Positions 1 through 64,000 of a stretch of 64,000 nucleotides of DNA are shown one piece after another (the first letter of the stretch is position 1; the number at the start of each line of letters is the position of its first letter). The stretch spans positions 17,205 to 81,204 of the forward strand of contig CANRIA010000007.1 of assembly GCA_947630555.1 (NCBI GenBank). The letters are read 5' to 3'. Under the pieces are notes generated by a model. It was not told where the DNA came from, did no database searches, and was given only the letters and a program-made list of their open reading frames with translations. Made by a program: the position numbers and the translations under genes. This DNA comes from an uncultured Clostridia bacterium. GTDB taxonomy: Bacteria > Bacillota > Clostridia > Oscillospirales > Ruminococcaceae.

Positions 1-1227
1 GACTAAGTTCTTGAAAAATCTTCCCAGCGAAGGCAAGTCTTCAAAATAGAATATGCCATAACCGACCGCGACTACAATAGTCACATAAATGTGTGCCAGC
101 ACACTTGGCAGTTTTTTCATGCGCTTTCTGCCTATTTTCAGCTCCAGCACTATGAACAGCCCATAGTAAAGACCCCACAGAATGAAGTTCCAGCTTGCGC
201 CATGCCACAGTCCCGTGCAGAACCACACAAGGAACAGTCCGCCGTATTTTCTTCTTTTTCCGAATATCGGCACATACAAAAGGTAATCTCTGAAAAAGCT
301 GCCTAGAGAGATATGCCACCTCTGCCAGAATTCTGTTATGTTCTTTGATACATATGGGTAGTTAAAGTTTTCGTTAAAGTGGAAGCCGAACATTCTTCCT
401 ATGCCTATCGCAATGTCCGAATATCCCGAAAAATCGAAATAATACCACAGTGCAATAACTATAATGCCATACCATGTTCCCACGGTGGAAACAGAACTCA
501 GCCCTGCATAGCCGTTGTCTTTGTCGCCAAACATAGTGGTAACTATAGAGCTTAAATTATTAGCTATTATGACCTTTTTCGACACGCCGAGGATAAGCCT
601 TGAAAAGCCCTCGCTCAAATCGACAAGTTTAGTCTTTCTGTCCTCAATTTCAGCTTCAATGTCGGCATAGCGCACTATAGGGCCTGCCACCAGCTGTGGG
701 AACAGCGAGACGTACATCAAAAATTTTCCGAAGCTTCTCTGCGACTTCACCTTGCCCCAGTATACGTCTATTATGTAGGAAAGTATCTGGAAGGTGTAAA
801 AGCTTATTCCTATAGGCAGCGCGGCGGTCTTTAAATTCAGACCCGTGACCGAATTGAGTTTTTCAACAATAAGCAGCCCGAAGCCGTCTTCGCGCAGGTG
901 CGTGCCTGCAAAAGCGTTTATGTTCTGAGCTATAAATCCGCTGTACTTGAAAAGCCCCAGTATACCTATGTTATATATCAAAGCTGTCGCCAGCAAAAAT
1001 TTTCCCGAGCGTTTTTCACGTCTTGGCTCTATCGCCATGCCAAGCAGCCAGTTCACCATAGAGCTTAGCAGCAGCAAAACTATCCACCATGGCTCTCCCC
1101 AAGCGTAAAATATCAAAGAAAACAGCACTAAAATAAAATTTCTGTACTTCAGCTTTTTGGTTGCAAAGTAGCATACCAGACACACAGGCAGAAAGAAGTA
1201 CAGAAAGAAAAGATCCGCAAATACCAA
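1..1227 (-). CDS. MBOAT family O-acyltransferase (AlgI/DltB-like), 3' end beyond the window
   Basis: Polytopic membrane protein that probably moves acyl groups across the membrane onto a cell-surface polymer. It is missing from the ORF track because it starts with TTG (1227..1225) and runs off the window; a good SD (aaggag) lies 9 nt upstream. About 409 codons are visible, beginning MVFADLFFLYFFLPVCLV. Family marks seen are a conserved His in the motif WQRWHISLGSF and the catalytic His in GLWHGASWNFILWG. Relatives are often followed by an SGNH/DHHW-type acyltransferase partner, which would lie outside this window. The acceptor (teichoic acid, exopolysaccharide or other) cannot be read from the sequence. 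Confidence 0.9.
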   Translation of the reverse strand, partial: MVFADLFFLYFFLPVCLVCYFATKKLKYRNFILVLFSLIFYAWGEPWWIVLLLLSSMVNWLLGMAIEPRREKRSGKFLLATALIYNIGILGLFKYSGFIAQNINAFAGTHLREDGFGLLIVEKLNSVTGLNLKTAALPIGISFYTFQILSYIIDVYWGKVKSQRSFGKFLMYVSLFPQLVAGPIVRYADIEAEIEDRKTKLVDLSEGFSRLILGVSKKVIIANNLSSIVTTMFGDKDNGYAGLSSVSTVGTWYGIIVIALWYYFDFSGYSDIAIGIGRMFGFHFNENFNYPYVSKNITEFWQRWHISLGSFFRDYLLYVPIFGKRRKYGGLFLVWFCTGLWHGASWNFILWGLYYGLFIVLELKIGRKRMKKLPSVLAHIYVTIVVAVGYGIFYFEDLPSLGRFFKNLV

Positions 1228-1309
1228 TTTGTTTTACTCCTTGTCTTTCTTTTGTTACACTTGTTCCACTCCACAGGCATTTTTCTATCTTTATTTTCGC
1301 CTATATATT

Positions 1310-1338
1310 ATTATATAACATCATCTCGCCATAGTCAA
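1310..1338 (-). promoter_or_regulatory. Sigma-A-type promoter of the MBOAT gene
   Basis: On the minus strand, -35 TTGACT and -10 TATAAT are separated by 17 nt, about 80 nt upstream of the TTG start. Seen directly; activity is inferred. Confidence 0.6.
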
Positions 1339-1406
1339 TTACAATTAGGTAACAATTTCGACTTTTTTATAAATTTATTTTGGTTATTTTAACAAAAACG
1401 AGGCTT

Positions 1407-2033
1407 TCAGTCTATAATGCTCTTGGTCGGGCGGTCGTTGTATTCGTCTTTTGCACGTTTGCGCTTTCTTACGGCTGCAAATATTTTCATCGCAAGCAGT
1501 GCCGCCGCGCACACCGCAATTATTATAGAAGGGTAGAAAAACAGCATATATTTCACGTCCATCTTGCTGTTTTCGGGCGATACATAATAATTTTGCATAT
1601 AGTAGTGTATCTTGCCAACGAACTTCACGCCCTCGCTGAAAAACATAACGCTTCCGCCGCCTGCAAAAATAAATGCCAAAATATACTTTCGCAAAAACGC
1701 AAATACTATTCCCAAAGTAACGGATGCTATCTCTGCTAAAAGAAAATAAGCCGTCACTTTTTCAATATCGTTTATGCCCACAAAAAGTATTGCAATGGTC
1801 ATCACAAGCCCGAAAAACAGGCAGTTTACGGCATAAGGAACAAGCATTATCACCTTTATAGCTTTGTAGGCGATATGCTCCTTGGCTTTTGCGCTTTTTA
1901 TGTATTTTTTTGCCGATTTGCTCTGCGCGCCGTTTTTTGCCTTTAGTTTTTCCTGCTGTTCTTCGCGCTCAAGTTCTTCCTTTTCTCTCAGCTGCTTTGC
2001 CTTTTGGGCTCTTAATCTTGATTTTTTTGACAT
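1407..2033 (-). CDS. Membrane protein of unknown function, charged N-terminus
   Basis: 208 aa. The ORF track extends to 2165, but the ATG at 2033 has a strong SD (ggaagg) and the extra residues come from the leader repeat, so the shorter start is chosen. Residues 1-50 are very rich in Lys, Glu and Arg (MSKKSRLRAQKAKQLREKEE), likely helical and cytosolic. About four hydrophobic segments follow, and the C-terminus is again basic. I do not recognise the family. It is the only gene behind the first copy of the three-copy promoter/leader element (2097-2205), so its expression may be controlled like the genes behind the other two copies. Confidence 0.75.
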   Translation of the reverse strand: MSKKSRLRAQKAKQLREKEELEREEQQEKLKAKNGAQSKSAKKYIKSAKAKEHIAYKAIKVIMLVPYAVNCLFFGLVMTIAILFVGINDIEKVTAYFLLAEIASVTLGIVFAFLRKYILAFIFAGGGSVMFFSEGVKFVGKIHYYMQNYYVSPENSKMDVKYMLFFYPSIIIAVCAAALLAMKIFAAVRKRKRAKDEYNDRPTKSIID

Positions 2034-2060
2034 ACAAAAACTGCCTTCCGAATTTTTTAT

Positions 2061-2095
2061 ATTATACCATAAAAGCGTAAGCGTTATGGTATAAT
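2061..2095. repeat. Perfect 12-bp inverted repeat in the leader
   Basis: ATTATACCATAA and its exact complement flank an 11-nt loop, between the leader RNA structure and the gene start at 2033. No U-tract follows on the minus strand, so it is not an obvious terminator. It could be an operator or an mRNA hairpin. Confidence 0.5.
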
Positions 2096-2096
2096 T

Positions 2097-2144
2097 GTCC
2101 GATACGTCGGGAGCAGACCTTTTGGTCTGCGTATCGACGAGGAC
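2097..2144 (-). ncRNA. Structured 5' leader RNA, copy 1 of 3
   Basis: Read on the minus strand: outer stem GUCC/GGAC, a UCGUC internal loop, stem GAUACG/CGUAUC, a CUCCCGA bulge on the 3' side, and an inner stem CAGACC/GGUCUG closed by a 4-nt loop. Nearly the same sequence occurs at 24857-24904 and 57089-57136, differing mainly in the apical loop. In all three it lies between a promoter and a start codon in the same sense. A riboswitch-like or protein-binding leader is inferred. No known class was recognised. Confidence 0.5.
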
Positions 2145-2152
2145 ATAAATAT

Positions 2153-2205
2153 ATAATAAAATCATTTATGATTTTATTATAACACAAACGGCAGAGTAAA
2201 TTCAA
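2153..2205 (-). promoter_or_regulatory. Promoter with start-site palindrome, copy 1 of 3
   Basis: -35 TTGAAT (2205-2200), 18-nt spacer, -10 TATAAT (2181-2176). The expected transcription start falls inside a perfect 13-bp-arm palindrome ATAATAAAATCAT-tt-ATGATTTTATTAT (2153-2180), which would suit an operator or a 5'-end hairpin. The same arrangement is found at copies 2 and 3. Confidence 0.6.
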
Positions 2206-2357
2206 TACCTTTTGTGCTGCCAATGAAAATAATACTTGAAAAGCCAAGTGAATTTTATCGCCTGACGGGCAAATGATAAGTAAGGGCGCGAAAAGCGTTC
2301 CCAAACGCACAGAACAAAAGAAAGGCAAGGCTCCTGCTGCAAAAGCGCGGCAGGGCT

Positions 2358-3605
2358 TTGAACATAGAAAAAATGAAAAATATAAAACACAAAATAAGGG
2401 CTGTTACAGCCGCGGCGGCGTGTACGTTTTCGGCTGTATCGCTCGTTCTTCTTATGCTTGCAGGGGTATACAGCTGCTCGCTGCCCGACAGCTATACCGT
2501 GCCGCAAGAAGGGCAGCTTACCTTTTCTTCCATGCCGTATATTACCTCAAAAAGCGCTGCGGCAGAAGCACAGGCAAGCTTTACTTCAAATGACAGCCGG
2601 CAGAGAACTTTAATGCTCCTTGGCTGCATACCGATAAAGACAGTTACCGCAAACGCTTCCTCGCCCGTTATGCTTATGAGCGGTGGCGACCCATTCGGCA
2701 TAAAGCTTGAAGCGCAAGGTGCGGTAGTGGTAGGCATAAATGATATAGGGGGCTCCAGCCCTGCACGCGAGTGCGGAATACAAACAGGCGACGTGATAAT
2801 ATCTGCCGCAGGAAAAGCAGTTGACACAAACCAGTCGTTTGCAGACATTATAATGGCAAGCAAGGGCAGACCCACCGAAGTTGTTATAATGCGCGGCGGC
2901 AGCGAAATGGCGCTGACTATAACACCAAAGCTTTACTGCGGCACTTACAAAGCAGGCATTGATATTCGCGACAGTTCGGCAGGCATAGGCACCGTTACCT
3001 TTTACGACCCCTCCAGCGGTATGTACGCAGGGCTTGGGCACGCGGTTTGCGATAACGATACGGGTGAAGAATTCCCCTGCGGCAGCGGCAGCATTTGCGG
3101 CGTTGAGATAACCGGCGTAAACAAAAGCACATTCGGTCAGCCCGGCGAGATACAGGGGCTTTTCTCGGGCGGCAAAGCGCGCGGCGATATACTTCTCAAT
3201 TGCGACAGGGGCGTGTACGGAAACGCGTATTCTATACCCTCAACAGCAAAAGCTTATCCCCTCGGCTACCGTCAGGAGGTTGAAACAGGAAAAGCTACAA
3301 TACTTTGCACCCTTGACGGCGGCGCGCCGAAAGAATATTCGATAGAGATAGAAAGCATTGACCTTTCCGACAGCGGCGTGAAAGACATGGTGATACACGT
3401 CACCGACAAAACGCTTCTTGCGCGTGCAGGCGGCATAGTTCAGGGAATGAGCGGCAGCCCCATAATACAAAACGGCAAAATAGTGGGCGCTGTAACGCAC
3501 GTTTTCGTAAAAGATACCACCCGAGGCTACGCTATAATGGCTGACAAAATGTACTCCGCCGCTGTGTCATGCGAGGGCGGCAATTCTCTGCAAATGGCAG
3601 GATAG
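2358..3605 (+). CDS. spoIVB: SpoIVB peptidase (stage IV sporulation protein B)
   Basis: Serine peptidase (S55) that in Bacillus is secreted from the forespore and triggers pro-sigma-K processing. The sequence shows an N-terminal membrane anchor (residues about 12-40), a PDZ domain (about 100-190, with SPARECGIQTGDVI) and a C-terminal peptidase domain with the catalytic His in GLGHAVCD and the nucleophile Ser in GIVQGMSGSPIIQ. Length 415 aa fits the family. The TTG at 2358 lacks a well-spaced SD and an in-frame ATG at 2373 (MKNIKHK) is equally possible. It stands alone, followed by a terminator shared with the convergent cyclophilin gene. It marks the host as endospore-forming or derived from spore-formers. 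Confidence 0.95.
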   Translation: MNIEKMKNIKHKIRAVTAAAACTFSAVSLVLLMLAGVYSCSLPDSYTVPQEGQLTFSSMPYITSKSAAAEAQASFTSNDSRQRTLMLLGCIPIKTVTANASSPVMLMSGGDPFGIKLEAQGAVVVGINDIGGSSPARECGIQTGDVIISAAGKAVDTNQSFADIIMASKGRPTEVVIMRGGSEMALTITPKLYCGTYKAGIDIRDSSAGIGTVTFYDPSSGMYAGLGHAVCDNDTGEEFPCGSGSICGVEITGVNKSTFGQPGEIQGLFSGGKARGDILLNCDRGVYGNAYSIPSTAKAYPLGYRQEVETGKATILCTLDGGAPKEYSIEIESIDLSDSGVKDMVIHVTDKTLLARAGGIVQGMSGSPIIQNGKIVGAVTHVFVKDTTRGYAIMADKMYSAAVSCEGGNSLQMAG

Positions 3606-3623
3606 CAGCGCCAAGCGCAAACA

Positions 3624-3654
3624 AAAAAGACCGCACTTTTGGTACGGTCTTTAT
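3624..3654. terminator. Bidirectional terminator, spoIVB / cyclophilin
   Basis: AAAGACCG and CGGTCTTT form the stem, with A-rich and T-rich flanks on both sides, between two convergent genes. Confidence 0.75.
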
Positions 3655-3666
3655 ACATAAGAATAT

Positions 3667-4137
3667 TTAGTCAATAGTAACTTTTTTCATTACCTGCGGC
3701 GTAAGCGGCATATCGTTTCTATCCGTCTTAGTTTCCGCTATTTCGTCAACAACGTCCATGCCTTCTATAACTTTGCCAAACGCAGCATACTGCCCGTCAA
3801 GGTGAGGTGCATCTTGGTGCATGATAAAAAACTGCGAGCTAGCCGAATTTGGCATCATAGAGCGCGCCATAGAAACAACGCCTCTTGTGTGCTTTATAGG
3901 GTTGTTTACGCCGTTAGCGGCAAATTCGCCCTTTATCTTCTCTTTAGCGCCGCCCATTCCGTTGCCCATAGGGTCGCCGCCCTGGATCATAAAGCCCTTT
4001 ATAACTCTGTGAAAACGCAGTCCGTCATAAAACCCCTGCGATACCAGCTTTTCAAAATTTGCAGCGGTTATCGGCGCGGCATCAGGATAAAGCTCTATCT
4101 TTATCTTCTTGCCGTTTTCCATTTCAATAGTTACCAT
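3667..4137 (-). CDS. Peptidyl-prolyl cis-trans isomerase, cyclophilin type
   Basis: 156 aa cyclophilin that catalyses prolyl isomerisation during protein folding. Typical core motifs are present: GLRFHRVIKGFMIQGGDP, the Arg/Phe/Gln active-site neighbourhood, and SSQFFIMHQDAPHLDGQYAAFGKV. There is no signal peptide, so it is cytosolic (PpiB-like). The upstream gene of unknown function ends 18 nt before this start, so it is probably the last gene of a three-gene unit reading from 5519 to 3667. Confidence 0.95.
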   Translation of the reverse strand: MVTIEMENGKKIKIELYPDAAPITAANFEKLVSQGFYDGLRFHRVIKGFMIQGGDPMGNGMGGAKEKIKGEFAANGVNNPIKHTRGVVSMARSMMPNSASSQFFIMHQDAPHLDGQYAAFGKVIEGMDVVDEIAETKTDRNDMPLTPQVMKKVTID

Positions 4138-4155
4138 ATTTCCTGCTCCCTTGCT

Positions 4156-4674
4156 TTAGTTCTTGGTGCGCGGCAGCAGACCCTTTTCGCATCTGTCTTT
4201 AAGATCTGCAAAATACAGCGCTATAGGCGAGGGGTCTTTCTTCTTTGAGAACAGTCCCTTCTTATCAGAATCAACATAAATAAAGTAGTCCAGCTTGCCC
4301 TCGTTGTTTATGGCATACAGCCTGTTTACCTTTTTAAAGCCCTGCTCTGTTCTTACATTCTTGTCAAAGCAGCAGAAAATATCCTGCGCCATAAGATTTA
4401 CAAGGTTCAAAACTGTCTGAAAGCTGTCGCCTTTTTCGTTCCAAGCATCAATATCCGCTCTGAAAAATTCCTGCACAGGCACGCCGTTTACTTCCATTTT
4501 CTTGATAATTCTCGCCAGCGATATTGATTTGTCCTTATCGGTAAGCTTTTCGTAAATAGTGCCCTTATACTCAAAAATGTAGTCAGCCACGGTATTTAAG
4601 AAAAGCTTCTCATAATTGAACGGCTTGCCCTTCTCGGCATACTTGATTATCGGTTCGTTCTTGTCAATGTTCAT
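4156..4674 (-). CDS. Soluble protein of unknown function
   Basis: 172 aa, mixed charged and aromatic, no signal peptide or membrane segment. It starts MNIDKNEPIIKYAEKGKPF and has a Lys-rich C-terminal third (DSDKKGLFSKKKDPS). I do not recognise a family. It lies between a coiled, acidic protein gene (4716-5519) and the cyclophilin gene on the same strand with short gaps, suggesting co-transcription. No function is proposed. Confidence 0.75.
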   Translation of the reverse strand: MNIDKNEPIIKYAEKGKPFNYEKLFLNTVADYIFEYKGTIYEKLTDKDKSISLARIIKKMEVNGVPVQEFFRADIDAWNEKGDSFQTVLNLVNLMAQDIFCCFDKNVRTEQGFKKVNRLYAINNEGKLDYFIYVDSDKKGLFSKKKDPSPIALYFADLKDRCEKGLLPRTKN

Positions 4675-4715
4675 TTAAAACATTCTCCTTTTTCTATTTT
4701 ATAATAATATAATTA

Positions 4716-5519
4716 TTACCCAAACATTGCCCTCAGCCGCGCAAGCTCTGCATCTTCCTCAGCCTTTGCCGCATCAGAAGCGTTCTTGTCCTGCTCGTCT
4801 TTCTCTTTTGCTATCCTGCTGTATTTTTCTTCAAATTTCGCAGTCAGCTCATCTACCGCTTTTGCAGAAAGCTCAGGTATCTCTCCCTGCTTCTCTATAG
4901 GTTTAGCCTTTATATCGCTTTCTTCAAACTTGCGTATCGCCTCCAGCTGTTCGTCCGTCAGCGAGGGCATATTGCTTTTGGCTTTTTCGCGCTTCTCAGC
5001 AAACTGCATATCTATCTCCATAGTGCGGCGAAAACCTTCTTCGTCATACACTTCGTTAAACTCGGCAGTGTTGCGGTCGTAATTTTCATCAGTCAGATAG
5101 TCATAAGTATTCGCAAGTTCCTCGACCTTTTTGTCCATATCGTCTTGCAGCGCGCTTTTTATTATGTTATATCTGGTCATGCTTTCTTTTTCGCTTACCT
5201 GCGCGCATATCTCTGCAAAACCTTCATTTGCCTTGTCAAGCTCTTTTGCCCTTACGGGGTTTTTGTCATAGCTTTTGTAATCGAGCGGCTCTGGGCGGTC
5301 GGCAAGCTCTTTTTCCATAATAGCTACCTTTTCGTCAACGGTGCTTTTCTTTATGCTTTTAAGACCTTTAACGCTCTTGCTTTCTTCGCTCTTGAAAAAA
5401 TCGTCTGAACTCATAGCAACTGAGGGCGCGGTCTTTTCGTCCGTCGGCGCGGTTTTTATCGTTACCGCGGCAGGCGCAGCTGTATTTTCTTTTGATTTTT
5501 TCCTGCCAAAAAGTCCCAC
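4716..5519 (-). CDS. Charged coiled-coil protein of unknown function
   Basis: 267 aa with a GTG start at 5519 (VGLFGRKKSKEN), preceded by an SD (ggggag) about 8 nt upstream; the track's longer start at 5558 has no comparable site. Residues 1-75 are Ala/Thr/Lys-rich and probably disordered. The rest is strongly charged with long predicted helices (for example KLEKKYSRI-like stretches rich in Glu, Lys and Ala) and ends AELARLRAMFG. No signal peptide or catalytic motif is visible. First gene of a minus-strand run with the 172-aa protein and cyclophilin. Confidence 0.75.
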   Translation of the reverse strand: MGLFGRKKSKENTAAPAAVTIKTAPTDEKTAPSVAMSSDDFFKSEESKSVKGLKSIKKSTVDEKVAIMEKELADRPEPLDYKSYDKNPVRAKELDKANEGFAEICAQVSEKESMTRYNIIKSALQDDMDKKVEELANTYDYLTDENYDRNTAEFNEVYDEEGFRRTMEIDMQFAEKREKAKSNMPSLTDEQLEAIRKFEESDIKAKPIEKQGEIPELSAKAVDELTAKFEEKYSRIAKEKDEQDKNASDAAKAEEDAELARLRAMFG

Positions 5520-5569
5520 GGTCAACGCTCCCCTCATACAAAAACATAACTTGCTCACATCTACATACT

Positions 5570-5598
5570 ATTATACAACATATCTTACAAAAAATCAA
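5570..5598 (-). promoter_or_regulatory. Promoter for the 5519-3667 gene run
   Basis: -35 TTGATT, 17-nt spacer, -10 TATAAT on the minus strand, about 50 nt before the GTG start. Confidence 0.55.
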
Positions 5599-5765
5599 TC
5601 ACTTTTTTGGTAAAAAAATAATACACTACAATCGCAAGCCTTTTGTTTACAGTTAGTTAATAAATAAAAAACAAAATAGTAATAAAAATGCCTCTCTGCT
5701 TTGCTATAATAGAAGTATATATAATACACTTTCGCCGACCTTTTTCGGCTGATTGGAGAATTACT

Positions 5766-7055
5766 ATGGACAAACTTGGCGTAACAGCGACCGAGCTGTT
5801 TTCAAACAACCCTTACCGAGTTCTTGGTATTCCTGTAAACGCTTCGGCAGAAGAAATTGACGAGCGGTATGATATGCTTCTGGATATGTGCGAGGACGGC
5901 ACTATAGGCGAATTTGAGTCTGACTATGACCTGAAGTATCTTCCGCCTGTTGAAAGAAACGTTGATAACATCACTTCCTCGCGCGATAAGGTATTAAGCA
6001 ACGGCTACCGCGCCTTTGCGTATGCCGACAGCATGTATGCCTATGACCCCTCGCAGACGGATATAAGCATACTTATCGACAATATTGACTGCTACGACTG
6101 TTTCCTGAGCTGCTACATATGGCTTGTGCTGCACGACCGCAACATTATGTACAAATCCATGTGGTTCAAGCTGGCAAAGTATATCGACGAGCTTATATGC
6201 TCCGACCCTACCGACTGGTACAGGCTGTTTGACAACCGCTATCCGCAGGATATATACGAGAGCGATTTTGATACTATCTATGCATTCCACTCAACATTCT
6301 GCGAGATAATACTGCTTCCGCTGAAAGAGCTTGTAAAGGGCTCTATGGATTGTCAGTCAGCTGTTGAAGTGCTTTCGGTAAGAGTATTTGAGAACTTCGG
6401 CAATGAAGATGACGACCTGCAAACGCTTACCGAAAAGGCAGAAGAAGCTTCTAAGCAGTCTAAAAAGTCTGTCGGCAGAAATCCTTCTATGAAAGGCATC
6501 TCGCTTACCGAGGCATACCTTGAAGAGCAGGAAGGCAAGAAAGACGAAGAGGGCGTTTCACAGACCATAAGCCTTGTAGAGGGTCTTGACGAGGACAACA
6601 TTTATAACGAAACTCTGCGGCAGATGCTAAGAGCCAACAAAGCCAGAAATCAGGTAATAAAAGACCTTAAGACCGACGTTGTGTTCGGCTCGGGCAACCT
6701 TGGCAAGGAAGACGAAGCAAAGCTTTCTATGCAGTCGGTAAACACCACCGCAAAGGACGATAAACGGCTGAAATCTCCATATAGCCTTGAGGGCGAGAAG
6801 ATGACTCTGGAAGAAAAGTATTCCGACGTAAATATTAACGATATGCTCAACCCCACACTGCCCTATTCAAATATGAGAGATGTTTTCTCAGGCGGCGAGA
6901 CTAACGAGTTTGAAGAAAACAAAACCGCACAGCGCAACGGCAAAATACTTTTCATAATAATTATAATACTGTTCGTGCTGGGCATTGCAGGCTACTTCGG
7001 CTATACATACTGGGACGAGATAACTAAATTCATAAACGACCTGCTGTTCACATAA
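5766..7055 (+). CDS. Single-pass membrane protein with J-like N-terminus, unknown function
   Basis: 429 aa. The ATG at 5766 has SD ttggag; the track start at 5688 is not supported. Residues about 10-40 (NPYRVLGIPVNASAEEIDER) read like the first helices of a DnaJ J-domain, but no HPD tripeptide follows, so a co-chaperone role is doubtful. The middle is acidic and probably cytosolic. A single hydrophobic segment near residue 400 (ILFIIIIILFVLGIAGYFGY) gives a tail-anchored topology. A TATAAT box lies at 5705-5710 without a clear -35. A strong terminator follows. Possible chaperone-like scaffold; not recognised further. Confidence 0.75.
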   Translation: MDKLGVTATELFSNNPYRVLGIPVNASAEEIDERYDMLLDMCEDGTIGEFESDYDLKYLPPVERNVDNITSSRDKVLSNGYRAFAYADSMYAYDPSQTDISILIDNIDCYDCFLSCYIWLVLHDRNIMYKSMWFKLAKYIDELICSDPTDWYRLFDNRYPQDIYESDFDTIYAFHSTFCEIILLPLKELVKGSMDCQSAVEVLSVRVFENFGNEDDDLQTLTEKAEEASKQSKKSVGRNPSMKGISLTEAYLEEQEGKKDEEGVSQTISLVEGLDEDNIYNETLRQMLRANKARNQVIKDLKTDVVFGSGNLGKEDEAKLSMQSVNTTAKDDKRLKSPYSLEGEKMTLEEKYSDVNINDMLNPTLPYSNMRDVFSGGETNEFEENKTAQRNGKILFIIIIILFVLGIAGYFGYTYWDEITKFINDLLFT

Positions 7056-7068
7056 CAAAAAAAATAAA

Positions 7069-7102
7069 ACGGTTCGCAGAAAATTGCGAGCCGTTATTTT
7101 TT
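7069..7102. terminator. Bidirectional terminator
   Basis: ACGGTTCGCA / TGCGAGCCGT stem with a U-run on the plus side and an A-run on the other, between the convergent 5766 gene and the HAD gene. Confidence 0.75.
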
Positions 7103-7778
7103 ATATCATCTCTGCAAGCGCGCGGTAATCGTCAACGCATACATCTGCAAGATCAGAAAGCTCATCGCGAATATCTTCGTTTGCTTTGCAAAAATATGCC
7201 GCAGCAGCCATGCCGCCCTGTTTTGCAGCCGCTATGCCAGTGGGTATATCCTCAAACACTATGCACTCGCACGGCTGAACTCCTGCCCTTTTTGCCGCCA
7301 GAAGATACACATCGGGAAAGCCCTTTCCCCTCACTGTTTCCTCGGTAGATGCAAACGCATCAAAATAATGCAAAATGCCGTTGTTTTCAAGTGCCGCACT
7401 ATAAAGCCTCTCGCCCGAAGCCGTTGCTAGGGCTATTTTTTTGCCCTCCTTTTTCAAAGCAGCCAGCAGCTCTTTCACGCCGTCAAAAACTTTAAGCTCC
7501 TGTGAATACTGCCTTTGTATGCAGTCAAACCACTCTTTCGTTATATCCTCGGTACTCTCCGAAAGCTGCAAAAGCTCAATAGTGTACTCAGCCGCCTCTT
7601 TGAAGGTCATGTAAGCCACGCTTTTGCCGTAGCCCTCGGGCTCTGTTATGTTTCTCTTTTTGAAAAATTCATAGTCAACGTTTCGCCACGCATCGTGAGA
7701 GTCAAGAAGCGTGTTATCTAAGTCAAATATAACGCACTTTGCCTCTTTCAGCAGGTGCGCCGCCGAAGCTTTTGTCAT
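7101..7778 (-). CDS. HAD superfamily phosphatase / phosphoglucomutase-like
   Basis: 225 aa subfamily IA HAD hydrolase. Motif I is FDLDNTLLDS (nucleophile Asp), followed by a helical cap, motif II around ALATASGERL, the conserved Lys region (RGKGFPDVY), and motif III VFEDIPTGIAAAKQGG. This resembles beta-phosphoglucomutase-type enzymes, which act on small phosphorylated sugars, but the substrate cannot be assigned. Its ATG overlaps the stop of the upstream yitT-like gene by one base (TAATG), so the two are translationally coupled. Confidence 0.85.
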   Translation of the reverse strand: MTKASAAHLLKEAKCVIFDLDNTLLDSHDAWRNVDYEFFKKRNITEPEGYGKSVAYMTFKEAAEYTIELLQLSESTEDITKEWFDCIQRQYSQELKVFDGVKELLAALKKEGKKIALATASGERLYSAALENNGILHYFDAFASTEETVRGKGFPDVYLLAAKRAGVQPCECIVFEDIPTGIAAAKQGGMAAAAYFCKANEDIRDELSDLADVCVDDYRALAEMI

Positions 7779-8647
7779 TAAAGTTCACTGTCCTCGTAAG
7801 ATTTAAACCCCATGCCGTAAATAGCCGTCGCCGATGATACTATCATAAACGCCGCCTTGTCGCATGAATATATAAGCTGCTTTGCCTTGTAAAGATTTTG
7901 CTTGCGAATGGCACACATAACTATCTTTCTGCCGCTGTGAGTGTAGCCGCCCACCGCATCAATGGTGCTTACGCCTGCTTCAAGCCCCTCAACCAGAGCA
8001 TTTACCACCTTGTCGCAGTTGTTGCATACCACAAAAAGCAGTTTTGCTTCGTCAGAGCCGTATAGCACCATGTTCATAGCAAAGCCCGATACCGTTATCG
8101 TAAGCAGAGAGTATATAACAATTCGCCAGTCGCCGAAAACTACCCCCGATGCAAACGCCACCGCGCTGTCAAGAATAAAGAATATCACGCCCGTTTTTAT
8201 ATATGCAAACTTCTGCTTTATAAGCTTTACTATTATGTCAGAGCCGCCCGTGGTAGAGCCGCAGCGCATTATCACGCCTATCCCCACAGCTTGCATCGCT
8301 CCACCTGCCAGCGCGCACGCAGCAGCATCATAGGTAACGGGGGCAAGCTCATCAAAAATGTTGGTCGCCGCCGAGCAGGCAGCTATAGAAAAAAGCGTGT
8401 CGGCAAAAAACTTTCCGCCGAATTTGTAAAACGCAATTATCAAAAGCGGTATGTTTATAACAAAACTAAGCGTGCCGACCTTTATGCCCGTCAGCTTGTT
8501 TATGATTATAGAAATACCGCTCACTCCGCCCGGCACAAGACCGGCAGGCGTTAAAAACAGGCTTATTCCTGCTCCCACCGCTGCGGCTGAAAAACATATT
8601 ATAAAAAGCCTTGCCGCATGATAAAACACTTTGCGCACCTTTCTCAC
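7778..8647 (-). CDS. YitT family membrane protein (DUF161/DUF2179)
   Basis: 289 aa with five or six hydrophobic segments in the first 200 residues (DUF161 repeats, including GGVSGISIIINKLTG and RCGSTTGGSDIIVKLI) and a soluble C-terminal DUF2179 domain (about 205-280, GGYTHSGRKIVMCAI). The family is widespread in Firmicutes, with no settled transport substrate. The start is uncertain: the track start at 8647 is a GTG with a weak SD, and later GTG codons (VRKVF) are possible. Coupled to the HAD gene downstream. Confidence 0.9.
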   Translation of the reverse strand: MRKVRKVFYHAARLFIICFSAAAVGAGISLFLTPAGLVPGGVSGISIIINKLTGIKVGTLSFVINIPLLIIAFYKFGGKFFADTLFSIAACSAATNIFDELAPVTYDAAACALAGGAMQAVGIGVIMRCGSTTGGSDIIVKLIKQKFAYIKTGVIFFILDSAVAFASGVVFGDWRIVIYSLLTITVSGFAMNMVLYGSDEAKLLFVVCNNCDKVVNALVEGLEAGVSTIDAVGGYTHSGRKIVMCAIRKQNLYKAKQLIYSCDKAAFMIVSSATAIYGMGFKSYEDSEL

Positions 8648-8687
8648 CCCAAGGGTATTATGCGCCGTATCTTATCAAAAAATTATA

Positions 8688-10172
8688 TCAGTTCTGATAA
8701 TACTTGTTTTCCTGAAATTTCGCCTCGCAGGTAAGGTCTGCTCCCAGCCGCTTGAACACCTTTTCATCAACGTTTGAAAGGATTACCGTAGAGTGCACCT
8801 GCGCGCCCTTCAGCTTTGAAAGCTGCTCTAAGGCAAGCTCGGCAGTCGGGTTGGTAACAGCGCATATCGACAGCGCAAGCAGCACTTCATCAGTGTGCAG
8901 CCGAGGGTTGATATTGCCAAGATGCTTTGTTTTAAGCTTTTGTATCGGTTCTATAACGTTGGGCGAGATAAGCAGCACCGCATCGTCTATCCCTGCAAGG
9001 GTTTTAAGCGCATTAAGCAGCATTGAAGAAGCCGCACCAAGCAGCTCGCTTGTCTTTCCGGTAACAATCCTGCCGTCGCCAAGTTCCATAGCCGCGGCGG
9101 TGTCGCCCGTTTTCTCCGCCTTTTCAAGAGCCGCATTCACAGACTTTCTGTCACCCGTGGTAACGCCTGCCTGATTCATCAAAAGCTCTATCTTATATAT
9201 CTCTTCTTTAGTGCCCCGTCCCTGACGCTCGGCACAAAGCGCGCTGTAGTATCTTCTTATTATCTCCTGATTCGATGCCTCTCTCACCACATCGTCGTCT
9301 ATAATGCAGTTGCCTGCCATGTTTACGCCCATGTCTGTAGGAGACCTGTACGGCGACTCGCCCAGAATACGCTCAAACATGGCGTTCAGCACGGGGAATA
9401 TCTCAACATCTCGGTTGTAGTTTACCGTGGTCTTTCCGTATGCCTCCAAATGGAACGGGTCTATCATGTTTACGTCGTTGAGGTCTGCCGTCGCCGCCTC
9501 GTATGCAAGGTTTACAGGGTGCTTCAGCGGTATGTTCCATATCGGGAAAGTCTCAAACTTCGCATAGCCTGCCTCCACTCCCCTCTCGTGCTCGTGGTAA
9601 AGCTGCGAAAGGCAGGTAGCCATTTTGCCGCTGCCGGGGCCCGGTGCGGTCACAACGATAAGCTGCCTTTCGGTTTCTATGTACTCATTCTTGCCAAATC
9701 CGTTTTCGCTAAGTATATTCGATATATTTGAAGGGTAGCCCTCTATAATGTAGTGCTTGTAGACCTTTATGCCCAAGCCCTCCAGCCGCTTTTTGAAGTT
9801 ATCGGCAGCCGTCTGCCCGTCATACTGCGTAAGCACCACGCTGCCAACATACAGACCTATCTTTCTGAACACGCCTATCAGCCTTAAAACGTCAACGTCG
9901 TATGTTATGCCAAGGTCGCCGCGAATTTTGTTTTTCTCAATGTCGCCTGCGTTTATGGCTATGACTATCTCGGCATCGTCTTTGAGCTGCAACAGCATCT
10001 GCAATTTGCTGTCAGGCTTGAATCCCGGCAGCACGCGCGAGGCATGATAGTCGTCAAACAGCTTGCCGCCAAATTCAAGGTACAGCTTTCCGCCAAACTG
10101 CGCTATCCTTTCCCTGATGTGCTCCGACTGCATCTTCAGATATTTTTCGTTGTCAAATCCCGTTTTCATCAT
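8688..10172 (-). CDS. DUF1846 family protein
   Basis: 494 aa soluble protein of the DUF1846 family. It shows a nucleotide-binding-like loop VVTAPGPGSGKMATCLSQLYH near residue 190, family-specific blocks around FETFPIWNIPLKHPVNLAYEAATADL, and a C-terminal half with an alpha/beta domain. The family is conserved in anaerobic Firmicutes; the biochemical role is not established. A strong SD (agaggag) precedes two adjacent ATGs; the second (10169) has the better spacing. Monocistronic, with repeat R1a directly upstream. Confidence 0.9.
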   Translation of the reverse strand: MMKTGFDNEKYLKMQSEHIRERIAQFGGKLYLEFGGKLFDDYHASRVLPGFKPDSKLQMLLQLKDDAEIVIAINAGDIEKNKIRGDLGITYDVDVLRLIGVFRKIGLYVGSVVLTQYDGQTAADNFKKRLEGLGIKVYKHYIIEGYPSNISNILSENGFGKNEYIETERQLIVVTAPGPGSGKMATCLSQLYHEHERGVEAGYAKFETFPIWNIPLKHPVNLAYEAATADLNDVNMIDPFHLEAYGKTTVNYNRDVEIFPVLNAMFERILGESPYRSPTDMGVNMAGNCIIDDDVVREASNQEIIRRYYSALCAERQGRGTKEEIYKIELLMNQAGVTTGDRKSVNAALEKAEKTGDTAAAMELGDGRIVTGKTSELLGAASSMLLNALKTLAGIDDAVLLISPNVIEPIQKLKTKHLGNINPRLHTDEVLLALSICAVTNPTAELALEQLSKLKGAQVHSTVILSNVDEKVFKRLGADLTCEAKFQENKYYQN

Positions 10173-10204
10173 GTTTACTCCTCTGCGTTATATACTTTGC
10201 TATT

Positions 10205-10460
10205 GGGGGAGACCCTTTTGAAAAAGGGTCTTCCCCCAAGCCCCCTCACTAAAACTTCTGTATTTTTTGCGAGGGGTAATTATATTTTTTAATATACATA
10301 GAAATTGCCATTCATCACTGATTTATATAAAAGAAATTACCCCTCGCAAAAAACAATATAAAAGTCTTTGGAAGAGGGGTCACTCTTCCTTCGGAAGAGG
10401 GGGAATAACCTTTCGCAGTTGCACAGCAACTGTGAGAAAGAGTTTTCCCAAAAAGAAAAG
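10205..10460. repeat. Structured repeat R1, copy a
   Basis: About 250 bp. It begins with a hairpin GGGGGAGACCC...GGGTCTTCCCCC. Inner inverted arms TTTTTTGCGAGGGGTAATT and AATTACCCCTCGCAAAAAA are about 60 bp apart. A second complex hairpin follows. Copies occur at 26830-27032 and 46141-46365 (inverted). It contains no gene and fills the gap between DUF1846 and the next gene. MITE-like or a structured intergenic repeat. Confidence 0.75.
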
Positions 10461-10491
10461 CAGATAGCTCAGAATTTAAACTGCGATAGAT

Positions 10492-10833
10492 TTATTTGCA
10501 AATACTGCATTCTTTTGGAAACATTTTAGTCTTGTCATACTCTTTGAATATCTCTCCCAGCAGAGCCAGCGCCACAAAATCTATTTCAAACTCATCTGTA
10601 GTTGTTGCCCAGCAATTGCTGCAATTTTTAAATTCAACCACTTTGTTTGCACCAAGCTGACGTCTGTCAGGGAATTTTGAAAGCAGATCCTTGTGTATGG
10701 TTATCTGACCGTCGCATATTTTGTCGTTGTTGTAATGCACGGGGTTTTCACGGTTGAAGCTGCCGTATTTGTAGCAAACAACGCTTTCGGTTTCTTCCGT
10801 CAGATAAGCTAAGCCTTTGACTTCATTACTCAT
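10492..10833 (-). CDS. Small soluble protein of unknown function
   Basis: 113 aa with ATG at 10833 (MSNEVKGLAYLTEE), preceded by SD gagg at 8-nt spacing; the track's GTG at 10842 sits inside that SD. Four or more cysteines are present, including CSNCW near residue 73 and CSIC at the C-terminus, so a metal site is possible but unproven. No family recognised. It lies alone between repeat R1a and a strong hairpin terminator. Confidence 0.75.
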   Translation of the reverse strand: MSNEVKGLAYLTEETESVVCYKYGSFNRENPVHYNNDKICDGQITIHKDLLSKFPDRRQLGANKVVEFKNCSNCWATTTDEFEIDFVALALLGEIFKEYDKTKMFPKECSICK

Positions 10834-10924
10834 AATTTTCACCTCAAATTTATTTTATTTTGCGCTATCGCGCAGCCTGCTGGAGCCACACATTGACCGT
10901 CTGCAAGCAGTCGGTCAAGTGCAG

Positions 10925-10971
10925 AAAAAATCCCTCGCCGCCGACCGTTTATGGCGGCGAGGGATTTTTTC
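10925..10971. terminator. Strong bidirectional hairpin terminator
   Basis: AAAAAATCCCTCGCCGCC and its perfect complement surround a 10-nt loop, giving A/T runs on both sides. It can stop transcription from the AraC gene side (minus) as well as plus-strand readthrough. The rest of 10834-11082 holds GC-rich spacer repeats (gcgctccatgcgc) and no gene. Confidence 0.75.
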
Positions 10972-11082
10972 GGGGTGGCTTGGAGGCTAAAGCCGACAAG
11001 ACACTGCGCTCCATGCGCCACGCGTAAGCGTATAAATTCTGATTTATCTCATTATACCACAAAAACAAAGAAAGGTCAAACA

Positions 11083-11934
11083 TTATTGACCTTTTCTCAT
11101 TCTGAACTGGCGCGGTGTTACGCCCTTGTGCTGCCGAAACACCTTTATCAGGTGGCTGCAATCCGAAAAACCAAGCTCCTGACTTATAAAACTAAGGTCG
11201 TGGCTTGTAAACAGCAGCAGCTTTTCAGCCCTGTCAATGCGCACGTTTTCAATATACTCTTTGCAGGTCTGCCCGTATACGGCGCGAAAACGCTTCGCAA
11301 AATACGAATAGCTCATGCCGCACTTTGCCGCAAGGTCTTCAACGCGCAGCTGCTCGTCGCAGTGCTTTACTATATATGCCCCAACACTGTTCATATCAAG
11401 CTTTTCGGAACTTACACCGCTTTGGTCTATAACAAAACCTGCCTTGCACCATATGCGTATCATCTCAATAAGCAGCCTGCCAAGGCTCGAATTTATAACA
11501 ATGTCGTAACCATAGCCGCTGCCCCTTGCCTCGCTCACGCACTGCGAAAAGCAGTATTCCGCGATGTTTTCATCTATCGTACCCACGGTAAAAAGCGCCT
11601 GAGTGCACAGGCTTGAAGCTGCCTTTTTCAGTATCACGGGGAGTCTTTCAAACGCAACGCCCAGCGTGCAAAGGTGCACAGGGTCAAAACTTATTGATAC
11701 CACCTTAGCGCCAAGCCCTGCCGTAACCGAGTGCACCACACCTGCATGAACAAGAAAAATACTGCCCTTTGTAAGTATGTTTTTCGTATCTCCTGCCGTT
11801 ACCGAAGCCGTGCCTTTCATGGCATACAAAACTTCATAATGATAGTGACTGTGCATTTTCTGCGGCAAGCTTCTGCTCTCCGCGCTGAGTACCGCCACTT
11901 GTGTTTCATGTCTGCCGCCGTGCATATCAGTCAC
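11083..11934 (-). CDS. AraC family transcriptional regulator
   Basis: 283 aa. The N-terminal half is a cupin-like sensor (HYHYEVLYAMKGTASVTAGD, His-rich metal/sugar pocket). The C-terminal ~100 residues contain two helix-turn-helix units (SYFAKRFRAVYGQTCKEYI and SFISQELGFSDCSHLIKVF, ending KGVTPRQFR), typical of sugar-responsive activators. It is 3' of the lipoprotein gene on the same strand (6-nt gap). A carbohydrate-utilisation target is plausible given the GH genes nearby, but no operator was identified. Confidence 0.93.
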   Translation of the reverse strand: MTDMHGGRHETQVAVLSAESRSLPQKMHSHYHYEVLYAMKGTASVTAGDTKNILTKGSIFLVHAGVVHSVTAGLGAKVVSISFDPVHLCTLGVAFERLPVILKKAASSLCTQALFTVGTIDENIAEYCFSQCVSEARGSGYGYDIVINSSLGRLLIEMIRIWCKAGFVIDQSGVSSEKLDMNSVGAYIVKHCDEQLRVEDLAAKCGMSYSYFAKRFRAVYGQTCKEYIENVRIDRAEKLLLFTSHDLSFISQELGFSDCSHLIKVFRQHKGVTPRQFRMRKGQ

Positions 11935-11940
11935 GCATAC

Positions 11941-12669
11941 TCACTCCCCACTGCTGTCTTCAGTGCTTTCAACCTTTATCGGGTTTTCTATCTCTCCTGC
12001 CCCGTCCGAATAAATTATCTTTATGGTGTAATCCATAATAAGCTCGCTGCCGTCGTCGTTTTTGCCTTTAGCTACCTGGTGTATCTGCCTTACCGTGTCA
12101 AAGCTGTCAAGCGTGTACTCTATAACATAGCTGTCAAGCGTTCCGCCGTCTACAGATACCCCTGCATCTTCGGGCGAGTATGTATAAGTCAGCGTATAGC
12201 CGCCGTCTTCGGTGTCTGCGCGCTCTGCGTTTTCAACACCGCTTGCTATAAATCCGAACACCGCATCGGTTGTCTTTGTGTTTCGCGAATAATCTTTTGT
12301 ATACATAACAACGCGCTCGTCGCTTTTGGGCAGCTTTTTGCCCACGCCGTCTTCTTCTGCATATGTCGCATACCCCGAACAGTATTCTTTGTATACCTTG
12401 CCGTCGTTATACTGCTCTGAAAGATATATCAGAAAACCCACTTCATCATACTGATATACAAATCTTTCAGTCATCTCTCCCGTGGTGTTGTCATAAGCCT
12501 CATAGCCGCCGCTGTTTTGCTCGTTATATGCCTTCATAGACTTTTCTATTATTTCCTGACCTTCGACCTTTTCACTGCTTTCGGTATTACCCATAAAAGA
12601 GCACGAAGCACACAAAGCCGCCGCCAGCACGATCGCCGCAAGCTTTTTCAGCATATTCAGCATATTCAA
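11941..12669 (-). CDS. Lipoprotein of unknown function
   Basis: 242 aa. A signal peptide with lipobox LCASC (Cys about 23) shows export and membrane anchoring. The mature part is acidic with repeated beta-strand-like stretches (GGYEAYDNTTGEMTERFVYQYD), like LolA/outer-surface-type beta proteins. The start is a TTG (12669) with SD gagg about 10 nt upstream; in-frame ATGs follow immediately. It follows the DUF4321 gene with a 6-nt gap, so it is probably the tail of the divIC/yabR transcription unit. Confidence 0.85.
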   Translation of the reverse strand: MNMLNMLKKLAAIVLAAALCASCSFMGNTESSEKVEGQEIIEKSMKAYNEQNSGGYEAYDNTTGEMTERFVYQYDEVGFLIYLSEQYNDGKVYKEYCSGYATYAEEDGVGKKLPKSDERVVMYTKDYSRNTKTTDAVFGFIASGVENAERADTEDGGYTLTYTYSPEDAGVSVDGGTLDSYVIEYTLDSFDTVRQIHQVAKGKNDDGSELIMDYTIKIIYSDGAGEIENPIKVESTEDSSGE

Positions 12670-12675
12670 ATTTGA

Positions 12676-12942
12676 TCAACCTCTTTTGCAAAGCTTGGCG
12701 TTCACAATAAGCATTATAGCCACGCAGAATATTTGCGCCACGGTTACATTTAGCTTCATACCCAGCGTGAACGACAAAACGTTCAGGTCTATATGAACGG
12801 GGTCAAAGCCTATCGACTGCCCCCACGCCAGCCAGCCCACATACGACCTGCCGTCGCATATGTATGCTATAAAAGCCCCCAGCACAATGCCTGCCAGCAC
12901 AAAAAATATGAACGCGAACGTGTTTTTAAAGTCCTTTGACAT
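12676..12942 (-). CDS. DUF4321 family small membrane protein
   Basis: 88 aa with two hydrophobic segments (about 9-30 and 62-83) joined by a short loop containing YVGWLAWGQSIGFDPVHIDL, which matches the pattern of DUF4321 proteins of Clostridia. Function unknown; members often lie near cell-division or cell-shape genes, as here behind divIC and yabR. Confidence 0.85.
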   Translation of the reverse strand: MSKDFKNTFAFIFFVLAGIVLGAFIAYICDGRSYVGWLAWGQSIGFDPVHIDLNVLSFTLGMKLNVTVAQIFCVAIMLIVNAKLCKRG

Positions 12943-13006
12943 TTTTATTCTCCTCTCTCTTTTTCAAAACAAAATGCAGACTTGTCTTTCAAAGCCTGCA
13001 TCACGC

Positions 13007-13489
13007 TTACTTTCTGTGTGAATTGCTCCTGCGTTTGTTTTCCTTGGCTTTTTTCATATCGCCGATCTTTTCCTCGCTCGACGCCTTGAATTTGCTGAGC
13101 ATATCCTCAAATGACTGATCGCCGCTCTCTGTCAGCGTAGACCTTGTCGGTATGTATTCGGGCGGCTGCTCGCTCTCACCCGTCGGACGTCTTTTCTTAA
13201 AGCCGCCGTCGCTCTTTCCGCGAAACTGCTGACGTTCTTTAGGGCTGTCCTCAGCCTTTTTTATAGACAAACTCGTCTTTCCGTCCTCTGAAACGCTAAG
13301 CACCTTGACCTTCACGGTCTGACCTTCCTGCACATGATCCTTTATTTCGCTCACATAAGTGTTTGCGATCTCGGATATATGCACCATGCCCGTTACCTTG
13401 TGTCCCTGCTCGACGATATCAACAAATGCGCCGAACTTTGTAATTCCTGTGATCTTTCCCTCGTAAATTTTTCCGACCTCAAGCCGCAT
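13007..13489 (-). CDS. yabR: S1-domain RNA-binding protein (YabR-like)
   Basis: 160 aa. A single S1 domain spans residues 1-75 (VGKIYEGKITGITKFGAFVDI, GMVHISEIANTYV), followed by a basic, Arg/Lys/Gln-rich tail likely to bind RNA. Position after yabP-yabQ-divIC matches the Bacillus order yabP-yabQ-divIC-yabR, which supports the symbol. Proposed role: RNA or ribosome-associated protein; no enzymatic domain is present. Confidence 0.9.
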   Translation of the reverse strand: MRLEVGKIYEGKITGITKFGAFVDIVEQGHKVTGMVHISEIANTYVSEIKDHVQEGQTVKVKVLSVSEDGKTSLSIKKAEDSPKERQQFRGKSDGGFKKRRPTGESEQPPEYIPTRSTLTESGDQSFEDMLSKFKASSEEKIGDMKKAKENKRRSNSHRK

Positions 13490-13536
13490 ACGGATAATAA
13501 CCTCTCTCTTGAAAAATACACAACGCTTTCTCGCCG

Positions 13537-13848
13537 CTATTCCACATTAGTAAAGTAATAACGGTGTTCACCAGGATAGCCGTATCCGTATTTTTCAATT
13601 GCTATACGCTCCATATACTCGTCACGGTCATCAGAACTGAGTATCCTGTTGTACTCGTCGCACTGCTGCTGAGTCTGCACTATCTGCTGCGAGAGCTCAT
13701 CGTTTGCCTTTTTAAGCTCTTCAATATCGGCTCTCTGAGATACCCAGACGAACACAGCATACACTATAAGCAGCACTATCGCCAGAATAACAAGATAATG
13801 CACTATCGTTCTTTTATTGCCGCTTTGATTTTTTGATCCCGTATTCAT
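13537..13848 (-). CDS. divIC: Septum formation initiator family protein (DivIC/FtsL-like)
   Basis: 103 aa bitopic division protein: a short cytosolic N-terminus, one membrane segment (about 16-37), then a coiled coil (ADIEELKKANDELSQQIVQTQQQ) and a conserved end (RIAIEKYGYGYPGEHRYYF). It would assemble with FtsL and DivIB at the septum. It sits in the yabP-yabQ-divIC-yabR block. Symbol assigned by synteny and domain layout. Confidence 0.9.
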   Translation of the reverse strand: MNTGSKNQSGNKRTIVHYLVILAIVLLIVYAVFVWVSQRADIEELKKANDELSQQIVQTQQQCDEYNRILSSDDRDEYMERIAIEKYGYGYPGEHRYYFTNVE

Positions 13849-13929
13849 TGACTTGCAACTTTTACGCCTGTGACTAGGCTATCCTTTCATTGTATTCAAA
13901 GCAATTATACAACACTTATTCACTATCTT

Positions 13930-14412
13930 TCAAGCGTTTTCGGGCGGTTTTTTTATTTTTTTGAAAACTTTAGCGCTTTGCACAAATTTTGACCCTGAAT
14001 TTTTTGCAATCTTCACTATACTTTTAAACGGAAAAACTATAATTTTTCCTGCCGTGCCAAACACCGACCGCAATATGACCGCCGCGCTTTGTGCCACAAC
14101 GTCACCTAAAACAAACTGTTCCAGCGCCATGCCCAGCACCATACCTATAAATATAAACATTCTTATTTGCCCCCATGCCGAGGCGTGCACAAATATAAAA
14201 TACCAAAACGCGCACACCACTACAAACAAAAAGTCCTCAATAAACACCGCTATGTCGCTATGCCTTACCGCGCGCCGAAATGTTCGCAAAAGCTCATACC
14301 CCACGCCGAAAAGCGCGCCTATGACCACAGCGCACAAAAACAGCCTTGCCTCGGTGCCTACCGAAAATATCATCTCGGTCTTAAAGCCTTTGGGCAGTAT
14401 CGCAAGCATCAT
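13930..14412 (-). CDS. yabQ: Spore cortex biosynthesis protein YabQ
   Basis: 160 aa. The start is set at the ATG at 14412, which overlaps the yabP stop (ATGA) and has SD agaggg; the track's 14478 start lies inside yabP. It has four or so hydrophobic segments (SVGTEARLFLCAVVIGALFG, FFVVVCAFWYFIFVHASAWG) and a Lys-rich C-terminus. In Bacillus YabQ is needed for cortex formation and locates to the forespore membrane. Translational coupling to yabP is evident. Confidence 0.92.
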   Translation of the reverse strand: MMLAILPKGFKTEMIFSVGTEARLFLCAVVIGALFGVGYELLRTFRRAVRHSDIAVFIEDFLFVVVCAFWYFIFVHASAWGQIRMFIFIGMVLGMALEQFVLGDVVAQSAAVILRSVFGTAGKIIVFPFKSIVKIAKNSGSKFVQSAKVFKKIKKPPENA

Positions 14413-14696
14413 CTCAGTGCCCTCTTGATAAGCCCCGTTTTGCCCCTGCGGTCTTTCTCGCCGTATGAAAGCGACCATATATCGCCCTCTACCGTCAGCC
14501 TGCCCGAATCTACCGAAAGCTCATTAACATGCAGTTCCCTGCCCTTTATAACAAGTTCGCCAAGCTGTGTGTAAAGCAAGATCTGCCCCTCATCAAAGCT
14601 TTCTATATCCGTAACTCCCGTCAGGCTCAGCATTTTTCGGTTCTCCAGCGTAAGACCATGTTCGCCGCTTTTTTCGGCAGTGTTGTTTACAGCCAT
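14409..14696 (-). CDS. yabP: Sporulation protein YabP
   Basis: 95 aa YabP/YqfC-type protein (GEHGLTLENRKMLSLTGVTDIESFDEGQ...TQLGELVIKGRELHV), predicted mostly beta. First gene of the yabP-yabQ-divIC-yabR run; expression in sporulation is expected from the family, but I could not define a sigma-E box with confidence in 14697-14760. Confidence 0.93.
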   Translation of the reverse strand: MAVNNTAEKSGEHGLTLENRKMLSLTGVTDIESFDEGQILLYTQLGELVIKGRELHVNELSVDSGRLTVEGDIWSLSYGEKDRRGKTGLIKRALR

Positions 14697-14821
14697 AAAA
14701 TTACTCCTCTCTATATTTATATAAATATATTATCTCACTGCTTGTACATATTCTTTGTTCATCATTTTAAGCAATTTACAAAAAATATACTCTTGCTGAT
14801 GATTTATGCCGCTTTCTTCTA

Positions 14822-14849
14822 TTGAAATATCGGGCAGATGTGCTATAAT
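14822..14849 (+). promoter_or_regulatory. Promoter of the alpha-galactosidase gene
   Basis: -35 TTGAAA, 16-nt spacer, -10 TATAAT, 33 nt before the ATG; SD agggag lies at 14870-14875. Confidence 0.6.
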
Positions 14850-14882
14850 TATTATGTAAAAATAATTTAGGGAGATATTTCT

Positions 14883-17081
14883 ATGGGAATATATTATAAT
14901 GAAAAATCACAAAGCTTTAACATCTGCGCTAAAGATACAAGCTATATTCTGGCTGTTGCGCCGTGCGGCTATCTTGCGCACGTTTATTTCGGCAAACGCC
15001 TGCCCGATGAAGACCTGACCTATCTTCTGCGGCTGGACGAAAGCCCTTTCACGCCGCTTACAAACGACCGCGACAGGGCATCATACCTTGACACCCTGCC
15101 TATGGAGTACCCCACTTTCGGCACGGGCGATTACCGCGACTGCGCACTTAAAATCACCGACGACAACGGCTGCTCCACCTGCAATTTAGAGTACGTTTCG
15201 CATAAAATTTACGGCGGCAAGCCTAGCCTCACCGGTCTGCCTGCCACATTTGCAGATGAAAACGAAGCTTCAACTCTTGAAATAGAGTGCGTTGACAAGG
15301 CTGTAGGTCTTCGGGTAACTCTTTTGTATACGGCGTTTGAAGACCTTGACGTTATAACGCGCAGTGTTAAATTCAAAAACTGCGGCGAAAAGCCCGTAAC
15401 GCTCACCAAGGCTCTCTCTGCCTGCGTTGAGTTTGACGACTGCGGCTATGACATGATCACCCTCAACGGCTCGTGGGCGAGAGAAAGGCAGGTAGAGCGC
15501 GCGCCGCTCCACCACGGCAAGCAGCTTATAGATTCAATGCGCGGCGAAAGCTCTCATCAGAACAACCCGTTTGTCGCTCTGGTCTCTCACAGTGCTGATG
15601 AAGACAGCGGCGAGGCATATGGCTTTAGTTTTGTGTATTCGGGCAACTTTATAGCCCAGGCAGAAGTTACACAGCACAAGAAAACGCGCTTTATAATGGG
15701 TATAAATCACGCCGATTTTTCGTGGCTTTTAGAAAGCGGTGAAGAATTTATTGCCCCCGAAGTGGTAATGGTGTACTCATGCGGCGGCATAGGCAAAATG
15801 TCACGCACATTCCACGACCTTTACAGACAGCACCTTATCCGCGGTCAGTATAAAGACAAGCGCCGCCCCGTTCTTATAAACAACTGGGAGGCAACATATT
15901 TTGACTTCAACACCGAAAAGCTTATAAGCATTGCAGACGAGGCATCAAAACTGGGCATAGAAATGCTTGTTATGGACGACGGCTGGTTCGGTCACCGCGA
16001 CAGCGACAACAGCTCGCTCGGCGACTGGTTCGTATATGAAAAGAAGATAAACGGCGGCTTGAAGCACCTTGTAGACGAGGTAAACAAACGCGGCATGAAG
16101 TTCGGCATATGGTTCGAGCCTGAAATGGTGTCGCCCGATTCCGATCTTTTCAAGGCTCACCCCGACTGGGCAATACAGGTCAAAGGCAGACCTCTCACCC
16201 TCTGCCGCGAGCAGTATGTGCTTGATTACTCACGCAAGGAAGTGCGCGACTATATATATTCTTTAATGAGGAACATTTTAGATAACGCGAATATTGAGTA
16301 TATAAAGTGGGATATGAACCGCCAGATAACCGAGGCAGGCTCTAACGCTTTGCCGAAAGAGCGGCAGAAAGAACTGTGGCACAGATATGTTTTAGGCGTT
16401 TATGACCTTATGGAACGGCTTACAACAGACTATCCTTACATACTTCTTGAAAACTGCTCGGGCGGCGGCGCAAGATTTGATGCAGGTATGCTGTACTACT
16501 CGCCGCAAATATGGTGTTCGGACGATACCGATGCGATAGAACGCCTTAAAATTCAGTACGGCACATCACTTTGCTACCCCTGCTCGGCAATGGGTGCGCA
16601 CGTTTCCGACTGCCCCAACCACACAGTAGGCAGAAACACACCGTTTGAAACGCGCGGCAACGTGGCTCTGGTGGGCACTTTCGGGTATGAACTCGATGTA
16701 ACTCGCATACCGCAGCAGGACAGGGACATGATACCGCGGCAGATAGAAACATTCAACAAATATAACAGCCTTGTGCGCACGGGCGACCACTACCGCATAG
16801 GCAATATGTTCAAAGATAACACCTGGGACGCGTGGATGTTCACCGCGAAAGACAAAAGCGAGGCTCTGCTGGAATTTGTTCAAGTCCTTGGCAGACCCAA
16901 CGAGCGCTCACGCAGGATAAAGCTGAAAGGTCTTGACGAGAACGCATATTACTATGAAGAAAGCGCTCCTGACGTGAAAATTTCGGGCGTGGCGCTTATG
17001 AACGCAGGCATAAATATATCAAACCTGTGGGGCGACTATCAAAGCAGGCTGTATCATTTTATAAAAGTTATAAAAGCATAA
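14883..17081 (+). CDS. Alpha-galactosidase, GH36
   Basis: 732 aa retaining alpha-galactosidase. The layout is N-terminal beta-supersandwich (1-320), catalytic TIM barrel (about 330-650) and C-terminal beta domain. The nucleophile Asp is in IKWDMNRQ and the acid/base Asp in WCSDDTDAI; CSGGGARFDAG also matches the family. There is no signal peptide, so it acts in the cytosol on imported raffinose-type or galactomannan oligosaccharides. It is followed 19 nt later by the GH74 lipoprotein gene, suggesting a two-gene glycan unit. Confidence 0.96.
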   Translation: MGIYYNEKSQSFNICAKDTSYILAVAPCGYLAHVYFGKRLPDEDLTYLLRLDESPFTPLTNDRDRASYLDTLPMEYPTFGTGDYRDCALKITDDNGCSTCNLEYVSHKIYGGKPSLTGLPATFADENEASTLEIECVDKAVGLRVTLLYTAFEDLDVITRSVKFKNCGEKPVTLTKALSACVEFDDCGYDMITLNGSWARERQVERAPLHHGKQLIDSMRGESSHQNNPFVALVSHSADEDSGEAYGFSFVYSGNFIAQAEVTQHKKTRFIMGINHADFSWLLESGEEFIAPEVVMVYSCGGIGKMSRTFHDLYRQHLIRGQYKDKRRPVLINNWEATYFDFNTEKLISIADEASKLGIEMLVMDDGWFGHRDSDNSSLGDWFVYEKKINGGLKHLVDEVNKRGMKFGIWFEPEMVSPDSDLFKAHPDWAIQVKGRPLTLCREQYVLDYSRKEVRDYIYSLMRNILDNANIEYIKWDMNRQITEAGSNALPKERQKELWHRYVLGVYDLMERLTTDYPYILLENCSGGGARFDAGMLYYSPQIWCSDDTDAIERLKIQYGTSLCYPCSAMGAHVSDCPNHTVGRNTPFETRGNVALVGTFGYELDVTRIPQQDRDMIPRQIETFNKYNSLVRTGDHYRIGNMFKDNTWDAWMFTAKDKSEALLEFVQVLGRPNERSRRIKLKGLDENAYYYEESAPDVKISGVALMNAGINISNLWGDYQSRLYHFIKVIKA

Positions 17082-17100
17082 TTTTAAAGGGGTGTATTTT

Positions 17101-19356
17101 ATGAAACGCAGAAATTTATTGCGCTGTGCGGCAGTTATGCTTGCGGCTGTAACGGCGGCAGGCTGCATGGCTTCATGCGCAGGAAAAGATAATTCGTCTT
17201 CGGGCGGAGAAGGCGAAAAGAAAGAAGATGTACACTACTACAACGGTGAGGACATCGATACAGGCTGGACTTGGGGCAACGTTCAGATAGTCGGCGGCGG
17301 ATACATACCCGGCATAATATATAATCCCACCGAAGAGGGGCTTGCATATCTGCGCACCGATATGGGCGGCGCATACAGGCTGAATAAAGAAACTAAGCGC
17401 TGGGAGTGCATTACCGACTGCATAGGCGCTGACGACTGGAACCTCAACGGCATTGAGTCTATCGCTACCGACCCCGTTGAACCAAACAGGGTGTATATTA
17501 CCTGCGGAACTTATATGTCGCAGGGAAGCGGCGCGATACTTTCTTCAAGCGATTACGGCGAAAACTGGGTAAAAACCGACCTGCCTTTCGGCGTTGGCGG
17601 CAACGAACTTGGCAGGGGCGCAGGTGAACGCCTTGCCATTGACCCCAACGACAACAGCATTATCTATTTCGGCTCACGCACCGAGGGACTTTACCGCTCA
17701 AAAGACTATGGCGCTACATGGCAGCCGGTAGAGTCTTTCCCTACCAAAGGCAAAATGACTGCCGAGGGCGCTTCAATGGGGCTTACGTTTGTGGCGTTCG
17801 ATAAATCGAGCTCTGAAAAAGGCGAGGCTACAAAAACCATATTTGTGGGCGCGGCTCTGGGCAGTGAAGACAACATTTTCCGCAGTGACGACGGCGGCGA
17901 AACTTGGTCGGTCATAAAAGATTCCAACCCCAACACTACCGAAAGATCCATTCGCTACCCCTATGAAGGCAAAGTCTCAAACGGCTTTTTGTATGTTACA
18001 TATGCAGACAAGGCTTTCCCGAATGATGCGAGCATGGGCGACGTTTGCAAAATAAACATCTCCACGGGCGAAGTTATAAACATAACCCCCACCGAGCACG
18101 CTTTCTGCGGTCTTGACGTTCAGGGAGATACGGTAGTTATTTCAACGGTGTGCTGCTGGGTGCCGCAGGATAACATTCTTGTTTCATACGACGGCGGCGA
18201 AACGTGGACAGGCTTCTGGGATCTAAGCAGCCAGAAAAACAACTACACTATGGACGTTTCAAACGCACCGTGGCTTGAATGGCACGGTCAGCTTAAACTC
18301 GGCTGGTGGACTTCCGCGCTGGCTTTAAATCCTTTCAATACAGAAGAACTCATGTACGGCACGGGCGCAACGGTCTATGGCACAAGCAATCTATCTGCCG
18401 TAAAAACGGGCGATATGAAGATAGATGTGCGCGCTATGGGCGTTGAAGAATGTGCAATTTCTGATATTGTTTCACCAAGCGACCCCACCGGCCCCGAACT
18501 TTATTCCACTATGGGTGATGTTTACGGTTTCAGACATGATGATGTAAATACTCCTCCGCAGCAGCATTTCGGCGATTTTGCTTCAACCGACTTAGCGGCT
18601 GCCGATGATGCGGCTCAGTATGTTGTAAGAGCCACCGAGCAAGGCGATATGCCCGTTACCTACAGTACCGACAGCGGCGACACCTGGCAGTATGTTGAAA
18701 CGCTGCCCGAAGGCGAAAGCGGCAAAGGCGGTCAGGTGGCTATGGCGTGCGACGGTTCATCGTTTATATGGATGCCCGGCGTTATAGGCTCGCAGGGGTA
18801 TGTTACAAGCGACTTTGGCAAAACATGGACACTGTGTGACGGTCTGCCCGGCGGCGCGCAGTTTATTGCAGACGGCGTTGACCCCATGCGCTATTATGCA
18901 GTTAAAGACGGCAGTTTTTACAGATCTGAAGACGGCGGCAAAACCTTTGAATACATTACCGCAATGCTTATGACAAAGTGCGAAATGGTCGCAAGCAGCG
19001 AAAAAGCAAACGAAGTATGGCTTGCAGCAGGCGGCGCGGTATTTAAAATGGATATGTCTAAAAATGATGCCCCCGTAAGGGTTTCAGCCGATATTACAGA
19101 GGCATATGCAATAGGTCTTGGCAAGGGCGCAGAGGGCTCTGACAGCATGGCTGTATACGTCATAGGCGCGGCTGGCGAGCAGGGCTGGGGCGTGTATATG
19201 TCAGATGACGGCGGCGCGACCTGGAAAAAGATAAACGACGACACCGAGCGCTGGGGCAACGTGAATAATAAAATAGTCGGCGACCCCAAAGTTTACGGCA
19301 GATGCTATATCTCAACCAACGGCAGAGGTATAATAATGGGCAATATCAACAGCTAA
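17101..19356 (+). CDS. Lipoprotein GH74 xyloglucanase-like glycosidase
   Basis: 751 aa; ATG at 17101 with SD aggggtg. A signal peptide with lipobox (TAAGCMASCAG) implies surface anchoring. Two seven-bladed propellers are indicated by repeated Asp-boxes (SSDYGENW, RSKDYGATW, RSDDGGETW, SYDGGETW, SEDGGKTF, SDDGGATW). Catalytic Asp candidates are in RTDMGGAYR and in MGDVYGFRHDD, the usual GH74 positions. Family enzymes cleave the xyloglucan backbone. There is no dockerin or carbohydrate-binding module, unlike cellulosomal relatives. Surface action would feed oligosaccharides to intracellular enzymes such as the adjacent GH36. Confidence 0.93.
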   Translation: MKRRNLLRCAAVMLAAVTAAGCMASCAGKDNSSSGGEGEKKEDVHYYNGEDIDTGWTWGNVQIVGGGYIPGIIYNPTEEGLAYLRTDMGGAYRLNKETKRWECITDCIGADDWNLNGIESIATDPVEPNRVYITCGTYMSQGSGAILSSSDYGENWVKTDLPFGVGGNELGRGAGERLAIDPNDNSIIYFGSRTEGLYRSKDYGATWQPVESFPTKGKMTAEGASMGLTFVAFDKSSSEKGEATKTIFVGAALGSEDNIFRSDDGGETWSVIKDSNPNTTERSIRYPYEGKVSNGFLYVTYADKAFPNDASMGDVCKINISTGEVINITPTEHAFCGLDVQGDTVVISTVCCWVPQDNILVSYDGGETWTGFWDLSSQKNNYTMDVSNAPWLEWHGQLKLGWWTSALALNPFNTEELMYGTGATVYGTSNLSAVKTGDMKIDVRAMGVEECAISDIVSPSDPTGPELYSTMGDVYGFRHDDVNTPPQQHFGDFASTDLAAADDAAQYVVRATEQGDMPVTYSTDSGDTWQYVETLPEGESGKGGQVAMACDGSSFIWMPGVIGSQGYVTSDFGKTWTLCDGLPGGAQFIADGVDPMRYYAVKDGSFYRSEDGGKTFEYITAMLMTKCEMVASSEKANEVWLAAGGAVFKMDMSKNDAPVRVSADITEAYAIGLGKGAEGSDSMAVYVIGAAGEQGWGVYMSDDGGATWKKINDDTERWGNVNNKIVGDPKVYGRCYISTNGRGIIMGNINS

Positions 19357-19381
19357 AAATGCAGTATAATTGATATAATGC

Positions 19382-19435
19382 GGCAGCGGACACCGTCAGA
19401 AAATGGCGATGTCCGCTGCCTTTGTAGATTTTATT
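19382..19435 (+). terminator. Hairpin terminator after the GH74 gene
   Basis: GGCAGCGGACA / TGTCCGCTGCC, 11-bp perfect stem, followed by a loosely T-rich tail. From here to 19726 I see only AT-rich sequence with no supported gene; the 72-aa ORF there has no SD. Confidence 0.6.
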
Positions 19436-19726
19436 GCGAGTGTCGTAAGCGTATTAAATATTTGCCGCAAACATTTGGGCATAACTTCGGCAAATTCTAT
19501 GATGCTTTCGCATACTTTGCCATTAAAAAAATGCTTTCACTAATAAGTACACACGAAAAACGCAAAATGTTACAAAAATTTTTAAATTTCTTTTAGTTTC
19601 TACCTTTTGCACAATTTTATATATTTATATTTGTAAATATTGTATAAAAATCAGCCGACTTTCTGCCGTTGCGTACTTTTAGCCAAAGTGCGCGCGTTTT
19701 TTTCTGTAAAACTGTCAAAATGACGA

Positions 19727-19755
19727 TTGACAAACAGCCCTTGATATGTTATATT
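19727..19755 (+). promoter_or_regulatory. Promoter of the ACT-hom-thrB operon
   Basis: -35 TTGACA, 17-nt spacer, -10 TATATT. The leader is only about 40 nt, too short for a T-box or attenuator, so any threonine control is probably at the protein level. Confidence 0.65.
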
Positions 19756-19800
19756 TGTATGTGTAGCAAATACATCTGTTTGCAGGAGGTGTACTTCAAT

Positions 19801-20259
19801 ATGTCTGAGCGCAATGAAAACAGCGAAAACGGGCTTGTGGTGGTAAATAGCGAGGTGCTTCCCGAAATAATACTGAAAGTGCTTGAAGCAAAACGCATGA
19901 AAGCGCGCGGAGATGCCAAAAATTCTACCGAGGCTTGCAAGGCGGTCGGCATATCGCGCAGCGCTTATTACAAGTATAAAGACAGCGTTTTTACATACGC
20001 CGAAAAGCTTACAAACAAAATAATCTCTCTTTATTTTGTTCTGCGTGATGAAAAAGGCGTGCTGTCGGCAATAATATCAAAGCTGTATGAGTACAGCGTA
20101 AACATTCTTACCGTTAATCAGAACATTCCCGTTGATTCGGTGGCGGCAGTAACGGTGTCGTTCAGGTTTGAGGGCGCACAGATAGATACTTCTGTAATAC
20201 AGAAAGAACTTGCAAAGATAAGCGGCGTTGTAAGCGTAAAGCTTATTGCAGGCGAATGA
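19801..20259 (+). CDS. ACT domain protein (UPF0735, PheB-like)
   Basis: 152 aa; ATG at 19801 with SD ggaggtg, replacing the track start. The N-terminal ~70 residues include a helix-turn-helix-like stretch (STEACKAVGISRSAYYKYKD), and the C-terminal ~75 residues form an ACT amino-acid-binding fold. In Firmicutes this family is often next to hom and thrB, as here, and is thought to sense an amino acid for that pathway. First gene of the threonine operon. Confidence 0.9.
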   Translation: MSERNENSENGLVVVNSEVLPEIILKVLEAKRMKARGDAKNSTEACKAVGISRSAYYKYKDSVFTYAEKLTNKIISLYFVLRDEKGVLSAIISKLYEYSVNILTVNQNIPVDSVAAVTVSFRFEGAQIDTSVIQKELAKISGVVSVKLIAGE

Positions 20260-20308
20260 ACGTCGGCAGGAATATAAACATATCATTGTAATGAAAGGAC
20301 TTTTAAAA

Positions 20309-21550
20309 ATGAGCAGAAAGATAGCAGTTATAGGATACGGAGTAGTAGGTTCGGGCACGGTGGAGCTTTTTGAGATGAACCGTGAGAAGATAGAAAAGCG
20401 CGTGGGCTCGCCCATTGAGCTTGGTTATATTTTAGATCTTAAAGATTTCCCCGACAGCCCCTATGCAGATAAACTGGTGAAGGATTTCAACATTCTTCTG
20501 CACGACCCCGAAGTTGAGGTAGTTGTTGAATCAGCAGGCGGAGCGACTTTTGCATACAGCTACACAAGGGCTCTGCTGGAGGCAGGAAAGAGCGTTGTAA
20601 CATCGAACAAAGAGCTTGTAGCAAAAAAAGGCGCAGAGCTTTTAGCCATTGCCAAAGAGCACAACTGCAACTATCTGTTTGAGGCAAGTGTTGGCGGCGG
20701 CATACCTATAATAGGGCCTATCTACAGATGTCTTTCGGGCAATACGATTCAGGAGATAACAGGTATTCTCAACGGCACCACAAACTTTATTCTTACAAAG
20801 ATGATAAAAGAACAGCTTTCTTTTGAAGAAGCGCTGAAACAGGCGCAGGCAAACGGCTATGCCGAGGCTGACCCCACCGCCGACGTTGAGGGTCACGATG
20901 CTTGCAGAAAGATATGTATTCTGGGCTCTCTTGCATACGGCAAGCAGATAGACCCCGAAAAAATACACTGCTCGGGCATTTCAAAAATAACCATGGCAGA
21001 TGTTGACTATGCCGACGTTGCAGGTTATGTTATAAAGCTGATAGGCTCAGTAAAACAGACAAACGACGGCAGAATAGCCGCAAAAGTGTGTCCGCGGCTT
21101 GTTCCCAAAAAGCATATGCTCGCGCACGTTGACGATGTTTACAATGCAATATGCGTAAAGGGCGACGGCATAGGCGATGCGGTGTTCTATGGCAGGGGCG
21201 CAGGTAAACTGCCTACCGCTTCAGCTGTTGTGGGCGACGTTATAGACGCGCTGCGGCACAAGGGAACAAACATAGGCGTTTACTGGCAGCAGGCAGAAGA
21301 TGATATGCTTCTTCCTTACAAAGACGACGAAGCCGCCATGTATGTAAGGGTAAAAGGCGAAGATGCCCAGAAAAAATGCAAAGAGCTTTCTGAAATGTTC
21401 GGCGGTCTTATTTTCCTTGACAGGCGCATGAGCAAGAGCATTGAAGAAGCGGCATTCATAACTCCTTTCATGAAAGAGGCAGACATAGACAAAAGCCTTG
21501 CTATACTTTCACATTCTCTCAGCATAGAAAGCAAGATAAGGCTTCTGTAA
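20309..21550 (+). CDS. hom: Homoserine dehydrogenase
   Basis: 413 aa; ATG at 20309 (MSRKIAVIGYGVVGSG) with SD aaagga. NAD(P)-dependent reduction of aspartate semialdehyde to homoserine. The Rossmann motif is GYGVVGSGTVE, the catalytic block is TGILNGTTNFILTKM and the substrate Lys region is ADPTADVEGHDACRKICIL. A C-terminal ACT domain (about 335-413) implies feedback inhibition by threonine. Between the ACT regulator and thrB. Confidence 0.96.
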   Translation: MSRKIAVIGYGVVGSGTVELFEMNREKIEKRVGSPIELGYILDLKDFPDSPYADKLVKDFNILLHDPEVEVVVESAGGATFAYSYTRALLEAGKSVVTSNKELVAKKGAELLAIAKEHNCNYLFEASVGGGIPIIGPIYRCLSGNTIQEITGILNGTTNFILTKMIKEQLSFEEALKQAQANGYAEADPTADVEGHDACRKICILGSLAYGKQIDPEKIHCSGISKITMADVDYADVAGYVIKLIGSVKQTNDGRIAAKVCPRLVPKKHMLAHVDDVYNAICVKGDGIGDAVFYGRGAGKLPTASAVVGDVIDALRHKGTNIGVYWQQAEDDMLLPYKDDEAAMYVRVKGEDAQKKCKELSEMFGGLIFLDRRMSKSIEEAAFITPFMKEADIDKSLAILSHSLSIESKIRLL

Positions 21551-21568
21551 TAACGGAGTGACAGTATA

Positions 21569-22465
21569 ATGATAAGCATAAAAATACCTGCAACGAGCGC
21601 AAATCTCGGTGCAGGTTTTGATGCTCTCGGGCTGGCGGTAAGCCTGTATAACTACGTCGAAATGGAGGAGAGCGACAAAGTCGAGATAATCTCCGCCGAC
21701 GGCACTAAGATACCGACAGATGAGAGCAATATGGTGTATATTGCAGCGCGCGACCTGTTTGAAGTGTGCGGCAAAAAGCTGCACGGTCTTAAAATACGGC
21801 AAACCAACAACATACCCATGACAAGGGGCTTAGGCTCGTCGTCTGCCTGTATAGTCGCAGGGCTTGTGGGCGCAAACAAGCTGCTGAAATCGCCCTTAGG
21901 CAATAACGATATAGTCGACCTTTCCGCGCAGATAGAGGGTCACCCCGACAACACCGCGCCTGCGCTTCTTGGCGGTATAGTTACGGCGGTGTTTGACGGC
22001 AGAAAGGTTCACTGGGTAAAGCAGGAAGTGTTTACTAAACTGAAACTTGCCGCTGTGATACCGGATTTTGAACTGAGCACTACAAAAGCGAGAGCCTGCC
22101 TGCCAAAGCAGATAGACTTTCGCGATGCTGTTTATAATCTTTCAAGAGCCGCGCTGTTTTCGGCATCTCTCTTAACAGGCAAGTTTGAAAACCTTAAAAC
22201 AAGCGTTGATGACAGGCTTCACCAGCCCTATAGAATGGAGCTTATCCCCGGCGGCAAAGAGGTCTTTGAGATTGCCTATGCCCACGGCGCTTATGCTGTA
22301 TATGTCAGCGGCGCAGGGCCTACGGTAATGGCAATAGCAGACGAGGACAACGAATTTTTTGCAGGCAAGGTGCAGTTTTCTTTAGATAACGCAGGGCTTA
22401 CAGGCTGGAAAGTGCACGAGCTGAAAATAGACAACTGCGGTACGCAGATACTAGGTACGAATTAA
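21569..22465 (+). CDS. thrB: Homoserine kinase
   Basis: 298 aa GHMP kinase that phosphorylates homoserine. N-terminal SANLGAGFDALGLA, ATP-binding MTRGLGSSSACIVAG, and C-terminal SGAGPTVMAIA are diagnostic. It lies 18 nt after hom, completing the ACT-hom-thrB order; thrC is not in this window. Confidence 0.96.
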   Translation: MISIKIPATSANLGAGFDALGLAVSLYNYVEMEESDKVEIISADGTKIPTDESNMVYIAARDLFEVCGKKLHGLKIRQTNNIPMTRGLGSSSACIVAGLVGANKLLKSPLGNNDIVDLSAQIEGHPDNTAPALLGGIVTAVFDGRKVHWVKQEVFTKLKLAAVIPDFELSTTKARACLPKQIDFRDAVYNLSRAALFSASLLTGKFENLKTSVDDRLHQPYRMELIPGGKEVFEIAYAHGAYAVYVSGAGPTVMAIADEDNEFFAGKVQFSLDNAGLTGWKVHELKIDNCGTQILGTN

Positions 22466-22488
22466 CATAACAATTGCCCCTTTTTAAT

Positions 22489-22986
22489 ATAAATCGGAAT
22501 TTATTAAAGCAAAGAAGATGGTAAAATGAGTAAAAAGTTAAGTATTATTTTGAAAATCATTTTTGAAACTATTATTGTATTTATTGAAGAGCATCTTTTC
22601 TATGTTACCATTTTAAGTAACGCCATGACTAAACGAAGTTTGATTATGTGGCTCACATTTATTTTCGGTTCGATTATTATTTCTGTTATAAACATTGTTT
22701 TTGTTTACATTTCAACAAAAAATATAGAATTAAAGCTAAAGAACATTTCTTTTCTAATTATATCTTCTATACTAGCAAGCATTGTCATATTAATATTATC
22801 CTTGTTATTTGATAAAGATTTTTTAGCATTGGTAGATTACAGAAACGAAATTGATTATTTTACAATTCTAATACTCTCAGTTTTAATTGATATATTGACA
22901 AGTATTTTTGTGTTGTTATTAAAAATACTTGTAAAAACCAAACACTAAGACTTAGTAATGCAAATTCTGATTTATCTTAGGAACAC
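22489..22986. repeat. Inverted termini flanking an AT-rich ORF
   Basis: ATAAATCGGAATTTA (22489-22503) and, inverted, AAATTCTGATTTATCTTA (22962-22979, extending GGAACAC) bound the 140-aa membrane ORF. The same termini bound the repeat at 46112-46413, including the ATCTTAnGAACAC extension at the right end. A non-autonomous mobile unit with cargo is inferred. No clear target duplication was found. Confidence 0.5.
22526..22948 (+). CDS. AT-rich membrane protein of unknown function
   Basis: 140 aa with four predicted membrane segments (for example SLIMWLTFIFGSIIISVINIVF and ISFLIISSILASIVILILSLLF). Codon use is strikingly AT-rich (Ile, Leu, Lys with A/T third positions), unlike the GC-richer genes on both sides, suggesting recent acquisition. 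The SD is weak (gaagatgg). It lies between inverted termini shared with a repeat at 46 kb. No family recognised; an immunity or stress membrane protein is possible but unsupported. Confidence 0.65.
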   Translation: MSKKLSIILKIIFETIIVFIEEHLFYVTILSNAMTKRSLIMWLTFIFGSIIISVINIVFVYISTKNIELKLKNISFLIISSILASIVILILSLLFDKDFLALVDYRNEIDYFTILILSVLIDILTSIFVLLLKILVKTKH

Positions 22987-23012
22987 AATTTACCAAAGGC
23001 GGTGAACTACAT

Positions 23013-23726
23013 ATGAAAGGCAGATTTTTAAGCGGTATGCGTGACGGCATACCCATTGCGCTGGGATACCTTTCTGTGTCGTTCACTTTTGGCATTAAAG
23101 CCGTAAACGACGGCTTGTTTTGGTGGGAAGCGCTGCTTATCTCGATGACCAACCTTACCTCGGCTGGGCAGCTTGCAGGTATATCTGTGATCGCAGCAGG
23201 CGGCTCTCTTGTAGAAATAGCCATGACGCAGATAATCATCAATATGCGTTACGCGCTGATGTCTCTCTCCCTCACGCAGAAGCTTGACAAACACTTCACC
23301 AAAGGCAAACGCTGGCTTGCTGGCTTTGGCATAACAGACGAGATATTCGCCGTTGCAAGCGGCAGGCTGTGCGATGTAACCGTTTCGTATATGGCAGGGC
23401 TTATTACAACGCCGTTTGTCGGCTGGTCGCTCGGCACGGCTCTGGGCGCTCTGGCAGGCAATGTTTTGCCGCCATCGGTGCAGTCGGCGCTGTCGGTCGC
23501 TATATACGGAATGTTCGTTGCAATATTCGTTCCGCCTATGAAAAAGCACAAGAGCATTTTCTTTGTGGTAATGCTGGGTATAGCGCTGAGCTGCTGCTTT
23601 AAGTGGCTGCCGCTGCTTGGCAGAGTGTCTTCGGGCTTTGCAATAATAATCTGCACCGTGATAGCCGCAGCAGTCGGCGCAGTTGTATTCCCTGTAGATG
23701 ACGCAGAAAGCGAGGGCGCAGCATGA
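23013..23726 (+). CDS. azlC: AzlC family branched-chain amino acid exporter subunit
   Basis: 237 aa with about six membrane helices. GMRDGIPIALGYLSVSFTFGI and the downstream SAGQLAGISVIAAGGSLVEIAMTQIIINMRY are typical AzlC. With AzlD it forms an exporter for branched-chain amino acids or analogues. SD ggcggtg precedes the ATG. Its end overlaps the azlD start (ATGA), so the pair is coupled. Confidence 0.93.
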   Translation: MKGRFLSGMRDGIPIALGYLSVSFTFGIKAVNDGLFWWEALLISMTNLTSAGQLAGISVIAAGGSLVEIAMTQIIINMRYALMSLSLTQKLDKHFTKGKRWLAGFGITDEIFAVASGRLCDVTVSYMAGLITTPFVGWSLGTALGALAGNVLPPSVQSALSVAIYGMFVAIFVPPMKKHKSIFFVVMLGIALSCCFKWLPLLGRVSSGFAIIICTVIAAAVGAVVFPVDDAESEGAA

Positions 23727-24040
23727 GTTTTGAAAAATTTTTGCCATACCTCGCGGTAATGGCAGTAGTTACATATCTTATAAGAGCAGTGCCGTTTGCC
23801 TTGTTCAGCAAGCAGATAAAAAGCCGCTTTGCCAAAAGTTTTCTTTACTATGTGCCGTATGCCGTGCTGGCGGTAATGACCGTCCCTGAGATATTTTTCT
23901 CCCCTGACATGATAATTGCAGGCGTTGCGGCTCTGGCGGTGGCAGTGCTTTTGGCGTATAAAGAACGCGGTCTTCTTACAGTCGCGATGTGCTGTTCAGC
24001 AGCAGTTTTTGTTACGGAGCTTATCGCGAAGCATATATAA
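23723..24040 (+). CDS. azlD: AzlD family branched-chain amino acid exporter subunit
   Basis: 105 aa with three or four helices (VMAVVTYLIRAVPFALFSKQI, YYVPYAVLAVMTVPEIFF), the usual small partner of AzlC. It starts inside the azlC stop. The stop lies 20 nt before the sRNA promoter of locus A. Confidence 0.92.
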   Translation: MSFEKFLPYLAVMAVVTYLIRAVPFALFSKQIKSRFAKSFLYYVPYAVLAVMTVPEIFFSPDMIIAGVAALAVAVLLAYKERGLLTVAMCCSAAVFVTELIAKHI

Positions 24041-24095
24041 AATGCGCTTTTCAAAAAGCCTTGACAAATAAATTTTTTTGGTGTATAATATAAAT

Positions 24096-24187
24096 AGAAA
24101 AAGAGATACCGGCTGGTACGATAGCGGCTATCTCCCAAGATTATAGTTAAAATAACCGTTTGCTTGGAAGGTCAGCGGTTATTTTTT
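24096..24187 (+). ncRNA. Putative antitoxin sRNA, locus A
   Basis: Promoter TTGACA (24061-24066), 17-nt spacer, TATAAT (24084-24089). The predicted RNA starts with a hairpin closed by GAGAUA/UAUCUC, then CUCCCAA, and ends at AATAACCG...CGGTTATT plus a U-run. That terminator overlaps the toxin stop codon on the other strand. CUCCCAA is perfectly complementary to UUGGGAG at the toxin SD. Four related copies exist (B-E). Transcription is inferred. Confidence 0.65.
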
Positions 24188-24268
24188 CTTGATATTTTTT
24201 ATAATCTCGTTTATACAAACGAGAATTATTATGAATAAAATCAATACAAGAATATCAATAATACTCAC
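24179..24268 (-). CDS. Small hydrophobic peptide, putative type I toxin, locus A
   Basis: 29 aa, MSIIDILVLILFIIILVCINEIIKNIKKK, with a GTG start and SD gggaggtgg. One membrane helix followed by a Lys-rich tail is the usual form of type I toxins that insert in the membrane. It is too short for the ORF track. The mRNA leader carries CUCCC and AACC, which can fold back on GGUUGGGAG and hide the SD. The convergent sRNA overlaps its 3' end. Nearly identical in locus E (two substitutions). Confidence 0.65.
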   Translation of the reverse strand: MSIIDILVLILFIIILVCINEIIKNIKKK

Positions 24269-24367
24269 AAATACCACCTCCCAACCCTATGTATTCAGAC
24301 ATAAGTCCGGACAAGGTTATAAGGGAGTATAGCCGCTACCGTTTTCGTACTTCACCGGTACAAATAT

Positions 24368-24397
24368 ATTATAACATATTCAGTCGATACTTGTCAA
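24368..24397 (-). promoter_or_regulatory. Toxin promoter, locus A
   Basis: TTGACA, 18-nt spacer, TATAAT on the minus strand; leader of about 90 nt before the GTG. Confidence 0.6.
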
Positions 24398-24455
24398 CTC
24401 GCGCAGATTTCAAAAAGCCCTTGACAAATGTTTTTCTGTGGTGTATAATATAAAT

Positions 24456-24547
24456 AGAAAAAGGAGCACCGGCTGGTACGATAGCGGCTGTCTCCTCTAA
24501 ACAACGATTGAATAACCGTTCAGCATTGGGAGCGAGCGGTTATTTTT
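24456..24547 (+). ncRNA. Putative antitoxin sRNA, locus B
   Basis: Promoter TTGACA (24421-24426), 17-nt spacer, TATAAT (24444-24449). The 5' hairpin is closed by GGAG/CUCC instead of GAGAUA/UAUCUC. The CUCCU that follows matches AGGAG upstream of the toxin B start, a change in step with locus A. Terminator AATAACCG...CGGTTATT with U-run. Confidence 0.65.
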
Positions 24548-24620
24548 TCTTGATATTCTTAATGATCTCATTTATTACAATGAGAAGCACTATGGTCAGA
24601 GCAATACTTGCTATATCCAT
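24540..24620 (-). CDS. Small hydrophobic peptide, putative type I toxin, locus B
   Basis: 26 aa, MDIASIALTIVLLIVINEIIKNIKKK, with an ATG start and a G-rich SD (aggagtgggggtg). It has the same C-terminal NEIIKNIKKK as loci A and D but a different hydrophobic core, so the tail is under stronger constraint than the helix. Confidence 0.65.
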   Translation of the reverse strand: MDIASIALTIVLLIVINEIIKNIKKK

Positions 24621-24720
24621 AAAATATCACCCCCACTCCTATGTATTCAGACATAAGCCTGGACAAGGTTATAAGGGAGAAATAGCCGCTACCGTTTTCG
24701 CACTTCGCCGGTGCAATTAT

Positions 24721-24750
24721 ATTATAGCATATTCAGTCGGCATATGTCAA
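24721..24750 (-). promoter_or_regulatory. Toxin promoter, locus B
   Basis: TTGACA, 18-nt spacer, TATAAT on the minus strand. Confidence 0.6.
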
Positions 24751-24795
24751 TAAAGGCACAGCCGACAAAATTATATAAAAAATTTAATTTTACTC

Positions 24796-24847
24796 TTGCT
24801 TTTGCAGGCGCAACGTGATATAATAAAATTATAAATGATTATATTAT
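24796..24847 (+). promoter_or_regulatory. Promoter with start-site palindrome, copy 3 of 3
   Basis: TTGCTT, 17-nt spacer, TATAAT. The palindrome ATAATAAAATTAT-aa-ATGATTATATTAT is imperfect here, unlike copies 1 and 2. It drives the 24967-26274 gene pair. Confidence 0.55.
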
Positions 24848-24856
24848 ATCTTTTAT

Positions 24857-24904
24857 GTCCTCGTCGATACGCAGACTAATGGGTCTGCTCCCGACGTATC
24901 GGAC
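24857..24904 (+). ncRNA. Structured 5' leader RNA, copy 3 of 3
   Basis: GUCC-UCGUC-GAUACG-CAGAC...GUCUG-CUCCCGA-CGUAUC-GGAC. The loop differs (uaaugg instead of the 4-nt loops of copies 1 and 2) while the stems are kept. Opposite orientation to copies 1 and 2 on the chromosome, yet again in the sense of its downstream gene. Confidence 0.5.
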
Positions 24905-24966
24905 AATTGGATAATACCGAACACTTCATACAAAATATATACATTTACATTTTAAGGAGCAGCAAC

Positions 24967-25515
24967 ATGGCGATATACCTTTATCATTATTACGATCAGG
25001 AAATAGGCCCTTTCAAAAATCTGTCGGCGCTTTCCGATGACGAGGCGAAGCAGATACTTCTCGATATGCGCGAAACAAAGCCGTATTCTCAGCCTGCGCA
25101 GAGAGATGTTCTTTACATGATGCGCCGCCGCCAGTACGAAAAAATAGCCTACGACAAATTCGTCGAGATAGGCGGCAAACCACAAAGGACTTATCCGCAG
25201 TATATGGTAGTAGAATACTGCAAATGGATGAGCGAGTGGTACCAGAACAGCGCATTCATAAAGATACCGATAGAGAAATTCAACAAAGATACTATCTCGT
25301 TCACATATGGCGATATGCCGCTGAATTTCAGCCCCTTGGAGGAAAGTGACAACAAGCCCTACCGCGGCAAGGTGTATAACTACGAGCAGATACTTAAAGT
25401 TATAGAAGAATACGGTCTGCCGCAGGAGTGGAACCCAAACGGTGAGCTGGGTCCCGAGAGATACATAGAAGTTCAGGTGTGGAGCGACGACGCTATTGCA
25501 GAGTATTTAAAGTAA
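24967..25515 (+). CDS. Soluble protein of unknown function
   Basis: 182 aa; ATG at 24967 with SD aaggag (the track start lies within the leader). It is rich in Tyr and charged residues (MAIYLYHYYDQEIGPFKNLS...), with no membrane segment or known motif. It is followed 18 nt later by the zinc-ribbon gene and both lie behind leader copy 3, so they are probably co-expressed. Confidence 0.8.
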   Translation: MAIYLYHYYDQEIGPFKNLSALSDDEAKQILLDMRETKPYSQPAQRDVLYMMRRRQYEKIAYDKFVEIGGKPQRTYPQYMVVEYCKWMSEWYQNSAFIKIPIEKFNKDTISFTYGDMPLNFSPLEESDNKPYRGKVYNYEQILKVIEEYGLPQEWNPNGELGPERYIEVQVWSDDAIAEYLK

Positions 25516-25533
25516 CACAAAGGAGAATGTGCT

Positions 25534-26274
25534 ATGGCTATGATAGTTTACGGCTGGGGAAATGTGCTGAAGAAAAAGCAGTTTATGGGTTATCAGTATT
25601 GCTCAAGCTGCTGCGACTTCATGCCTGCGTATCTGGCTAAAGTTGTTTTTCGTATACACATATGCTACATACCGATATTCATGCTGACAAAGGGTCGTTA
25701 CATCTGCTGCGGCACTTGCGAGAGGGGCAAAGAGATATCAAAGCAAGAGTACAAAATGCTCAAATTCAACTACAAGGCGATGAGCAAATCGCAGGGCAAA
25801 AAGGCTTTTACAGAACTTTGTCAGATGTGCGACAGCCTGCCAAATTATTCGCCCGAAAATGTTGAGTATGTATACGGTCAGATAGCATCTTCCTACCCGA
25901 TAGCCGCGAACGAAGTGCTGCAAAACCACTACCGCGACCTTATCACCGCGCGTTTGCAGGTTATGGAAGCTTTGAGAGCGCGCAGTGCAGGAGCAGCGAT
26001 ACAGCAGCCTGCCGCCCCGAAAACTTTGCAGACGAGCGAAGAATGGACTTGCCCCAAATGTGGAAGTACAAATAAAGCAAAATTCTGCTCTAGCTGCGGT
26101 CAGGCAAAACCTGCGCCGACCATGGACGAAGTTCAGATACCGCAGGCAGCGCAGCAGGCACAGCCGCAAGAAAAGCCTGCTCCCGTTACAGTCTGCCCGA
26201 GATGCGGAAAAGAGGACAGCTCCGCGCCGTTTTTCTGTATGGCGTGCGGCGCACCGATGAACAAGCCGCAGTAA
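25534..26274 (+). CDS. Zinc-ribbon protein
   Basis: 246 aa. The N-terminal part has a Cys-rich site (YCSSCCDF and, after a hydrophobic stretch, CCGTCERG) like YIP/zinc-ribbon proteins. A helical middle follows. Two C-terminal rubredoxin-type ribbons are present: CPKCGSTNKAKFCSSCGQ and CPRCGKEDSSAPFFCMACG. This suits a protein- or nucleic-acid-binding adaptor; the partner is unknown. SD aaaggag. It ends before a hairpin terminator. Confidence 0.85.
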   Translation: MAMIVYGWGNVLKKKQFMGYQYCSSCCDFMPAYLAKVVFRIHICYIPIFMLTKGRYICCGTCERGKEISKQEYKMLKFNYKAMSKSQGKKAFTELCQMCDSLPNYSPENVEYVYGQIASSYPIAANEVLQNHYRDLITARLQVMEALRARSAGAAIQQPAAPKTLQTSEEWTCPKCGSTNKAKFCSSCGQAKPAPTMDEVQIPQAAQQAQPQEKPAPVTVCPRCGKEDSSAPFFCMACGAPMNKPQ

Positions 26275-26287
26275 AAATATTAAAAGC

Positions 26288-26320
26288 AAAAAGCACCGCA
26301 CTAAGCGATGCTTTTATTTT
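26288..26320. terminator. Terminator after the zinc-ribbon gene
   Basis: AAAAGCACCGC / GCGATGCTTTT stem with one internal mismatch pair and T/A runs on both sides; shared with the convergent membrane gene. Confidence 0.65.
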
Positions 26321-26333
26321 TATGTCTTAATGT

Positions 26334-26750
26334 CTAAGCGACCGTTCGGGCGGTCTTCTTGTTTTTCAGCTTTGCAATAAAGCTCAATATAATTGCCACA
26401 TTCAGCGCCGCGGCGTTCAGCATAACAGCCGCTATCACGCCCATGCTGTCTGCGCCATTTTTGTTGACTGCCTTAAACACGTGATAAAACAAAGGCTTTC
26501 TGCCAAACATGAATACCAAAACGGCAAATACTATAGTTAATACGACCGATAGATAATAACTGCCGCTTTTGCTTCGGTGTATGAAGAAGACAAGCTGTAC
26601 AAATAAATACACCGCAGAAAAAATTAAAAATGAAAAGACAGGGTGCAGAGCCGCGCCGAGAAACGCTGTAATATTAAACAGAAAGCCGCACAATAAGCAT
26701 TCAAAAAGCGTGACAGTAATATGTAAAATGCGGTCAGATAATTTTTGCAT
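26334..26750 (-). CDS. Membrane protein of unknown function
   Basis: 138 aa with four hydrophobic segments (ITVTLFECLLCGFLFNITAFLGAAL, FLIFSAVYLFVQLVFF, SVVLTIVFAVLVFMFG, GVIAAVMLNAAALNVAIILSFIA) and a basic C-terminus. No family recognised. Monocistronic, with repeat R1b upstream. Confidence 0.7.
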   Translation of the reverse strand: MQKLSDRILHITVTLFECLLCGFLFNITAFLGAALHPVFSFLIFSAVYLFVQLVFFIHRSKSGSYYLSVVLTIVFAVLVFMFGRKPLFYHVFKAVNKNGADSMGVIAAVMLNAAALNVAIILSFIAKLKNKKTARTVA

Positions 26751-26829
26751 CTCGTTCAGCCTCCGTCGCTATTGTATCACATTAAGGTGCGTTTTGTCAA
26801 TACATAAGGCAATATTTGCGCTCCATGCG

Positions 26830-27032
26830 CCTGTTTTCTTTTGGTGGAGACCCCTCACTAAAACTCATATATTTTTGGCGAGGGGTAATTATACTATATA
26901 ATACACGCAGAACTTACAACCTATAGAAGATTTATAAAGGCAAATTACCCCTCGCCAAAAACAATATAAAAGTCTTTGGAAAGGGGGTATGGGGAACAAC
27001 CTTTCTTCAGAAAGGTTTTCCCCAAAAAAGCA
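26830..27032. repeat. Structured repeat R1, copy b
   Basis: Inner arms TTTTTGGCGAGGGGTAATT and AATTACCCCTCGCCAAAAA are retained, and the right-end hairpin (GGGGAACAACCTTTC...GAAAGGTTTTCCCC) is intact. The left hairpin of copies a and c is missing. No gene. Confidence 0.7.
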
Positions 27033-27063
27033 AAGGAGAACGTCAAGCGTTCTCCTTATTATG

Positions 27064-27258
27064 TTATTCTTTTTTGTCGTTGCGGTGGAGCAGGTAAATT
27101 ATCGTTTCGCCGAGTATCCAGCCTATCGCGACCGCTATCACCCTGCCGACTTCAAACAGACCTTCGACCAGCCCCGTCTTGTCAAGCACGAATGTTATCA
27201 GCGCGAACAGACCTACAAAAACCACAAATCTTATAACTATCTTCAAGACCTTGTTCAT
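27064..27258 (-). CDS. Small membrane protein of unknown function
   Basis: 64 aa with two hydrophobic helices (VIRFVVFVGLFALITFVL and VGRVIAVAIGWILGETIIYLL) and a charged tail HRNDKKE. A good SD (ggaggtg) precedes the ATG. It lies 12 nt after the cellobiose phosphorylase stop and may be co-transcribed with it; no link in function is visible. Confidence 0.75.
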   Translation of the reverse strand: MNKVLKIVIRFVVFVGLFALITFVLDKTGLVEGLFEVGRVIAVAIGWILGETIIYLLHRNDKKE

Positions 27259-27270
27259 TGTGCACCTCCG

Positions 27271-29682
27271 TTATCTGCCGAGGGTTATCTTTACCTCGGT
27301 GTTGTCCGTCAGTTTGTCAGCCGCAAGGAAGTCGCCCTCTACCTTCTCGCCGTTTACAAGCATTGTCTTAACGCCGCTTTCAACATGGTCGGGATTTGAA
27401 ATCTCAATGTGAACATTCTTTCCTCTGAACTTCTTGTCAATGGTGAAGCCGTCCCACTTTGAGGGGATAGACGGGCTTATAACAAGACCATCAGCGTTCG
27501 GGCGCATACCGCAAATACCCTCAACACAGCCTACCATAACGGTTGAGCCCGTGCCCGTCAGCCAGTGAACGTGTGAACGTCCTGCAAAAGGCGAGCGTGT
27601 AGACTCTGTAAACTGACCGTGAACATACGGCTCCAGCACTCTTATTTCAGCCTTGTCGTTCATAGCCGCAGGCGAGCTTTCCATAAAGTATTCAAACGCC
27701 CTGTCGCCGTGACCGAGCAGAGATTCAGCCAGTATAGCCCAGCCCTGTGTCTGAGAGAATATACCGCCGTTTTCTTTAGTGTCGGGGTTGAATATGTGCA
27801 TAAGCGCGCCGTCAAAATAATGGTCAACATACGGCGGTTCCATTACCTTTACGCCATACGGTGTGTTGAGTATCTCGTGAACGCTGTTCATAGCCTTTTC
27901 AGCCTGCTCTTTTGTAGCAAAGCCCGAAATTACCGACCAGCTCTGCGGGTTGAGCCACATACTTGCCTCGGGGTCTTTCTTCGCGCCGACAATTGTGCCG
28001 TCTTCCCTTATGCCTCTTATGAACCTGTCCTCGTCCCAGCAAGCTGCAAGGCTCTCGCCCAGTTGCGGCTGTACCTTTTCAATATATGCAACATAGTCGG
28101 TGTCGTTCTTTTCCTGCGCATACGCCTTGATTATAGTCATCGCATAGTAAAGCTGGAATGCCACGAACGTTGACTCGCCCTTCTTGCCAAGGCGCAGGCA
28201 GTCGTTCCAGTCAGCGTGCAGACCGGCAGGCATAGAGTGCGCGCCGAGCCTGTTCATTGAAAATTCTATAGCCTTTTTAAGATGTTCATAAACGGTATCT
28301 TCGCCGCCGTTGGCATATACTATAACTTCATCTAAGAAAGCCTTGTTGCCGCTCTCGCCTATGTACTTGTATACCGTCGGGAACAGCCACAAAGCATCAT
28401 CAGCACGGTAGCAGGGGTGACCCGTTTCTTTTGCGTATACAGAGTTCTCGTCGTTCTCATCGGGGCAGTTTTCATGACCTGCATTGTGGTTGAACTTAAC
28501 AAGAGGCAGTCCGCCGCCGTTATCTACCTGCGCCGAGATCATAAACCTTATCTTGTCCGCGGCAAGCTCAGGGTCTATGTGTATAATACCCTGAATATCC
28601 TGAACGGTATCGCGGTAGCCGTAGCCGTTGCGCAGACCGCAGTAAATGAACGATGCCGCTCTTGACCATATAAACGTTATAAAGCACTGGTATGCGTTCC
28701 ATACGTTTATCATGTTGTTGAATTCTTCGCTCGGCGTTTTTACAACAAAGTTTTCAAGCTTGCTGTGCCAGTAATTTTTAAGCTCTTCTATCTCTTTGTC
28801 AGCCGTGCCGGATCGCTTGTAGGTACTGAGTATCTCTTCCGCCTCGGCATTGTTTCTCTGACCCAGAACATAAACAAGCTCAATGTCCTCACCGTCAGCA
28901 AGGGTAATATCGCTTTGCAGAGCGCCGCAGGCATTTGAGTTGTAGTTGAGAACATTGTCGCACTTTCCGCTCTCGACTGCAATAGGGTCGCTGTATGTTC
29001 TGTAAGGCCCTATAAAGCTGTCAAGGTTGCCGTTGTATGCAGTAACGTCAGCACCCACCATGCCGAAAAATCTTTCCCTGTGGTTAGATCCCGTGGCATC
29101 TTTGCCGCTGTTTTCGTTTATATGCTGTACTATCTTGTTGCCCTCAAAAGAAGTCCTCGTTATAAATAGGGTGTATTGCAGGTTTACCTGATCCTGCTCA
29201 TAATTGTTGTCGTTTGTAAATTCTATAAAGCCGTATGTAGAAAGCTTTCTTTCTCTGCCAGAGATGTTCTTTATCTTCGCGCGCCATACTTCATAAGTCT
29301 TGTTCAGCGGTACATAGTATGTTACTTCGGAAACTATGTTGTCATACTCAGCGCTGATAACTGTGTATGCAGTACCGTGGCGGCACTTTGACTTGTATGT
29401 GTCAAGCGGCTTGCCAACAGGCTGCCATGATGCCGACCAGTAGTCGCCGTTTTCGTTATCTCTTATGTACACATATCTGCCGGGAAGTGCCATGTTAGAG
29501 TTAAAGCGATAACGCGCAATTCTTCCGTTAGCGCCGCTCTGAACAAAGCTGTAGCCGCCTGCATTGTTTGAGATTATAGCTCCGTATGCAGGAGAGCCCA
29601 GGTAGTTTGCCCACGGTGCCGGGGTGTCCGGTCTTGTGATGACGTATTCCTTGTTTTCAAGGTCAAAATAGCCGTACTTCAT
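27271..29682 (-). CDS. Cellobiose phosphorylase, GH94
   Basis: 803 aa, close to the usual 810 for the family. Phosphorolysis of cellobiose to glucose 1-phosphate and glucose saves ATP in cellulose degraders. N-terminal beta-sandwich (MKYGYFDLENKEYVITRPDTP), helical linker, (alpha/alpha)6 barrel with GLRNGYGYRDTVQDIQG and the catalytic Asp in HADWNDCLRLG, then a C-terminal jelly roll. No signal peptide: cytosolic. Cellobiose rather than cellodextrin specificity is inferred from length and motifs. Confidence 0.94.
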   Translation of the reverse strand: MKYGYFDLENKEYVITRPDTPAPWANYLGSPAYGAIISNNAGGYSFVQSGANGRIARYRFNSNMALPGRYVYIRDNENGDYWSASWQPVGKPLDTYKSKCRHGTAYTVISAEYDNIVSEVTYYVPLNKTYEVWRAKIKNISGRERKLSTYGFIEFTNDNNYEQDQVNLQYTLFITRTSFEGNKIVQHINENSGKDATGSNHRERFFGMVGADVTAYNGNLDSFIGPYRTYSDPIAVESGKCDNVLNYNSNACGALQSDITLADGEDIELVYVLGQRNNAEAEEILSTYKRSGTADKEIEELKNYWHSKLENFVVKTPSEEFNNMINVWNAYQCFITFIWSRAASFIYCGLRNGYGYRDTVQDIQGIIHIDPELAADKIRFMISAQVDNGGGLPLVKFNHNAGHENCPDENDENSVYAKETGHPCYRADDALWLFPTVYKYIGESGNKAFLDEVIVYANGGEDTVYEHLKKAIEFSMNRLGAHSMPAGLHADWNDCLRLGKKGESTFVAFQLYYAMTIIKAYAQEKNDTDYVAYIEKVQPQLGESLAACWDEDRFIRGIREDGTIVGAKKDPEASMWLNPQSWSVISGFATKEQAEKAMNSVHEILNTPYGVKVMEPPYVDHYFDGALMHIFNPDTKENGGIFSQTQGWAILAESLLGHGDRAFEYFMESSPAAMNDKAEIRVLEPYVHGQFTESTRSPFAGRSHVHWLTGTGSTVMVGCVEGICGMRPNADGLVISPSIPSKWDGFTIDKKFRGKNVHIEISNPDHVESGVKTMLVNGEKVEGDFLAADKLTDNTEVKITLGR

Positions 29683-29757
29683 AATTTTTCACCTTTACCT
29701 TTTTATATTTTTTCGGCTGCCGCACACACAGCGCAAGCCGATATTTCCGTATATAAT

Positions 29758-29786
29758 ATTGTAACATAAACCGCTCGGTTTTGCAA
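29758..29786 (-). promoter_or_regulatory. Promoter of the cellobiose phosphorylase gene
   Basis: TTGCAA, 17-nt spacer, TACAAT on the minus strand. The leader also contains a GC-rich hairpin (cggcttgcgc...gcggcagccg) that could influence expression. Confidence 0.5.
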
Positions 29787-29814
29787 TAGCAATAAAAGCA
29801 CATTTAGTAATTTA

Positions 29815-30744
29815 TTAACCTGCCTGCGGAAAAATTACCGATATCCTCGTGCCAACGCCCAAAGTGCTCTCTACCTTTATATCGGCGTTGTGATATGCCG
29901 CGCCGTGCTTTACTATAGAAAGCCCCAGCCCCGTGCCGCCTATCTCTTTAGAATGGCTCTTGTTTACTCTATAGAACCTCTGAAAGATATGTTCTGTGTC
30001 CTCAGGCGGTATGCCTATGCCCGTATCGGAAACAGAAAGAACATTGCCGCTCTCGCCGCCGTATACCCTCACGGTTATCCAGCCGTTTTCTTTGTTGTAC
30101 TTTATGGCGTTGTCGCACAGGTTGTATATTATCTCGTCTATTATCTGCTCAACGCCTATTATGCTTACGTGCTCGCCCTCCAGCGTGAACTTTACGCCCC
30201 GTTTGTCGGCGGTGCTTTTCAGCTGCGATATAACAGCCGCACAGGATTCATACAGGTCTATCTGCTCTTTCTGCGCAGGCACGGCATCTTCGTCAAGCTG
30301 CGAGAGTTTCATTATATCCCCCACCAGCGTTATAAGCCTTTGCGTTTCGTCGTAAATATTCCCTGCAAAGCGGCTTATATCCTCCTGCTTTACAAGCCCG
30401 TTCTGTATTATCTCCGCAAAGCCCGAAATAGATGTCAGCGGTGTCTTCAGCTCGTGAGATACGTTCGCAGTAAATTCGCGCCTCATCTTGTCTTGTGCCT
30501 CGTGCTCTTTTTTAAGCTCGTTTTGCTGCTCTGTAAGTACCTTGCGCATATTCTCTGTCTCCGCAAGCATTTTCCTGCTTATCACGGTAGCAAGCACAAA
30601 TGCCAACACCGCCGTGAATATTATCCCTATGCCTGCAACAGCCCATGTCGGCAGCCCAAAATATGCAGACAAAGCCACAACAGCCGCCGCAAGCGCCGCC
30701 GTCAGAAATATGCTGAAAAAAATTCTCTCTCTCATAACTTTCAT
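29815..30744 (-). CDS. Sensor histidine kinase (PhoR-like)
   Basis: 309 aa. Two membrane helices lie close together (8-30 and 36-58) with almost no extracellular loop, then a coiled stretch and HisKA domain with phosphoacceptor SHELKTPLTSISGF. The HATPase boxes are CDNAIKYNKEN, VSDTGIGIPPED and GTGLGLSIVKHG. It signals to the adjacent response regulator, whose gene overlaps it by 4 nt. The missing sensor loop suggests that the stimulus comes from the membrane or from a partner protein. Confidence 0.95.
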   Translation of the reverse strand: MKVMRERIFFSIFLTAALAAAVVALSAYFGLPTWAVAGIGIIFTAVLAFVLATVISRKMLAETENMRKVLTEQQNELKKEHEAQDKMRREFTANVSHELKTPLTSISGFAEIIQNGLVKQEDISRFAGNIYDETQRLITLVGDIMKLSQLDEDAVPAQKEQIDLYESCAAVISQLKSTADKRGVKFTLEGEHVSIIGVEQIIDEIIYNLCDNAIKYNKENGWITVRVYGGESGNVLSVSDTGIGIPPEDTEHIFQRFYRVNKSHSKEIGGTGLGLSIVKHGAAYHNADIKVESTLGVGTRISVIFPQAG

Positions 30745-31424
30745 TTGTCTGTGTCTCCGCTTATCTTATAGCCTATGCCCCTTACCGTTTCTATAACGTC
30801 GCATGGCTTTAGTTTGTTTCTAAGTGTTCTCACATGAACATCTACCGTTCTGTTCTCTCCGTCAAACGCATATCCCCACACCTTGTTTAGTATCTGGTCT
30901 CGCGTAAGCACTATGTCTCTGCTTTCAAGCAGCAGGCAGAGCATCTCAAACTCTTTCAGCGTAAGGGTAATGTTTTTCTCTCCCACCTTTACAATGTGCT
31001 TTGAAGGGCACACATAAAGTTCGCCTATCCTGTATTCTTTCGAGTCCTCTCCGCCCTCGTCTGTACGCCGCAGCAGTGCTTTTATTCTCGCAATAAGCTC
31101 CATCATGCCAAAAGGCTTTGGCACATAGTCGTCAGCGCCCAGGTCAAGCCCTACCACCTTGTCATACTCGCTGCCCTTTGCGGTAAGCATCATTATCGGC
31201 GTTTTCTTTGTCGCCTTTGCCTGCCTCAGCTTTTTCAGTATGCTAAGACCGTCCTCCTCAGGCAGCATAATGTCCAGCAGTATCATGGTCGGCAGTTCGT
31301 TTTCCATAGACGCCCAGAAGTCCGAAGGCTTTGCAAACCCGACCGTCTTCATACCGGAACTATTCAGCGTGTACACCACAAGCTCTCTTATGCTGTTGTC
31401 GTCCTCAACAAGATATATCATCAC
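30741..31424 (-). CDS. Response regulator, OmpR/PhoB type
   Basis: 227 aa. The receiver has phospho-Asp in ILLDIMLPEEDG and the conserved Lys in VPKPFGMMEL. A C-terminal winged helix ends with NRTVDVHVRTLRNKL. Cognate partner of the 30744 kinase (ATGA overlap). The Dtd gene lies one base upstream of its start region, giving a five-gene minus-strand run from 33632. Confidence 0.96.
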   Translation of the reverse strand: MMIYLVEDDNSIRELVVYTLNSSGMKTVGFAKPSDFWASMENELPTMILLDIMLPEEDGLSILKKLRQAKATKKTPIMMLTAKGSEYDKVVGLDLGADDYVPKPFGMMELIARIKALLRRTDEGGEDSKEYRIGELYVCPSKHIVKVGEKNITLTLKEFEMLCLLLESRDIVLTRDQILNKVWGYAFDGENRTVDVHVRTLRNKLKPCDVIETVRGIGYKISGDTDK

Positions 31425-31425
31425 A

Positions 31426-31878
31426 TCACCCTATTTCAGCCGTGTCAAGCACTATAGTAAAAGGCCCGTCGTTCACAAGCTCTACTTTCATATCCGCTCC
31501 GAAAACGCCCTTTTGCACGCAGCCGTCAATGCGCTCATCTACACATCTGCAAAAGTATTCATAAAGTTCATTCGCTAAGTCCGGCGCAGCCGCTTTTATA
31601 AACGAAGGTCTGTTGCCTTTCTTGCAGTCTGCATATAATGTGAACTGCGATACCGCAAGCACGTCGCCGCCTATGTCGTTTATTGAAAGATTCGTCTTTC
31701 CGTTTTCGTCCGAGAATATCCGCAGCTTTGCAAGTTTGTCTGCAAGCCTTTCGCAGCGGCTTTTGTCATCGCCCTCACCTGCCCCGAAAAGCACTAAATA
31801 TCCGTTTCCTATGCTGCCTGTAACAGCGCCTTCAACGGTAACGCTTGCCCTGCTCACCCTTTGTATAACGATTTTCAT
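31426..31878 (-). CDS. dtd: D-aminoacyl-tRNA deacylase
   Basis: 150 aa, typical length. It removes D-amino acids from charged tRNA. Diagnostic motifs are [17 protein letters not shown] and the cis Gly-Pro stretch [10 protein letters not shown] near the C-terminus. Its start overlaps the epimerase stop. Confidence 0.96.
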
Positions 31879-32735
31879 TATCTTACCTCTATATCGTATC
31901 TGTATTCAAACACCATGCCGCTCTCCAGCATAACAGCGTGCGGCTTTTCTTCAATGTTTTCAAATGCATCATCGCAGTATACGGGAACCGAAGTCCACGG
32001 CTCCAAGCACACAAACGCCGCATTGTTATTCCCTGTTACAGACCACACCGCAATGCAGTCGGAATCGGGATAATACAAAGTAACGCTTCTTTCGCCCTTG
32101 TCGCTTTTAAGCGAAATACTCTCCGACATCGGCATATTCTTCATAATAACGTCGTGGTCGAAAAGCTCCCTGCTAAGCGGCAGTTTGTTTTCGCCGCAGA
32201 TTATCGTGCGCATACAGTCGCCCACCGTCTGCTCAATTATCTCGTTCTGCTCGTATTCAACATAATAGTCATCAAATTTAAGCCCATCTTCCAACGGGCA
32301 GTTGAATGCAGGGTGTCCGCCTAGGTAAAAATACATATTCTCCTTGCCTGTGTTCTTCACCACGCATTTTGTCACCAGCCTGCCGTTTTCAAAAAAATAC
32401 TTGACCGTCAGTTTAAACGGGTACGGGTACTGCGAAAGCGTTTCTTCATTTTCACAAAGAGCAAATTCGCAAAAGCCCTCGCCGCTTTCGCAAGGAGTAA
32501 ACTCCATATCTCTCGCAAAGCCGTGGTTGGCTTTCATAGCGTACTCCTTGCCGCCTGCTTTATACTTTTTGCCGTTTGGCGAACATATGAACGGGAAAAG
32601 CAGCGGCGCGTGCCTGTTCCATGCCTCTCCGGCCTGCCATATGTACTCTGTGCCATTATAGATAAGCGAATTCAGTTCCGCCCCGAACGATGATATTTTT
32701 GCGGTCATCTCTCCGTCTCTTATTGTGTACAGCAT
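31878..32735 (-). CDS. Aldose 1-epimerase family protein
   Basis: 285 aa galactose mutarotase-like beta-sandwich enzyme. Family marks include [10 protein letters not shown], the catalytic-region His in [15 protein letters not shown], and [11 protein letters not shown]. The YeaD/LacX branch is likely from these motifs. It would act on free or phosphorylated hexoses. Adjacent genes abut directly, so it is part of a polycistronic unit. Confidence 0.9.
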
Positions 32736-33632
32736 TTAATCCAAGTCCTTTCTGCTTTTCTTTTCCCAGCGCGATTTTGCAGGCTTTTCAAATCGCCTCG
32801 CAAATATTCCCCAAGTGATGTATAGTATAGCCCCTGCCAAAAAGCCTATAACTATCGGCAAAAACAAAAGCCATATGTAGCCCAGTATGCCAAGAGGCGG
32901 CCGTTTGAAAATGCAAAGCAGCCAAGTTGCAATAAAGCACGCCGCTGCGCCTGCCGCACCCGTAACGCTTGCCCAAGTGCCGCTGTCGCTCTCGCAGTGG
33001 TAGCCTATCATAAATGCGGCTATCATCAGGCTGTCGCATATGCAAAGGGGTATCAGCGGTCGGTAGTCTTTGCCTTGCTTTGCAAACGTTAGTATGTATA
33101 TCAAGGCAACAAAAACGCACACCGCAGCCGCAGCCAAGCAGCAAATTATCTCGTATTTTCTGCGTTTTATATATGCCGCCTGCAAAACCTTGCTCCTCTC
33201 CGAATATTCCCTCGCGTAGTCGGCCGCGCCCTCTATCGAAGAAAACCTATTTAAAAACACCTGAGAAATTTCTTCAAGCCGCCTTGCCGCATCACGCTTT
33301 TTAAGAATCTTTTCCGCCCTGTCGGCTTCCTCGCGCAGGCTTTGATATTCCGCTCTCAGCTTTTTGTCTGCCTCTGTCTTTAGCCTGTCTATTTCCGACT
33401 TTTTCTCCGTCAAATTTTTTAGCCTCAGCGAGCATATTTCCAAACGCTTTTCGCTGTCAGAGTAATCGCCAAGCTCTTTAAAGAGCTCAACAAGCCGCTC
33501 CAGCTGTGCAATTGCCTCTGTGCCATCGCTGCCTGCATATGCAATTTCGCTCATAAGGTGGCACGCCTGATAATATTTTTCAGCCGTCAGACCTTCCTGC
33601 ATTTCGTTAATTTCGTTGTTCGTATCCGGCAT
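32736..33632 (-). CDS. Membrane protein with N-terminal coiled coil, unknown function
   Basis: 298 aa. Residues 1-165 are helical and charged (LTEKKSEIDRLKTEADKKLRAEYQ). Four hydrophobic segments follow (IICCLAAAAVCVFVALIYILTF through PIVIGFLAGAILYITWGIF), with a basic end KSRWEKKSRKDLD. No known motif. First gene of the run with the epimerase, dtd and the two-component genes; upstream is repeat R3a. Confidence 0.8.
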   Translation of the reverse strand: MPDTNNEINEMQEGLTAEKYYQACHLMSEIAYAGSDGTEAIAQLERLVELFKELGDYSDSEKRLEICSLRLKNLTEKKSEIDRLKTEADKKLRAEYQSLREEADRAEKILKKRDAARRLEEISQVFLNRFSSIEGAADYAREYSERSKVLQAAYIKRRKYEIICCLAAAAVCVFVALIYILTFAKQGKDYRPLIPLCICDSLMIAAFMIGYHCESDSGTWASVTGAAGAAACFIATWLLCIFKRPPLGILGYIWLLFLPIVIGFLAGAILYITWGIFARRFEKPAKSRWEKKSRKDLD

Positions 33633-33698
33633 AGTTTCACTTCCTTATAATATTCGCGCTTACGCGCCCACTGGAGTGGGTTCACCGCTCCACAGTAC

Positions 33699-34526
33699 GC
33701 AAAGGTTTAAAGTCTTGTCAAGAAAGGAAAAGTTTTCGGTCAAGCCTTTTTCAAAAGGGTCGCAGGGGTACGGGGGCAGCGCCCCCGAAAACACAACGTG
33801 CGCTCCGCAAATGGGTGTAGCGGTCGTAAACGACCGCTGGGGAAGAATTATTTCGCTTTTAATTTTGGGGGCGAAATAATTCTTCAGGCGTTCCCAACGG
33901 GAACGCTACGCCCATGCAAGAGAGGGCGTTCCCTTTGAGAAGACCCGACTATTTTCCCTGCGCGCGCTTGCGTGCGCAATAGCGATTTGTATTTTCGCTG
34001 CTTTCGCAGCAGCCTGCGGAGCCGTTCACCGCCCTCTGTACTTCGGTTTTCTTCTCATTTTGAGTGTGCCATGCGTTTGTGCATATATTAAACTGTAACT
34101 TTTCAGCGAGTGCGTTTAACCGCTCCACAAAACAACTCTACTCCCTCAAATCATAAACGCCAACCCCTTCGTGCTGCTAGAAGAATATTCTGCCAGCCAC
34201 CTTTTCCTTTGGGGAGGCTGGTGGGAAGGGAATTTATTAAGTCTATTATATAAAAACTTTTCACTTCGTTTGGCGTTCCATAATGGAACGCGGAAAGAAA
34301 GCGTTGCGCTACAACAAGGGAAATCCCTCTCTTGCAGGGATTTCCCTCTTGAAAAACAGTCCACAGGACTGTTTTTCAATTCACCCTTTGCGGAGCGCCT
34401 GCCGTATGGGGATTTCGCCGTCTGCGGACGGCGACAAAGGGCTTCCGCCCCTTGACCCTGATGACCCTTTTGAAAAAGGGTCAATCGAAAACTTTTCCTT
34501 TCTTGACAAGACTTAAAACCTTTGCG
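33699..34526. repeat. Modular inverted repeat R3, copy a
   Basis: About 0.83 kb. The left end has TTGTCAAGAAAGGAAAAGTT and continues through ttcggtcaagcctttttcaaaag; the right end is its inverse. Between them lie hairpin modules seen in other copies, such as gggcgttccc pairs, AAAAACAGTCC...GGACTGTTTTT, and tgcgcgcgcttgcgtgcgca. The ORFs of 156-158 codons in it are palindrome artefacts. The gap 33633-34732 contains no other supported feature. Confidence 0.75.
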
Positions 34527-34732
34527 CATTATGGCGTTCAATGTGTGCGCTCCATGCGCCGCGCGTAAGCGCATATTTATATCAACACAATAATTAAAAT
34601 GAGTCTGATTATTTATACGCATTTCTTCATATTATAATTATACCGAAAAATGCCGCCGATGTCAACCTTGCAAGCACAAAAAGCGCTCCGCATATTTGCG
34701 AAACGCTCCGACCACTTTTAACTGCCCTGCCA

Positions 34733-35239
34733 TCAAGACTTTTGTATATCTGAAAACTCCACGCTCAGCCTGTTTTCAATGCTCAGCGAAATAAGCCTGC
34801 CGCCGCTGTCGGTTCGTAAAATATACTCGCCGCACGGAGCCTCACCCCTCAGCATTACCTCGTCGCCGTCACTTTCGCCCTTTACCGACGACGAATTTGC
34901 CGCGTGATCCAAACATTCCGTCACCGATGCAGCCACCGAGCCCACAGGCATTTTGCCGCGTTCTATCTGCTGCGAAAGACCCGAGAACTCAACAGCATAG
35001 CTCTCGCCGAACGTCTTCACCGTCATGTCGCAAATGGTCTCGGGCTGAGAAAACCTCACCGTCCATACACCGCTCTCATCGCGGCAAAGGTCTGCGCAAT
35101 AGCTTTTCTCTCCGTCAGTCACCTGCGCCGTGCAAACCTTGGGTATCTCGGGCTTTACCTGCACATCACTGCCTGAGCAGCCAACCGCCGTGCACGAAAG
35201 CATAGCCAGCGCTGCCAGCCCTATGAATCTTTTCTTCAA
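34733..35239 (-). CDS. Small lipoprotein of unknown function
   Basis: 168 aa; a TTG start at 35239 (MKKRFIGLAALAML) is chosen because ggggtg lies 6 nt upstream, while the longer track start overlaps the upstream gene. Lipobox TAVGCSGSD follows the signal peptide. The mature part is short, acidic and beta-rich, possibly a LolA-like or DUF-type lipoprotein. Downstream neighbour of the NAD(P)HX repair gene, and possibly co-transcribed. Confidence 0.75.
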   Translation of the reverse strand: MKKRFIGLAALAMLSCTAVGCSGSDVQVKPEIPKVCTAQVTDGEKSYCADLCRDESGVWTVRFSQPETICDMTVKTFGESYAVEFSGLSQQIERGKMPVGSVAASVTECLDHAANSSSVKGESDGDEVMLRGEAPCGEYILRTDSGGRLISLSIENRLSVEFSDIQKS

Positions 35240-35252
35240 ACAAAGCACCCCG

Positions 35253-36731
35253 TTATTTTTCAATATCGCAGAGTACCTCGGGCAGCGCGTTTAAAATATC
35301 TTCGGCAATTATACCTCTCGGCGACATTGTCAGGCACAGCTTTTCTGCCGTTTCACCTAAAACGAACGATGCCAGCACGCCGCAAAGTTTTGCACCCTGC
35401 GCCGCCATACCTGCCGTCAGCCCTGCCAGCATATCGCCGCTGCCGCCCTTTGAAAGCGCCGTGTTGCCTTTCGCTGTGATATAGTCACCCTCGCGAGAAA
35501 CAAAAAACGTCTGCGCACCCTTTGCCAGCACCGAAACGCCAAAGCGTTCCGAAAGATCTTTAGCCGCTTCGTATCTGTCAGCAGGGGGCTTTTCAAAGCC
35601 GCACAGCCTCGCCAGTTCCATCGGATGAGGGGTCAACAGCACGTCAGCCCTTGTACTCTTTAGTATATCTATATTCGCCGAAAGACAATTTATGCCGTCC
35701 GCATCAATAATTACGGGACATACCGCATTTTCAAGCACAGCCGACAACAGTTTTTGCGTATCTTCTCCGCAGCCAAGACCGCAGCCAAAAAGCACACTGT
35801 CGGCAGTTTTCACTTCCTGCGCCAGAATATCAGCCGCCGCAGATGATATATACCCCTCATCGTTTTGCGGCAGAGCTTTGAATATCGCGCCGTACATATT
35901 CCCTGCCAGCCTGTCAATTACCGTCTTTACACTGCACAGCTGCACCAGCCCTGCGCCGCTCCTCATAGCCGCTTTTACTGCCATAGCAGCCGCGCCCGTG
36001 TATCTCTCGCTGCCGCAAATGCACACCACTTTTCCAAACGTTCCCTTGTGACCATCGGGCGCTCTTTTTGGCAAAGCGTTTTTCACATCTTCTTTATCGA
36101 GCAAAAGCACGCCCTTAACATCGCTCTGTATGCCTATGTCAGCGACTGTTATTTCGCCAAAATATTTGCAGGCAGGGTATAGCGCCGCAGCAATTTTTGT
36201 CCTGTGCATGGTAACAGTTTCGTGCGCCGCAAAGGTGTTCTCATCTGCCTTGCCCGTTGCACCGTTTACGCCCGAGGGTATATCACACGCTATGCGGTAT
36301 GCATCTGTGCTGTTATATCTGCTGAAAATTCGTGCTATATCTTCCGGCAAACTGCCATTGAACCCCGTGCCGAAAACGCAGTCTGTCACAATATCAAAAT
36401 CTTCTTCCGGCATACTTTCCGTAACGCTGACACCATAGTTTTTCATGCTCTCAAACGCCGCCTGTGCAAGCTTAGTTTTGGGCATACCGCAGCAAAGAAA
36501 GACGGTCGTATCAATGCCGCTTTGAGAGAGTATCTCAGCCGCTGCAAAGCCGTCGCCGCCGTTGTTGCCCTTGCCGCACAGCAAAAGCACCCTTTTAAGC
36601 ATATTTTTATAGCAGACGTCCCTCACCTTTTCTGCAAGAGCCGCGCCTGCGTTTTGCATAAGAAGATAAAGATCCTTACCGCAGTTTTTCTCCGCCAGCG
36701 ACATCTGCTTTGGTGTGTATAGTTCAGTCAT
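35253..36731 (-). CDS. nnr: Bifunctional NAD(P)H-hydrate epimerase / ADP-dependent dehydratase
   Basis: 492 aa. The N-terminal YjeF_N epimerase (1-210; LLLCGKGNNGGDGFAAAEIL) is fused to a C-terminal ribokinase-like dehydratase (215-490; LLTPHPMELARL and KGGSGDMLAGLTAGMAAQG). Together they repair damaged hydrated NADH and NADPH. It overlaps acpS by 8 nt, an arrangement often seen in Firmicutes. Confidence 0.95.
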   Translation of the reverse strand: MTELYTPKQMSLAEKNCGKDLYLLMQNAGAALAEKVRDVCYKNMLKRVLLLCGKGNNGGDGFAAAEILSQSGIDTTVFLCCGMPKTKLAQAAFESMKNYGVSVTESMPEEDFDIVTDCVFGTGFNGSLPEDIARIFSRYNSTDAYRIACDIPSGVNGATGKADENTFAAHETVTMHRTKIAAALYPACKYFGEITVADIGIQSDVKGVLLLDKEDVKNALPKRAPDGHKGTFGKVVCICGSERYTGAAAMAVKAAMRSGAGLVQLCSVKTVIDRLAGNMYGAIFKALPQNDEGYISSAAADILAQEVKTADSVLFGCGLGCGEDTQKLLSAVLENAVCPVIIDADGINCLSANIDILKSTRADVLLTPHPMELARLCGFEKPPADRYEAAKDLSERFGVSVLAKGAQTFFVSREGDYITAKGNTALSKGGSGDMLAGLTAGMAAQGAKLCGVLASFVLGETAEKLCLTMSPRGIIAEDILNALPEVLCDIEK

Positions 36732-37107
36732 TGCCGCCGCTTCCTTTCCTGTAAGCTATAACTACCGCTGTGGCATAGTTTTCGCTGTGAGATATAGAGA
36801 CCGAAAATTCCAGCCCCAATTTCTGAGCTATCTTTTCGGCATTTCCCGAAAGATTTATATACGGCGCACCCATTTCATCGCGAAGCACTTCAACCTCTGC
36901 AAGCTTAAAATCGCGCACGCCCGTGCCCAAAGCCTTTGAAAACGCCTCTTTCGCCGCCCAGTTGCCAGCCATCGAGGGGTAAGGAAAACTTCTCCCCTCA
37001 AACATCTCTCGCTCCTGCGGCGAATAAACGCGCTCAACAAAACTTTGCCTCTGCGCGCTTTTCTTTATCCTGTCAATCTCGACAATATCAGTACCGACCC
37101 TTATCAT
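36724..37107 (-). CDS. acpS: Holo-[acyl-carrier-protein] synthase
   Basis: 127 aa phosphopantetheinyl transferase that activates ACP for fatty acid synthesis. VGTDIVEIDRIKKS with its metal-binding Asp and NWAAKEAFSKALGTGV with its Glu/Lys are diagnostic. It overlaps both the upstream DUF6106 gene (4 nt) and nnr (8 nt). Confidence 0.97.
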   Translation of the reverse strand: MIRVGTDIVEIDRIKKSAQRQSFVERVYSPQEREMFEGRSFPYPSMAGNWAAKEAFSKALGTGVRDFKLAEVEVLRDEMGAPYINLSGNAEKIAQKLGLEFSVSISHSENYATAVVIAYRKGSGGND

Positions 37108-37631
37108 AGCTGTTTGTTTTTAAGTTCTCTCGGAAAATACGGTTTAAGCTCTTCAACAAACTGTTCGCTCGGCGTAAACACCACATAGCACAGTCCCAGC
37201 GTTTTGTGCTTGCACTGCAAGTAATAGTCCCCGTCAGACTGCATATTGTCGGTAGCGTCAACCACCGTGCAGTCTGATGAAAATATCTCTGCGCGCTTCT
37301 CCTCCGTAACCTTGCCAAACTGCATTATTCCCGAAATATCCACGGTTATAAGGCGTTTTCTTTTGCGCTGACCCATTATCTTGTCAACGTCCATATCGCC
37401 GTTTGTAAAGATGTACTCATACTCTATCTTTTTATATACGGCAAAAATATACACCCCATAAAACGCCGCCAGCAGACCGAATATAACAAACCCCAGCACG
37501 GGCAGTATCACCTGCATAAACGTTATTGCCAGCATAAGCGCAAAGCAGCACAAAAACGTCAGCCCGAAAATTTGCAGCCTGTCCTTGCCGTCCTGCCTCC
37601 TTGTCACCATATACTCTTTGAATGTATCCAT
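37104..37631 (-). CDS. DUF6106-like membrane protein
   Basis: 175 aa; ATG at 37631 (MDTFKEYMVTRRQDGKDR) with SD aggtg. Two membrane helices (FGLTFLCCFALMLAITFM and VLPVLGFVIFGLLAAFYGVYIF) are followed by a soluble C-terminal domain (EYEYIFTNGDMDVDKIMGQRKRK). The pattern resembles the DUF6106 family; function unknown. It starts the acpS-nnr operon. Confidence 0.75.
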   Translation of the reverse strand: MDTFKEYMVTRRQDGKDRLQIFGLTFLCCFALMLAITFMQVILPVLGFVIFGLLAAFYGVYIFAVYKKIEYEYIFTNGDMDVDKIMGQRKRKRLITVDISGIMQFGKVTEEKRAEIFSSDCTVVDATDNMQSDGDYYLQCKHKTLGLCYVVFTPSEQFVEELKPYFPRELKNKQL

Positions 37632-37721
37632 ACAAAACACCTGCTGTTCAATATATTTAATATAATGCTATTGTACCACATATACAAAAAAATTGCAAGC
37701 GCGAAAAGAAAAATCAGAAAA

Positions 37722-37755
37722 ATACCCTGATGCTCGATATGAACATCAGGGTATC
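37722..37755 (-). terminator. Terminator of the 38606 lipoprotein gene
   Basis: Perfect 11-bp stem ATACCCTGATG / CATCAGGGTAT; on the minus strand TTTTTC follows. Confidence 0.75.
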
Positions 37756-37805
37756 CCATCATCATTCAATTATGCTAAACATTTGTTAAATGCTTGCTTG
37801 TGAAA

Positions 37806-38606
37806 TTATTCAGCGGCAGGAGCCTCTACGGGGTCGCCAAGTGTAATGCTTGATACGTTGATACCGTAGGTCTGGAATACGAGACCGCCCCACTGTGAAC
37901 CGTCATCGTTGGTAGCCATATTGTCATATACAGCCTGAATGCACTCGGGAGTGAGGTTGATAGTAACGCTCTCGCTGCTCCAGTTGCCGTCAGCGTCCTG
38001 GCAGAATACTATGCATCCGTCAGACTGCATGAAGCATTCGCCTGTGAAGTCTGCCTTCTGAGCGCCGCCTATAGATTCTCTTGCATCGAGTTCTTCGGGT
38101 ATGCCTGTAACATAAGGAGTTCCCTCGGGAGCTTCAGCATAAAGCTTAGTCCAGCCGTTTGCAAAAGCAGGAGCAAGCAGATAGTACTGATAGTAAGACT
38201 CTTCAAGAGTGGTCATGTCCATGGTCTTCTCAAACGTATAGTTGATAGTCATAGAGCAGCCTGTTTCCTTATAGTCTTCCAGCCATTCAACATTGAAGAA
38301 GTTAACAACGTTGCCCTCGTCATCAATAACGAAGTTAGGTGTGCTCCAGTCGCCGGGGTACTCGCCGTCAGTGTTGGCTGTACCGCTGAATTCAACAGCC
38401 TCAGCCTCGCTGCTGTCAGCAGCAGAAGAAGTTTCCTCAGCGGTGGTGGTCTCTTCGGGCTTGCTTTCCTCGGGAGCAGTAGTGGTCTCCGCAGCGGAAG
38501 AAGTGGTATCGGCAGCAGCAGATGAAGATGAAGAATCATCGCCGCAAGCTGCAAACATAGTAGCAGCCATCATCATAGAAACAATTATTGCAAGTTTCTT
38601 TTTCAT
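37806..38606 (-). CDS. Secreted lipoprotein with Ser/Thr/Glu linker
   Basis: 266 aa; ATG at 38606 with SD ggaggt. Signal peptide and lipobox MFAACG, then a low-complexity linker (residues about 24-65, repeats such as ETTTAPEESKPEETTT) and a compact C-terminal domain of about 190 residues ending GLVFQTYGINVSSITLGD. That end is reminiscent of beta-sandwich carbohydrate-binding domains, but this is only suggestive. Its 5' region is shared with the next gene upstream, indicating duplication. Confidence 0.8.
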   Translation of the reverse strand: MKKKLAIIVSMMMAATMFAACGDDSSSSSAAADTTSSAAETTTAPEESKPEETTTAEETSSAADSSEAEAVEFSGTANTDGEYPGDWSTPNFVIDDEGNVVNFFNVEWLEDYKETGCSMTINYTFEKTMDMTTLEESYYQYYLLAPAFANGWTKLYAEAPEGTPYVTGIPEELDARESIGGAQKADFTGECFMQSDGCIVFCQDADGNWSSESVTINLTPECIQAVYDNMATNDDGSQWGGLVFQTYGINVSSITLGDPVEAPAAE

Positions 38607-38661
38607 TTCAATTACCTCCATAAATAGATGTTATCCATTGAATAAAAATTATTCTATGCTA

Positions 38662-38690
38662 ATTATAACATCTGAAAAATCAAAAGTCAA
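38662..38690 (-). promoter_or_regulatory. Promoter of the 38606 lipoprotein gene
   Basis: TTGACT, 17-nt spacer, TATAAT. The -35 box and following TTTTG match the promoter of the neighbouring lipoprotein gene. Confidence 0.6.
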
Positions 38691-38811
38691 CGTGATAATC
38701 GCAGTGATTTTTAATTAAAAATCAGCCTTTTTTCATGTATTATGCACAAGTAAACGTTACCACATGACCGATTTTTACCAGTGCCATACTGCAAGAATAT
38801 GAAAGCCCTTG

Positions 38812-39633
38812 TTATTCAGCGGTCTCAAGCTCGCCCTCAGGAGATTCTAACTTGATAGATACATCTTCGTCGGCAGCCTTGTCGGTCGGCAGACCCGAAA
38901 CAGTAAACTTGATAACTACAGGGTCTTCAGACTGCCATGTCAAGCACTGATATTCGTCAATACCTCTCTGGTCTATCTGCTCGCCTGCCCAGCTGTTTAC
39001 TACTTTAACAGTACCGCCGTGATTGTCCGTACCGTTATCCTCCATGCCTACTTCGGAACCTGTAAGGTCGAATGTCTTGCCGTCCTGCTGATACTCTGTA
39101 AGAGTTATCTTTGCATCGGGGTAATCCTTGAATGTTGCAACGCCGTCTGTAACCACAACGGGTATTGTGGTGTCAAGACCTACCCAGCCCAGCAGTGCTT
39201 CATCAAATCCGCACCACCAGCCCTCAATGCTTACTTCATAGTCGCCGTTGCCGGTAATGTAAACATCATTGCAGGTTGCAGCGAACGACTTGTTGCTGGA
39301 TTCGTTGAGCAAAAGCTCTCCAACAGCGTTTCTGTGCTCCCAAGAGTCTCTTACCTGGAAAGATATGCCTGCAATGCCGTAAGCGTTTTCGGGCAGCTCA
39401 ACGGGTTCGGGAAGCGTTACCTTTGCAGCCTCAGTTTCCTCGGCAGTTGTTTCCTCGGGCTTGCTCTCTTCGGGAGCGGTAGTGGTTTCTGCATCTGAAT
39501 TTGTATCGGCGGCAGATTCTGCCGGTGCTGTAGTGGTTTCATTTGCCTTTGATGAAGACGACGAATCGCCGCAGGAAGCAAACATTGTTGCAGCCATCAT
39601 CATGGCGGCGAGTATCGCAAGTTTCTTTTTCAT
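38812..39633 (-). CDS. Secreted lipoprotein, paralogous N-terminus to 38606 gene
   Basis: 273 aa. The second of two adjacent ATGs (39633) has the better SD spacing (ggagg, 7 nt). The signal peptide MKKKLAILAAMMMAATMFASC and the Thr/Glu linker closely match the 38606 gene. The C-terminal domain (LPENAYGIAGISFQVRDSWEHR...) is different in sequence but similar in size and is also probably beta-rich. Both may present binding domains at the cell surface; ligand unknown. Confidence 0.8.
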   Translation of the reverse strand: MKKKLAILAAMMMAATMFASCGDSSSSSKANETTTAPAESAADTNSDAETTTAPEESKPEETTAEETEAAKVTLPEPVELPENAYGIAGISFQVRDSWEHRNAVGELLLNESSNKSFAATCNDVYITGNGDYEVSIEGWWCGFDEALLGWVGLDTTIPVVVTDGVATFKDYPDAKITLTEYQQDGKTFDLTGSEVGMEDNGTDNHGGTVKVVNSWAGEQIDQRGIDEYQCLTWQSEDPVVIKFTVSGLPTDKAADEDVSIKLESPEGELETAE

Positions 39634-39700
39634 CATTATTCCTCCTTATAATTTTTTGGATAAAGATGATATAGATACAGTCTATCTCTATCCTGTTGTC

Positions 39701-39730
39701 ATTATAACACTTTGCAGGCGCAAAAGTCAA
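39701..39730 (-). promoter_or_regulatory. Promoter of the 39633 lipoprotein gene
   Basis: TTGACT, 18-nt spacer, TATAAT on the minus strand. Confidence 0.6.
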
Positions 39731-39810
39731 CATTATTTTTATAATATATTTCACTGCCTTATTTGGCTACATTGCACAAAAAACGTAACGGCTTTGTAAT
39801 AATTGTAACA

Positions 39811-39844
39811 AAAAGTCCTTCCACTTACCATGAAAGGACTTTTA
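39811..39844 (-). terminator. Terminator of the hydrogenase operon
   Basis: AAAAGTCCTT / AAGGACTTTT stem with a minus-strand T-run, directly after hydA. Confidence 0.7.
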
Positions 39845-39886
39845 ATATTACTGAAATTTTACATTTCTGTAACTGACTTTAAGCCG

Positions 39887-41626
39887 TCACATACCTCTCT
39901 TAACGTATGAAGTATGCAGAACGTGATGTGCCTTTTCAGAGCCCGGCTTGCCGAAATACTCAGCATATACCTGCTTTATGGCAGGGTTCTCGTGAGATTT
40001 TCTTATCGGCATACTTGCATCAAGATCATAAAGCACTTTAGCTCTCTTAGCTCTGATGTCAACAGTGTTTCTGATATAACCCGGCTGCTGCGGCTGACCA
40101 CCGCCGTTTACGCATCCGCCCGGGCAGCCCATTATCTCAATAAACTGATAATCAGCCTCGCCTGCCGCAACTTTCTTGAGTATCTCTTTGGCATTTGCAA
40201 GACCCGAAGCAACCGCAACCTTTACTTTCATGCCGGCAACGTCGTATTCTGCCTCTTTAATGCCCTGAGTGCCTCTTACCTCTGTAAAGTCTACAGACTT
40301 GAGTTCCTCGCCTGTAAGCGTTTCAACGGCAGTTCTGAGAGCAGCTTCCATAACGCCGCCCGTTGCGCCGAATATAACGCCTGCGCCTGTCGAAAGTCCC
40401 AAAGGCTCGTCAAACTTCTCATCGGGCAGCTCGTTGAACTTAATGCCTGCCTTGTCTATCATTCTGCCAAGCTCTCTGGTAGTCATAGCATAGTCAACGT
40501 CGGGAACGCCTGCCGCGTTCTCATCGTCTCTGCCTATCTCGAATTTCTTTGCGGTACACGGCATAACAGCCACTACAACGAGGTCTTTCGGGTCTATGCC
40601 CATTTTCTCAGCATAGTAAGTTTTAGCCGTTGCGCCGAACATCTGCATAGGTGACTTGCAGCTTGAAAGGTTCTCTGTCAGGTCGGGGAAATAGTGCTCG
40701 CAGTATTTAACCCAGCCGGGTGAGCAAGAGGTTATCATCGGCAGAGTACCGCCGTTTTGAACTCTCTCAACGAACTCGTTAGCCTCTTCCATTATAGTAA
40801 GGTCGGCTGCAAAGTCGGTATCGAACACCTTGTCAAAGCCAAGCCTTCTCAGTGCGCAAGCCATTTTGCCCTCAACGTCAGTGCCTATCGGCATACCAAA
40901 GCACTCGCCGAGACCTGCTCTTACCGCAGGTGCGGTCTGAACTATAACAGTCTTTGTCGGGTCTGCAATAGCGGCAAATACGTCGTCTATGCATTCCTTT
41001 TCTCTCAGTGCCCCGGTCGGGCAAACTGCGATACACTGACCGCATGATACGCAAGTGGTATCAGCCAGACCGTTTTCAAAGCTTGTGCCGATAATGGTTC
41101 TGAAGCCTCTCTCGTTAGCGCCTATAACGCCAACAGACTGCACCTTTTCACATACAGCAGCGCAGCGGCGGCAGAGAATGCACTTGCCGTTATCTCTTAT
41201 CATATGCGCGGCAGATTCGTCAACTTCTGTTTCTGTTCTTACGCCTGCAAAGTATTCCTCATCATCAACGCCAAGGTCGCGGCAGAGTTTCTGCAATTCG
41301 CAGTTACCGCTTCTCACGCAGGAGAGGCACTTCTTATCGTGATTTGAGAGCAGCAGCTGCAATGTAGTCTTTCTTGACTCCAGCACCTTCGGAGAGTTTG
41401 TGAATACCTCCATGCCCTCATTTATCGGGTATACGCAGGAAGCCACCAGGCTTCTCGCTCCCTTTACCTCAACAACGCAGATACGGCAAGCGCCGATCTC
41501 ATTTATGTCTTTCAGAAAGCAAAGGGTCGGGATCTCTATGCCTGCGTACCTTGCCGCTTCCAGAATGGTAGCACCCTTGGGGGCGGAAACGGGAACGCCG
41601 TTGATCTTTATATTAACCATATCCAT
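39887..41626 (-). CDS. hydA: NADH/ferredoxin-linked [FeFe] hydrogenase catalytic subunit
   Basis: 579 aa. N-terminal [2Fe-2S] ferredoxin domain (PTLCFLKDINEIGACRICVV), a His/Cys cluster site (HDKKCLSCVRSGNCELQKLC) and two [4Fe-4S] sites (CILCRRCAAVCEKVQ, CVSCGQCIAVCPTGAL). The H-cluster domain has TSCSPGWVKYCE, MPCTAKKFE and EIMGCPGGCVNGGGQP. With HydB and HydC it forms the trimeric enzyme that couples NADH and reduced ferredoxin to H2. Last gene of the operon. Confidence 0.97.
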   Translation of the reverse strand: MDMVNIKINGVPVSAPKGATILEAARYAGIEIPTLCFLKDINEIGACRICVVEVKGARSLVASCVYPINEGMEVFTNSPKVLESRKTTLQLLLSNHDKKCLSCVRSGNCELQKLCRDLGVDDEEYFAGVRTETEVDESAAHMIRDNGKCILCRRCAAVCEKVQSVGVIGANERGFRTIIGTSFENGLADTTCVSCGQCIAVCPTGALREKECIDDVFAAIADPTKTVIVQTAPAVRAGLGECFGMPIGTDVEGKMACALRRLGFDKVFDTDFAADLTIMEEANEFVERVQNGGTLPMITSCSPGWVKYCEHYFPDLTENLSSCKSPMQMFGATAKTYYAEKMGIDPKDLVVVAVMPCTAKKFEIGRDDENAAGVPDVDYAMTTRELGRMIDKAGIKFNELPDEKFDEPLGLSTGAGVIFGATGGVMEAALRTAVETLTGEELKSVDFTEVRGTQGIKEAEYDVAGMKVKVAVASGLANAKEILKKVAAGEADYQFIEIMGCPGGCVNGGGQPQQPGYIRNTVDIRAKRAKVLYDLDASMPIRKSHENPAIKQVYAEYFGKPGSEKAHHVLHTSYVKRGM

Positions 41627-41644
41627 ATTATACTATCCTCCCTA

Positions 41645-43459
41645 TTACTTCTTGGAAATTGCGCCGAACTTACACTGAGCCATGCACGCGCCGCACTTTA
41701 CGCACTTCTCCGGATCTATAGCCAGAGCAGGCAGCTTCTTGCCGGGAGCGGTGTAATCGGTCTTTGATATAGCGCTGGCAGGGCACTGTCTTGCACACAT
41801 ACCGCAGCCTATGCACTTTTCCTTGTCTATCTCATAGCTGAGCAGATCTTTACATACGCCGGCAGGGCACTTCTTGTCTACAACGTGGGCGATATACTCG
41901 TCCTTGAAGTAGCGAAGTGTTGAAAGCACGGGGTTGGGGGCTGTCTGACCCAGACCGCAAAGAGAATTGTCTTTGATGTAGTAGCTAAGCTTCTCTATCC
42001 TGTCCAGATCTTCCAGAGTAGCCTGACCCTTAGTTACCTTGTCGAGCATTTCAAGAAGTCTTCTTGTACCTATACGGCAGGGCGTACATTTACCGCAGGA
42101 CTCATCAACAGTGAACTGGAGGAAGAACTTGGCTATATCAACCATACAGTTGTCCTCGTCCATAACGATAAGTCCGCCCGAGCCCATCATAGAGCCTATA
42201 GCGATAAGGTTATCGTAATCTATAGGAACATCAAGATTCTCAGCCGAGATGCAGCCGCCCGAAGGTCCGCCTGTCTGTGCAGCCTTGAACTTTTTGCCGT
42301 TGGGTATGCCGCCGCCTATCTCTTCTATAATAGTCCTCAGCGTAGTACCCATAGGAACTTCAACAAGTCCCGTATTGTTTATCTTGCCGCCAAGGGCGAA
42401 CACCTTAGTGCCCTTTGATTTTTCCGTACCCATTTCTGCGAACCATTCAGCGCCGTTGAGAATTATTCTCGGAACGTTTGCATATGTCTCAACGTTATTA
42501 AGAATGGTAGGTCTCTCAAACAGACCCTTTACAGCAGGGAACGGAGGTCTCGGACGAGGCTCGCCTCTGTTGCCCTCGATAGAAGTCATAAGAGCAGTCT
42601 CCTCACCGCAGACGAATGCGCCCGCGCCAAGTCTCAGACCTATATCAAAATCAAATCCCGTACCGAATATATCTTTACCCAAAAGTCCGTATTCATGCGC
42701 CTGATTTATAGCAATTTCCAGACGTTTAACAGCTATAGGATACTCAGCACGAACATAGATGTAACCCTGCGAAGCGCCTATTGCGTAACCTGCTATAGCC
42801 ATAGCTTCCAGTACAACGTGGGGGTCGCCCTCAAGTACCGAACGATCCATGAATGCGCCCGGGTCGCCCTCGTCAGCGTTACAGCAGACATACTTCTGTC
42901 CGCCGTCCTGAACGAAGTTTCTTGCCATCTGCCATTTGCGGCCTGTCGGGAAGCCTGCGCCGCCTCTGCCTCTCAGTCCCGAAGCAAGAATGGTATCAAT
43001 AACCTGCTCGGGGGTCATCTCTGTAAGAGCCTTGCCCAGAGCCTCATATCCGCCTGTGCCTATATATTCCTCGATATTCTCGGGGTTGATAACGCCGCAG
43101 TTGCGAAGCGCTATTCTCTTCTGATTTCTGTAGAAGTCGGTATCCTGAAGCGACTTTACACCCTCGGTGGTAACGGTCTCATCATAAACGAGCCTTGATA
43201 CTACACGGCCCTTTACAAGGTGCTCTGCAACTATTTCCTCAATATCCGCTTCCTTTACCATCGAATAGAAAGTACCTTCGGGGTAAACTATCATTATCGG
43301 GCCCAGCGCGCAAAGTCCGAAGCAGCCCGTCTTGACTACCTGAACTTCCTTGTCCAGACCGTTCTTGGCGATCTCGAAATTAAGCTTTTCGATAATAGCC
43401 TGACTTCCCGAAGAAGTACAGCCTGTTCCGCCGCATACCAAAACGTGTGAACGATACAT
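41645..43459 (-). CDS. hydB: Hydrogenase flavoprotein subunit, NuoF-like
   Basis: 604 aa. An N-terminal thioredoxin-like [2Fe-2S] domain (VCGGTGCTSSGS) precedes the FMN/NADH module (GLRGRGGAGFPTGRKW, CCNADEGDPGAFMDRSVLEGDPH) and a [4Fe-4S] site ESCGKCTPCRIGT. The C-terminus has two further [4Fe-4S] clusters (CIGCGMCARQCP and CVKCGACMAQCKFG). Electrons from NADH enter here in the bifurcating-type complex with HydA and HydC. Confidence 0.96.
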   Translation of the reverse strand: MYRSHVLVCGGTGCTSSGSQAIIEKLNFEIAKNGLDKEVQVVKTGCFGLCALGPIMIVYPEGTFYSMVKEADIEEIVAEHLVKGRVVSRLVYDETVTTEGVKSLQDTDFYRNQKRIALRNCGVINPENIEEYIGTGGYEALGKALTEMTPEQVIDTILASGLRGRGGAGFPTGRKWQMARNFVQDGGQKYVCCNADEGDPGAFMDRSVLEGDPHVVLEAMAIAGYAIGASQGYIYVRAEYPIAVKRLEIAINQAHEYGLLGKDIFGTGFDFDIGLRLGAGAFVCGEETALMTSIEGNRGEPRPRPPFPAVKGLFERPTILNNVETYANVPRIILNGAEWFAEMGTEKSKGTKVFALGGKINNTGLVEVPMGTTLRTIIEEIGGGIPNGKKFKAAQTGGPSGGCISAENLDVPIDYDNLIAIGSMMGSGGLIVMDEDNCMVDIAKFFLQFTVDESCGKCTPCRIGTRRLLEMLDKVTKGQATLEDLDRIEKLSYYIKDNSLCGLGQTAPNPVLSTLRYFKDEYIAHVVDKKCPAGVCKDLLSYEIDKEKCIGCGMCARQCPASAISKTDYTAPGKKLPALAIDPEKCVKCGACMAQCKFGAISKK

Positions 43460-43479
43460 ATTATGTACTCCTCCTTAAA

Positions 43480-43842
43480 TTATTTGAATGTATACTCGGC
43501 AACTACCTGACCTCTTACAAGGTGCTTGTCTATAACTTCGGCAGCCTTTTCGGGGGTCATTTTAATGTATGTTACCTTTTCTTTGCCGGGTTCCATTACC
43601 TCAACTATAGGTTCATACTGGCAAAGACCTATGCAGCCTGTCTGGGTAACAACTACCTTGTCATTAATTCCCTTGGCAGCAACGCCCTCAACAAAAGCGT
43701 TGAGCACCGGTCTTGCGCCGGAAGCTATACCGCAGGTAGCCATACCTACAACAACTCTTGTGGTGGTCTCGTCCTCGTGACGCATACCTACCTGACCCTG
43801 CATTTTTTCGCGTATAGCCTTCAGTTCTTCCAAAGATTTCAC
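43480..43842 (-). CDS. [2Fe-2S] thioredoxin-like ferredoxin
   Basis: 120 aa. Four cysteines (CGIASGARP and QTGCIGLCQYEP) in a NuoE/NuoF-type thioredoxin-like fold suggest one [2Fe-2S] cluster. It lies between the HATPase gene and hydB, as in other clostridial hydrogenase operons, and may be an electron-transfer or assembly partner of the complex. Confidence 0.9.
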   Translation of the reverse strand: MKSLEELKAIREKMQGQVGMRHEDETTTRVVVGMATCGIASGARPVLNAFVEGVAAKGINDKVVVTQTGCIGLCQYEPIVEVMEPGKEKVTYIKMTPEKAAEVIDKHLVRGQVVAEYTFK

Positions 43843-43893
43843 TTAAATCACCATTCCTTTACTGATTTGCATTTACACGCCGACAGCCCTTGA

Positions 43894-44451
43894 CTATAAA
43901 ATTATATCGCCGTCGGTCTCTTTTTTGTTTTCGGAAAGATATTCTTTTATATAATCCGAAACGTCGGGAACATCAAAGGGCACGCCCTCAAGTATCTCCC
44001 TAAGTTCTCTCGTGTCAAGAACGAATCCTCTTTCATTTACTTTGTAGCAGTATACAAAGTCTGTATCCTTGTTCAATGTGATGAGGCTGTGCATCGTCGA
44101 GGTCATATCCCCCAGCGGCATTCTGTCAATGCTCGATATAACGAAAGTCGCGGTTACGGTAGTGCCCACGCCCTTTTTCGAGGTTATCTCAAACTCTCCG
44201 CCGGTGCTTTCGGCTGCAAGCTTGAAAAAAGATACCCCAAGTCCCACTTTTCTTGTGGTGCGCGTGGTAAAGAACGGGTCGCACACCCTTGCAAGCTGCT
44301 CTTCGTCCATACCCTTGCCGTTATCCTTAATAACTATCGTCATAAGGTCTCTCGCCGTATCACTGCACACCGATATCTCTATCAGCGTTGCCTCTGCCTT
44401 GACGGAGTTTTCCGCTACGTCAAGCACATTGAGCGAAAGCTCGGTCATCAT
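43894..44451 (-). CDS. HATPase-domain protein in the hydrogenase operon
   Basis: 185 aa GHKL ATP-binding protein without a phosphoacceptor domain: IVIKDNGKGMDEEQL (N/G1 boxes) and KVGLGVSFFKLAAESTGGEF (G2). The C-terminal extension is unique. It overlaps hydC by 4 nt. A protein kinase or ATP-dependent regulatory role similar to anti-sigma factors is inferred. The plus-strand RsbW-like gene at 45677 is a second ATPase of the same type. Confidence 0.9.
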   Translation of the reverse strand: MMTELSLNVLDVAENSVKAEATLIEISVCSDTARDLMTIVIKDNGKGMDEEQLARVCDPFFTTRTTRKVGLGVSFFKLAAESTGGEFEITSKKGVGTTVTATFVISSIDRMPLGDMTSTMHSLITLNKDTDFVYCYKVNERGFVLDTRELREILEGVPFDVPDVSDYIKEYLSENKKETDGDIIL

Positions 44452-44945
44452 GCGTTGCGGTATTTATCGAGAATACCTTCAACTTCCTTGGTGGTAAGTC
44501 TGCCGTAAACGTCATCGTTTATGGTCATTACCGGGGCAAGACCGCACGCGCCTATGCAGCGGCAGTCCACCAGAGTGAACTTTCCGTCCGCGGTAGTTTC
44601 GCCGCCCTTGATACCGAGCGTCTCGCTGATCTTGTCAAAAATATCTCCGCTGCCCTTAACGTAGCAGGCAGTGCCGAGACATACCGAAATAGTATATTCT
44701 CCCTTAGGATAAAGTGAAAACTGAGAGTAGAACGTTACAACGCCGTATATCTTCTCCATGGAAACATCCATTTCTTCGGCGATGATCTTCTGCACCTCCA
44801 CAGGGAGATAGCCGTATATCTCCTGTGCTTTCTGCAAGACAGGCATCAGCGCGCCCTTGTCGGACTTATGCTCCGCAATGACCTGACGCAGTTTAGCCTC
44901 CTGCTCAGCCGTTCCCTTGAACGGGATAGCTATGTTTTTAGCCAT
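44448..44945 (-). CDS. hydC: Hydrogenase subunit, NuoE-like
   Basis: 165 aa; ATG at 44945 with SD aggaggt (the track start is upstream in the leader). 24-kDa-type subunit with a [2Fe-2S] site formed by CLGTACYVKGS and CRCIGACGLAPV. It conducts electrons between HydB and HydA. First gene of the operon hydC-HATPase-Fd-hydB-hydA. Confidence 0.95.
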   Translation of the reverse strand: MAKNIAIPFKGTAEQEAKLRQVIAEHKSDKGALMPVLQKAQEIYGYLPVEVQKIIAEEMDVSMEKIYGVVTFYSQFSLYPKGEYTISVCLGTACYVKGSGDIFDKISETLGIKGGETTADGKFTLVDCRCIGACGLAPVMTINDDVYGRLTTKEVEGILDKYRNA

Positions 44946-45083
44946 TTCAAAACCTCCTGTAAAATTTATATGCACACATGGCAAACAAAACAGCTTTTGC
45001 GGCGAGTTCCCACCGCACAAGTAATTTTATGCACCGCAGGCAGAAAATGCTGTATTGCCCCTGCTTACGGTCTTACAGTATCT

Positions 45084-45112
45084 ATTATAACATATTCGCT
45101 TTCAAATTGCTA
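45084..45112 (-). promoter_or_regulatory. Likely promoter of the hydrogenase operon
   Basis: -10 TATAAT with a poor -35 (TAGCAA) 17 nt upstream. The ~135-nt leader includes a hairpin (cttgtgcggtg / cgccgcaaaag). The weak -35 would allow an activator, but this is inference. Confidence 0.4.
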
Positions 45113-45243
45113 TAAACATTTCTTACATACAAAGCAAACGTTTTTTGTGCAATTTCGACATCTTTAATAAAAAAGAAAAATTTCTGACTTGATTTTCCGC
45201 TTTTTGCACAAAAGAACTTCCTTAAAATTATATGAAAAACGAC

Positions 45244-45272
45244 TTGAAAATAATGCGGAAAGATGTTATTAT
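45244..45272 (+). promoter_or_regulatory. Promoter of the regulatory operon divergent from hydC
   Basis: TTGAAA, 17-nt spacer, TATTAT. The divergent intergenic region 45021-45330 thus serves both the enzyme and the sensor genes. Confidence 0.5.
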
Positions 45273-45330
45273 AGAAGTATATATTTTTTGATACGTGTAA
45301 ATCTCTAAAAAATGTAAGGAGTTTTTAGTC

Positions 45331-45684
45331 ATGACAATTGCCGATATTCAAAAGCTGCTCGGCGCAGAAGTGCTCTGCGGTGAGGAATTTATTTCAAAGA
45401 ACGTACATACCGCCTGCGGTTCGGACATGATGAGCGACGTTTTAGCATATGTAAAAGACCAGTCGCTTTTGCTGACGGGGCTGTGCAATCCGCAGGTGAT
45501 AAGAACTGCTGAAATGATGGATATAATCTGCATATGCTTTATCAGGGGCAAGCGCCCTTCGGAAGAAGTGCTGGAGCTTGCGCAGGAAAGAGACCTTGTT
45601 GTGCTGGCATCGAACATGAGAATGTTTGAGGCTTGCGGCATACTGTACTCTAACGGTCTCGCAGGGGGTGCGGTGCTTGAGTAA
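45331..45684 (+). CDS. DRTGG domain protein
   Basis: 117 aa single-domain protein (MTIADIQKLLGAEVLCGEEF...VVLASNMRMFEACGILY). The DRTGG fold is found next to CBS and phosphotransacetylase domains and is thought to bind a ligand. A second DRTGG gene lies at 48138. SD aagga. Translationally coupled to the RsbW-like gene (8-nt overlap). Confidence 0.85.
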   Translation: MTIADIQKLLGAEVLCGEEFISKNVHTACGSDMMSDVLAYVKDQSLLLTGLCNPQVIRTAEMMDIICICFIRGKRPSEEVLELAQERDLVVLASNMRMFEACGILYSNGLAGGAVLE

Positions 45685-46096
45685 TCTTGTTTTCAAATAC
45701 ACCATAGACGGCAACGATTTTACTCGTGCAGGGGAGGCTTCGAGCGACACCAAGGGCAAGCTGAAAAGAATGGGTCTGCCGCCCGAGGCTGTGCGCAAGG
45801 TGGCAATCGCTATGTATGAGGGCGAGATAAATATGGTAATACACGCAAACGGCGGCGAGATCACCGTTGAGATAACCCCCACACAGATAATTATGACACT
45901 TGCCGACAACGGACCCGGCATTGCAGATATAGAAAAAGCTATGCAGGCAGGCTGGTCAACGGCATCTGAGAACGTGCGCGCGCTCGGTTTCGGCGCAGGA
46001 ATGGGTCTGCCGAACATGAAAAAATATTCCGATGAAATGACGATAGACACAGTTTTAGGCAAGGGCACGACAGTTACCATGAAAGTAAATATCTGA
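45677..46096 (+). CDS. Anti-sigma-factor-like ATPase (RsbW type)
   Basis: 139 aa; a TTG start at 45677 with SD agggggt is chosen, and the track start 51 nt earlier lies inside the DRTGG gene. HATPase boxes: IAMYEGEINMVIHANGG, LADNGPGIADIEKAM and LGFGAGMGLPNMKKY. These proteins act as anti-sigma or serine-kinase switches. Between DRTGG and the sensor hydrogenase, a role in H2 or redox signalling is inferred. Confidence 0.88.
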   Translation: MSNLVFKYTIDGNDFTRAGEASSDTKGKLKRMGLPPEAVRKVAIAMYEGEINMVIHANGGEITVEITPTQIIMTLADNGPGIADIEKAMQAGWSTASENVRALGFGAGMGLPNMKKYSDEMTIDTVLGKGTTVTMKVNI

Positions 46097-46111
46097 CCTT
46101 GAAAGTTGATA

Positions 46112-46413
46112 ATAAGATAAATCGGAATTTATCTGCTGTGCCTGTTTTTCTTTTGGGGAAAACCTTTCTGAATAAAGGTTGTTCCCCATACCCCTTTCCA
46201 AAGACTTTTATATTGTTTTTTGGCGAGGGGTAATGCCTTTGATAAATCAGCGATAAATTGTAAGTTATCTGTTTTTTAAGAGAACAATTACCCCTCGCCA
46301 AAAAATACAGAAGTTTTAGTGAGGGGGCTTGGGGGAAGACCCTTTTTCAAAAGGGTCTCCCCCAATAGCAAGGCAGATATAGCGGACAAAATTCTGATTT
46401 ATCTTATGAACAC
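46112..46413. repeat. Structured repeat R1, copy c, with outer inverted termini
   Basis: The R1 core (46141-46365, inverted relative to copy a) is nested between ATAAGATAAATCGGAATTT (46112-46130) and the inverse AAATTCTGATTTATCTTAT (46389-46407). The same outer termini flank the AT-rich ORF at 22.5 kb. It lies inside the regulatory gene run between the RsbW-like and HydS-like genes. Confidence 0.7.
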
Positions 46414-46436
46414 TTTTGTATAAAGGGAGTTTAATT

Positions 46437-47711
46437 ATGAGCGAAAAATATACAAATTCCGTGCGGCTCGACCCCGACAAATGCATGGGGTGCATAAACT
46501 GCATAAAACGCTGTCCCACTCAGGCAATAAGGGTGCGCGGAGGAAAGGCGCATATAATTCAGGATTTCTGCATTGACTGCGGCGAATGTATCAGAGTGTG
46601 CCCTCACCATGCAAAAAAGGCTTATTACGATCCGCTCGAAGTGCTTGATAACTACAAATACACCGTGGCTCTTCCTGCGCCGTCATTCTATGCGCAGTTC
46701 AACAACCTTGATGACATAAACATAGTTCTGCGCGCATTGCGTCTCATGGGCTTTGACGACGTTTACGAGGTGTCTGCGGCTGCTGAGATAGTTTCTGAGC
46801 TCTCGCGCGATTACATAAGTAAACACCCCGAAAACGCGCCGTTCATCTCCACCGCCTGCCCCTCTGTGGTAAGGCTGATACAGGTCAGATTTCCAAATCT
46901 TTTGGAACATCTTATTCAGGTGAACGCGCCCGTTGAGATAGCCGCCTCGGAAGCGCGGCGCATAGCGATGGAGAAAACGGGTCTTAACGAGAGCGATATA
47001 GGAATAATTTTCATATCCCCCTGCCCTGCCAAAGTTACGTCCGTCAAAAATCCCCTCGGCTGCGACAAGAGCGCTATAGATGCCGTTATTGCTATAAAAG
47101 ATGTCTACCCCAAAATACTGCCGCTTATGGTGCAGACAGCCAACGAAAGCTCCGAGCTTGCACATTCGGGAAAGATAGGCATAAGCTGGGGCGCATCGGG
47201 CGGAGAGGCAAGCGGTCTGCTGCTTGATAACTATCTTGCTGCCGACGGCATAGAGAACGTTATAAACGTTTTAGAAGATCTTGAAGATCAGAAAATTTCG
47301 CATTTGCAGTTTATAGAGCTCAATGCCTGTTCGGGCGGCTGTGTTGGCGGCGTTTTGCAGGTCGAGAACCCATACGTTGCCAAAAGCAAGCTGAAACAGC
47401 TTAGAAAATATATGCCCATTACCAAAACCCATGTGGGCGAGGCTCTGCCGTGCAACGCGTACATCGAGCAGGCGATAGAATACAAGCCTGTGTTCAACCT
47501 TGGCAAAGACTTCGCCGACGGTTTGAAGAAAATGGAGCAGGTCGAGGAGATATGCTCACGCCTGCCTGGGCTTGACTGCGGCTCATGCGGCGCGCCCACC
47601 TGCAAAGCCCTTGCAGAGGACGTGGTGCGCGGTCTTGCGAACGAGAAAGACTGCGTTCACCTGCTGAGGGAATACATTCACAAAATGGCAAGCGACCTCA
47701 ATGGTATATAA
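46437..47711 (+). CDS. HydS-like sensory [FeFe] hydrogenase
   Basis: 424 aa; ATG at 46437 with SD aaagggag. Two N-terminal [4Fe-4S] sites (CMGCINCIKRCP, CIDCGECIRVCP), an H-cluster domain in which the motifs are altered (STACPSVVRL, ISPCPAKVTS, ELNACSGGCVGG), and a C-terminal Fes domain (DCGSCGAPTCKALAEDVV). The four cysteines expected for the H-cluster cubane are kept, but the usual PGW and proton-relay Cys are absent. Known sensory hydrogenases have such changes. No PAS domain is present. Likely H2/redox sensor. Confidence 0.88.
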   Translation: MSEKYTNSVRLDPDKCMGCINCIKRCPTQAIRVRGGKAHIIQDFCIDCGECIRVCPHHAKKAYYDPLEVLDNYKYTVALPAPSFYAQFNNLDDINIVLRALRLMGFDDVYEVSAAAEIVSELSRDYISKHPENAPFISTACPSVVRLIQVRFPNLLEHLIQVNAPVEIAASEARRIAMEKTGLNESDIGIIFISPCPAKVTSVKNPLGCDKSAIDAVIAIKDVYPKILPLMVQTANESSELAHSGKIGISWGASGGEASGLLLDNYLAADGIENVINVLEDLEDQKISHLQFIELNACSGGCVGGVLQVENPYVAKSKLKQLRKYMPITKTHVGEALPCNAYIEQAIEYKPVFNLGKDFADGLKKMEQVEEICSRLPGLDCGSCGAPTCKALAEDVVRGLANEKDCVHLLREYIHKMASDLNGI

Positions 47712-47743
47712 AATTTGCGCTGTCGCGCAAGCCTGCGGAGCAG

Positions 47744-47812
47744 AATCAGTGAATAGTGAATAACGAATAATGAATAGTGAATAGTTAAGGTGCGGCTTAC
47801 GCCGCGTATCTT
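47744..47812. repeat. gtgaatagt-type repeat, copy 1
   Basis: GTGAATAGTGAATAACGAATAATG... followed by ttaaggtgcggcttacgccgcg, adjoining R3b. An inverted copy lies at 54069-54128 next to R3d. Confidence 0.65.
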
Positions 47813-48040
47813 AAAATCTTGTCAAGAAACTAAAAGTTTTCGGTCAAGCCTTTTTCAAAAGGCTTGCGGGGTGTGGGGCAGAGCCCCACAAAACACAACG
47901 TGCGCTCCGAAAAAGGTGAATTTAAAAACAGTCCGGTGGACTGTTTTTAAAGAGGAAAATCCCTGCAAGAGAGGGATTTTCCTATGAAAAGACCTTAGCT
48001 TTTTACCTGCGCACGCTTGCGTGCGCAATAGCATTATGAA
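47811..48040. repeat. R3 repeat, copy b (one end only)
   Basis: Left terminus cttgtcaagaaactaaaagt...ggcttgcgggg plus the AAAACAGTCCGGTGGACTGTTTT and gcgcacgcttgcgtgcgc modules. The opposite terminus is missing, so this is a partial copy. The gap 47712-48137 holds no gene. Confidence 0.7.
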
Positions 48041-48137
48041 AAGTTTACGCTGCTCCGCAGGCTGCGCGTAAGCGCAAATAATATTACAACCCCCACTTTT
48101 GTATAAAGTGAAAAATCCAATACAAAAAGGTGATAAT

Positions 48138-48473
48138 ATGACAGTAAACGAACTTATAGAAAAAACAGGCTACCGTCCGCTTAACGTTTCCTCGGGCTAC
48201 AGAGAGATAAGCGGCATTTACAACTGCGACCTTATGAGCGTGGTAATGTCCAAAGGCTTTGCAGGCGCGGCATGGGTAACTATAATGGCGAACATAAACG
48301 CCGTGGCAGTCGCGGCGCTTACAGACATGGCTGTTATAGTGCTCTCCGAGGGCGCGGCTCTTGACAGCGTTATGGTCGAGAAAGCCAAAATTCAAGACAT
48401 AAACGTCGTGCAGTCTGACAAGCCTATCTTTGAGACCTCGCTCGAGATCTACGAGCTTATGCAAAATGCTTAG
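48138..48473 (+). CDS. DRTGG domain protein, second copy
   Basis: 111 aa; ATG at 48138 with SD aaggtgat. MTVNELIEKTGYRPLNVSSG and the alpha/beta stretch KAKIQDINVVQSDKPIFETS match single DRTGG proteins. It is related to the 45331 protein only distantly. Overlaps the PHP gene by 8 nt. Confidence 0.85.
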   Translation: MTVNELIEKTGYRPLNVSSGYREISGIYNCDLMSVVMSKGFAGAAWVTIMANINAVAVAALTDMAVIVLSEGAALDSVMVEKAKIQDINVVQSDKPIFETSLEIYELMQNA

Positions 48474-49197
48474 TCTTTCGTATGACCTGCATATACATTC
48501 CTGCCTTTCACCCTGCGGCGACAACGAAAGCACCCCTGCAAACATCGTCGGCATGGCGTATGTAAAAGGGCTTGATGTTATCGCGCTTTCGGATCACAAT
48601 TCCTCCAAAAACTGCGTGGCGGCAAAGGAAGTCGCCGATGCATACGGTGTTACGCTGATATGCGCTATGGAACTTACCACCAGCGAGGAATGTCATGTGC
48701 TTATGCTTATGCCCTCTCTTGAAAAGGCTCTGGAGCTTGACGAGTATGTGCACCAAAGAATAATGCCTATACAGAACAGCCCCGAGCTTTTCGGCGAACA
48801 GCTTATAAAAAACAGTGACGACGAGACAGTCGGCATTGAAGACACCCTGCTTATCAGCGCGACCAGCATCTCCTTTTCGCAGGCTTTCCCACTGGCGGAG
48901 AGCTTCGGAGGGGTGGCTTTGCCTGCGCACGTTGATAAATCTACAACTTCGGTAATATCAAACTTGGGTTTCATACCGCCCGACAGCACCTTTAAAAGCT
49001 TTGAGATGAAAAACATCTCGCGGCTGGAGGAGTTCAGAAACGGCTATCCCTATCTGCAAAACTGCAAGGCTATCACAAATTCCGATGCCCACTATTTGCA
49101 GGATATAAACGAGCCTGTGAATTTCCTGCACGCCGAAGAAAAGTCTGCCGCAGCTGTTATAGAGGCGCTTAAACACCCGAATATTTTGCAAGATTAG
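48466..49197 (+). CDS. PHP domain metal-dependent phosphoesterase
   Basis: 243 aa; ATG at 48466 inside the DRTGG 3' end. Metal-ligand motifs DLHIHSCLSPCGDN, ALSDHNSS, a middle His (LPAHVDKS) and NSDAHYLQD identify a PHP phosphoesterase. It acts on an unknown phosphorylated molecule. It closes the DRTGG-RsbW-HydS-DRTGG-PHP run, an association also known in other hydrogenase-bearing Clostridia. Confidence 0.9.
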   Translation: MLSLSYDLHIHSCLSPCGDNESTPANIVGMAYVKGLDVIALSDHNSSKNCVAAKEVADAYGVTLICAMELTTSEECHVLMLMPSLEKALELDEYVHQRIMPIQNSPELFGEQLIKNSDDETVGIEDTLLISATSISFSQAFPLAESFGGVALPAHVDKSTTSVISNLGFIPPDSTFKSFEMKNISRLEEFRNGYPYLQNCKAITNSDAHYLQDINEPVNFLHAEEKSAAAVIEALKHPNILQD

Positions 49198-49200
49198 CAT

Positions 49201-50109
49201 ATGAAAGCATTTGTTTCTTTTCTTAAAAAAGTATTTTGCCTGCCGCCCGTGCCTACACTTATCGCGGCTGTAATAGGCTTTGGCTCTATACTTTGCGTGG
49301 CGATATTTCATATACATCAGCCCGTGATATGCTATTTTGCATATTTTGCCTCGGCGTATGCTCTTACGGTTTCTATAACAGGTTTTAAGTATTTGACCGC
49401 AGTTTTCGTCAGCCTGAAAAATCATATAAACAACAGCGCGCCTGTAAAGAAATTTCGCTCAACAAAGATAGGTCAGCGATATTTTTCAGATGTTCGTTTC
49501 CGCACGGGCGTATCTCTGTATCAGGGCTTTTTTGTAAGTATTCTGTACATAGCCGTAAAGCTGTTTTCGGGCATATACTACCGCTCGGAGTGGTTTGTCG
49601 CGCTGGCGGTGTATTATATTTTGCTTGCTGTAATAAGGCTTATGGTGATACGCCGCATATCAAACAGCGACATTATAGCCGAAATAAAGCGCTACCGCCT
49701 TTGCGGAATAATGCTGCTTTTGATAAATCAGGCTTTGGCAGGTGTGGTTATTCTGATAGTACACCGCGGCAACGGCTTTGTCTACCCCGGCGTGCTTATA
49801 TACGCAATGGCATTTTATTCGTTCTATATGGTGATAACGTCAGTCATAAATATAGTAAAATTCCGCAGGCACAAAAGCCCTCTGCTTTCTGCCGCAAAGG
49901 CAATAAACTTAGTTTCCGCGCTGGTGTCTATACTTTCTCTTACGACTGCCATGCTTACGCAGTTTGGCGGTAACGACAGCGCAGACTTCAACAAAGCAAT
50001 GACAAAAGCGGTCGGCGGCGGAGTGTGCACGATAGTAATTTTAATGGCGGTGTTTATGATAGTCCGCGCGAACGCTATGATGAAAAGTATTAAAAAGCAA
50101 GAAGGGTAA
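49201..50109 (+). CDS. Polytopic membrane protein of unknown function
   Basis: 302 aa with eight or so hydrophobic segments and short basic loops (VSLKNHINNSAPVKKFRSTKI, IKRYRLCG). It starts 3 nt after the PHP stop with no clear SD, so translation may depend on coupling. I do not recognise the family. Its link to the hydrogenase regulators is positional only. Confidence 0.75.
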   Translation: MKAFVSFLKKVFCLPPVPTLIAAVIGFGSILCVAIFHIHQPVICYFAYFASAYALTVSITGFKYLTAVFVSLKNHINNSAPVKKFRSTKIGQRYFSDVRFRTGVSLYQGFFVSILYIAVKLFSGIYYRSEWFVALAVYYILLAVIRLMVIRRISNSDIIAEIKRYRLCGIMLLLINQALAGVVILIVHRGNGFVYPGVLIYAMAFYSFYMVITSVINIVKFRRHKSPLLSAAKAINLVSALVSILSLTTAMLTQFGGNDSADFNKAMTKAVGGGVCTIVILMAVFMIVRANAMMKSIKKQEG

Positions 50110-50164
50110 GTTTTTTGTTGCGCTTCCGCGCGCGCATGGAGCGCACACGTTGAACGCCTGCACG

Positions 50165-50832
50165 CAAAAGTTTTAAGTCTTGTCAAGAAAATAAAAGTTT
50201 TCGGTCAAGCCTTTTTCAAAAGGCTTGCAGGGGTACGGGGGCGGCGCCCCCGAAAACACAGCGTGCGCTCCGAAAAAGGTGAATTTAAAAACAGTCCGGT
50301 GGACTGTTTTTAAAGAGGAAAATCCCTGCAAGAGAGGGATTTTCCTTTGAGAATACCCGACTATTTTGCCTGCGCGCGCTTGCGTGCGCAACATCTTCAT
50401 GGAAAGCCCCTGTTTTTTGGCTTTTCCGTACTGCGATTTATTCGATTTTTGAGAAATATTATATACCCCCCTGTCCACTTGCCGCCTAAAGAGAACTCTG
50501 GAAGAATATTCTGCCAGTAGTTTCTTCTTAGGGCGGTGTGTGGAGGGAATATTCTATAGTTTTGTGTTTAAGAATTTTTCATATTGTACGGCGTTCCATG
50601 ATGGAACGCGGAAAAATAGCTATGCGCTACAACTAGGGAACGCCCTCTCTTGCAGGGCGTTCCCTCTTGAAAAACAGTCCACCGGACTGTTTTTCAATTC
50701 ACCCTTTGCGGAGCGCACGTTGTGTTTTGTGGGGCTCTGCCGGCGGTCGCTTGCGAACGCTACGACCCATGCAAGCCTTTTGAAAAAGGCTTGACCGAAA
50801 ACTTTCCCTTTCTTGACATGGTTTAATACTTT
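50165..50832. repeat. R3 repeat, copy c
   Basis: Both termini present: ttttaagtcttgtcaagaaaataaaag... at the left and its inverse (...ctttcccttt cttgacatg) at the right. Internal modules AAAACAGTCCGGTGGACTGTTTT (twice), gaggaaaatccctgcaagagagggattttcc, and gaagaatattctgccag, the last also found in copy a. The gap 50110-50967 holds no gene. Confidence 0.75.
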
Positions 50833-50967
50833 TGTGTACTGTGTGGCGTTGAACGCGCTCCTGCGCCGCGCGTAAGCGCAATCAACACTTTAATTTAACC
50901 ACAAAAGAATATTCCACAGCAATAGCGCATACCATAAAGCAGAGAATTTTTTAAGGAGCTTTACGGT

Positions 50968-51441
50968 ATGCGTTTTGTTGATAAGATAAAATACGCCGCT
51001 GTGGCATTATTAGCTTCAGGCGGCACCCTCGCTTTGTCAGCCCTTGCGACCATGAACAGCAGCAAGGTCTACGAGCAGATAAAAAAGCCGTTTTTCGCGC
51101 CCCCGGGCAAGGTCTTCCCTATCGTCTGGGGAATACTTTTCCTGCTTATGGCGGTGTCTTCCTACATCGTCTTAAAGGGCGGCGCGCCCAACCGCAAAAA
51201 GGCACTGCTCACCTATTTTGCACATCTGCCAGTGAACTTTCTGTGGGGCGTCATATTTTTCGATATGCAAAATTTTGCGCTGTCGTTTTTGTGGATATTG
51301 CTCTTGCTTGCGTGGGTGATATGCTTTGCGCGTGAGTTTTACAAAGCCGACAAACTCGCAGGGCTTCTGCAAGTGCCTTATGCAGTGTGGGTCGCTTTTG
51401 CAGCCGTTCTTAACGCCGCCGTGTGGATATTAAACCGCTAG
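50968..51441 (+). CDS. tspO: TspO/MBR family protein
   Basis: 157 aa with five membrane helices. FFAPPGKVFPIVWGILFLLMAVSSYIV and the late NAAVWILNR are diagnostic. TspO binds porphyrins or other ligands; its role in bacteria is stress-related and not settled. SD aaggagc. Its last 12 nt overlap the stop of the convergent ATPase gene. Confidence 0.93.
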   Translation: MRFVDKIKYAAVALLASGGTLALSALATMNSSKVYEQIKKPFFAPPGKVFPIVWGILFLLMAVSSYIVLKGGAPNRKKALLTYFAHLPVNFLWGVIFFDMQNFALSFLWILLLLAWVICFAREFYKADKLAGLLQVPYAVWVAFAAVLNAAVWILNR

Positions 51442-52500
51442 TTTTTCATCAATAAGCCTGCACAGCTTTTCGGCGGTGTCGTCAACAGACGAAAAATCCA
51501 TAGCCGCAATGTAGTATTTTTCTATCTCGTCATGAACTTTTTTAGCCTCTGTAAGCGTCTGCGCAGTTTCTTCAAGAAGCTTTGCGCAGGCATTTTTGTT
51601 CATTTTAAGGCGAGCCTTTTTAACAGCCATCTCGTTTTTGTCATAAAACCTCATCACGTTTATCTTCGCGGCGTTTTCGTTTTCGTAACCGTTCATCGGC
51701 GAGGATAGCGCGAACGCCATGCCAAGCTCTTTTATTATCACAAATTCGTAAACGCTTTGCGTGAACATATTGCTCTTGCTTATCATAACGTCATAGCCCT
51801 TGCGCATAGCCTCGTCAGCTATTTTCTTTAAGAATATATCCCCTGCCGCGTAGTAGTCGTCTTTCACTATAAATACTTTTTCAATGCCTTCAAGCGTTTC
51901 GGTCTGTGTCATGTATCCTTTCGGCGATATAGCAGAAAGCAGCGAAAACTCAGCCTTGCCGCGTGCAGAGCATTTTTTCGCAAACAGTTTAGCGGCGGTC
52001 TTTTCCGCAAGCGCTTCTATCCTGTCGGCAGCCGCATCACCCTGCGCCGAAAAATATGTATCGTCAAAAAGCTTAGTCATTGCTGCCACATAGCTTTTCA
52101 CGGTGTTCATATAGCCGCGATGCTTGAGCGTTACGCCGATAATATCGCTCGTGTGCTCTCTCAGTATCTCTCCGTTCCAGTGGTCGCCAAGATTCACTAT
52201 CATCTGCTTTACCGCAGGGAACTCGGGGTCAAACGTGTGCGGTGCTGTGCCGTCTACCACCAGCGCGTTCGCCTTTTTTACATACACAGCATCTAAGCTT
52301 TCGGGGTCTGACGAGCAGCAGTATGTTACTATGTCGCTCGCGCCCTCAAACTCTGCCGCTATCTTCTTCATCAGCGAGGATTTTCCCGTTCCTGCGCCGC
52401 CTTTGAGTATGTAAGTGTACACGCCGTCAGAAGATATAAGTTTGTGAAAATCGCTGCGGAAGCCCTCCTCAGCCATTGAGCCTAAAAAATATTTTTCCAT
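51430..52500 (-). CDS. P-loop ATPase of unknown role (PRK06851-like)
   Basis: 356 aa. Walker A is ILKGGAGTGKSSLMKKI; the rest follows the conserved clostridial ATPase family recognised by TYCCSSDPESLDAV, VVDGTAPHTFDPEFP and SALSP-like segments. Members are often found in spore-formers; biological role unknown. The 40-aa Cys-rich gene lies upstream on the same strand. SD aggggg is 8 nt upstream of ATG. Confidence 0.88.
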   Translation of the reverse strand: MEKYFLGSMAEEGFRSDFHKLISSDGVYTYILKGGAGTGKSSLMKKIAAEFEGASDIVTYCCSSDPESLDAVYVKKANALVVDGTAPHTFDPEFPAVKQMIVNLGDHWNGEILREHTSDIIGVTLKHRGYMNTVKSYVAAMTKLFDDTYFSAQGDAAADRIEALAEKTAAKLFAKKCSARGKAEFSLLSAISPKGYMTQTETLEGIEKVFIVKDDYYAAGDIFLKKIADEAMRKGYDVMISKSNMFTQSVYEFVIIKELGMAFALSSPMNGYENENAAKINVMRFYDKNEMAVKKARLKMNKNACAKLLEETAQTLTEAKKVHDEIEKYYIAAMDFSSVDDTAEKLCRLIDEKLAV

Positions 52501-52562
52501 AAATATCCCCCTTTTTGATTTGCTCAGTCTATTTTATGAAAAAATATCTCCGACTGCCACTT

Positions 52563-52685
52563 TTACTTCTTCACAAAAAACGCGCACCGCTCGTCGCCGC
52601 TTATGTTCGCAGCCCTTACATCTTCCAGCGTGCATGCGCCCTCTTTCTGATACATACATTCTTCAAGACAGCTTATCATCGTCAT
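52563..52685 (-). CDS. Small Cys-containing protein
   Basis: 40 aa, MTMISCLEECMYQKEGACTL-EDVRAANISGDERCAFFVKK, too short for the track. SD aaagggtg lies 7 nt before the ATG. The Cys pattern (CX3C, X7, C, C) resembles small clostridial proteins often annotated as hypothetical or wrongly as dehydratases. Probably a metal-binding peptide; the function is unknown. Confidence 0.6.
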   Translation of the reverse strand: MTMISCLEECMYQKEGACTLEDVRAANISGDERCAFFVKK

Positions 52686-52801
52686 ACATATCACCCTTTC
52701 AATATGTATACTGCCGCTGCCTCGCCGCTTTTATACATGCGCTGACAAAAAACACATCTTCGGCATAGAATAAAAAAGATATTCTCAAACGGAGGTGTGA
52801 T

Positions 52802-53425
52802 ATGTCTATAATAGAAATAATGCTGATGGCGCTTGCAAGCTGTTTTGATGCCATGTCGGTTTCGGTAAGCTACCGCATTTCGGGCATAGGTTTTCCGCTG
52901 CGGTGCGTAATGACCATGACATTTATACACGGGCTGGGCATGGCGTTCGCTCTTTTTCTTGCAGATGCCGTTTTGCCTTTCTCGCCGCAGACCTGCATAA
53001 AGCTGGGCGCGGTGCTTATACTTATGTTTGGCATAACAGGAATTTTAAAACCCATACTCTCGCGCATTGACCGCAAACAAGGCGGCAAGCTTAGTAAAAG
53101 CAGCCGTGCCATGGCGCTGCTCATTGACGAAACTACAGCGGATACCGATAATTCAAGATCTCTTTCTGTAAAAGAATGTATACCGCTCTCACTCGCGGTC
53201 GCATCAGATGCCATGGTGGTGGGTATATGCACGGGGCCATCGCTGAGCACAGGCGGCAAGATATTTACTTCGTCCGCCACTTTTGTGGTATGTCTTATAC
53301 TTGTACTTATCGGCAGGAATTTGGGCACGCAAATAAACAGGCGGCTGGGCGGCAAGTTTGACCTCAGCTTCATACAAGGCGGTTTTCTGCTGCTTCTGGG
53401 GCTGTATATGCTTATCTTCAAATAA
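52802..53425 (+). CDS. MntP/YtaF family membrane protein
   Basis: 207 aa with six predicted helices in two related halves (MLMALASCFDAMSVSVSYRISG and LSLAVASDAMVVGICTG). The Asp residues in both (CFDAMSV, ASDAMVV) are the metal-pathway positions of manganese exporters. A charged loop (SRIDRKQGGKLSKSSRA) separates them. Close to sporulation YtaF-type proteins as well; substrate is probably a divalent metal. SD ggaggtg. Confidence 0.85.
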   Translation: MSIIEIMLMALASCFDAMSVSVSYRISGIGFPLRCVMTMTFIHGLGMAFALFLADAVLPFSPQTCIKLGAVLILMFGITGILKPILSRIDRKQGGKLSKSSRAMALLIDETTADTDNSRSLSVKECIPLSLAVASDAMVVGICTGPSLSTGGKIFTSSATFVVCLILVLIGRNLGTQINRRLGGKFDLSFIQGGFLLLLGLYMLIFK

Positions 53426-53426
53426 C

Positions 53427-53457
53427 AAAAAAGAGCGACCAAAATCGCTCTTTTTAT
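53427..53457. terminator. Terminator after the MntP/YtaF gene
   Basis: AAAAAAGAGCGA / TCGCTCTTTTT stem with A- and T-runs on both sides. Confidence 0.75.
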
Positions 53458-53479
53458 TATGCTTCTTCATTTATACAAA

Positions 53480-54068
53480 AGTTTAAGTTCTTGTCAATAA
53501 AAGAAAAGTTTTCGATCGACACTTTTTCAAAAGGGTCGTCAAGGTCGTAGCGTATGCGTGCATACGCCGGTGAAACCCTCGTCGCCGTCCGCAGACGGCG
53601 AAAGCCCCATTCGGCAGGCGCTCCGCAAATGGGTGTAGCGGTCGTAAACGACCGCAAGGGAAGAATTTTTCGCTTTTAATTTTGAGGGCGAAAAATTCTT
53701 CAGGCGTTCTCAACGGGAACGCTACGCCCATGCAAGAGAGGGCGTTCCCTAAGTGGTAGTCATATCAAACTTTCCGCGTTCCATTATGGAACGCCGTGCT
53801 GTATGTGAAGTTTTAACTGGCGCACAAGTGCAAACTTTTAAAAAAGCTATTGCGCACGCAAGCGCGCGCAGGGAAAATATTTGGGTCTTTTCAAAGGAGA
53901 GGCTCTCTCTTGCAGAGCCTCTCCTCTTAGAAAACAGTTCACCGAACTGTTTTCTAATTCACCTCTTGCAGAGCGCACGTTGTGTTTGTGGGGCGCTGCC
54001 CCACACCCCGCAAGCCTTTTGAAAAAGGCTTGACCGAAAACTTTCCCTTTCTTGACAAGAATTTAGAA
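53480..54068. repeat. R3 repeat, copy d
   Basis: Both termini: gtttaagttcttgtcaataaaag... and the inverse ...ctttccctttcttgacaagaattta. Internal modules include cgccgtccgcagacggcg, gggcgttccc pairs, GAAAACAGTTC...GAACTGTTTTC and gcgcacgcaagcgcgcgc. No gene inside; short ORFs are palindrome artefacts. Confidence 0.75.
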
Positions 54069-54128
54069 TCCGCGGCGTAAGCCGCACCTTAACTATTAAC
54101 TATAAACTATTCAATATTCACTATTCAC
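54069..54128. repeat. gtgaatagt-type repeat, copy 2 (inverted)
   Basis: cgcggcgtaagccgcaccttaactat...ttcactattcactac, the inverse of 47744-47812. It overlaps the 3' end of the SIMPL gene and supplies its stop codon. Confidence 0.65.
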
Positions 54129-54740
54129 TACTTCCGCCAGCCACGTTATTTCAACGCTGCTTTCTATCTTTTCTTTCGGCAGTGCTACCATTGCCGACCT
54201 GCCCTGCGGCTGGGCGCTCAAAGCCATGGGGCTTGCCTGCTCGCACAAACAAACCATTTCGCCGCCGAAGCTTACCTCGTCAATGCCCGTGATCTTCAGC
54301 CCCAGACCCTTTGCAATTATCTCAGCCTTTTTGCGCGAATCTTCTGTAGCAGAAGCAAGCACTTCGTCTTCTTTTGCTTTCCTGTCTAAGAGAGAAAAAT
54401 CAACGTCATAGCCTACATATTTCAGCTCTTTTGCAATATCCGCCAAATTACTTACAAGCGCCATATCAGCCTTTGCCGAAAATTCAAGCTTTTTTGTATA
54501 GGAACAGCCATTGTTCTCGCGGTAATAAGAACTGCCGACATTCTCCCTTTCAAAAACTATATCTTCGGGCTTTATAGATACCTTTTCTTCCAGCGCGGCA
54601 AGCAGTTTTTCGGTCTGCTCTTTGCCCACTTTTGCAGCTATAGTGCTGTCGTTATCATGTACCGCGACCGTAAAAGTGACCGTCATCTTGTCGCAGTCAA
54701 ATTCTTTAGCCGCACTTGTGCTGACCTTTATTTTCGTCAT
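54111..54740 (-). CDS. SIMPL (DUF541) domain protein
   Basis: 209 aa, one SIMPL domain without a signal peptide (MTKIKVSTSAAKEFDCDKMTVTFTVAVHD...). Proteins of this family are of unclear role, often surface or periplasmic in other phyla. The last six residues (VVNSEY) and the TGA are encoded by the gtgaatagt repeat, so the native C-terminus may have been replaced. SD ggagcgac. It follows the isomerase gene by 11 nt. Confidence 0.85.
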   Translation of the reverse strand: MTKIKVSTSAAKEFDCDKMTVTFTVAVHDNDSTIAAKVGKEQTEKLLAALEEKVSIKPEDIVFERENVGSSYYRENNGCSYTKKLEFSAKADMALVSNLADIAKELKYVGYDVDFSLLDRKAKEDEVLASATEDSRKKAEIIAKGLGLKITGIDEVSFGGEMVCLCEQASPMALSAQPQGRSAMVALPKEKIESSVEITWLAEVVNSEY

Positions 54741-54751
54741 GCTGTCGCTCC

Positions 54752-56236
54752 TTATTTGAACGGGTTCTCATCGTGGTATTTTTCGCTTTCGGGGTGGTTG
54801 TAGTCTATCTCTGTAACGCCCAGCAGTTTAAACGTCTCAAACAGTTCTCTGCCAAAGTGACCGAACGCCACAGCCCCGTGGTGAGGATAATTTTTGTTTA
54901 TAAGCACATAGCGGTAGAACCTGCCCATATCGTGTATAGCAAATACGCCTATGCCGCCAAAAGAGCAGGTCTGCACGGGCAGGATCTCGCCCTGAGCCAC
55001 ATATGCGCGAAGTTTGCAGTCGCTGGTGCTTTGCAGGCGGAAGAACGTTATCTCTCCTGCCGCTATATCTCCCTCCAGCGTGCCGTTCGTGCACTCCTGC
55101 GGAAGCGTTCGCGCCATTATCTTCTGATACTTCATCTCTGCCGACGACAGCTTGCAAATAGGCGTGTTTCCGCAGTGGAAGCCCATGAACGTGTCGCGGT
55201 GAGTGTAGTCAAACTTGCCCTTTATGTTGTTTTCATACATATCCGCAGGAACGGTGTTGTTTATATCAAGAAGCGTTACAGCATCGCGGCTTACAGCAGC
55301 GCCTATGTATTCGCTCAGCGCGCCGTAAATATCAACCTCGCACGAAACTGGTATGCCGCGAGAGGTAAGTCGGCTGTTCACATAGCACGGCACAAAACCA
55401 AACTGCGTCTGAAACGCAGGCCAGCACTTGCCTGCAATGGCAACATACTTTCTGCCGCCGCGGTGGTTTTCGCACCAGTCCAGCAGAGTAAGTTCATACT
55501 GCGCAAGTTTCTTAAGCACTTCGGGCTTTTTGTTGCCCTTTCCAAGCTCCTTTTCCATGTCCGCTATAACCGAAGGTATGCGCTCGTCGTCTGCGTGGTT
55601 ATTAAAGCTTTCAAACAGGTCAAGCTCGCTGTTTTCCTCTATTTCAACGCCCAGATCGTACAGACGTTTTATAGGCGCGTTGCAGGCAAGAAAATCCTGC
55701 GGACGAGGGCCGAACGATATTATCTTCAGGTTCTTAACAGCTATAACAGCCCTTGCAATGGGTGCAAAGCCTGCTATCATGTCGGCGCATTCCTCAGCCG
55801 TGCCAACGGGGTATTCGGGTATGTAAGCACTTATGCCGCGAAGATACAGATTATAGCTTGCGTTCAGCATACCGCAGTAAGCATCTCCCCTGCCGTCGCA
55901 CATATCGCCCGAGCTTTCTTCTGCCGCCGCAAAGTACATCGCAGGGCCGTCAAAATATTTTGCAAGCAGCGTTTCGGGTGTTTCGGGCCCAAAATTGCCA
56001 AGATACACAGCCAGAGCGTTGCAGCCGTTTGCCTTAATGTCGTCAAGGGCTTTAAGCATATCTTTTTCATTTTCAATGCACACGGGGCATACGTAAAGGT
56101 TGCCCTGCGCGCCGTATTTTTCTTCATAAGCTTTAGCAAGCCTGTCGCGCCTGCTTACTGAAAGTGTCATGGGAAAGCAGTCGCGGCTGACAGCCACCAG
56201 CGCAATTTTTTCCTTTGGTATGTTATTAAATTCCAT
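54752..56236 (-). CDS. L-fucose/L-arabinose isomerase family protein
   Basis: 494 aa; ATG at 56236 (MEFNNIPKEKIALVAVSRDC) with SD aaaggag, shorter than the track's start. Sugar isomerase fold with a metal site expected from Glu/Asp/His residues in SNISF-like and DINNTVPADMYENN/HCGNTPICKL segments. Substrate could be fucose, arabinose or another sugar; no partner kinase or aldolase lies nearby. Follows ung on the same strand. Confidence 0.85.
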   Translation of the reverse strand: MEFNNIPKEKIALVAVSRDCFPMTLSVSRRDRLAKAYEEKYGAQGNLYVCPVCIENEKDMLKALDDIKANGCNALAVYLGNFGPETPETLLAKYFDGPAMYFAAAEESSGDMCDGRGDAYCGMLNASYNLYLRGISAYIPEYPVGTAEECADMIAGFAPIARAVIAVKNLKIISFGPRPQDFLACNAPIKRLYDLGVEIEENSELDLFESFNNHADDERIPSVIADMEKELGKGNKKPEVLKKLAQYELTLLDWCENHRGGRKYVAIAGKCWPAFQTQFGFVPCYVNSRLTSRGIPVSCEVDIYGALSEYIGAAVSRDAVTLLDINNTVPADMYENNIKGKFDYTHRDTFMGFHCGNTPICKLSSAEMKYQKIMARTLPQECTNGTLEGDIAAGEITFFRLQSTSDCKLRAYVAQGEILPVQTCSFGGIGVFAIHDMGRFYRYVLINKNYPHHGAVAFGHFGRELFETFKLLGVTEIDYNHPESEKYHDENPFK

Positions 56237-56265
56237 TTGAAAAACTCCTTTATATAATATATAAT

Positions 56266-56937
56266 TTAGTCGGGTATTCGCCAGTCTATCGGCACAATAT
56301 CGTTTGAAGACAAAAATTTGTTCACTTTTGAAAAATGCCTGCACCCGAAAAATCCGTTGTAAGCCGAAAGAGGGCTGGGGTGCGCCGCCGTGAACACACC
56401 GTGGCGGTCATTTGTTATAAGCGCAGCTTTCGTTCTCGCATTTGCGCCCCACAGTATAAAAGCTATCGGCTTTTCGCGCTCGTTAAGTTTGCGAATTATC
56501 TCGTCGGTAAAAATCTCCCAGCCTAGCCCCTTGTGGCTGTTTGCCTGCCCTTCGCGAACCGTCAGCACAGTGTTCAGCAAAAGCACTCCCTGCCTTGCCC
56601 AAGCGGTAAGTTCGCCGTGTTTTGCAGGCGGAATGTCAAGGTCGCTCTCCAGTTCTTTGTACATATTTTTCAGCGAAGGCGGTATCTCGCACCCTTTTCG
56701 CACCGAAAAGCACAGCCCGTGCGCCTGTCCTTTGCCGTGGTAGGGGTCTTGACCTAACAAAACTGCCTTCACGTCGCTGTATGCGGTAGTTTTCAGCGCG
56801 TTGAAAACATTTTGCTTTTCGGGGTATATAGTGTACTGCGCGTATTCCTGCCGCAGCTTTTCACAAAGGCTTTGAAAATACGGCTTTTCAAACTCGCCGC
56901 TAAGCACTTCGTCCCAGTCGTTGCCTATATGTATCAT
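56266..56937 (-). CDS. ung: Uracil-DNA glycosylase, family 1
   Basis: 223 aa. Catalytic-site motif LLGQDPYHGKGQAHGLCFSV and the DNA-binding loop HPSPLSAYNGFFGCRHF. It removes uracil from DNA in base-excision repair. It lies 2 nt after the 36-aa membrane gene and behind leader copy 2, so it is probably co-transcribed with them. Confidence 0.97.
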   Translation of the reverse strand: MIHIGNDWDEVLSGEFEKPYFQSLCEKLRQEYAQYTIYPEKQNVFNALKTTAYSDVKAVLLGQDPYHGKGQAHGLCFSVRKGCEIPPSLKNMYKELESDLDIPPAKHGELTAWARQGVLLLNTVLTVREGQANSHKGLGWEIFTDEIIRKLNEREKPIAFILWGANARTKAALITNDRHGVFTAAHPSPLSAYNGFFGCRHFSKVNKFLSSNDIVPIDWRIPD

Positions 56938-56939
56938 AA

Positions 56940-57050
56940 TTACGCCACACCTGCAATAGCGGTAAGCAGTATTCCGCCAACAATGCTAAGCCCCATGGCT
57001 ATTACCAGTATCCACGCAACTATGCGCTTTTTCTTCTCACGATTTTTCAT
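56940..57050 (-). CDS. Small single-pass membrane protein
   Basis: 36 aa (MKNREKKKRIVAWILVIAMG-LSIVGGILLTAIAGVA): basic N-terminus and one hydrophobic helix, as in DUF4044-like small proteins of Firmicutes. SD gaggtgg precedes the ATG; the track ORF of 86 aa is this gene fused to the leader. First gene after leader copy 2. Confidence 0.7.
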   Translation of the reverse strand: MKNREKKKRIVAWILVIAMGLSIVGGILLTAIAGVA

Positions 57051-57088
57051 AATACCACCTCGCACAATATGTATCATGTCATATAATT

Positions 57089-57136
57089 GTCCGATACGTC
57101 GGGAGCAGACCCTTTGGTCTGCGTATCGACGAGGAC
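57089..57136 (-). ncRNA. Structured 5' leader RNA, copy 2 of 3
   Basis: Same stems and bulges as copy 1; apical loop on the minus strand is aaag in place of aaaa. It lies about 40-90 nt before the start of the 36-aa membrane protein gene. Confidence 0.5.
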
Positions 57137-57144
57137 ATAAATAT

Positions 57145-57196
57145 ATAATAAAATCATTTATGATTTTATTATAACATATTCGCGCGAACATTTCAA
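57145..57196 (-). promoter_or_regulatory. Promoter with start-site palindrome, copy 2 of 3
   Basis: TTGAAA (57196-57191), 17-nt spacer, TATAAT (57173-57168). The 13-bp-arm palindrome is identical to copy 1. It probably drives the 36-aa gene, ung, the isomerase gene and the SIMPL gene. Confidence 0.6.
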
Positions 57197-57296
57197 CCAC
57201 TTTGCCAAGCTATTTTGAAACATTTTGCAGAATAAAAAACGCACCGCAGTGCAAAAACCTCTTGACAAATCGCTTTCCACGGTGTATAATATAAAT

Positions 57297-57390
57297 AGAA
57301 AAGAGATACCGGCTGGTACGATAGCGGCTATCTCCCCAAAATTGGATTAAAAAATAATCGCTGCAATTTGGTGAGTTGAGCGGTTATTTT
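57297..57390 (+). ncRNA. Putative antitoxin sRNA, locus C
   Basis: Promoter TTGACA (57262-57267), 17-nt spacer, TATAAT (57285-57290). The 5' hairpin GAGAUACCGGCUGGUACGAU is identical to locus A. The terminator is changed (AATAATCGCT...AGCGGTTATT) but still paired. CUCCCC may pair with the GGGGG of the toxin SD. Confidence 0.6.
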
Positions 57391-57461
57391 TTATTATTAT
57401 TGATAATATCCCTGATAAGTATCAATATAATAATAACTAATATCAATGTAACATTATCCAC
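57384..57461 (-). CDS. Small hydrophobic peptide, putative type I toxin, locus C
   Basis: 25 aa, MDNVTLILVIIILILIRDIINNNKK, GTG start 8 nt after ggggg. It is the most divergent of the five (RDIINNNKK replaces NEIIKNIKKK). Its mRNA leader is longer than the others and contains a terminator-like hairpin (CGCCGAC/GTCGGCG then ATTTTTG), so this copy may be decaying or silenced. Confidence 0.55.
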   Translation of the reverse strand: MDNVTLILVIIILILIRDIINNNKK

Positions 57462-57662
57462 TGATATCACCCCCGATCTTCCTCTGACGGAGGAGAAATG
57501 GGAGGGAAGTTTTATGGTTTTCAGCGACTTCTATGAAGTCGCGCAAAAATCGCCGACCTTTTGTCGGCGAAATAAAACTTACAAGCGGCTTCGCAAGAAG
57601 ACGCTGTTGCCTGCTACCGTTTTCGTACTTCACCGGTATATGTGCCATATTGGCACAAGTAT

Positions 57663-57691
57663 ATTATAACATATTCTTTTTATAATTGCAA
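57663..57691 (-). promoter_or_regulatory. Toxin promoter, locus C
   Basis: TTGCAA, 17-nt spacer, TATAAT on the minus strand; weaker -35 than the other loci. Confidence 0.5.
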
Positions 57692-57754
57692 TACTTGAAA
57701 AACTTCTTTACCGATGTTATAATGTATAATAGTAAACTTTGCGGAGGTGACACT

Positions 57755-59689
57755 TTGTTTACAAAAACTATAGATATAAAAATTCTTAAAGACTGGTATG
57801 AAGCCAACAAGACCTACTTTCCCGACCCTTTGGAAGACATATTCACAGCCTGCAAGGGCGTTTTCCCCGAAGGCGCGCAGATGAAACGCATGGGCACGCT
57901 CAAATGCCGCCTAACGCTATGTACCGAGGACAGCAGTGAGCAGCTTGTGCGTGTGATACAGGGTATAGCAAAGCAGTCTTTCAGCCTTGAAAGCGTTGCC
58001 GAAGCGCTCTTAGTGACACCCGTCTTCTTAGGTAAAGCAAACGCCGTCCACGGCGCGCGTGAGCGAATAGAAAAGCTTGTGGGTGCAGAGGAATTTAAAG
58101 CACTTGCTAGCGAGATAGCCGCCATAACACCGCAGATAAAGCAGTTTAACACGCAGAGGGTGTTTGCATCGCAGTCATATCTTTTCTCGATAAACGACGG
58201 CTGCGGCTTTTCCACCTATGCGGAGCTTTTCGCCGACCTTTTAGAGGAACTCGGCATTTTTGAATTCTGCTCCGAGCGGCGTATCGTTGAGCTGAAACTT
58301 ACCCAAAAGCAGCTGACCGACTCGCCTGACACCTTCATGGGCGCGCTGGCAGACCTTAAAAAGCTGGGCCTGAAACGAAAAGGCATAATGTACTGCGTTG
58401 ACATAAGCGAGTGGCTTAGCATGACGAGCGAAAAGCCTTTCCGCGATATGCTTGCCCTTATTGACCGCCACACCGCCGACAACATTTTTATTTTCCGCGT
58501 GCCGTTTGTTGAGGCTAACATTCTGAAAGAGATAAAAGAAGCCCTTGCCGACTATCTTTTCATACGCGAGGTAACGTTTATGCCTTTCAGTACGCAGCAG
58601 CTTAGGCAGTGCGCCGAGGCAGCCCTTGCAGAAATAGGCTACACCACCGAAGAAAGCGCGTGGCAGGTATTTAATGCTCGCATTGCAGAGGAAAAGCGCG
58701 ACGGCAGATTCTACGGCATAAACACAGTCAAAAAAGTCGTGTGCGAAATGGTGTATCAAAAGCAGGTCAGCAGCCTTACCTCGGGTGTTGATAACGTTAT
58801 CCGCCAAAGCGATATTCTCTCGCTCTCCGAAAGCAGCATGATAAAAGAGCAGACGAGCGAAGAAATGCTGTCTTCTCTCGTCGGTATGGAAAACGTTGCG
58901 AAGCGCGTGAAAGAGATAGTCGCGCAGATAAATACAGCAGTTTCAAGCAGCGGCATAGAACGCCCCTGCCTGCATATGCAGTTTATAGGCAGCCCCGGCA
59001 CAGGCAAGACCACCGTTGCGCGTATAATAGGCAAAATGCTCAAAGAAAGCGGCGTTTTGCGTAACGGCAGCTTTTTTGAATACACCGGCAGAGACCTTTG
59101 CGGCAAGTTCATCGGCGAGACTGCCCCAAAAACCGCAGGCATATGCCGCGATGCATACGGTTCGGTGCTGTTTATAGATGAGGCGTATTCACTCTACCGC
59201 GGCGAGGACAGCAGAGATTTCGGTCGTGAGGCTCTTGAAACGCTGATAGCCGAAATGGAAAACCACCGCAGCGATATGGTGGTTATAATGGCAGGTTATG
59301 CAGACGAAATGAAAACGCTTATGCAGGGCAACCAAGGTTTAAAAAGCCGTATGCCGTATGTTATAGAATTTCCAAACTACACAGGCGAGCAGCTTTTTGA
59401 GATATTTAAAAATATGCTGCAAAAGTCCTTCAGCTATGATGAAAACATTCTTTCAGCCGCTAAAGATTATTTTTGCTCTATACCCGAAAGCGTGCTTTCC
59501 TCAAAAGAATTTTCAAACGCGCGCTTTGTGCGCAACCTGTTTGAGCGAACGTGGGGCAAAGCCGCCATGCGCTGCCGTTTTGAAAACTCAGCCGAAATTT
59601 GCGTTACAGCCGAGGACTTTTTGCAGGCGTGCAGAGAAAAAGAATTTGACCTGAGTGGCGGCTACAAACGCCGCACCGTGGGCTTTTAA
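57755..59689 (+). CDS. AAA ATPase (SpoVK/CbbX-like)
   Basis: 644 aa; a TTG start at 57755 with SD ggaggtgac is chosen over the track's 57686. The N-terminal ~370 residues are unique and helical. The C-terminal AAA module has Walker A FIGSPGTGKTTVARIIG, Walker B SVLFIDEAYSLYRG, and sensor segments EMENHRSDMVVIMAGYADEM and NQGLKSRMPYVIEF, followed by a helical lid. CbbX/SpoVK-type ATPases remodel proteins. A sporulation or stress role is inferred. Terminator downstream. Confidence 0.9.
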   Translation: MFTKTIDIKILKDWYEANKTYFPDPLEDIFTACKGVFPEGAQMKRMGTLKCRLTLCTEDSSEQLVRVIQGIAKQSFSLESVAEALLVTPVFLGKANAVHGARERIEKLVGAEEFKALASEIAAITPQIKQFNTQRVFASQSYLFSINDGCGFSTYAELFADLLEELGIFEFCSERRIVELKLTQKQLTDSPDTFMGALADLKKLGLKRKGIMYCVDISEWLSMTSEKPFRDMLALIDRHTADNIFIFRVPFVEANILKEIKEALADYLFIREVTFMPFSTQQLRQCAEAALAEIGYTTEESAWQVFNARIAEEKRDGRFYGINTVKKVVCEMVYQKQVSSLTSGVDNVIRQSDILSLSESSMIKEQTSEEMLSSLVGMENVAKRVKEIVAQINTAVSSSGIERPCLHMQFIGSPGTGKTTVARIIGKMLKESGVLRNGSFFEYTGRDLCGKFIGETAPKTAGICRDAYGSVLFIDEAYSLYRGEDSRDFGREALETLIAEMENHRSDMVVIMAGYADEMKTLMQGNQGLKSRMPYVIEFPNYTGEQLFEIFKNMLQKSFSYDENILSAAKDYFCSIPESVLSSKEFSNARFVRNLFERTWGKAAMRCRFENSAEICVTAEDFLQACREKEFDLSGGYKRRTVGF

Positions 59690-59694
59690 AAAAC

Positions 59695-59730
59695 AAGACC
59701 GGAGAGCCTTTACTTTCCGGTCTGTATTTT
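59695..59730. terminator. Bidirectional terminator
   Basis: AGACCGGA / TCCGGTCT stem with T-rich tail, between the convergent AAA ATPase and cytidylate kinase-like genes. Confidence 0.7.
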
Positions 59731-59756
59731 TAGTATGTCAGCGATGTTTAGTGCGT

Positions 59757-60380
59757 TCAGTCTTTTTTGTTCTTCTGCTCAATATAGCCGAGGATTATAT
59801 CCACCGCGCCTTGCAGCCCCGTCTTTGAGGAATTTATGCAAAGGTCGTAATTCTTCGCCTCGCCCCAGCGCATATCGGTATAGTAGTTATAGTAACTCGC
59901 CCTGCGCTTGTCCGTCTTGCGGATAAAATCTTCAACCTTGTCTTTTTCAATATCGTATCGCTGAAGTATGCGCCTTTTCTTTTCAACAATGCTGCCTACT
60001 ATAAAGAAATTCAGCACGTTGGTGTGCTCTTTCAGAACATAGTCAGCGCACCTGCCGACAATAACACACGGTTCTTTCGCAAGCTCTTTTATAGTATCGA
60101 ACTGCGCCAGAAAAATTTTGTGGTTTATCGGCATATTGTCAGAAATTATCCTGCCGTCAGAAGTCGGCGTGTAGCTGCCCATGACGAGCGAATACAAAAG
60201 GCTGTTTGAATACGTTTCGTCATGCCGCACAAAAAGGTCTTCGCACAAGCCGCTGCGTTTTGCAGCCTCGCTGAGCAGCTCCTTGTCGTAAAATGGTATG
60301 CCCAGTTTTTCTGCGATCATCTTTCCTATCTCGTGTCCGCCGCTGCCAAATTCACGGCTTATTGTAATAACGTTTTTCAT
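59757..60380 (-). CDS. Cytidylate kinase-like family protein
   Basis: 207 aa; ATG at 60380 with SD aggaggtg. The P-loop region ISREFGSGGHEIGKMIAEKLG and the lid-like basic segment RRILQRYDIEKDKVEDFIRKTDKRR match the CMP-kinase-like family found in gut Firmicutes. It is longer at the C-terminus than CMP kinase proper and its substrate is not established. Confidence 0.88.
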   Translation of the reverse strand: MKNVITISREFGSGGHEIGKMIAEKLGIPFYDKELLSEAAKRSGLCEDLFVRHDETYSNSLLYSLVMGSYTPTSDGRIISDNMPINHKIFLAQFDTIKELAKEPCVIVGRCADYVLKEHTNVLNFFIVGSIVEKKRRILQRYDIEKDKVEDFIRKTDKRRASYYNYYTDMRWGEAKNYDLCINSSKTGLQGAVDIILGYIEQKNKKD

Positions 60381-60512
60381 ATCAAACACCTCCTGCAAAA
60401 TACAGCTTATACTGTTACAATATTATTATACCACATCTTATTGCCTTATGTCAACCCACGCACCCAGCAAAAAAGTCTTGACAAATAATTTTCTGTGGTG
60501 TATAATATAAAT

Positions 60513-60604
60513 AGAAAAGAGATACCGGCTGGTACAATAGCGGCTATCTCCCAATACTGTTATTCAGAATAACCGTTTACTTGAGAGGTGGGCGGTTATT
60601 TCTT
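60513..60604 (+). ncRNA. Putative antitoxin sRNA, locus D
   Basis: Promoter TTGACA (60478-60483), 17-nt spacer, TATAAT (60501-60506). The 5' hairpin is the same as locus A except for one loop base. Terminator AATAACCG...CGGTTATT; the toxin stop codon is within the terminator. Confidence 0.65.
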
Positions 60605-60676
60605 CTTGATGTTTTTAATAATTTCGTTTATCAAAACGAGGATTATTATAAGCAATACTGCCGCAGCAATATCCAT
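60596..60676 (-). CDS. Small hydrophobic peptide, putative type I toxin, locus D
   Basis: 26 aa, MDIAAAVLLIIILVLINEIIKNIKKK; ATG start with ggggg SD. Shares its N- and C-termini with locus B and its promoter region with locus E. The track's 60-aa version extends through the leader and has no supported start. Confidence 0.65.
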   Translation of the reverse strand: MDIAAAVLLIIILVLINEIIKNIKKK

Positions 60677-60792
60677 AACATCACCCCCATTCCCTATGTA
60701 TTCAGACATAAGTCCGGATAAGGTCATAAGGGAGAATAGCCGCTTTCCGTTTTCGTACTTCGCCGGTATATGTGCCATGTTGACACAAGTAT

Positions 60793-60822
60793 ATTATATC
60801 ATATCTTGTCTCTTTATGTCAA
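60793..60822 (-). promoter_or_regulatory. Toxin promoter, locus D
   Basis: TTGACA, 18-nt spacer, TATAAT on the minus strand. Confidence 0.6.
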
Positions 60823-60880
60823 CCCACGCACCCAGCAAAAAAGTCTTGACAAATAATTTTTACCGGTGTATAATATAAAT

Positions 60881-60975
60881 AGAAAGAGGAGTATTGGCTA
60901 CATACGATAGCGGTTATCTCCCGAATACTTGATTAAAAAATAATCGCAGCATTTTGGTAGAGTGTGCGGTTATTT
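60881..60975 (+). ncRNA. Putative antitoxin sRNA, locus E
   Basis: Promoter TTGACA (60846-60851), 17-nt spacer, TATAAT (60869-60874). It is the most diverged sRNA: AGCGGUUAUC instead of AGCGGCUAUC, and the same C-to-U change appears in the toxin E leader. Terminator AATAATCGCA...TGCGGTTATT. Confidence 0.6.
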
Positions 60976-61059
60976 TTTTCGGATATTCTTTATAATTTCG
61001 TTTATGCAAACGAGAATTATTATGAATAATACCAATACGAGAATATCAATAATACTCAT
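60970..61059 (-). CDS. Small hydrophobic peptide, putative type I toxin, locus E
   Basis: 29 aa, MSIIDILVLVLFIIILVCINEIIKNIRKK, ATG start, SD ggggggtg. It differs from locus A by only two residues (Val/Ile, Arg/Lys) although the surrounding RNA has diverged, which suggests selection on the peptide. Confidence 0.65.
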   Translation of the reverse strand: MSIIDILVLVLFIIILVCINEIIKNIRKK

Positions 61060-61166
61060 AAATATCACCCCCCGTTCCCCTATGTATTCAGACCAAAGTC
61101 CGGAAATAGGATAGGATGGGAGTATAACCGCTGCCGATGTCGTATTTTGCCGGCGCTCCACTTATA

Positions 61167-61193
61167 ATTATATCATATTTTATTAAATGTCAA
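61167..61193 (-). promoter_or_regulatory. Toxin promoter, locus E
   Basis: TTGACA and TATAAT on the minus strand, with a short 15-nt spacer that may weaken it. Confidence 0.45.
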
Positions 61194-61285
61194 TGCTAAT
61201 GAGGCGTTTTATTGCGGTATTTCAACAAAACAGGGGCGCGGTGGGGCTTTAGTATGAGTAAATTGACCAAATTTGCAAAAAACTC

Positions 61286-61314
61286 TTGACAACAGGAAAA
61301 TAATGATGTATAAT
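61286..61314 (+). promoter_or_regulatory. Promoter of the rpmG-secE-nusG-rplKA operon
   Basis: TTGACA, 17-nt spacer, TATAAT: a near-perfect sigma-A promoter. The leader is about 170 nt. Confidence 0.75.
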
Positions 61315-61350
61315 AATTTTACCTCTTTGTGAGGCATTATTTTTTGCGCC
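61311..61350 (+). terminator. Terminator-like hairpin at the start of the ribosomal leader
   Basis: AATAAT-ttta-CCTC-tttgt-GAGG-c-ATTATT followed by a T-run. It lies at or just after the transcription start, so it could act as an attenuator. A role in growth control is inferred. Confidence 0.4.
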
Positions 61351-61489
61351 GTTTTTTTGGAGGCGAAAAATATAGCCGCACTACCCGATATACCGTCGGG
61401 GCGCAGCAGGGTGCTGTGTGAGGGAGGCAAGGGATTAGACAATGTCCCAAGCTAATGTGGGGCATAATTTTCGTCAGGAGGTGCCGAAT

Positions 61490-61639
61490 ATGAGAGTGAA
61501 GATAACTCTGGCTTGTACCGAGTGCAAGCAAAGGAATTACAACACTAAGAAAAACAAGAAGAATGATCCCGACAGACTTGAAATGAACAAGTATTGCAAG
61601 TTCTGTAAGAAGCATACTCTTCATAAGGAGACCAAGTAG
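61490..61639 (+). CDS. rpmG: 50S ribosomal protein L33
   Basis: 49 aa; ATG at 61490 with SD aggaggtg. [17 protein letters not shown] and [14 protein letters not shown] give the two CXXC pairs of the zinc-binding (C+) form. First gene of the secE-nusG-rplK-rplA run. Confidence 0.97.
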
Positions 61640-61662
61640 GTCTTTGGCAGGAGGTAAGCGTT

Positions 61663-61914
61663 ATGGGAAAAGCAGAAAAAGAAAAGGCTAAAAAGCCTGA
61701 GACTAAGGTCAAAAAGAAAAAGCAGGGCGGTATTCGCAAGTATTTCAGAGATCTCAAGAGCGAGATGAAGAAGGTAACGTGGCCTAGCAGAAAGCAGGTA
61801 GTGAACAACACTGCCGTTGTTATGGTGACCATGTGCATAACAGGACTTTTACTTGCAGGTATCGACATAGGACTGGGCTGGCTGGTAACGCTGCTGGCAG
61901 GTCTGGGCGCGTAA
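61663..61914 (+). CDS. secE: Preprotein translocase subunit SecE
   Basis: 83 aa. A Lys-rich N-terminus, the conserved YFRDLKSEMKKVTWPSRKQV amphipathic motif and one membrane helix (TAVVMVTMCITGLLLAGIDIGLGWL). It joins SecY and SecG in the translocon. SD gcaggaggt. Confidence 0.96.
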   Translation: MGKAEKEKAKKPETKVKKKKQGGIRKYFRDLKSEMKKVTWPSRKQVVNNTAVVMVTMCITGLLLAGIDIGLGWLVTLLAGLGA

Positions 61915-61988
61915 GGCGCGTGACGGTTTTAAGACAAGCACTTTTTGAGAGGGGGAAGTTTGCCGCATAAAGTGTGCGGCAGTCGTAA

Positions 61989-62528
61989 ATGGCAGAACAG
62001 GCAAAATGGTATGTTGTCCACACCTATTCGGGATACGAAATGATAGTTACCGAGAATATCAAAAAGGTAGTCGAAAACCGCAAGCTTCAGGATCTTATTC
62101 CCGAAGTTATGATGCCGACGGAACATTTATCGCCCGAAGACGGTGAAAACGGCGGCAAGAAAAAGGCAAAAGATAAGAATCTTTTTCCGAGCTATGTGTT
62201 TGTAAAAATGGTAATGACGGACGAAACGTGGTACATTGTGCGCAACACGAGGGGCGTTACGGGATTTGTAGGCCCGGGATCGAAACCGATACCGCTGACA
62301 GACAAGGAAGTTGAGGCTCTGGGCGTTTCGATGACAAAGACGTTCGACGATGCGAAGATTCAGCTTGTAAAGGGCGATCAGGTCGTTGTTACCGAAGGAA
62401 AGCTGAAAGGTATGCACGGTGTTGTTCAGAGCGTTGACGACGAAAGCAAGACTGTCAACATTACCATATTTACTATGGGCAGAGAAACACCTGCGCAGCT
62501 GCCTGCCTATATGGTAGAAAAGGCTTAA
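61989..62528 (+). CDS. nusG: Transcription termination/antitermination protein NusG
   Basis: 179 aa. The NGN domain has KWYVVHTYSGYEMIVTENI and WYIVRNTRGVTGFVGPGSKP; the C-terminal KOW domain contains GDQVVVTEGKLKGMHGVVQSV. The gene lies between secE and rplK, the standard order. Confidence 0.97.
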   Translation: MAEQAKWYVVHTYSGYEMIVTENIKKVVENRKLQDLIPEVMMPTEHLSPEDGENGGKKKAKDKNLFPSYVFVKMVMTDETWYIVRNTRGVTGFVGPGSKPIPLTDKEVEALGVSMTKTFDDAKIQLVKGDQVVVTEGKLKGMHGVVQSVDDESKTVNITIFTMGRETPAQLPAYMVEKA

Positions 62529-62608
62529 AGCGACGGAAAAGATTTTTGGCAGAAAGTGGGAGAGCATATTGACGGCTCGCCTTACCACAAATTATGGAGG
62601 TGTGCATT

Positions 62609-63034
62609 ATGGCACAAAAAGTAGTAGGCTTGATCAAGCTTCAGATCCCCGCAGGAAAAGCGACTCCTGCACCGCCTGTAGGACCGGCTCTCGGTCAGCA
62701 CGGCGTAAACATTATGGCATTTACAAAGGATTTCAACGAGAGAACTAAAAACGACATGGGTCTTATAATACCTGTTGTTATTACCGTTTATGCGGATCGT
62801 TCTTTCACATTCATCACTAAGACTCCGCCGGCGGCAGTTCTTATAAAGAAGGCTTGCGGTATTGAGTCGGCTTCGGGTACACCGAACAAGACGAAGGTAG
62901 CCAAGATCACAAAAGAGCAGGTAAAGAAGATAGCCGAGCAGAAGATGCCCGACCTTAACGCAGGCTCTGTTGAGGCTGCTATGAGCATGATAGCAGGTAC
63001 TGCGCGCTCTATGGGCGTAGAAGTCGTTGACTGA
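62609..63034 (+). CDS. rplK: 50S ribosomal protein L11
   Basis: 141 aa; ATG at 62609 with SD tggaggtg. [29 protein letters not shown] is diagnostic. Binds 23S rRNA at the GTPase centre. Confidence 0.98.
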
Positions 63035-63133
63035 TAAGTTAGTGTGAATGGCTTGACAGGTGGGAGGAAGATTTTCCGCTAACCGTTTTGCGCAGAGCAT
63101 TTCGGTATCACCACCAATAAGGAGGATAATATA

Positions 63134-63829
63134 ATGAAACATGGTAAGAATTATGTCAATTCCGCAAAGGAAATAGACAGAACAAAGCTTTATGATTCGG
63201 CTGAAGCGCTGGAGCTTGCCTGCAAGTGCGCAAAGGCTAAGTTTGATGAGACCGTTGAGGCACATATACGTCTGGGTGTTGACTCACGTCACGCTGACCA
63301 GCAGGTAAGAGGCGCAGTTGTACTTCCCAACGGCACGGGCAAGACCGTAAGGGTTTGCGTATTCTGCAAGGAAGACAAGTATGATGCCGCTAAAGAGGCA
63401 GGCGCTGACTATGTTGGCGGACAGGATCTTGTTGACAGGATAATGAAAGAAAACTGGATGGATTTTGACGTTGTAGTTGCATCTCCCGATATGATGGGAC
63501 TTGTAGGACGTCTTGGTAAGATACTCGGACCGAGAGGTCTTATGCCTAACCCCAAGGCAGGCACTGTTACGCCTGATGTTGCAAAGGCAGTTACCGATGC
63601 CAAGGCAGGTAAGATAGAGTATCGTCTTGACAAGACCAACATAATCCACTGCCCGATAGGAAAGGCATCTTTTGGCAAGGATAAGTTGGAGGAGAACTTC
63701 AACACCCTTATGGATGCAATAGTTAAGGCTAAGCCTGCCGCTGCAAAGGGTCAGTACCTCAAGAGCGTTGTAGTTGCATCGACTATGGGCGTTGGCATAA
63801 AGGTAAGCACCGCAAAATACGGTGTCTGA
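63134..63829 (+). CDS. rplA: 50S ribosomal protein L1
   Basis: 231 aa. [17 protein letters not shown] and [25 protein letters not shown] are diagnostic. SD aaggagg. L1 forms the stalk and may bind its own mRNA to limit operon expression. It is followed by a hairpin and repeat R3e rather than rplJ within the window. Confidence 0.98.
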
Positions 63830-63858
63830 TAAAACGGACAATTAAAGAGCAAATTAAA

Positions 63859-63893
63859 ATATCTCATGGTGTTACGCCGTGAGATATTTTTTT
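63859..63893 (+). terminator. Terminator after rplA
   Basis: ATATCTCA / TGAGATAT stem with extra GG/CC pairs and seven T residues. Confidence 0.75.
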
Positions 63894-63895
63894 GC

Positions 63896-64000
63896 GCAAA
63901 GGTTTCAAATCTTGTCAAGAAAATAAAAGTTTTCGATTGACCCTTTTTCAAAAGGGTCATAGGGTCGAGGGGCAACGCCCCCGTCGCCGTCCGCAGACGG
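63896..64000. repeat. R3 repeat, copy e (cut by the window end)
   Basis: caaaggtttcaaatcttgtc aagaaaataaaagttttcgattgaccctttttcaaaag and the cgccgtccgcagacgg module; the rest lies outside the window. Confidence 0.7.

Follow-up and report, generated by a model that had tools for sequence, protein, structure and literature searches.

Within the 64,000-nucleotide stretch of an uncultured Clostridia bacterium analysed here (the window, from genome G000), one AT-rich ORF lies between thrB and azlC, bounded by a short sequence and its approximate inverse. A first-pass annotation proposed that such termini delimit non-autonomous units whose content may be a structured repeat or else a cargo gene. 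The locus raises the question of what this unit is, how widely its bounding sequences occur, and by what means its contents might be exchanged. The features concerned are listed by window position and strand.

21569..22465, +, upstream flank, thrB (homoserine-kinase-like GHMP kinase)
22470..22475, no strand, left ACAATT copy, possible target duplication; single copy in the empty site of G002
22486..22502, +, 5′ (gene-start) site AATATAAATCGGAATTT, exact copies across genome and family
22526..22948, +, cargo ORF, 140-aa multi-helix membrane protein, 23% GC
22962..22979, −, 3′ (gene-end) site, reading AAATTCTGATTTATCTTA on the + strand
22980..22990, no strand, outer right extension GGAACACAATT, partly common to the 46-kb unit
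22985..22990, no strand, right ACAATT copy, possible target duplication with 22470-22475
23013..23726, +, downstream flank azlC, used as probe to locate the orthologue of this site in nine sister species
46114..46406, +, second unit, same site pair around the non-coding R1 hairpin repeat; inverted in G009
10464..11050, −, third unit, composite: R1 remnant, 116-aa ORF (10492-10842, −), part of R2, and right site (11034-11050)

A membrane-protein gene between two unequal sites

The cargo ORF is far poorer in GC than its neighbours (23% compared to ~50%), as had been noted. Its start codon lies 37 nt from the beginning of the 14-nt core of the 5′ site (ATAAATCGGAATTT, 22489-22502) and its stop codon 13 nt short of the 3′ site; inspection by eye recognised no promoter belonging to the ORF. 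Pfam searches of the 140-aa protein gave nothing significant, no homologue was present in phage records, and an Rfam search of the window returned no match. A structure model predicts four long helices with a pLDDT of 58, a confidence too low for use.

The termini, originally described as 20 bp long, are genuine, although the conserved site spans ~17 bp (AAGATAAATCRGAATTT). The pair ATAAATCGGAATTT / AAATTCTGATTTATCTTA does enclose the ORF, but one member is not the exact inverse of the other: the site carries CGG at the gene-start end and CAG at the gene-stop end. Repeat R1 at 46 kb is flanked by the same pair (46114-46130 and 46389-46406), whereas the outer sequence ATCTTAnGAACAC, thought to be shared, is common to the right side only. 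The terminus-like sequence spotted near 11035 is real and forms the right end of the composite unit.

Abundance, anatomy and context of the units

In the window alone, a pattern allowing 3 mismatches gave 7 matches compared to 3.2 expected, barely over chance. Searching the whole genome, as the first-pass annotation had suggested, gave a count far above chance: the exact 14-mer ATAAATCNGAATTT occurs 19 times in the 1.9 Mb of G000 (8 forward, 11 reverse), compared to 0 for the reversed control and ~0.1 expected from composition. Sites in G000 occur as inverted pairs. The gene-start consensus is AAgATAAATCGGAATTT and the gene-end consensus AAATTCTGATTTATCTTa, and the two sites of a pair are complementary at 13.8 of 17 positions on average. 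Most sister genomes contain the motif, with several copies each in G001, G002, G006, G008 and G009, as do other genera of the family; controls are near zero.

The 18-bp gene-end site was also sought in 84,980 species, in which at least 116 stretches matched. Ruminococcus predominates among the matches listed, which include R. albus, R. flavefaciens (007c, MA2007, Y1 and ATCC 19208), Ruminococcus sp. (YE71 and FC2018) and many rumen MAGs. A minority of the listed matches fall in unrelated phyla, lack a partner site and were set aside as chance. Seven 3′-site matches in viral contigs were likewise attributed to chance, because none has a convincing partner site.

We collected 43 complete units once artefacts were removed, ~40 of them different. 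Most of the genomes are MAGs, some units stop at contig breaks, and the counts are lower bounds. A single ORF (median 174 aa) takes up almost the whole of each complete cassette, with the start codon ~30 nt from the beginning of the 5′ core. In 23 of the 43, the ORF ends at a stop codon that the 3′ site forms or contains (at +2, +9 or +19), and 12 ORFs therefore carry site-encoded tails, KF or NSDLS. Gene polarity is fixed with respect to the sites: among 21 loci picked without regard to polarity, the variable middle base is G in 20 of the 5′ sites and A in 19 of the 3′ sites. In 41/43 cases the cassette ORF has a higher AT content than its flanks; the mean difference is 12.7 points.

Cargo identified by Pfam comprises GNATs, isochorismatase, cytidine deaminase, VanZ, methyltransferase, S66 peptidase, CAAX protease, alpha/beta hydrolases, FMN reductase, nitroreductase and a uridine-kinase-like protein; many further products are membrane proteins without recognised identity. 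Besides the 140-aa gene, G000 has cassettes for an isochorismatase (contig C5, PF00857), a 156-159-aa membrane protein (C15) and, identified by eye, an acetyltransferase-like protein whose gene has its two ends at the ends of contigs C4 and C24. None of the complete units examined contains a recognisable recombinase or transposase, which supports the proposal that the units are non-autonomous. The units are promoterless single-gene cassettes or non-coding repeats between a site pair, and the system is much larger than the repeat-or-gene units initially envisaged.

Among the non-coding fillers, R1 is ~290 bp long, and the 46-kb copy folds end to end into a single 292-nt hairpin (z = −11.7). Site pairs in G000 also enclose R2-type repeats. 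In the window, R2-type repeats are present in many copies and both orientations (33.7-34.6, 47.8-48.1, 50.2-50.9, 53.5-54.1 and 63.9 kb); these fragments carry TCTTGTCAAGAAA...AAGTTTTCGGTC and CTTTTTCAAAAGG, and longer versions fill cassette sites in sister species. Other lineage-specific non-coding fillers (GTGCTAGCGCGCACGGCGCT..., GTAGGGGACGCCGC...) are found in the same site pairs in a CAMZIK MAG (L222, L241, L247, L270) and an R. flavefaciens MAG (L238), in the position that R1 takes in the window genus. The window has further repeats: tandem-like units of ~360 bp (CCTATGTATTCAGACATAAG..., GATACCGGCTGGTACGATAGCGGCTATC) form two clusters 36 kb apart (24000-24712 and 60417-61104), and a 95-bp repeat starting TATAATTGTCCGATACGTCGGGAGCAGACC is 99% identical at 2090-2184 and 57082-57176 and lies inverted at 24852-24919.

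Many cassettes in Ruminococcus, and in the window-genus member G006, sit in a stereotyped frame, here called the platform. Its left part consists of an outer repeat (CATATAGAAGTTTT), a terminator-like hairpin (CCATAGTATTTCTGA...TCAGAAGTACTATGG), a promoter (TTGACA-17-TATAAT) and the 5′ site; the gene, the 3′ site, a terminator (GCCCCGAAGCG...CGCTTCGGGGC) and the inverted outer repeat follow. Ruminococcus platforms share sequence over ~110 bp on the upstream side and 80 bp on the downstream side. Diverged copies with hypothetical genes are present on the R. albus 7 megaplasmids pRUMAL01 and pRUMAL02, and G008 has a complete Ruminococcus-type platform in which R1 replaces the gene. Platform-free cassettes exist as well. 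The phage collection yielded one partial platform match only.

In six platforms examined, the entire frame lies between the arms of a locus-specific inverted repeat, with T-rich sequence next in most. The arms at L190, L197, L213, L240, L257 and L262, compared to the empty locus L335, resemble host intrinsic terminators. By this arrangement, the platform appears as if it had been inserted in the loop of a host terminator. Two related R. albus-group genomes differ by one complete platform. At one R. flavefaciens 007c locus (L278), a second gene-end-like site, AAATTCTGATTTAGCTTAGTAAC, lies just upstream of the 5′ site, which suggests two adjoining platforms.

Exchange of cargo at fixed positions and between flanks

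Comparison of orthologous intervals revealed different contents within the same flanks. Even at a single chromosomal position, the site pair of one sister species may enclose R1 and that of another R2 or one of several genes, in keeping with the repeat-or-gene idea. Between thrB and azlC, G000 has the 140-aa gene, G001, G004 and G008 have R2-type sequence, and G009 has R1. The search for an empty site also succeeded here: G002 is empty, with AACATAACAATTTACC. The azlC of G002 is 96% identical to that of G000, compared to 85% for G009; because G002 is nearer to G000 than G009 is, it may have lost a unit. The sole homologue found for the 140-aa protein (61% identity) is encoded in G001, away from this interval, between two similar lipoprotein genes and without sites; the gene therefore occurs outside the cassette system too. 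A homologous ORF at the thrB-azlC position but lacking the termini, which the first-pass annotation had named as counter-evidence, did not turn up.

Other loci behave similarly. Upstream of an LL-diaminopimelate-aminotransferase-like gene, one membrane-protein gene is found in both G000 and G008 and a different one in G009, and the outer sequence is the same on either side. At the MFS / dus-like site, G000 has an acetyltransferase-like gene, G004 a different acetyltransferase, and both G008 and G001 have R2; at the carB site, R1 is present in G000, and both G001 and G008 have R2. At the acyl-CoA synthetase site, the isochorismatase of G000 is replaced by R2-type or other repeats in other genomes. 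From the site on, the 3′ flank of R. flavefaciens 007c is 95% identical to that of a buffalo MAG, but the cargo is a 194-aa gene in one and a 515-aa gene in the other. R1 also varies in orientation, being opposite in G000 and G009 at the hydrogenase site and in G000 and G008 near an ABC-transporter gene. At the level of sequence comparison, cargo swapping at fixed chromosomal sites is shown, as are the boundaries and polarity of the cassettes.

The converse, the same cargo in different flanks, was also observed. G001, of the window genus, and G325, a Ruminococcus, share a GNAT cassette with 98.4% identity across 551 bp. Identity runs from AAATCGGAATT to ATTCTGATTTATC, and the outer DNA is unrelated: one copy sits in a Ruminococcus promoter-terminator platform, its counterpart in an intergenic region that bears no relation to it. 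Recent transfer of this cassette between genera is evident from the alignment. A methyltransferase cassette is likewise common to two genomes, with identity lost at the outer end of the 3′ site. As read from such junctions, DNA exchange must have taken place at or within the 17-bp sites, and we regard the elements with high confidence as exchangeable cassettes bounded by these sites. Several units may nonetheless be ancient and immobile.

Mechanism, rival explanations and known systems

The best explanation, to which we assign a probability of about 0.65, is that one gene (or, in other copies, a non-coding repeat) forms a mobile cassette whose two 17-bp recombination sites are inverted and differ slightly, and on which an enzyme acts in trans. 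This enzyme would recognise both sites and would insert, remove or replace the cassette at fixed chromosomal places. We place it, with moderate confidence, among site-specific recombinases rather than transposases, and it presumably acts in trans. Both replacement and inversion would be explained by a recombinase that works on inverted sites, the mechanism proposed for Xer dif modules (PMC13141974). Expression would come from an outside promoter, probably by read-through from thrB in the window and from the dedicated promoter in the Ruminococcus platform. The 3′ site provides the stop codon for many cargo ORFs. A more ambitious form of this reading, which we put forward tentatively, is an integron-like gene capture native to Ruminococcus and relatives, in which a recombinase would insert and exchange single-gene cassettes between inverted 17-bp sites in dedicated expression platforms.

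Somewhat doubtful, in our judgement, is the idea that these are classical mobile insertion cassettes or MITEs, the sites being terminal inverted repeats of an unseen IS whose DDE-type transposase would move them in cut-and-paste fashion, duplicating the target. Inverted ends, arbitrary cargo and the lack of a transposase agree with the published description of mobile insertion cassettes (PMC3913671). R1 is a multicopy, MITE-like hairpin element, and a transposase acting on terminal repeats would account for new insertions. The empty G002 site, with its possible ACAATT duplication, points the same way; this 6-bp candidate is ambiguous, however, none is established at other sites, and at the rpsU-yqeG site (L276) the intergenic regions are too divergent for such a comparison. 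Different cargo is found at the same nucleotide in sister species with the outer arms conserved, which would need repeated insertion at one base, and the ends differ in a fixed manner that sets gene orientation. Neither a parent IS, nor the trans-acting transposase with matching ends for which the first-pass annotation advised a search, nor a constant target duplication was found among the units fetched.

Homologous recombination between conserved flanking platforms, with the sites as merely the inner edge of the conserved flank, is improbable. The ~110-bp and 80-bp platform flanks would be long enough, but window-type sites have only 15-20 bp in common, and the process is unlikely where just 13-17 bp are shared. 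Moreover, the two genera that share the GNAT cassette have unrelated DNA around it, the match ending at the sites, and R1 is inverted at fixed sites. Least credible of all is that the sites are regulatory or mRNA-structure elements of a regulon (an operator, or 5′-3′ pairing): they do lie in the transcript 5′ leader and 3′ end and are mutually complementary, but they also bound non-coding R1 and R2 and mark the junctions of cargo exchange.

Candidate sources of the enzyme include a single Xer-like gene next to a mutS2-like gene. Contig C22 of G000 contains an apparent RIT (recombinase-in-trio) element (L373, 1777-5872) with three tyrosine recombinase ORFs (633, 342 and 351 aa between stop codons). 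This trio is bounded by a perfect inverted repeat of 88 bp, and a second, divergent trio follows in the opposite direction. The 88-bp repeats contain AAAATAAATCAGCACCT, which matches 12-13 of 17 site positions, an equally loose match occurring every ~1.5 kb in the locus. The trio is a possible source of trans-acting recombinases and a weak lead; given the weak resemblance, we set its products aside as the cassette enzyme. We also saw no uninterrupted joined or empty inner site, which would be palindromic; the search for one gave only unrelated terminator-like hairpins.

Besides the RIT elements, three known systems invite comparison. Mobile insertion cassettes consist of a cargo gene between inverted repeats, without an internal transposase, and are presumed to be mobilised in trans (PMC3913671). 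The units described here resemble them (e.g. MIC231 of Bacillus cereus and the qnrD mic of Proteeae) in having an inverted-repeat bracket with no transposase inside. They differ in their asymmetric 17-bp sites, fixed gene polarity, site-supplied stops and repeated replacement of cargo at one site.

Each unit, like the Xer dif modules, has inversely oriented sites around it. A dif site has two 11-bp arms and a 6-bp spacer, whereas our sites lack two clear 11-bp arms, the inner arm is conserved over only ~6-7 bp, and the units are chromosomal and single. A search of 8 genomes for a Firmicutes-type dif consensus, which may not be that of the host, gave no match with 3 mismatches allowed. In Acinetobacter plasmids, single dif (pdif) modules with inversely oriented asymmetric sites are inverted and replaced (PMC13141974).

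Open-access papers, to which the literature search was confined, contained nothing on such cassettes in Ruminococcus, and as far as searched this cassette family of Ruminococcus and related gut bacteria is previously undescribed. If our reading is correct, major rumen and gut cellulose degraders have a route of their own by which single accessory genes are exchanged between species, in many cases with expression built in; the functions swapped would include acetyltransferases, hydrolases, and immunity-like and resistance-like proteins. The site consensus makes the entire gene pool searchable, and the missing enzyme becomes a concrete target.

The third system is the integron. Integrons, with their exchangeable single-gene cassettes, are not known to be native to the Ruminococcus group, and the integron integrase model TIGR02249 gave no hit above its 265-bit curated cut-off in any of 12 genomes. 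Integron core sites follow RYYYAAC (attC) and GTTRRRY (attI), and the conserved outer GTTRCTAA of our sites does not fit GTTRRRY. Unlike integrons, the units have an inverted 17-bp pair rather than one attC per cassette, and they occur as a rule as single cassettes at dispersed loci, not in arrays. Like integron cassettes, they are filled by a single promoterless ORF, with the stop at or inside the downstream site and, in the platform, an outside promoter. Integron cassette cargo is similar in class (GNAT, isochorismatase, VanZ, hydrolases and membrane proteins), and if the integron-like reading is true, site-supplied translation stops would let arbitrary ORFs be captured and expressed.
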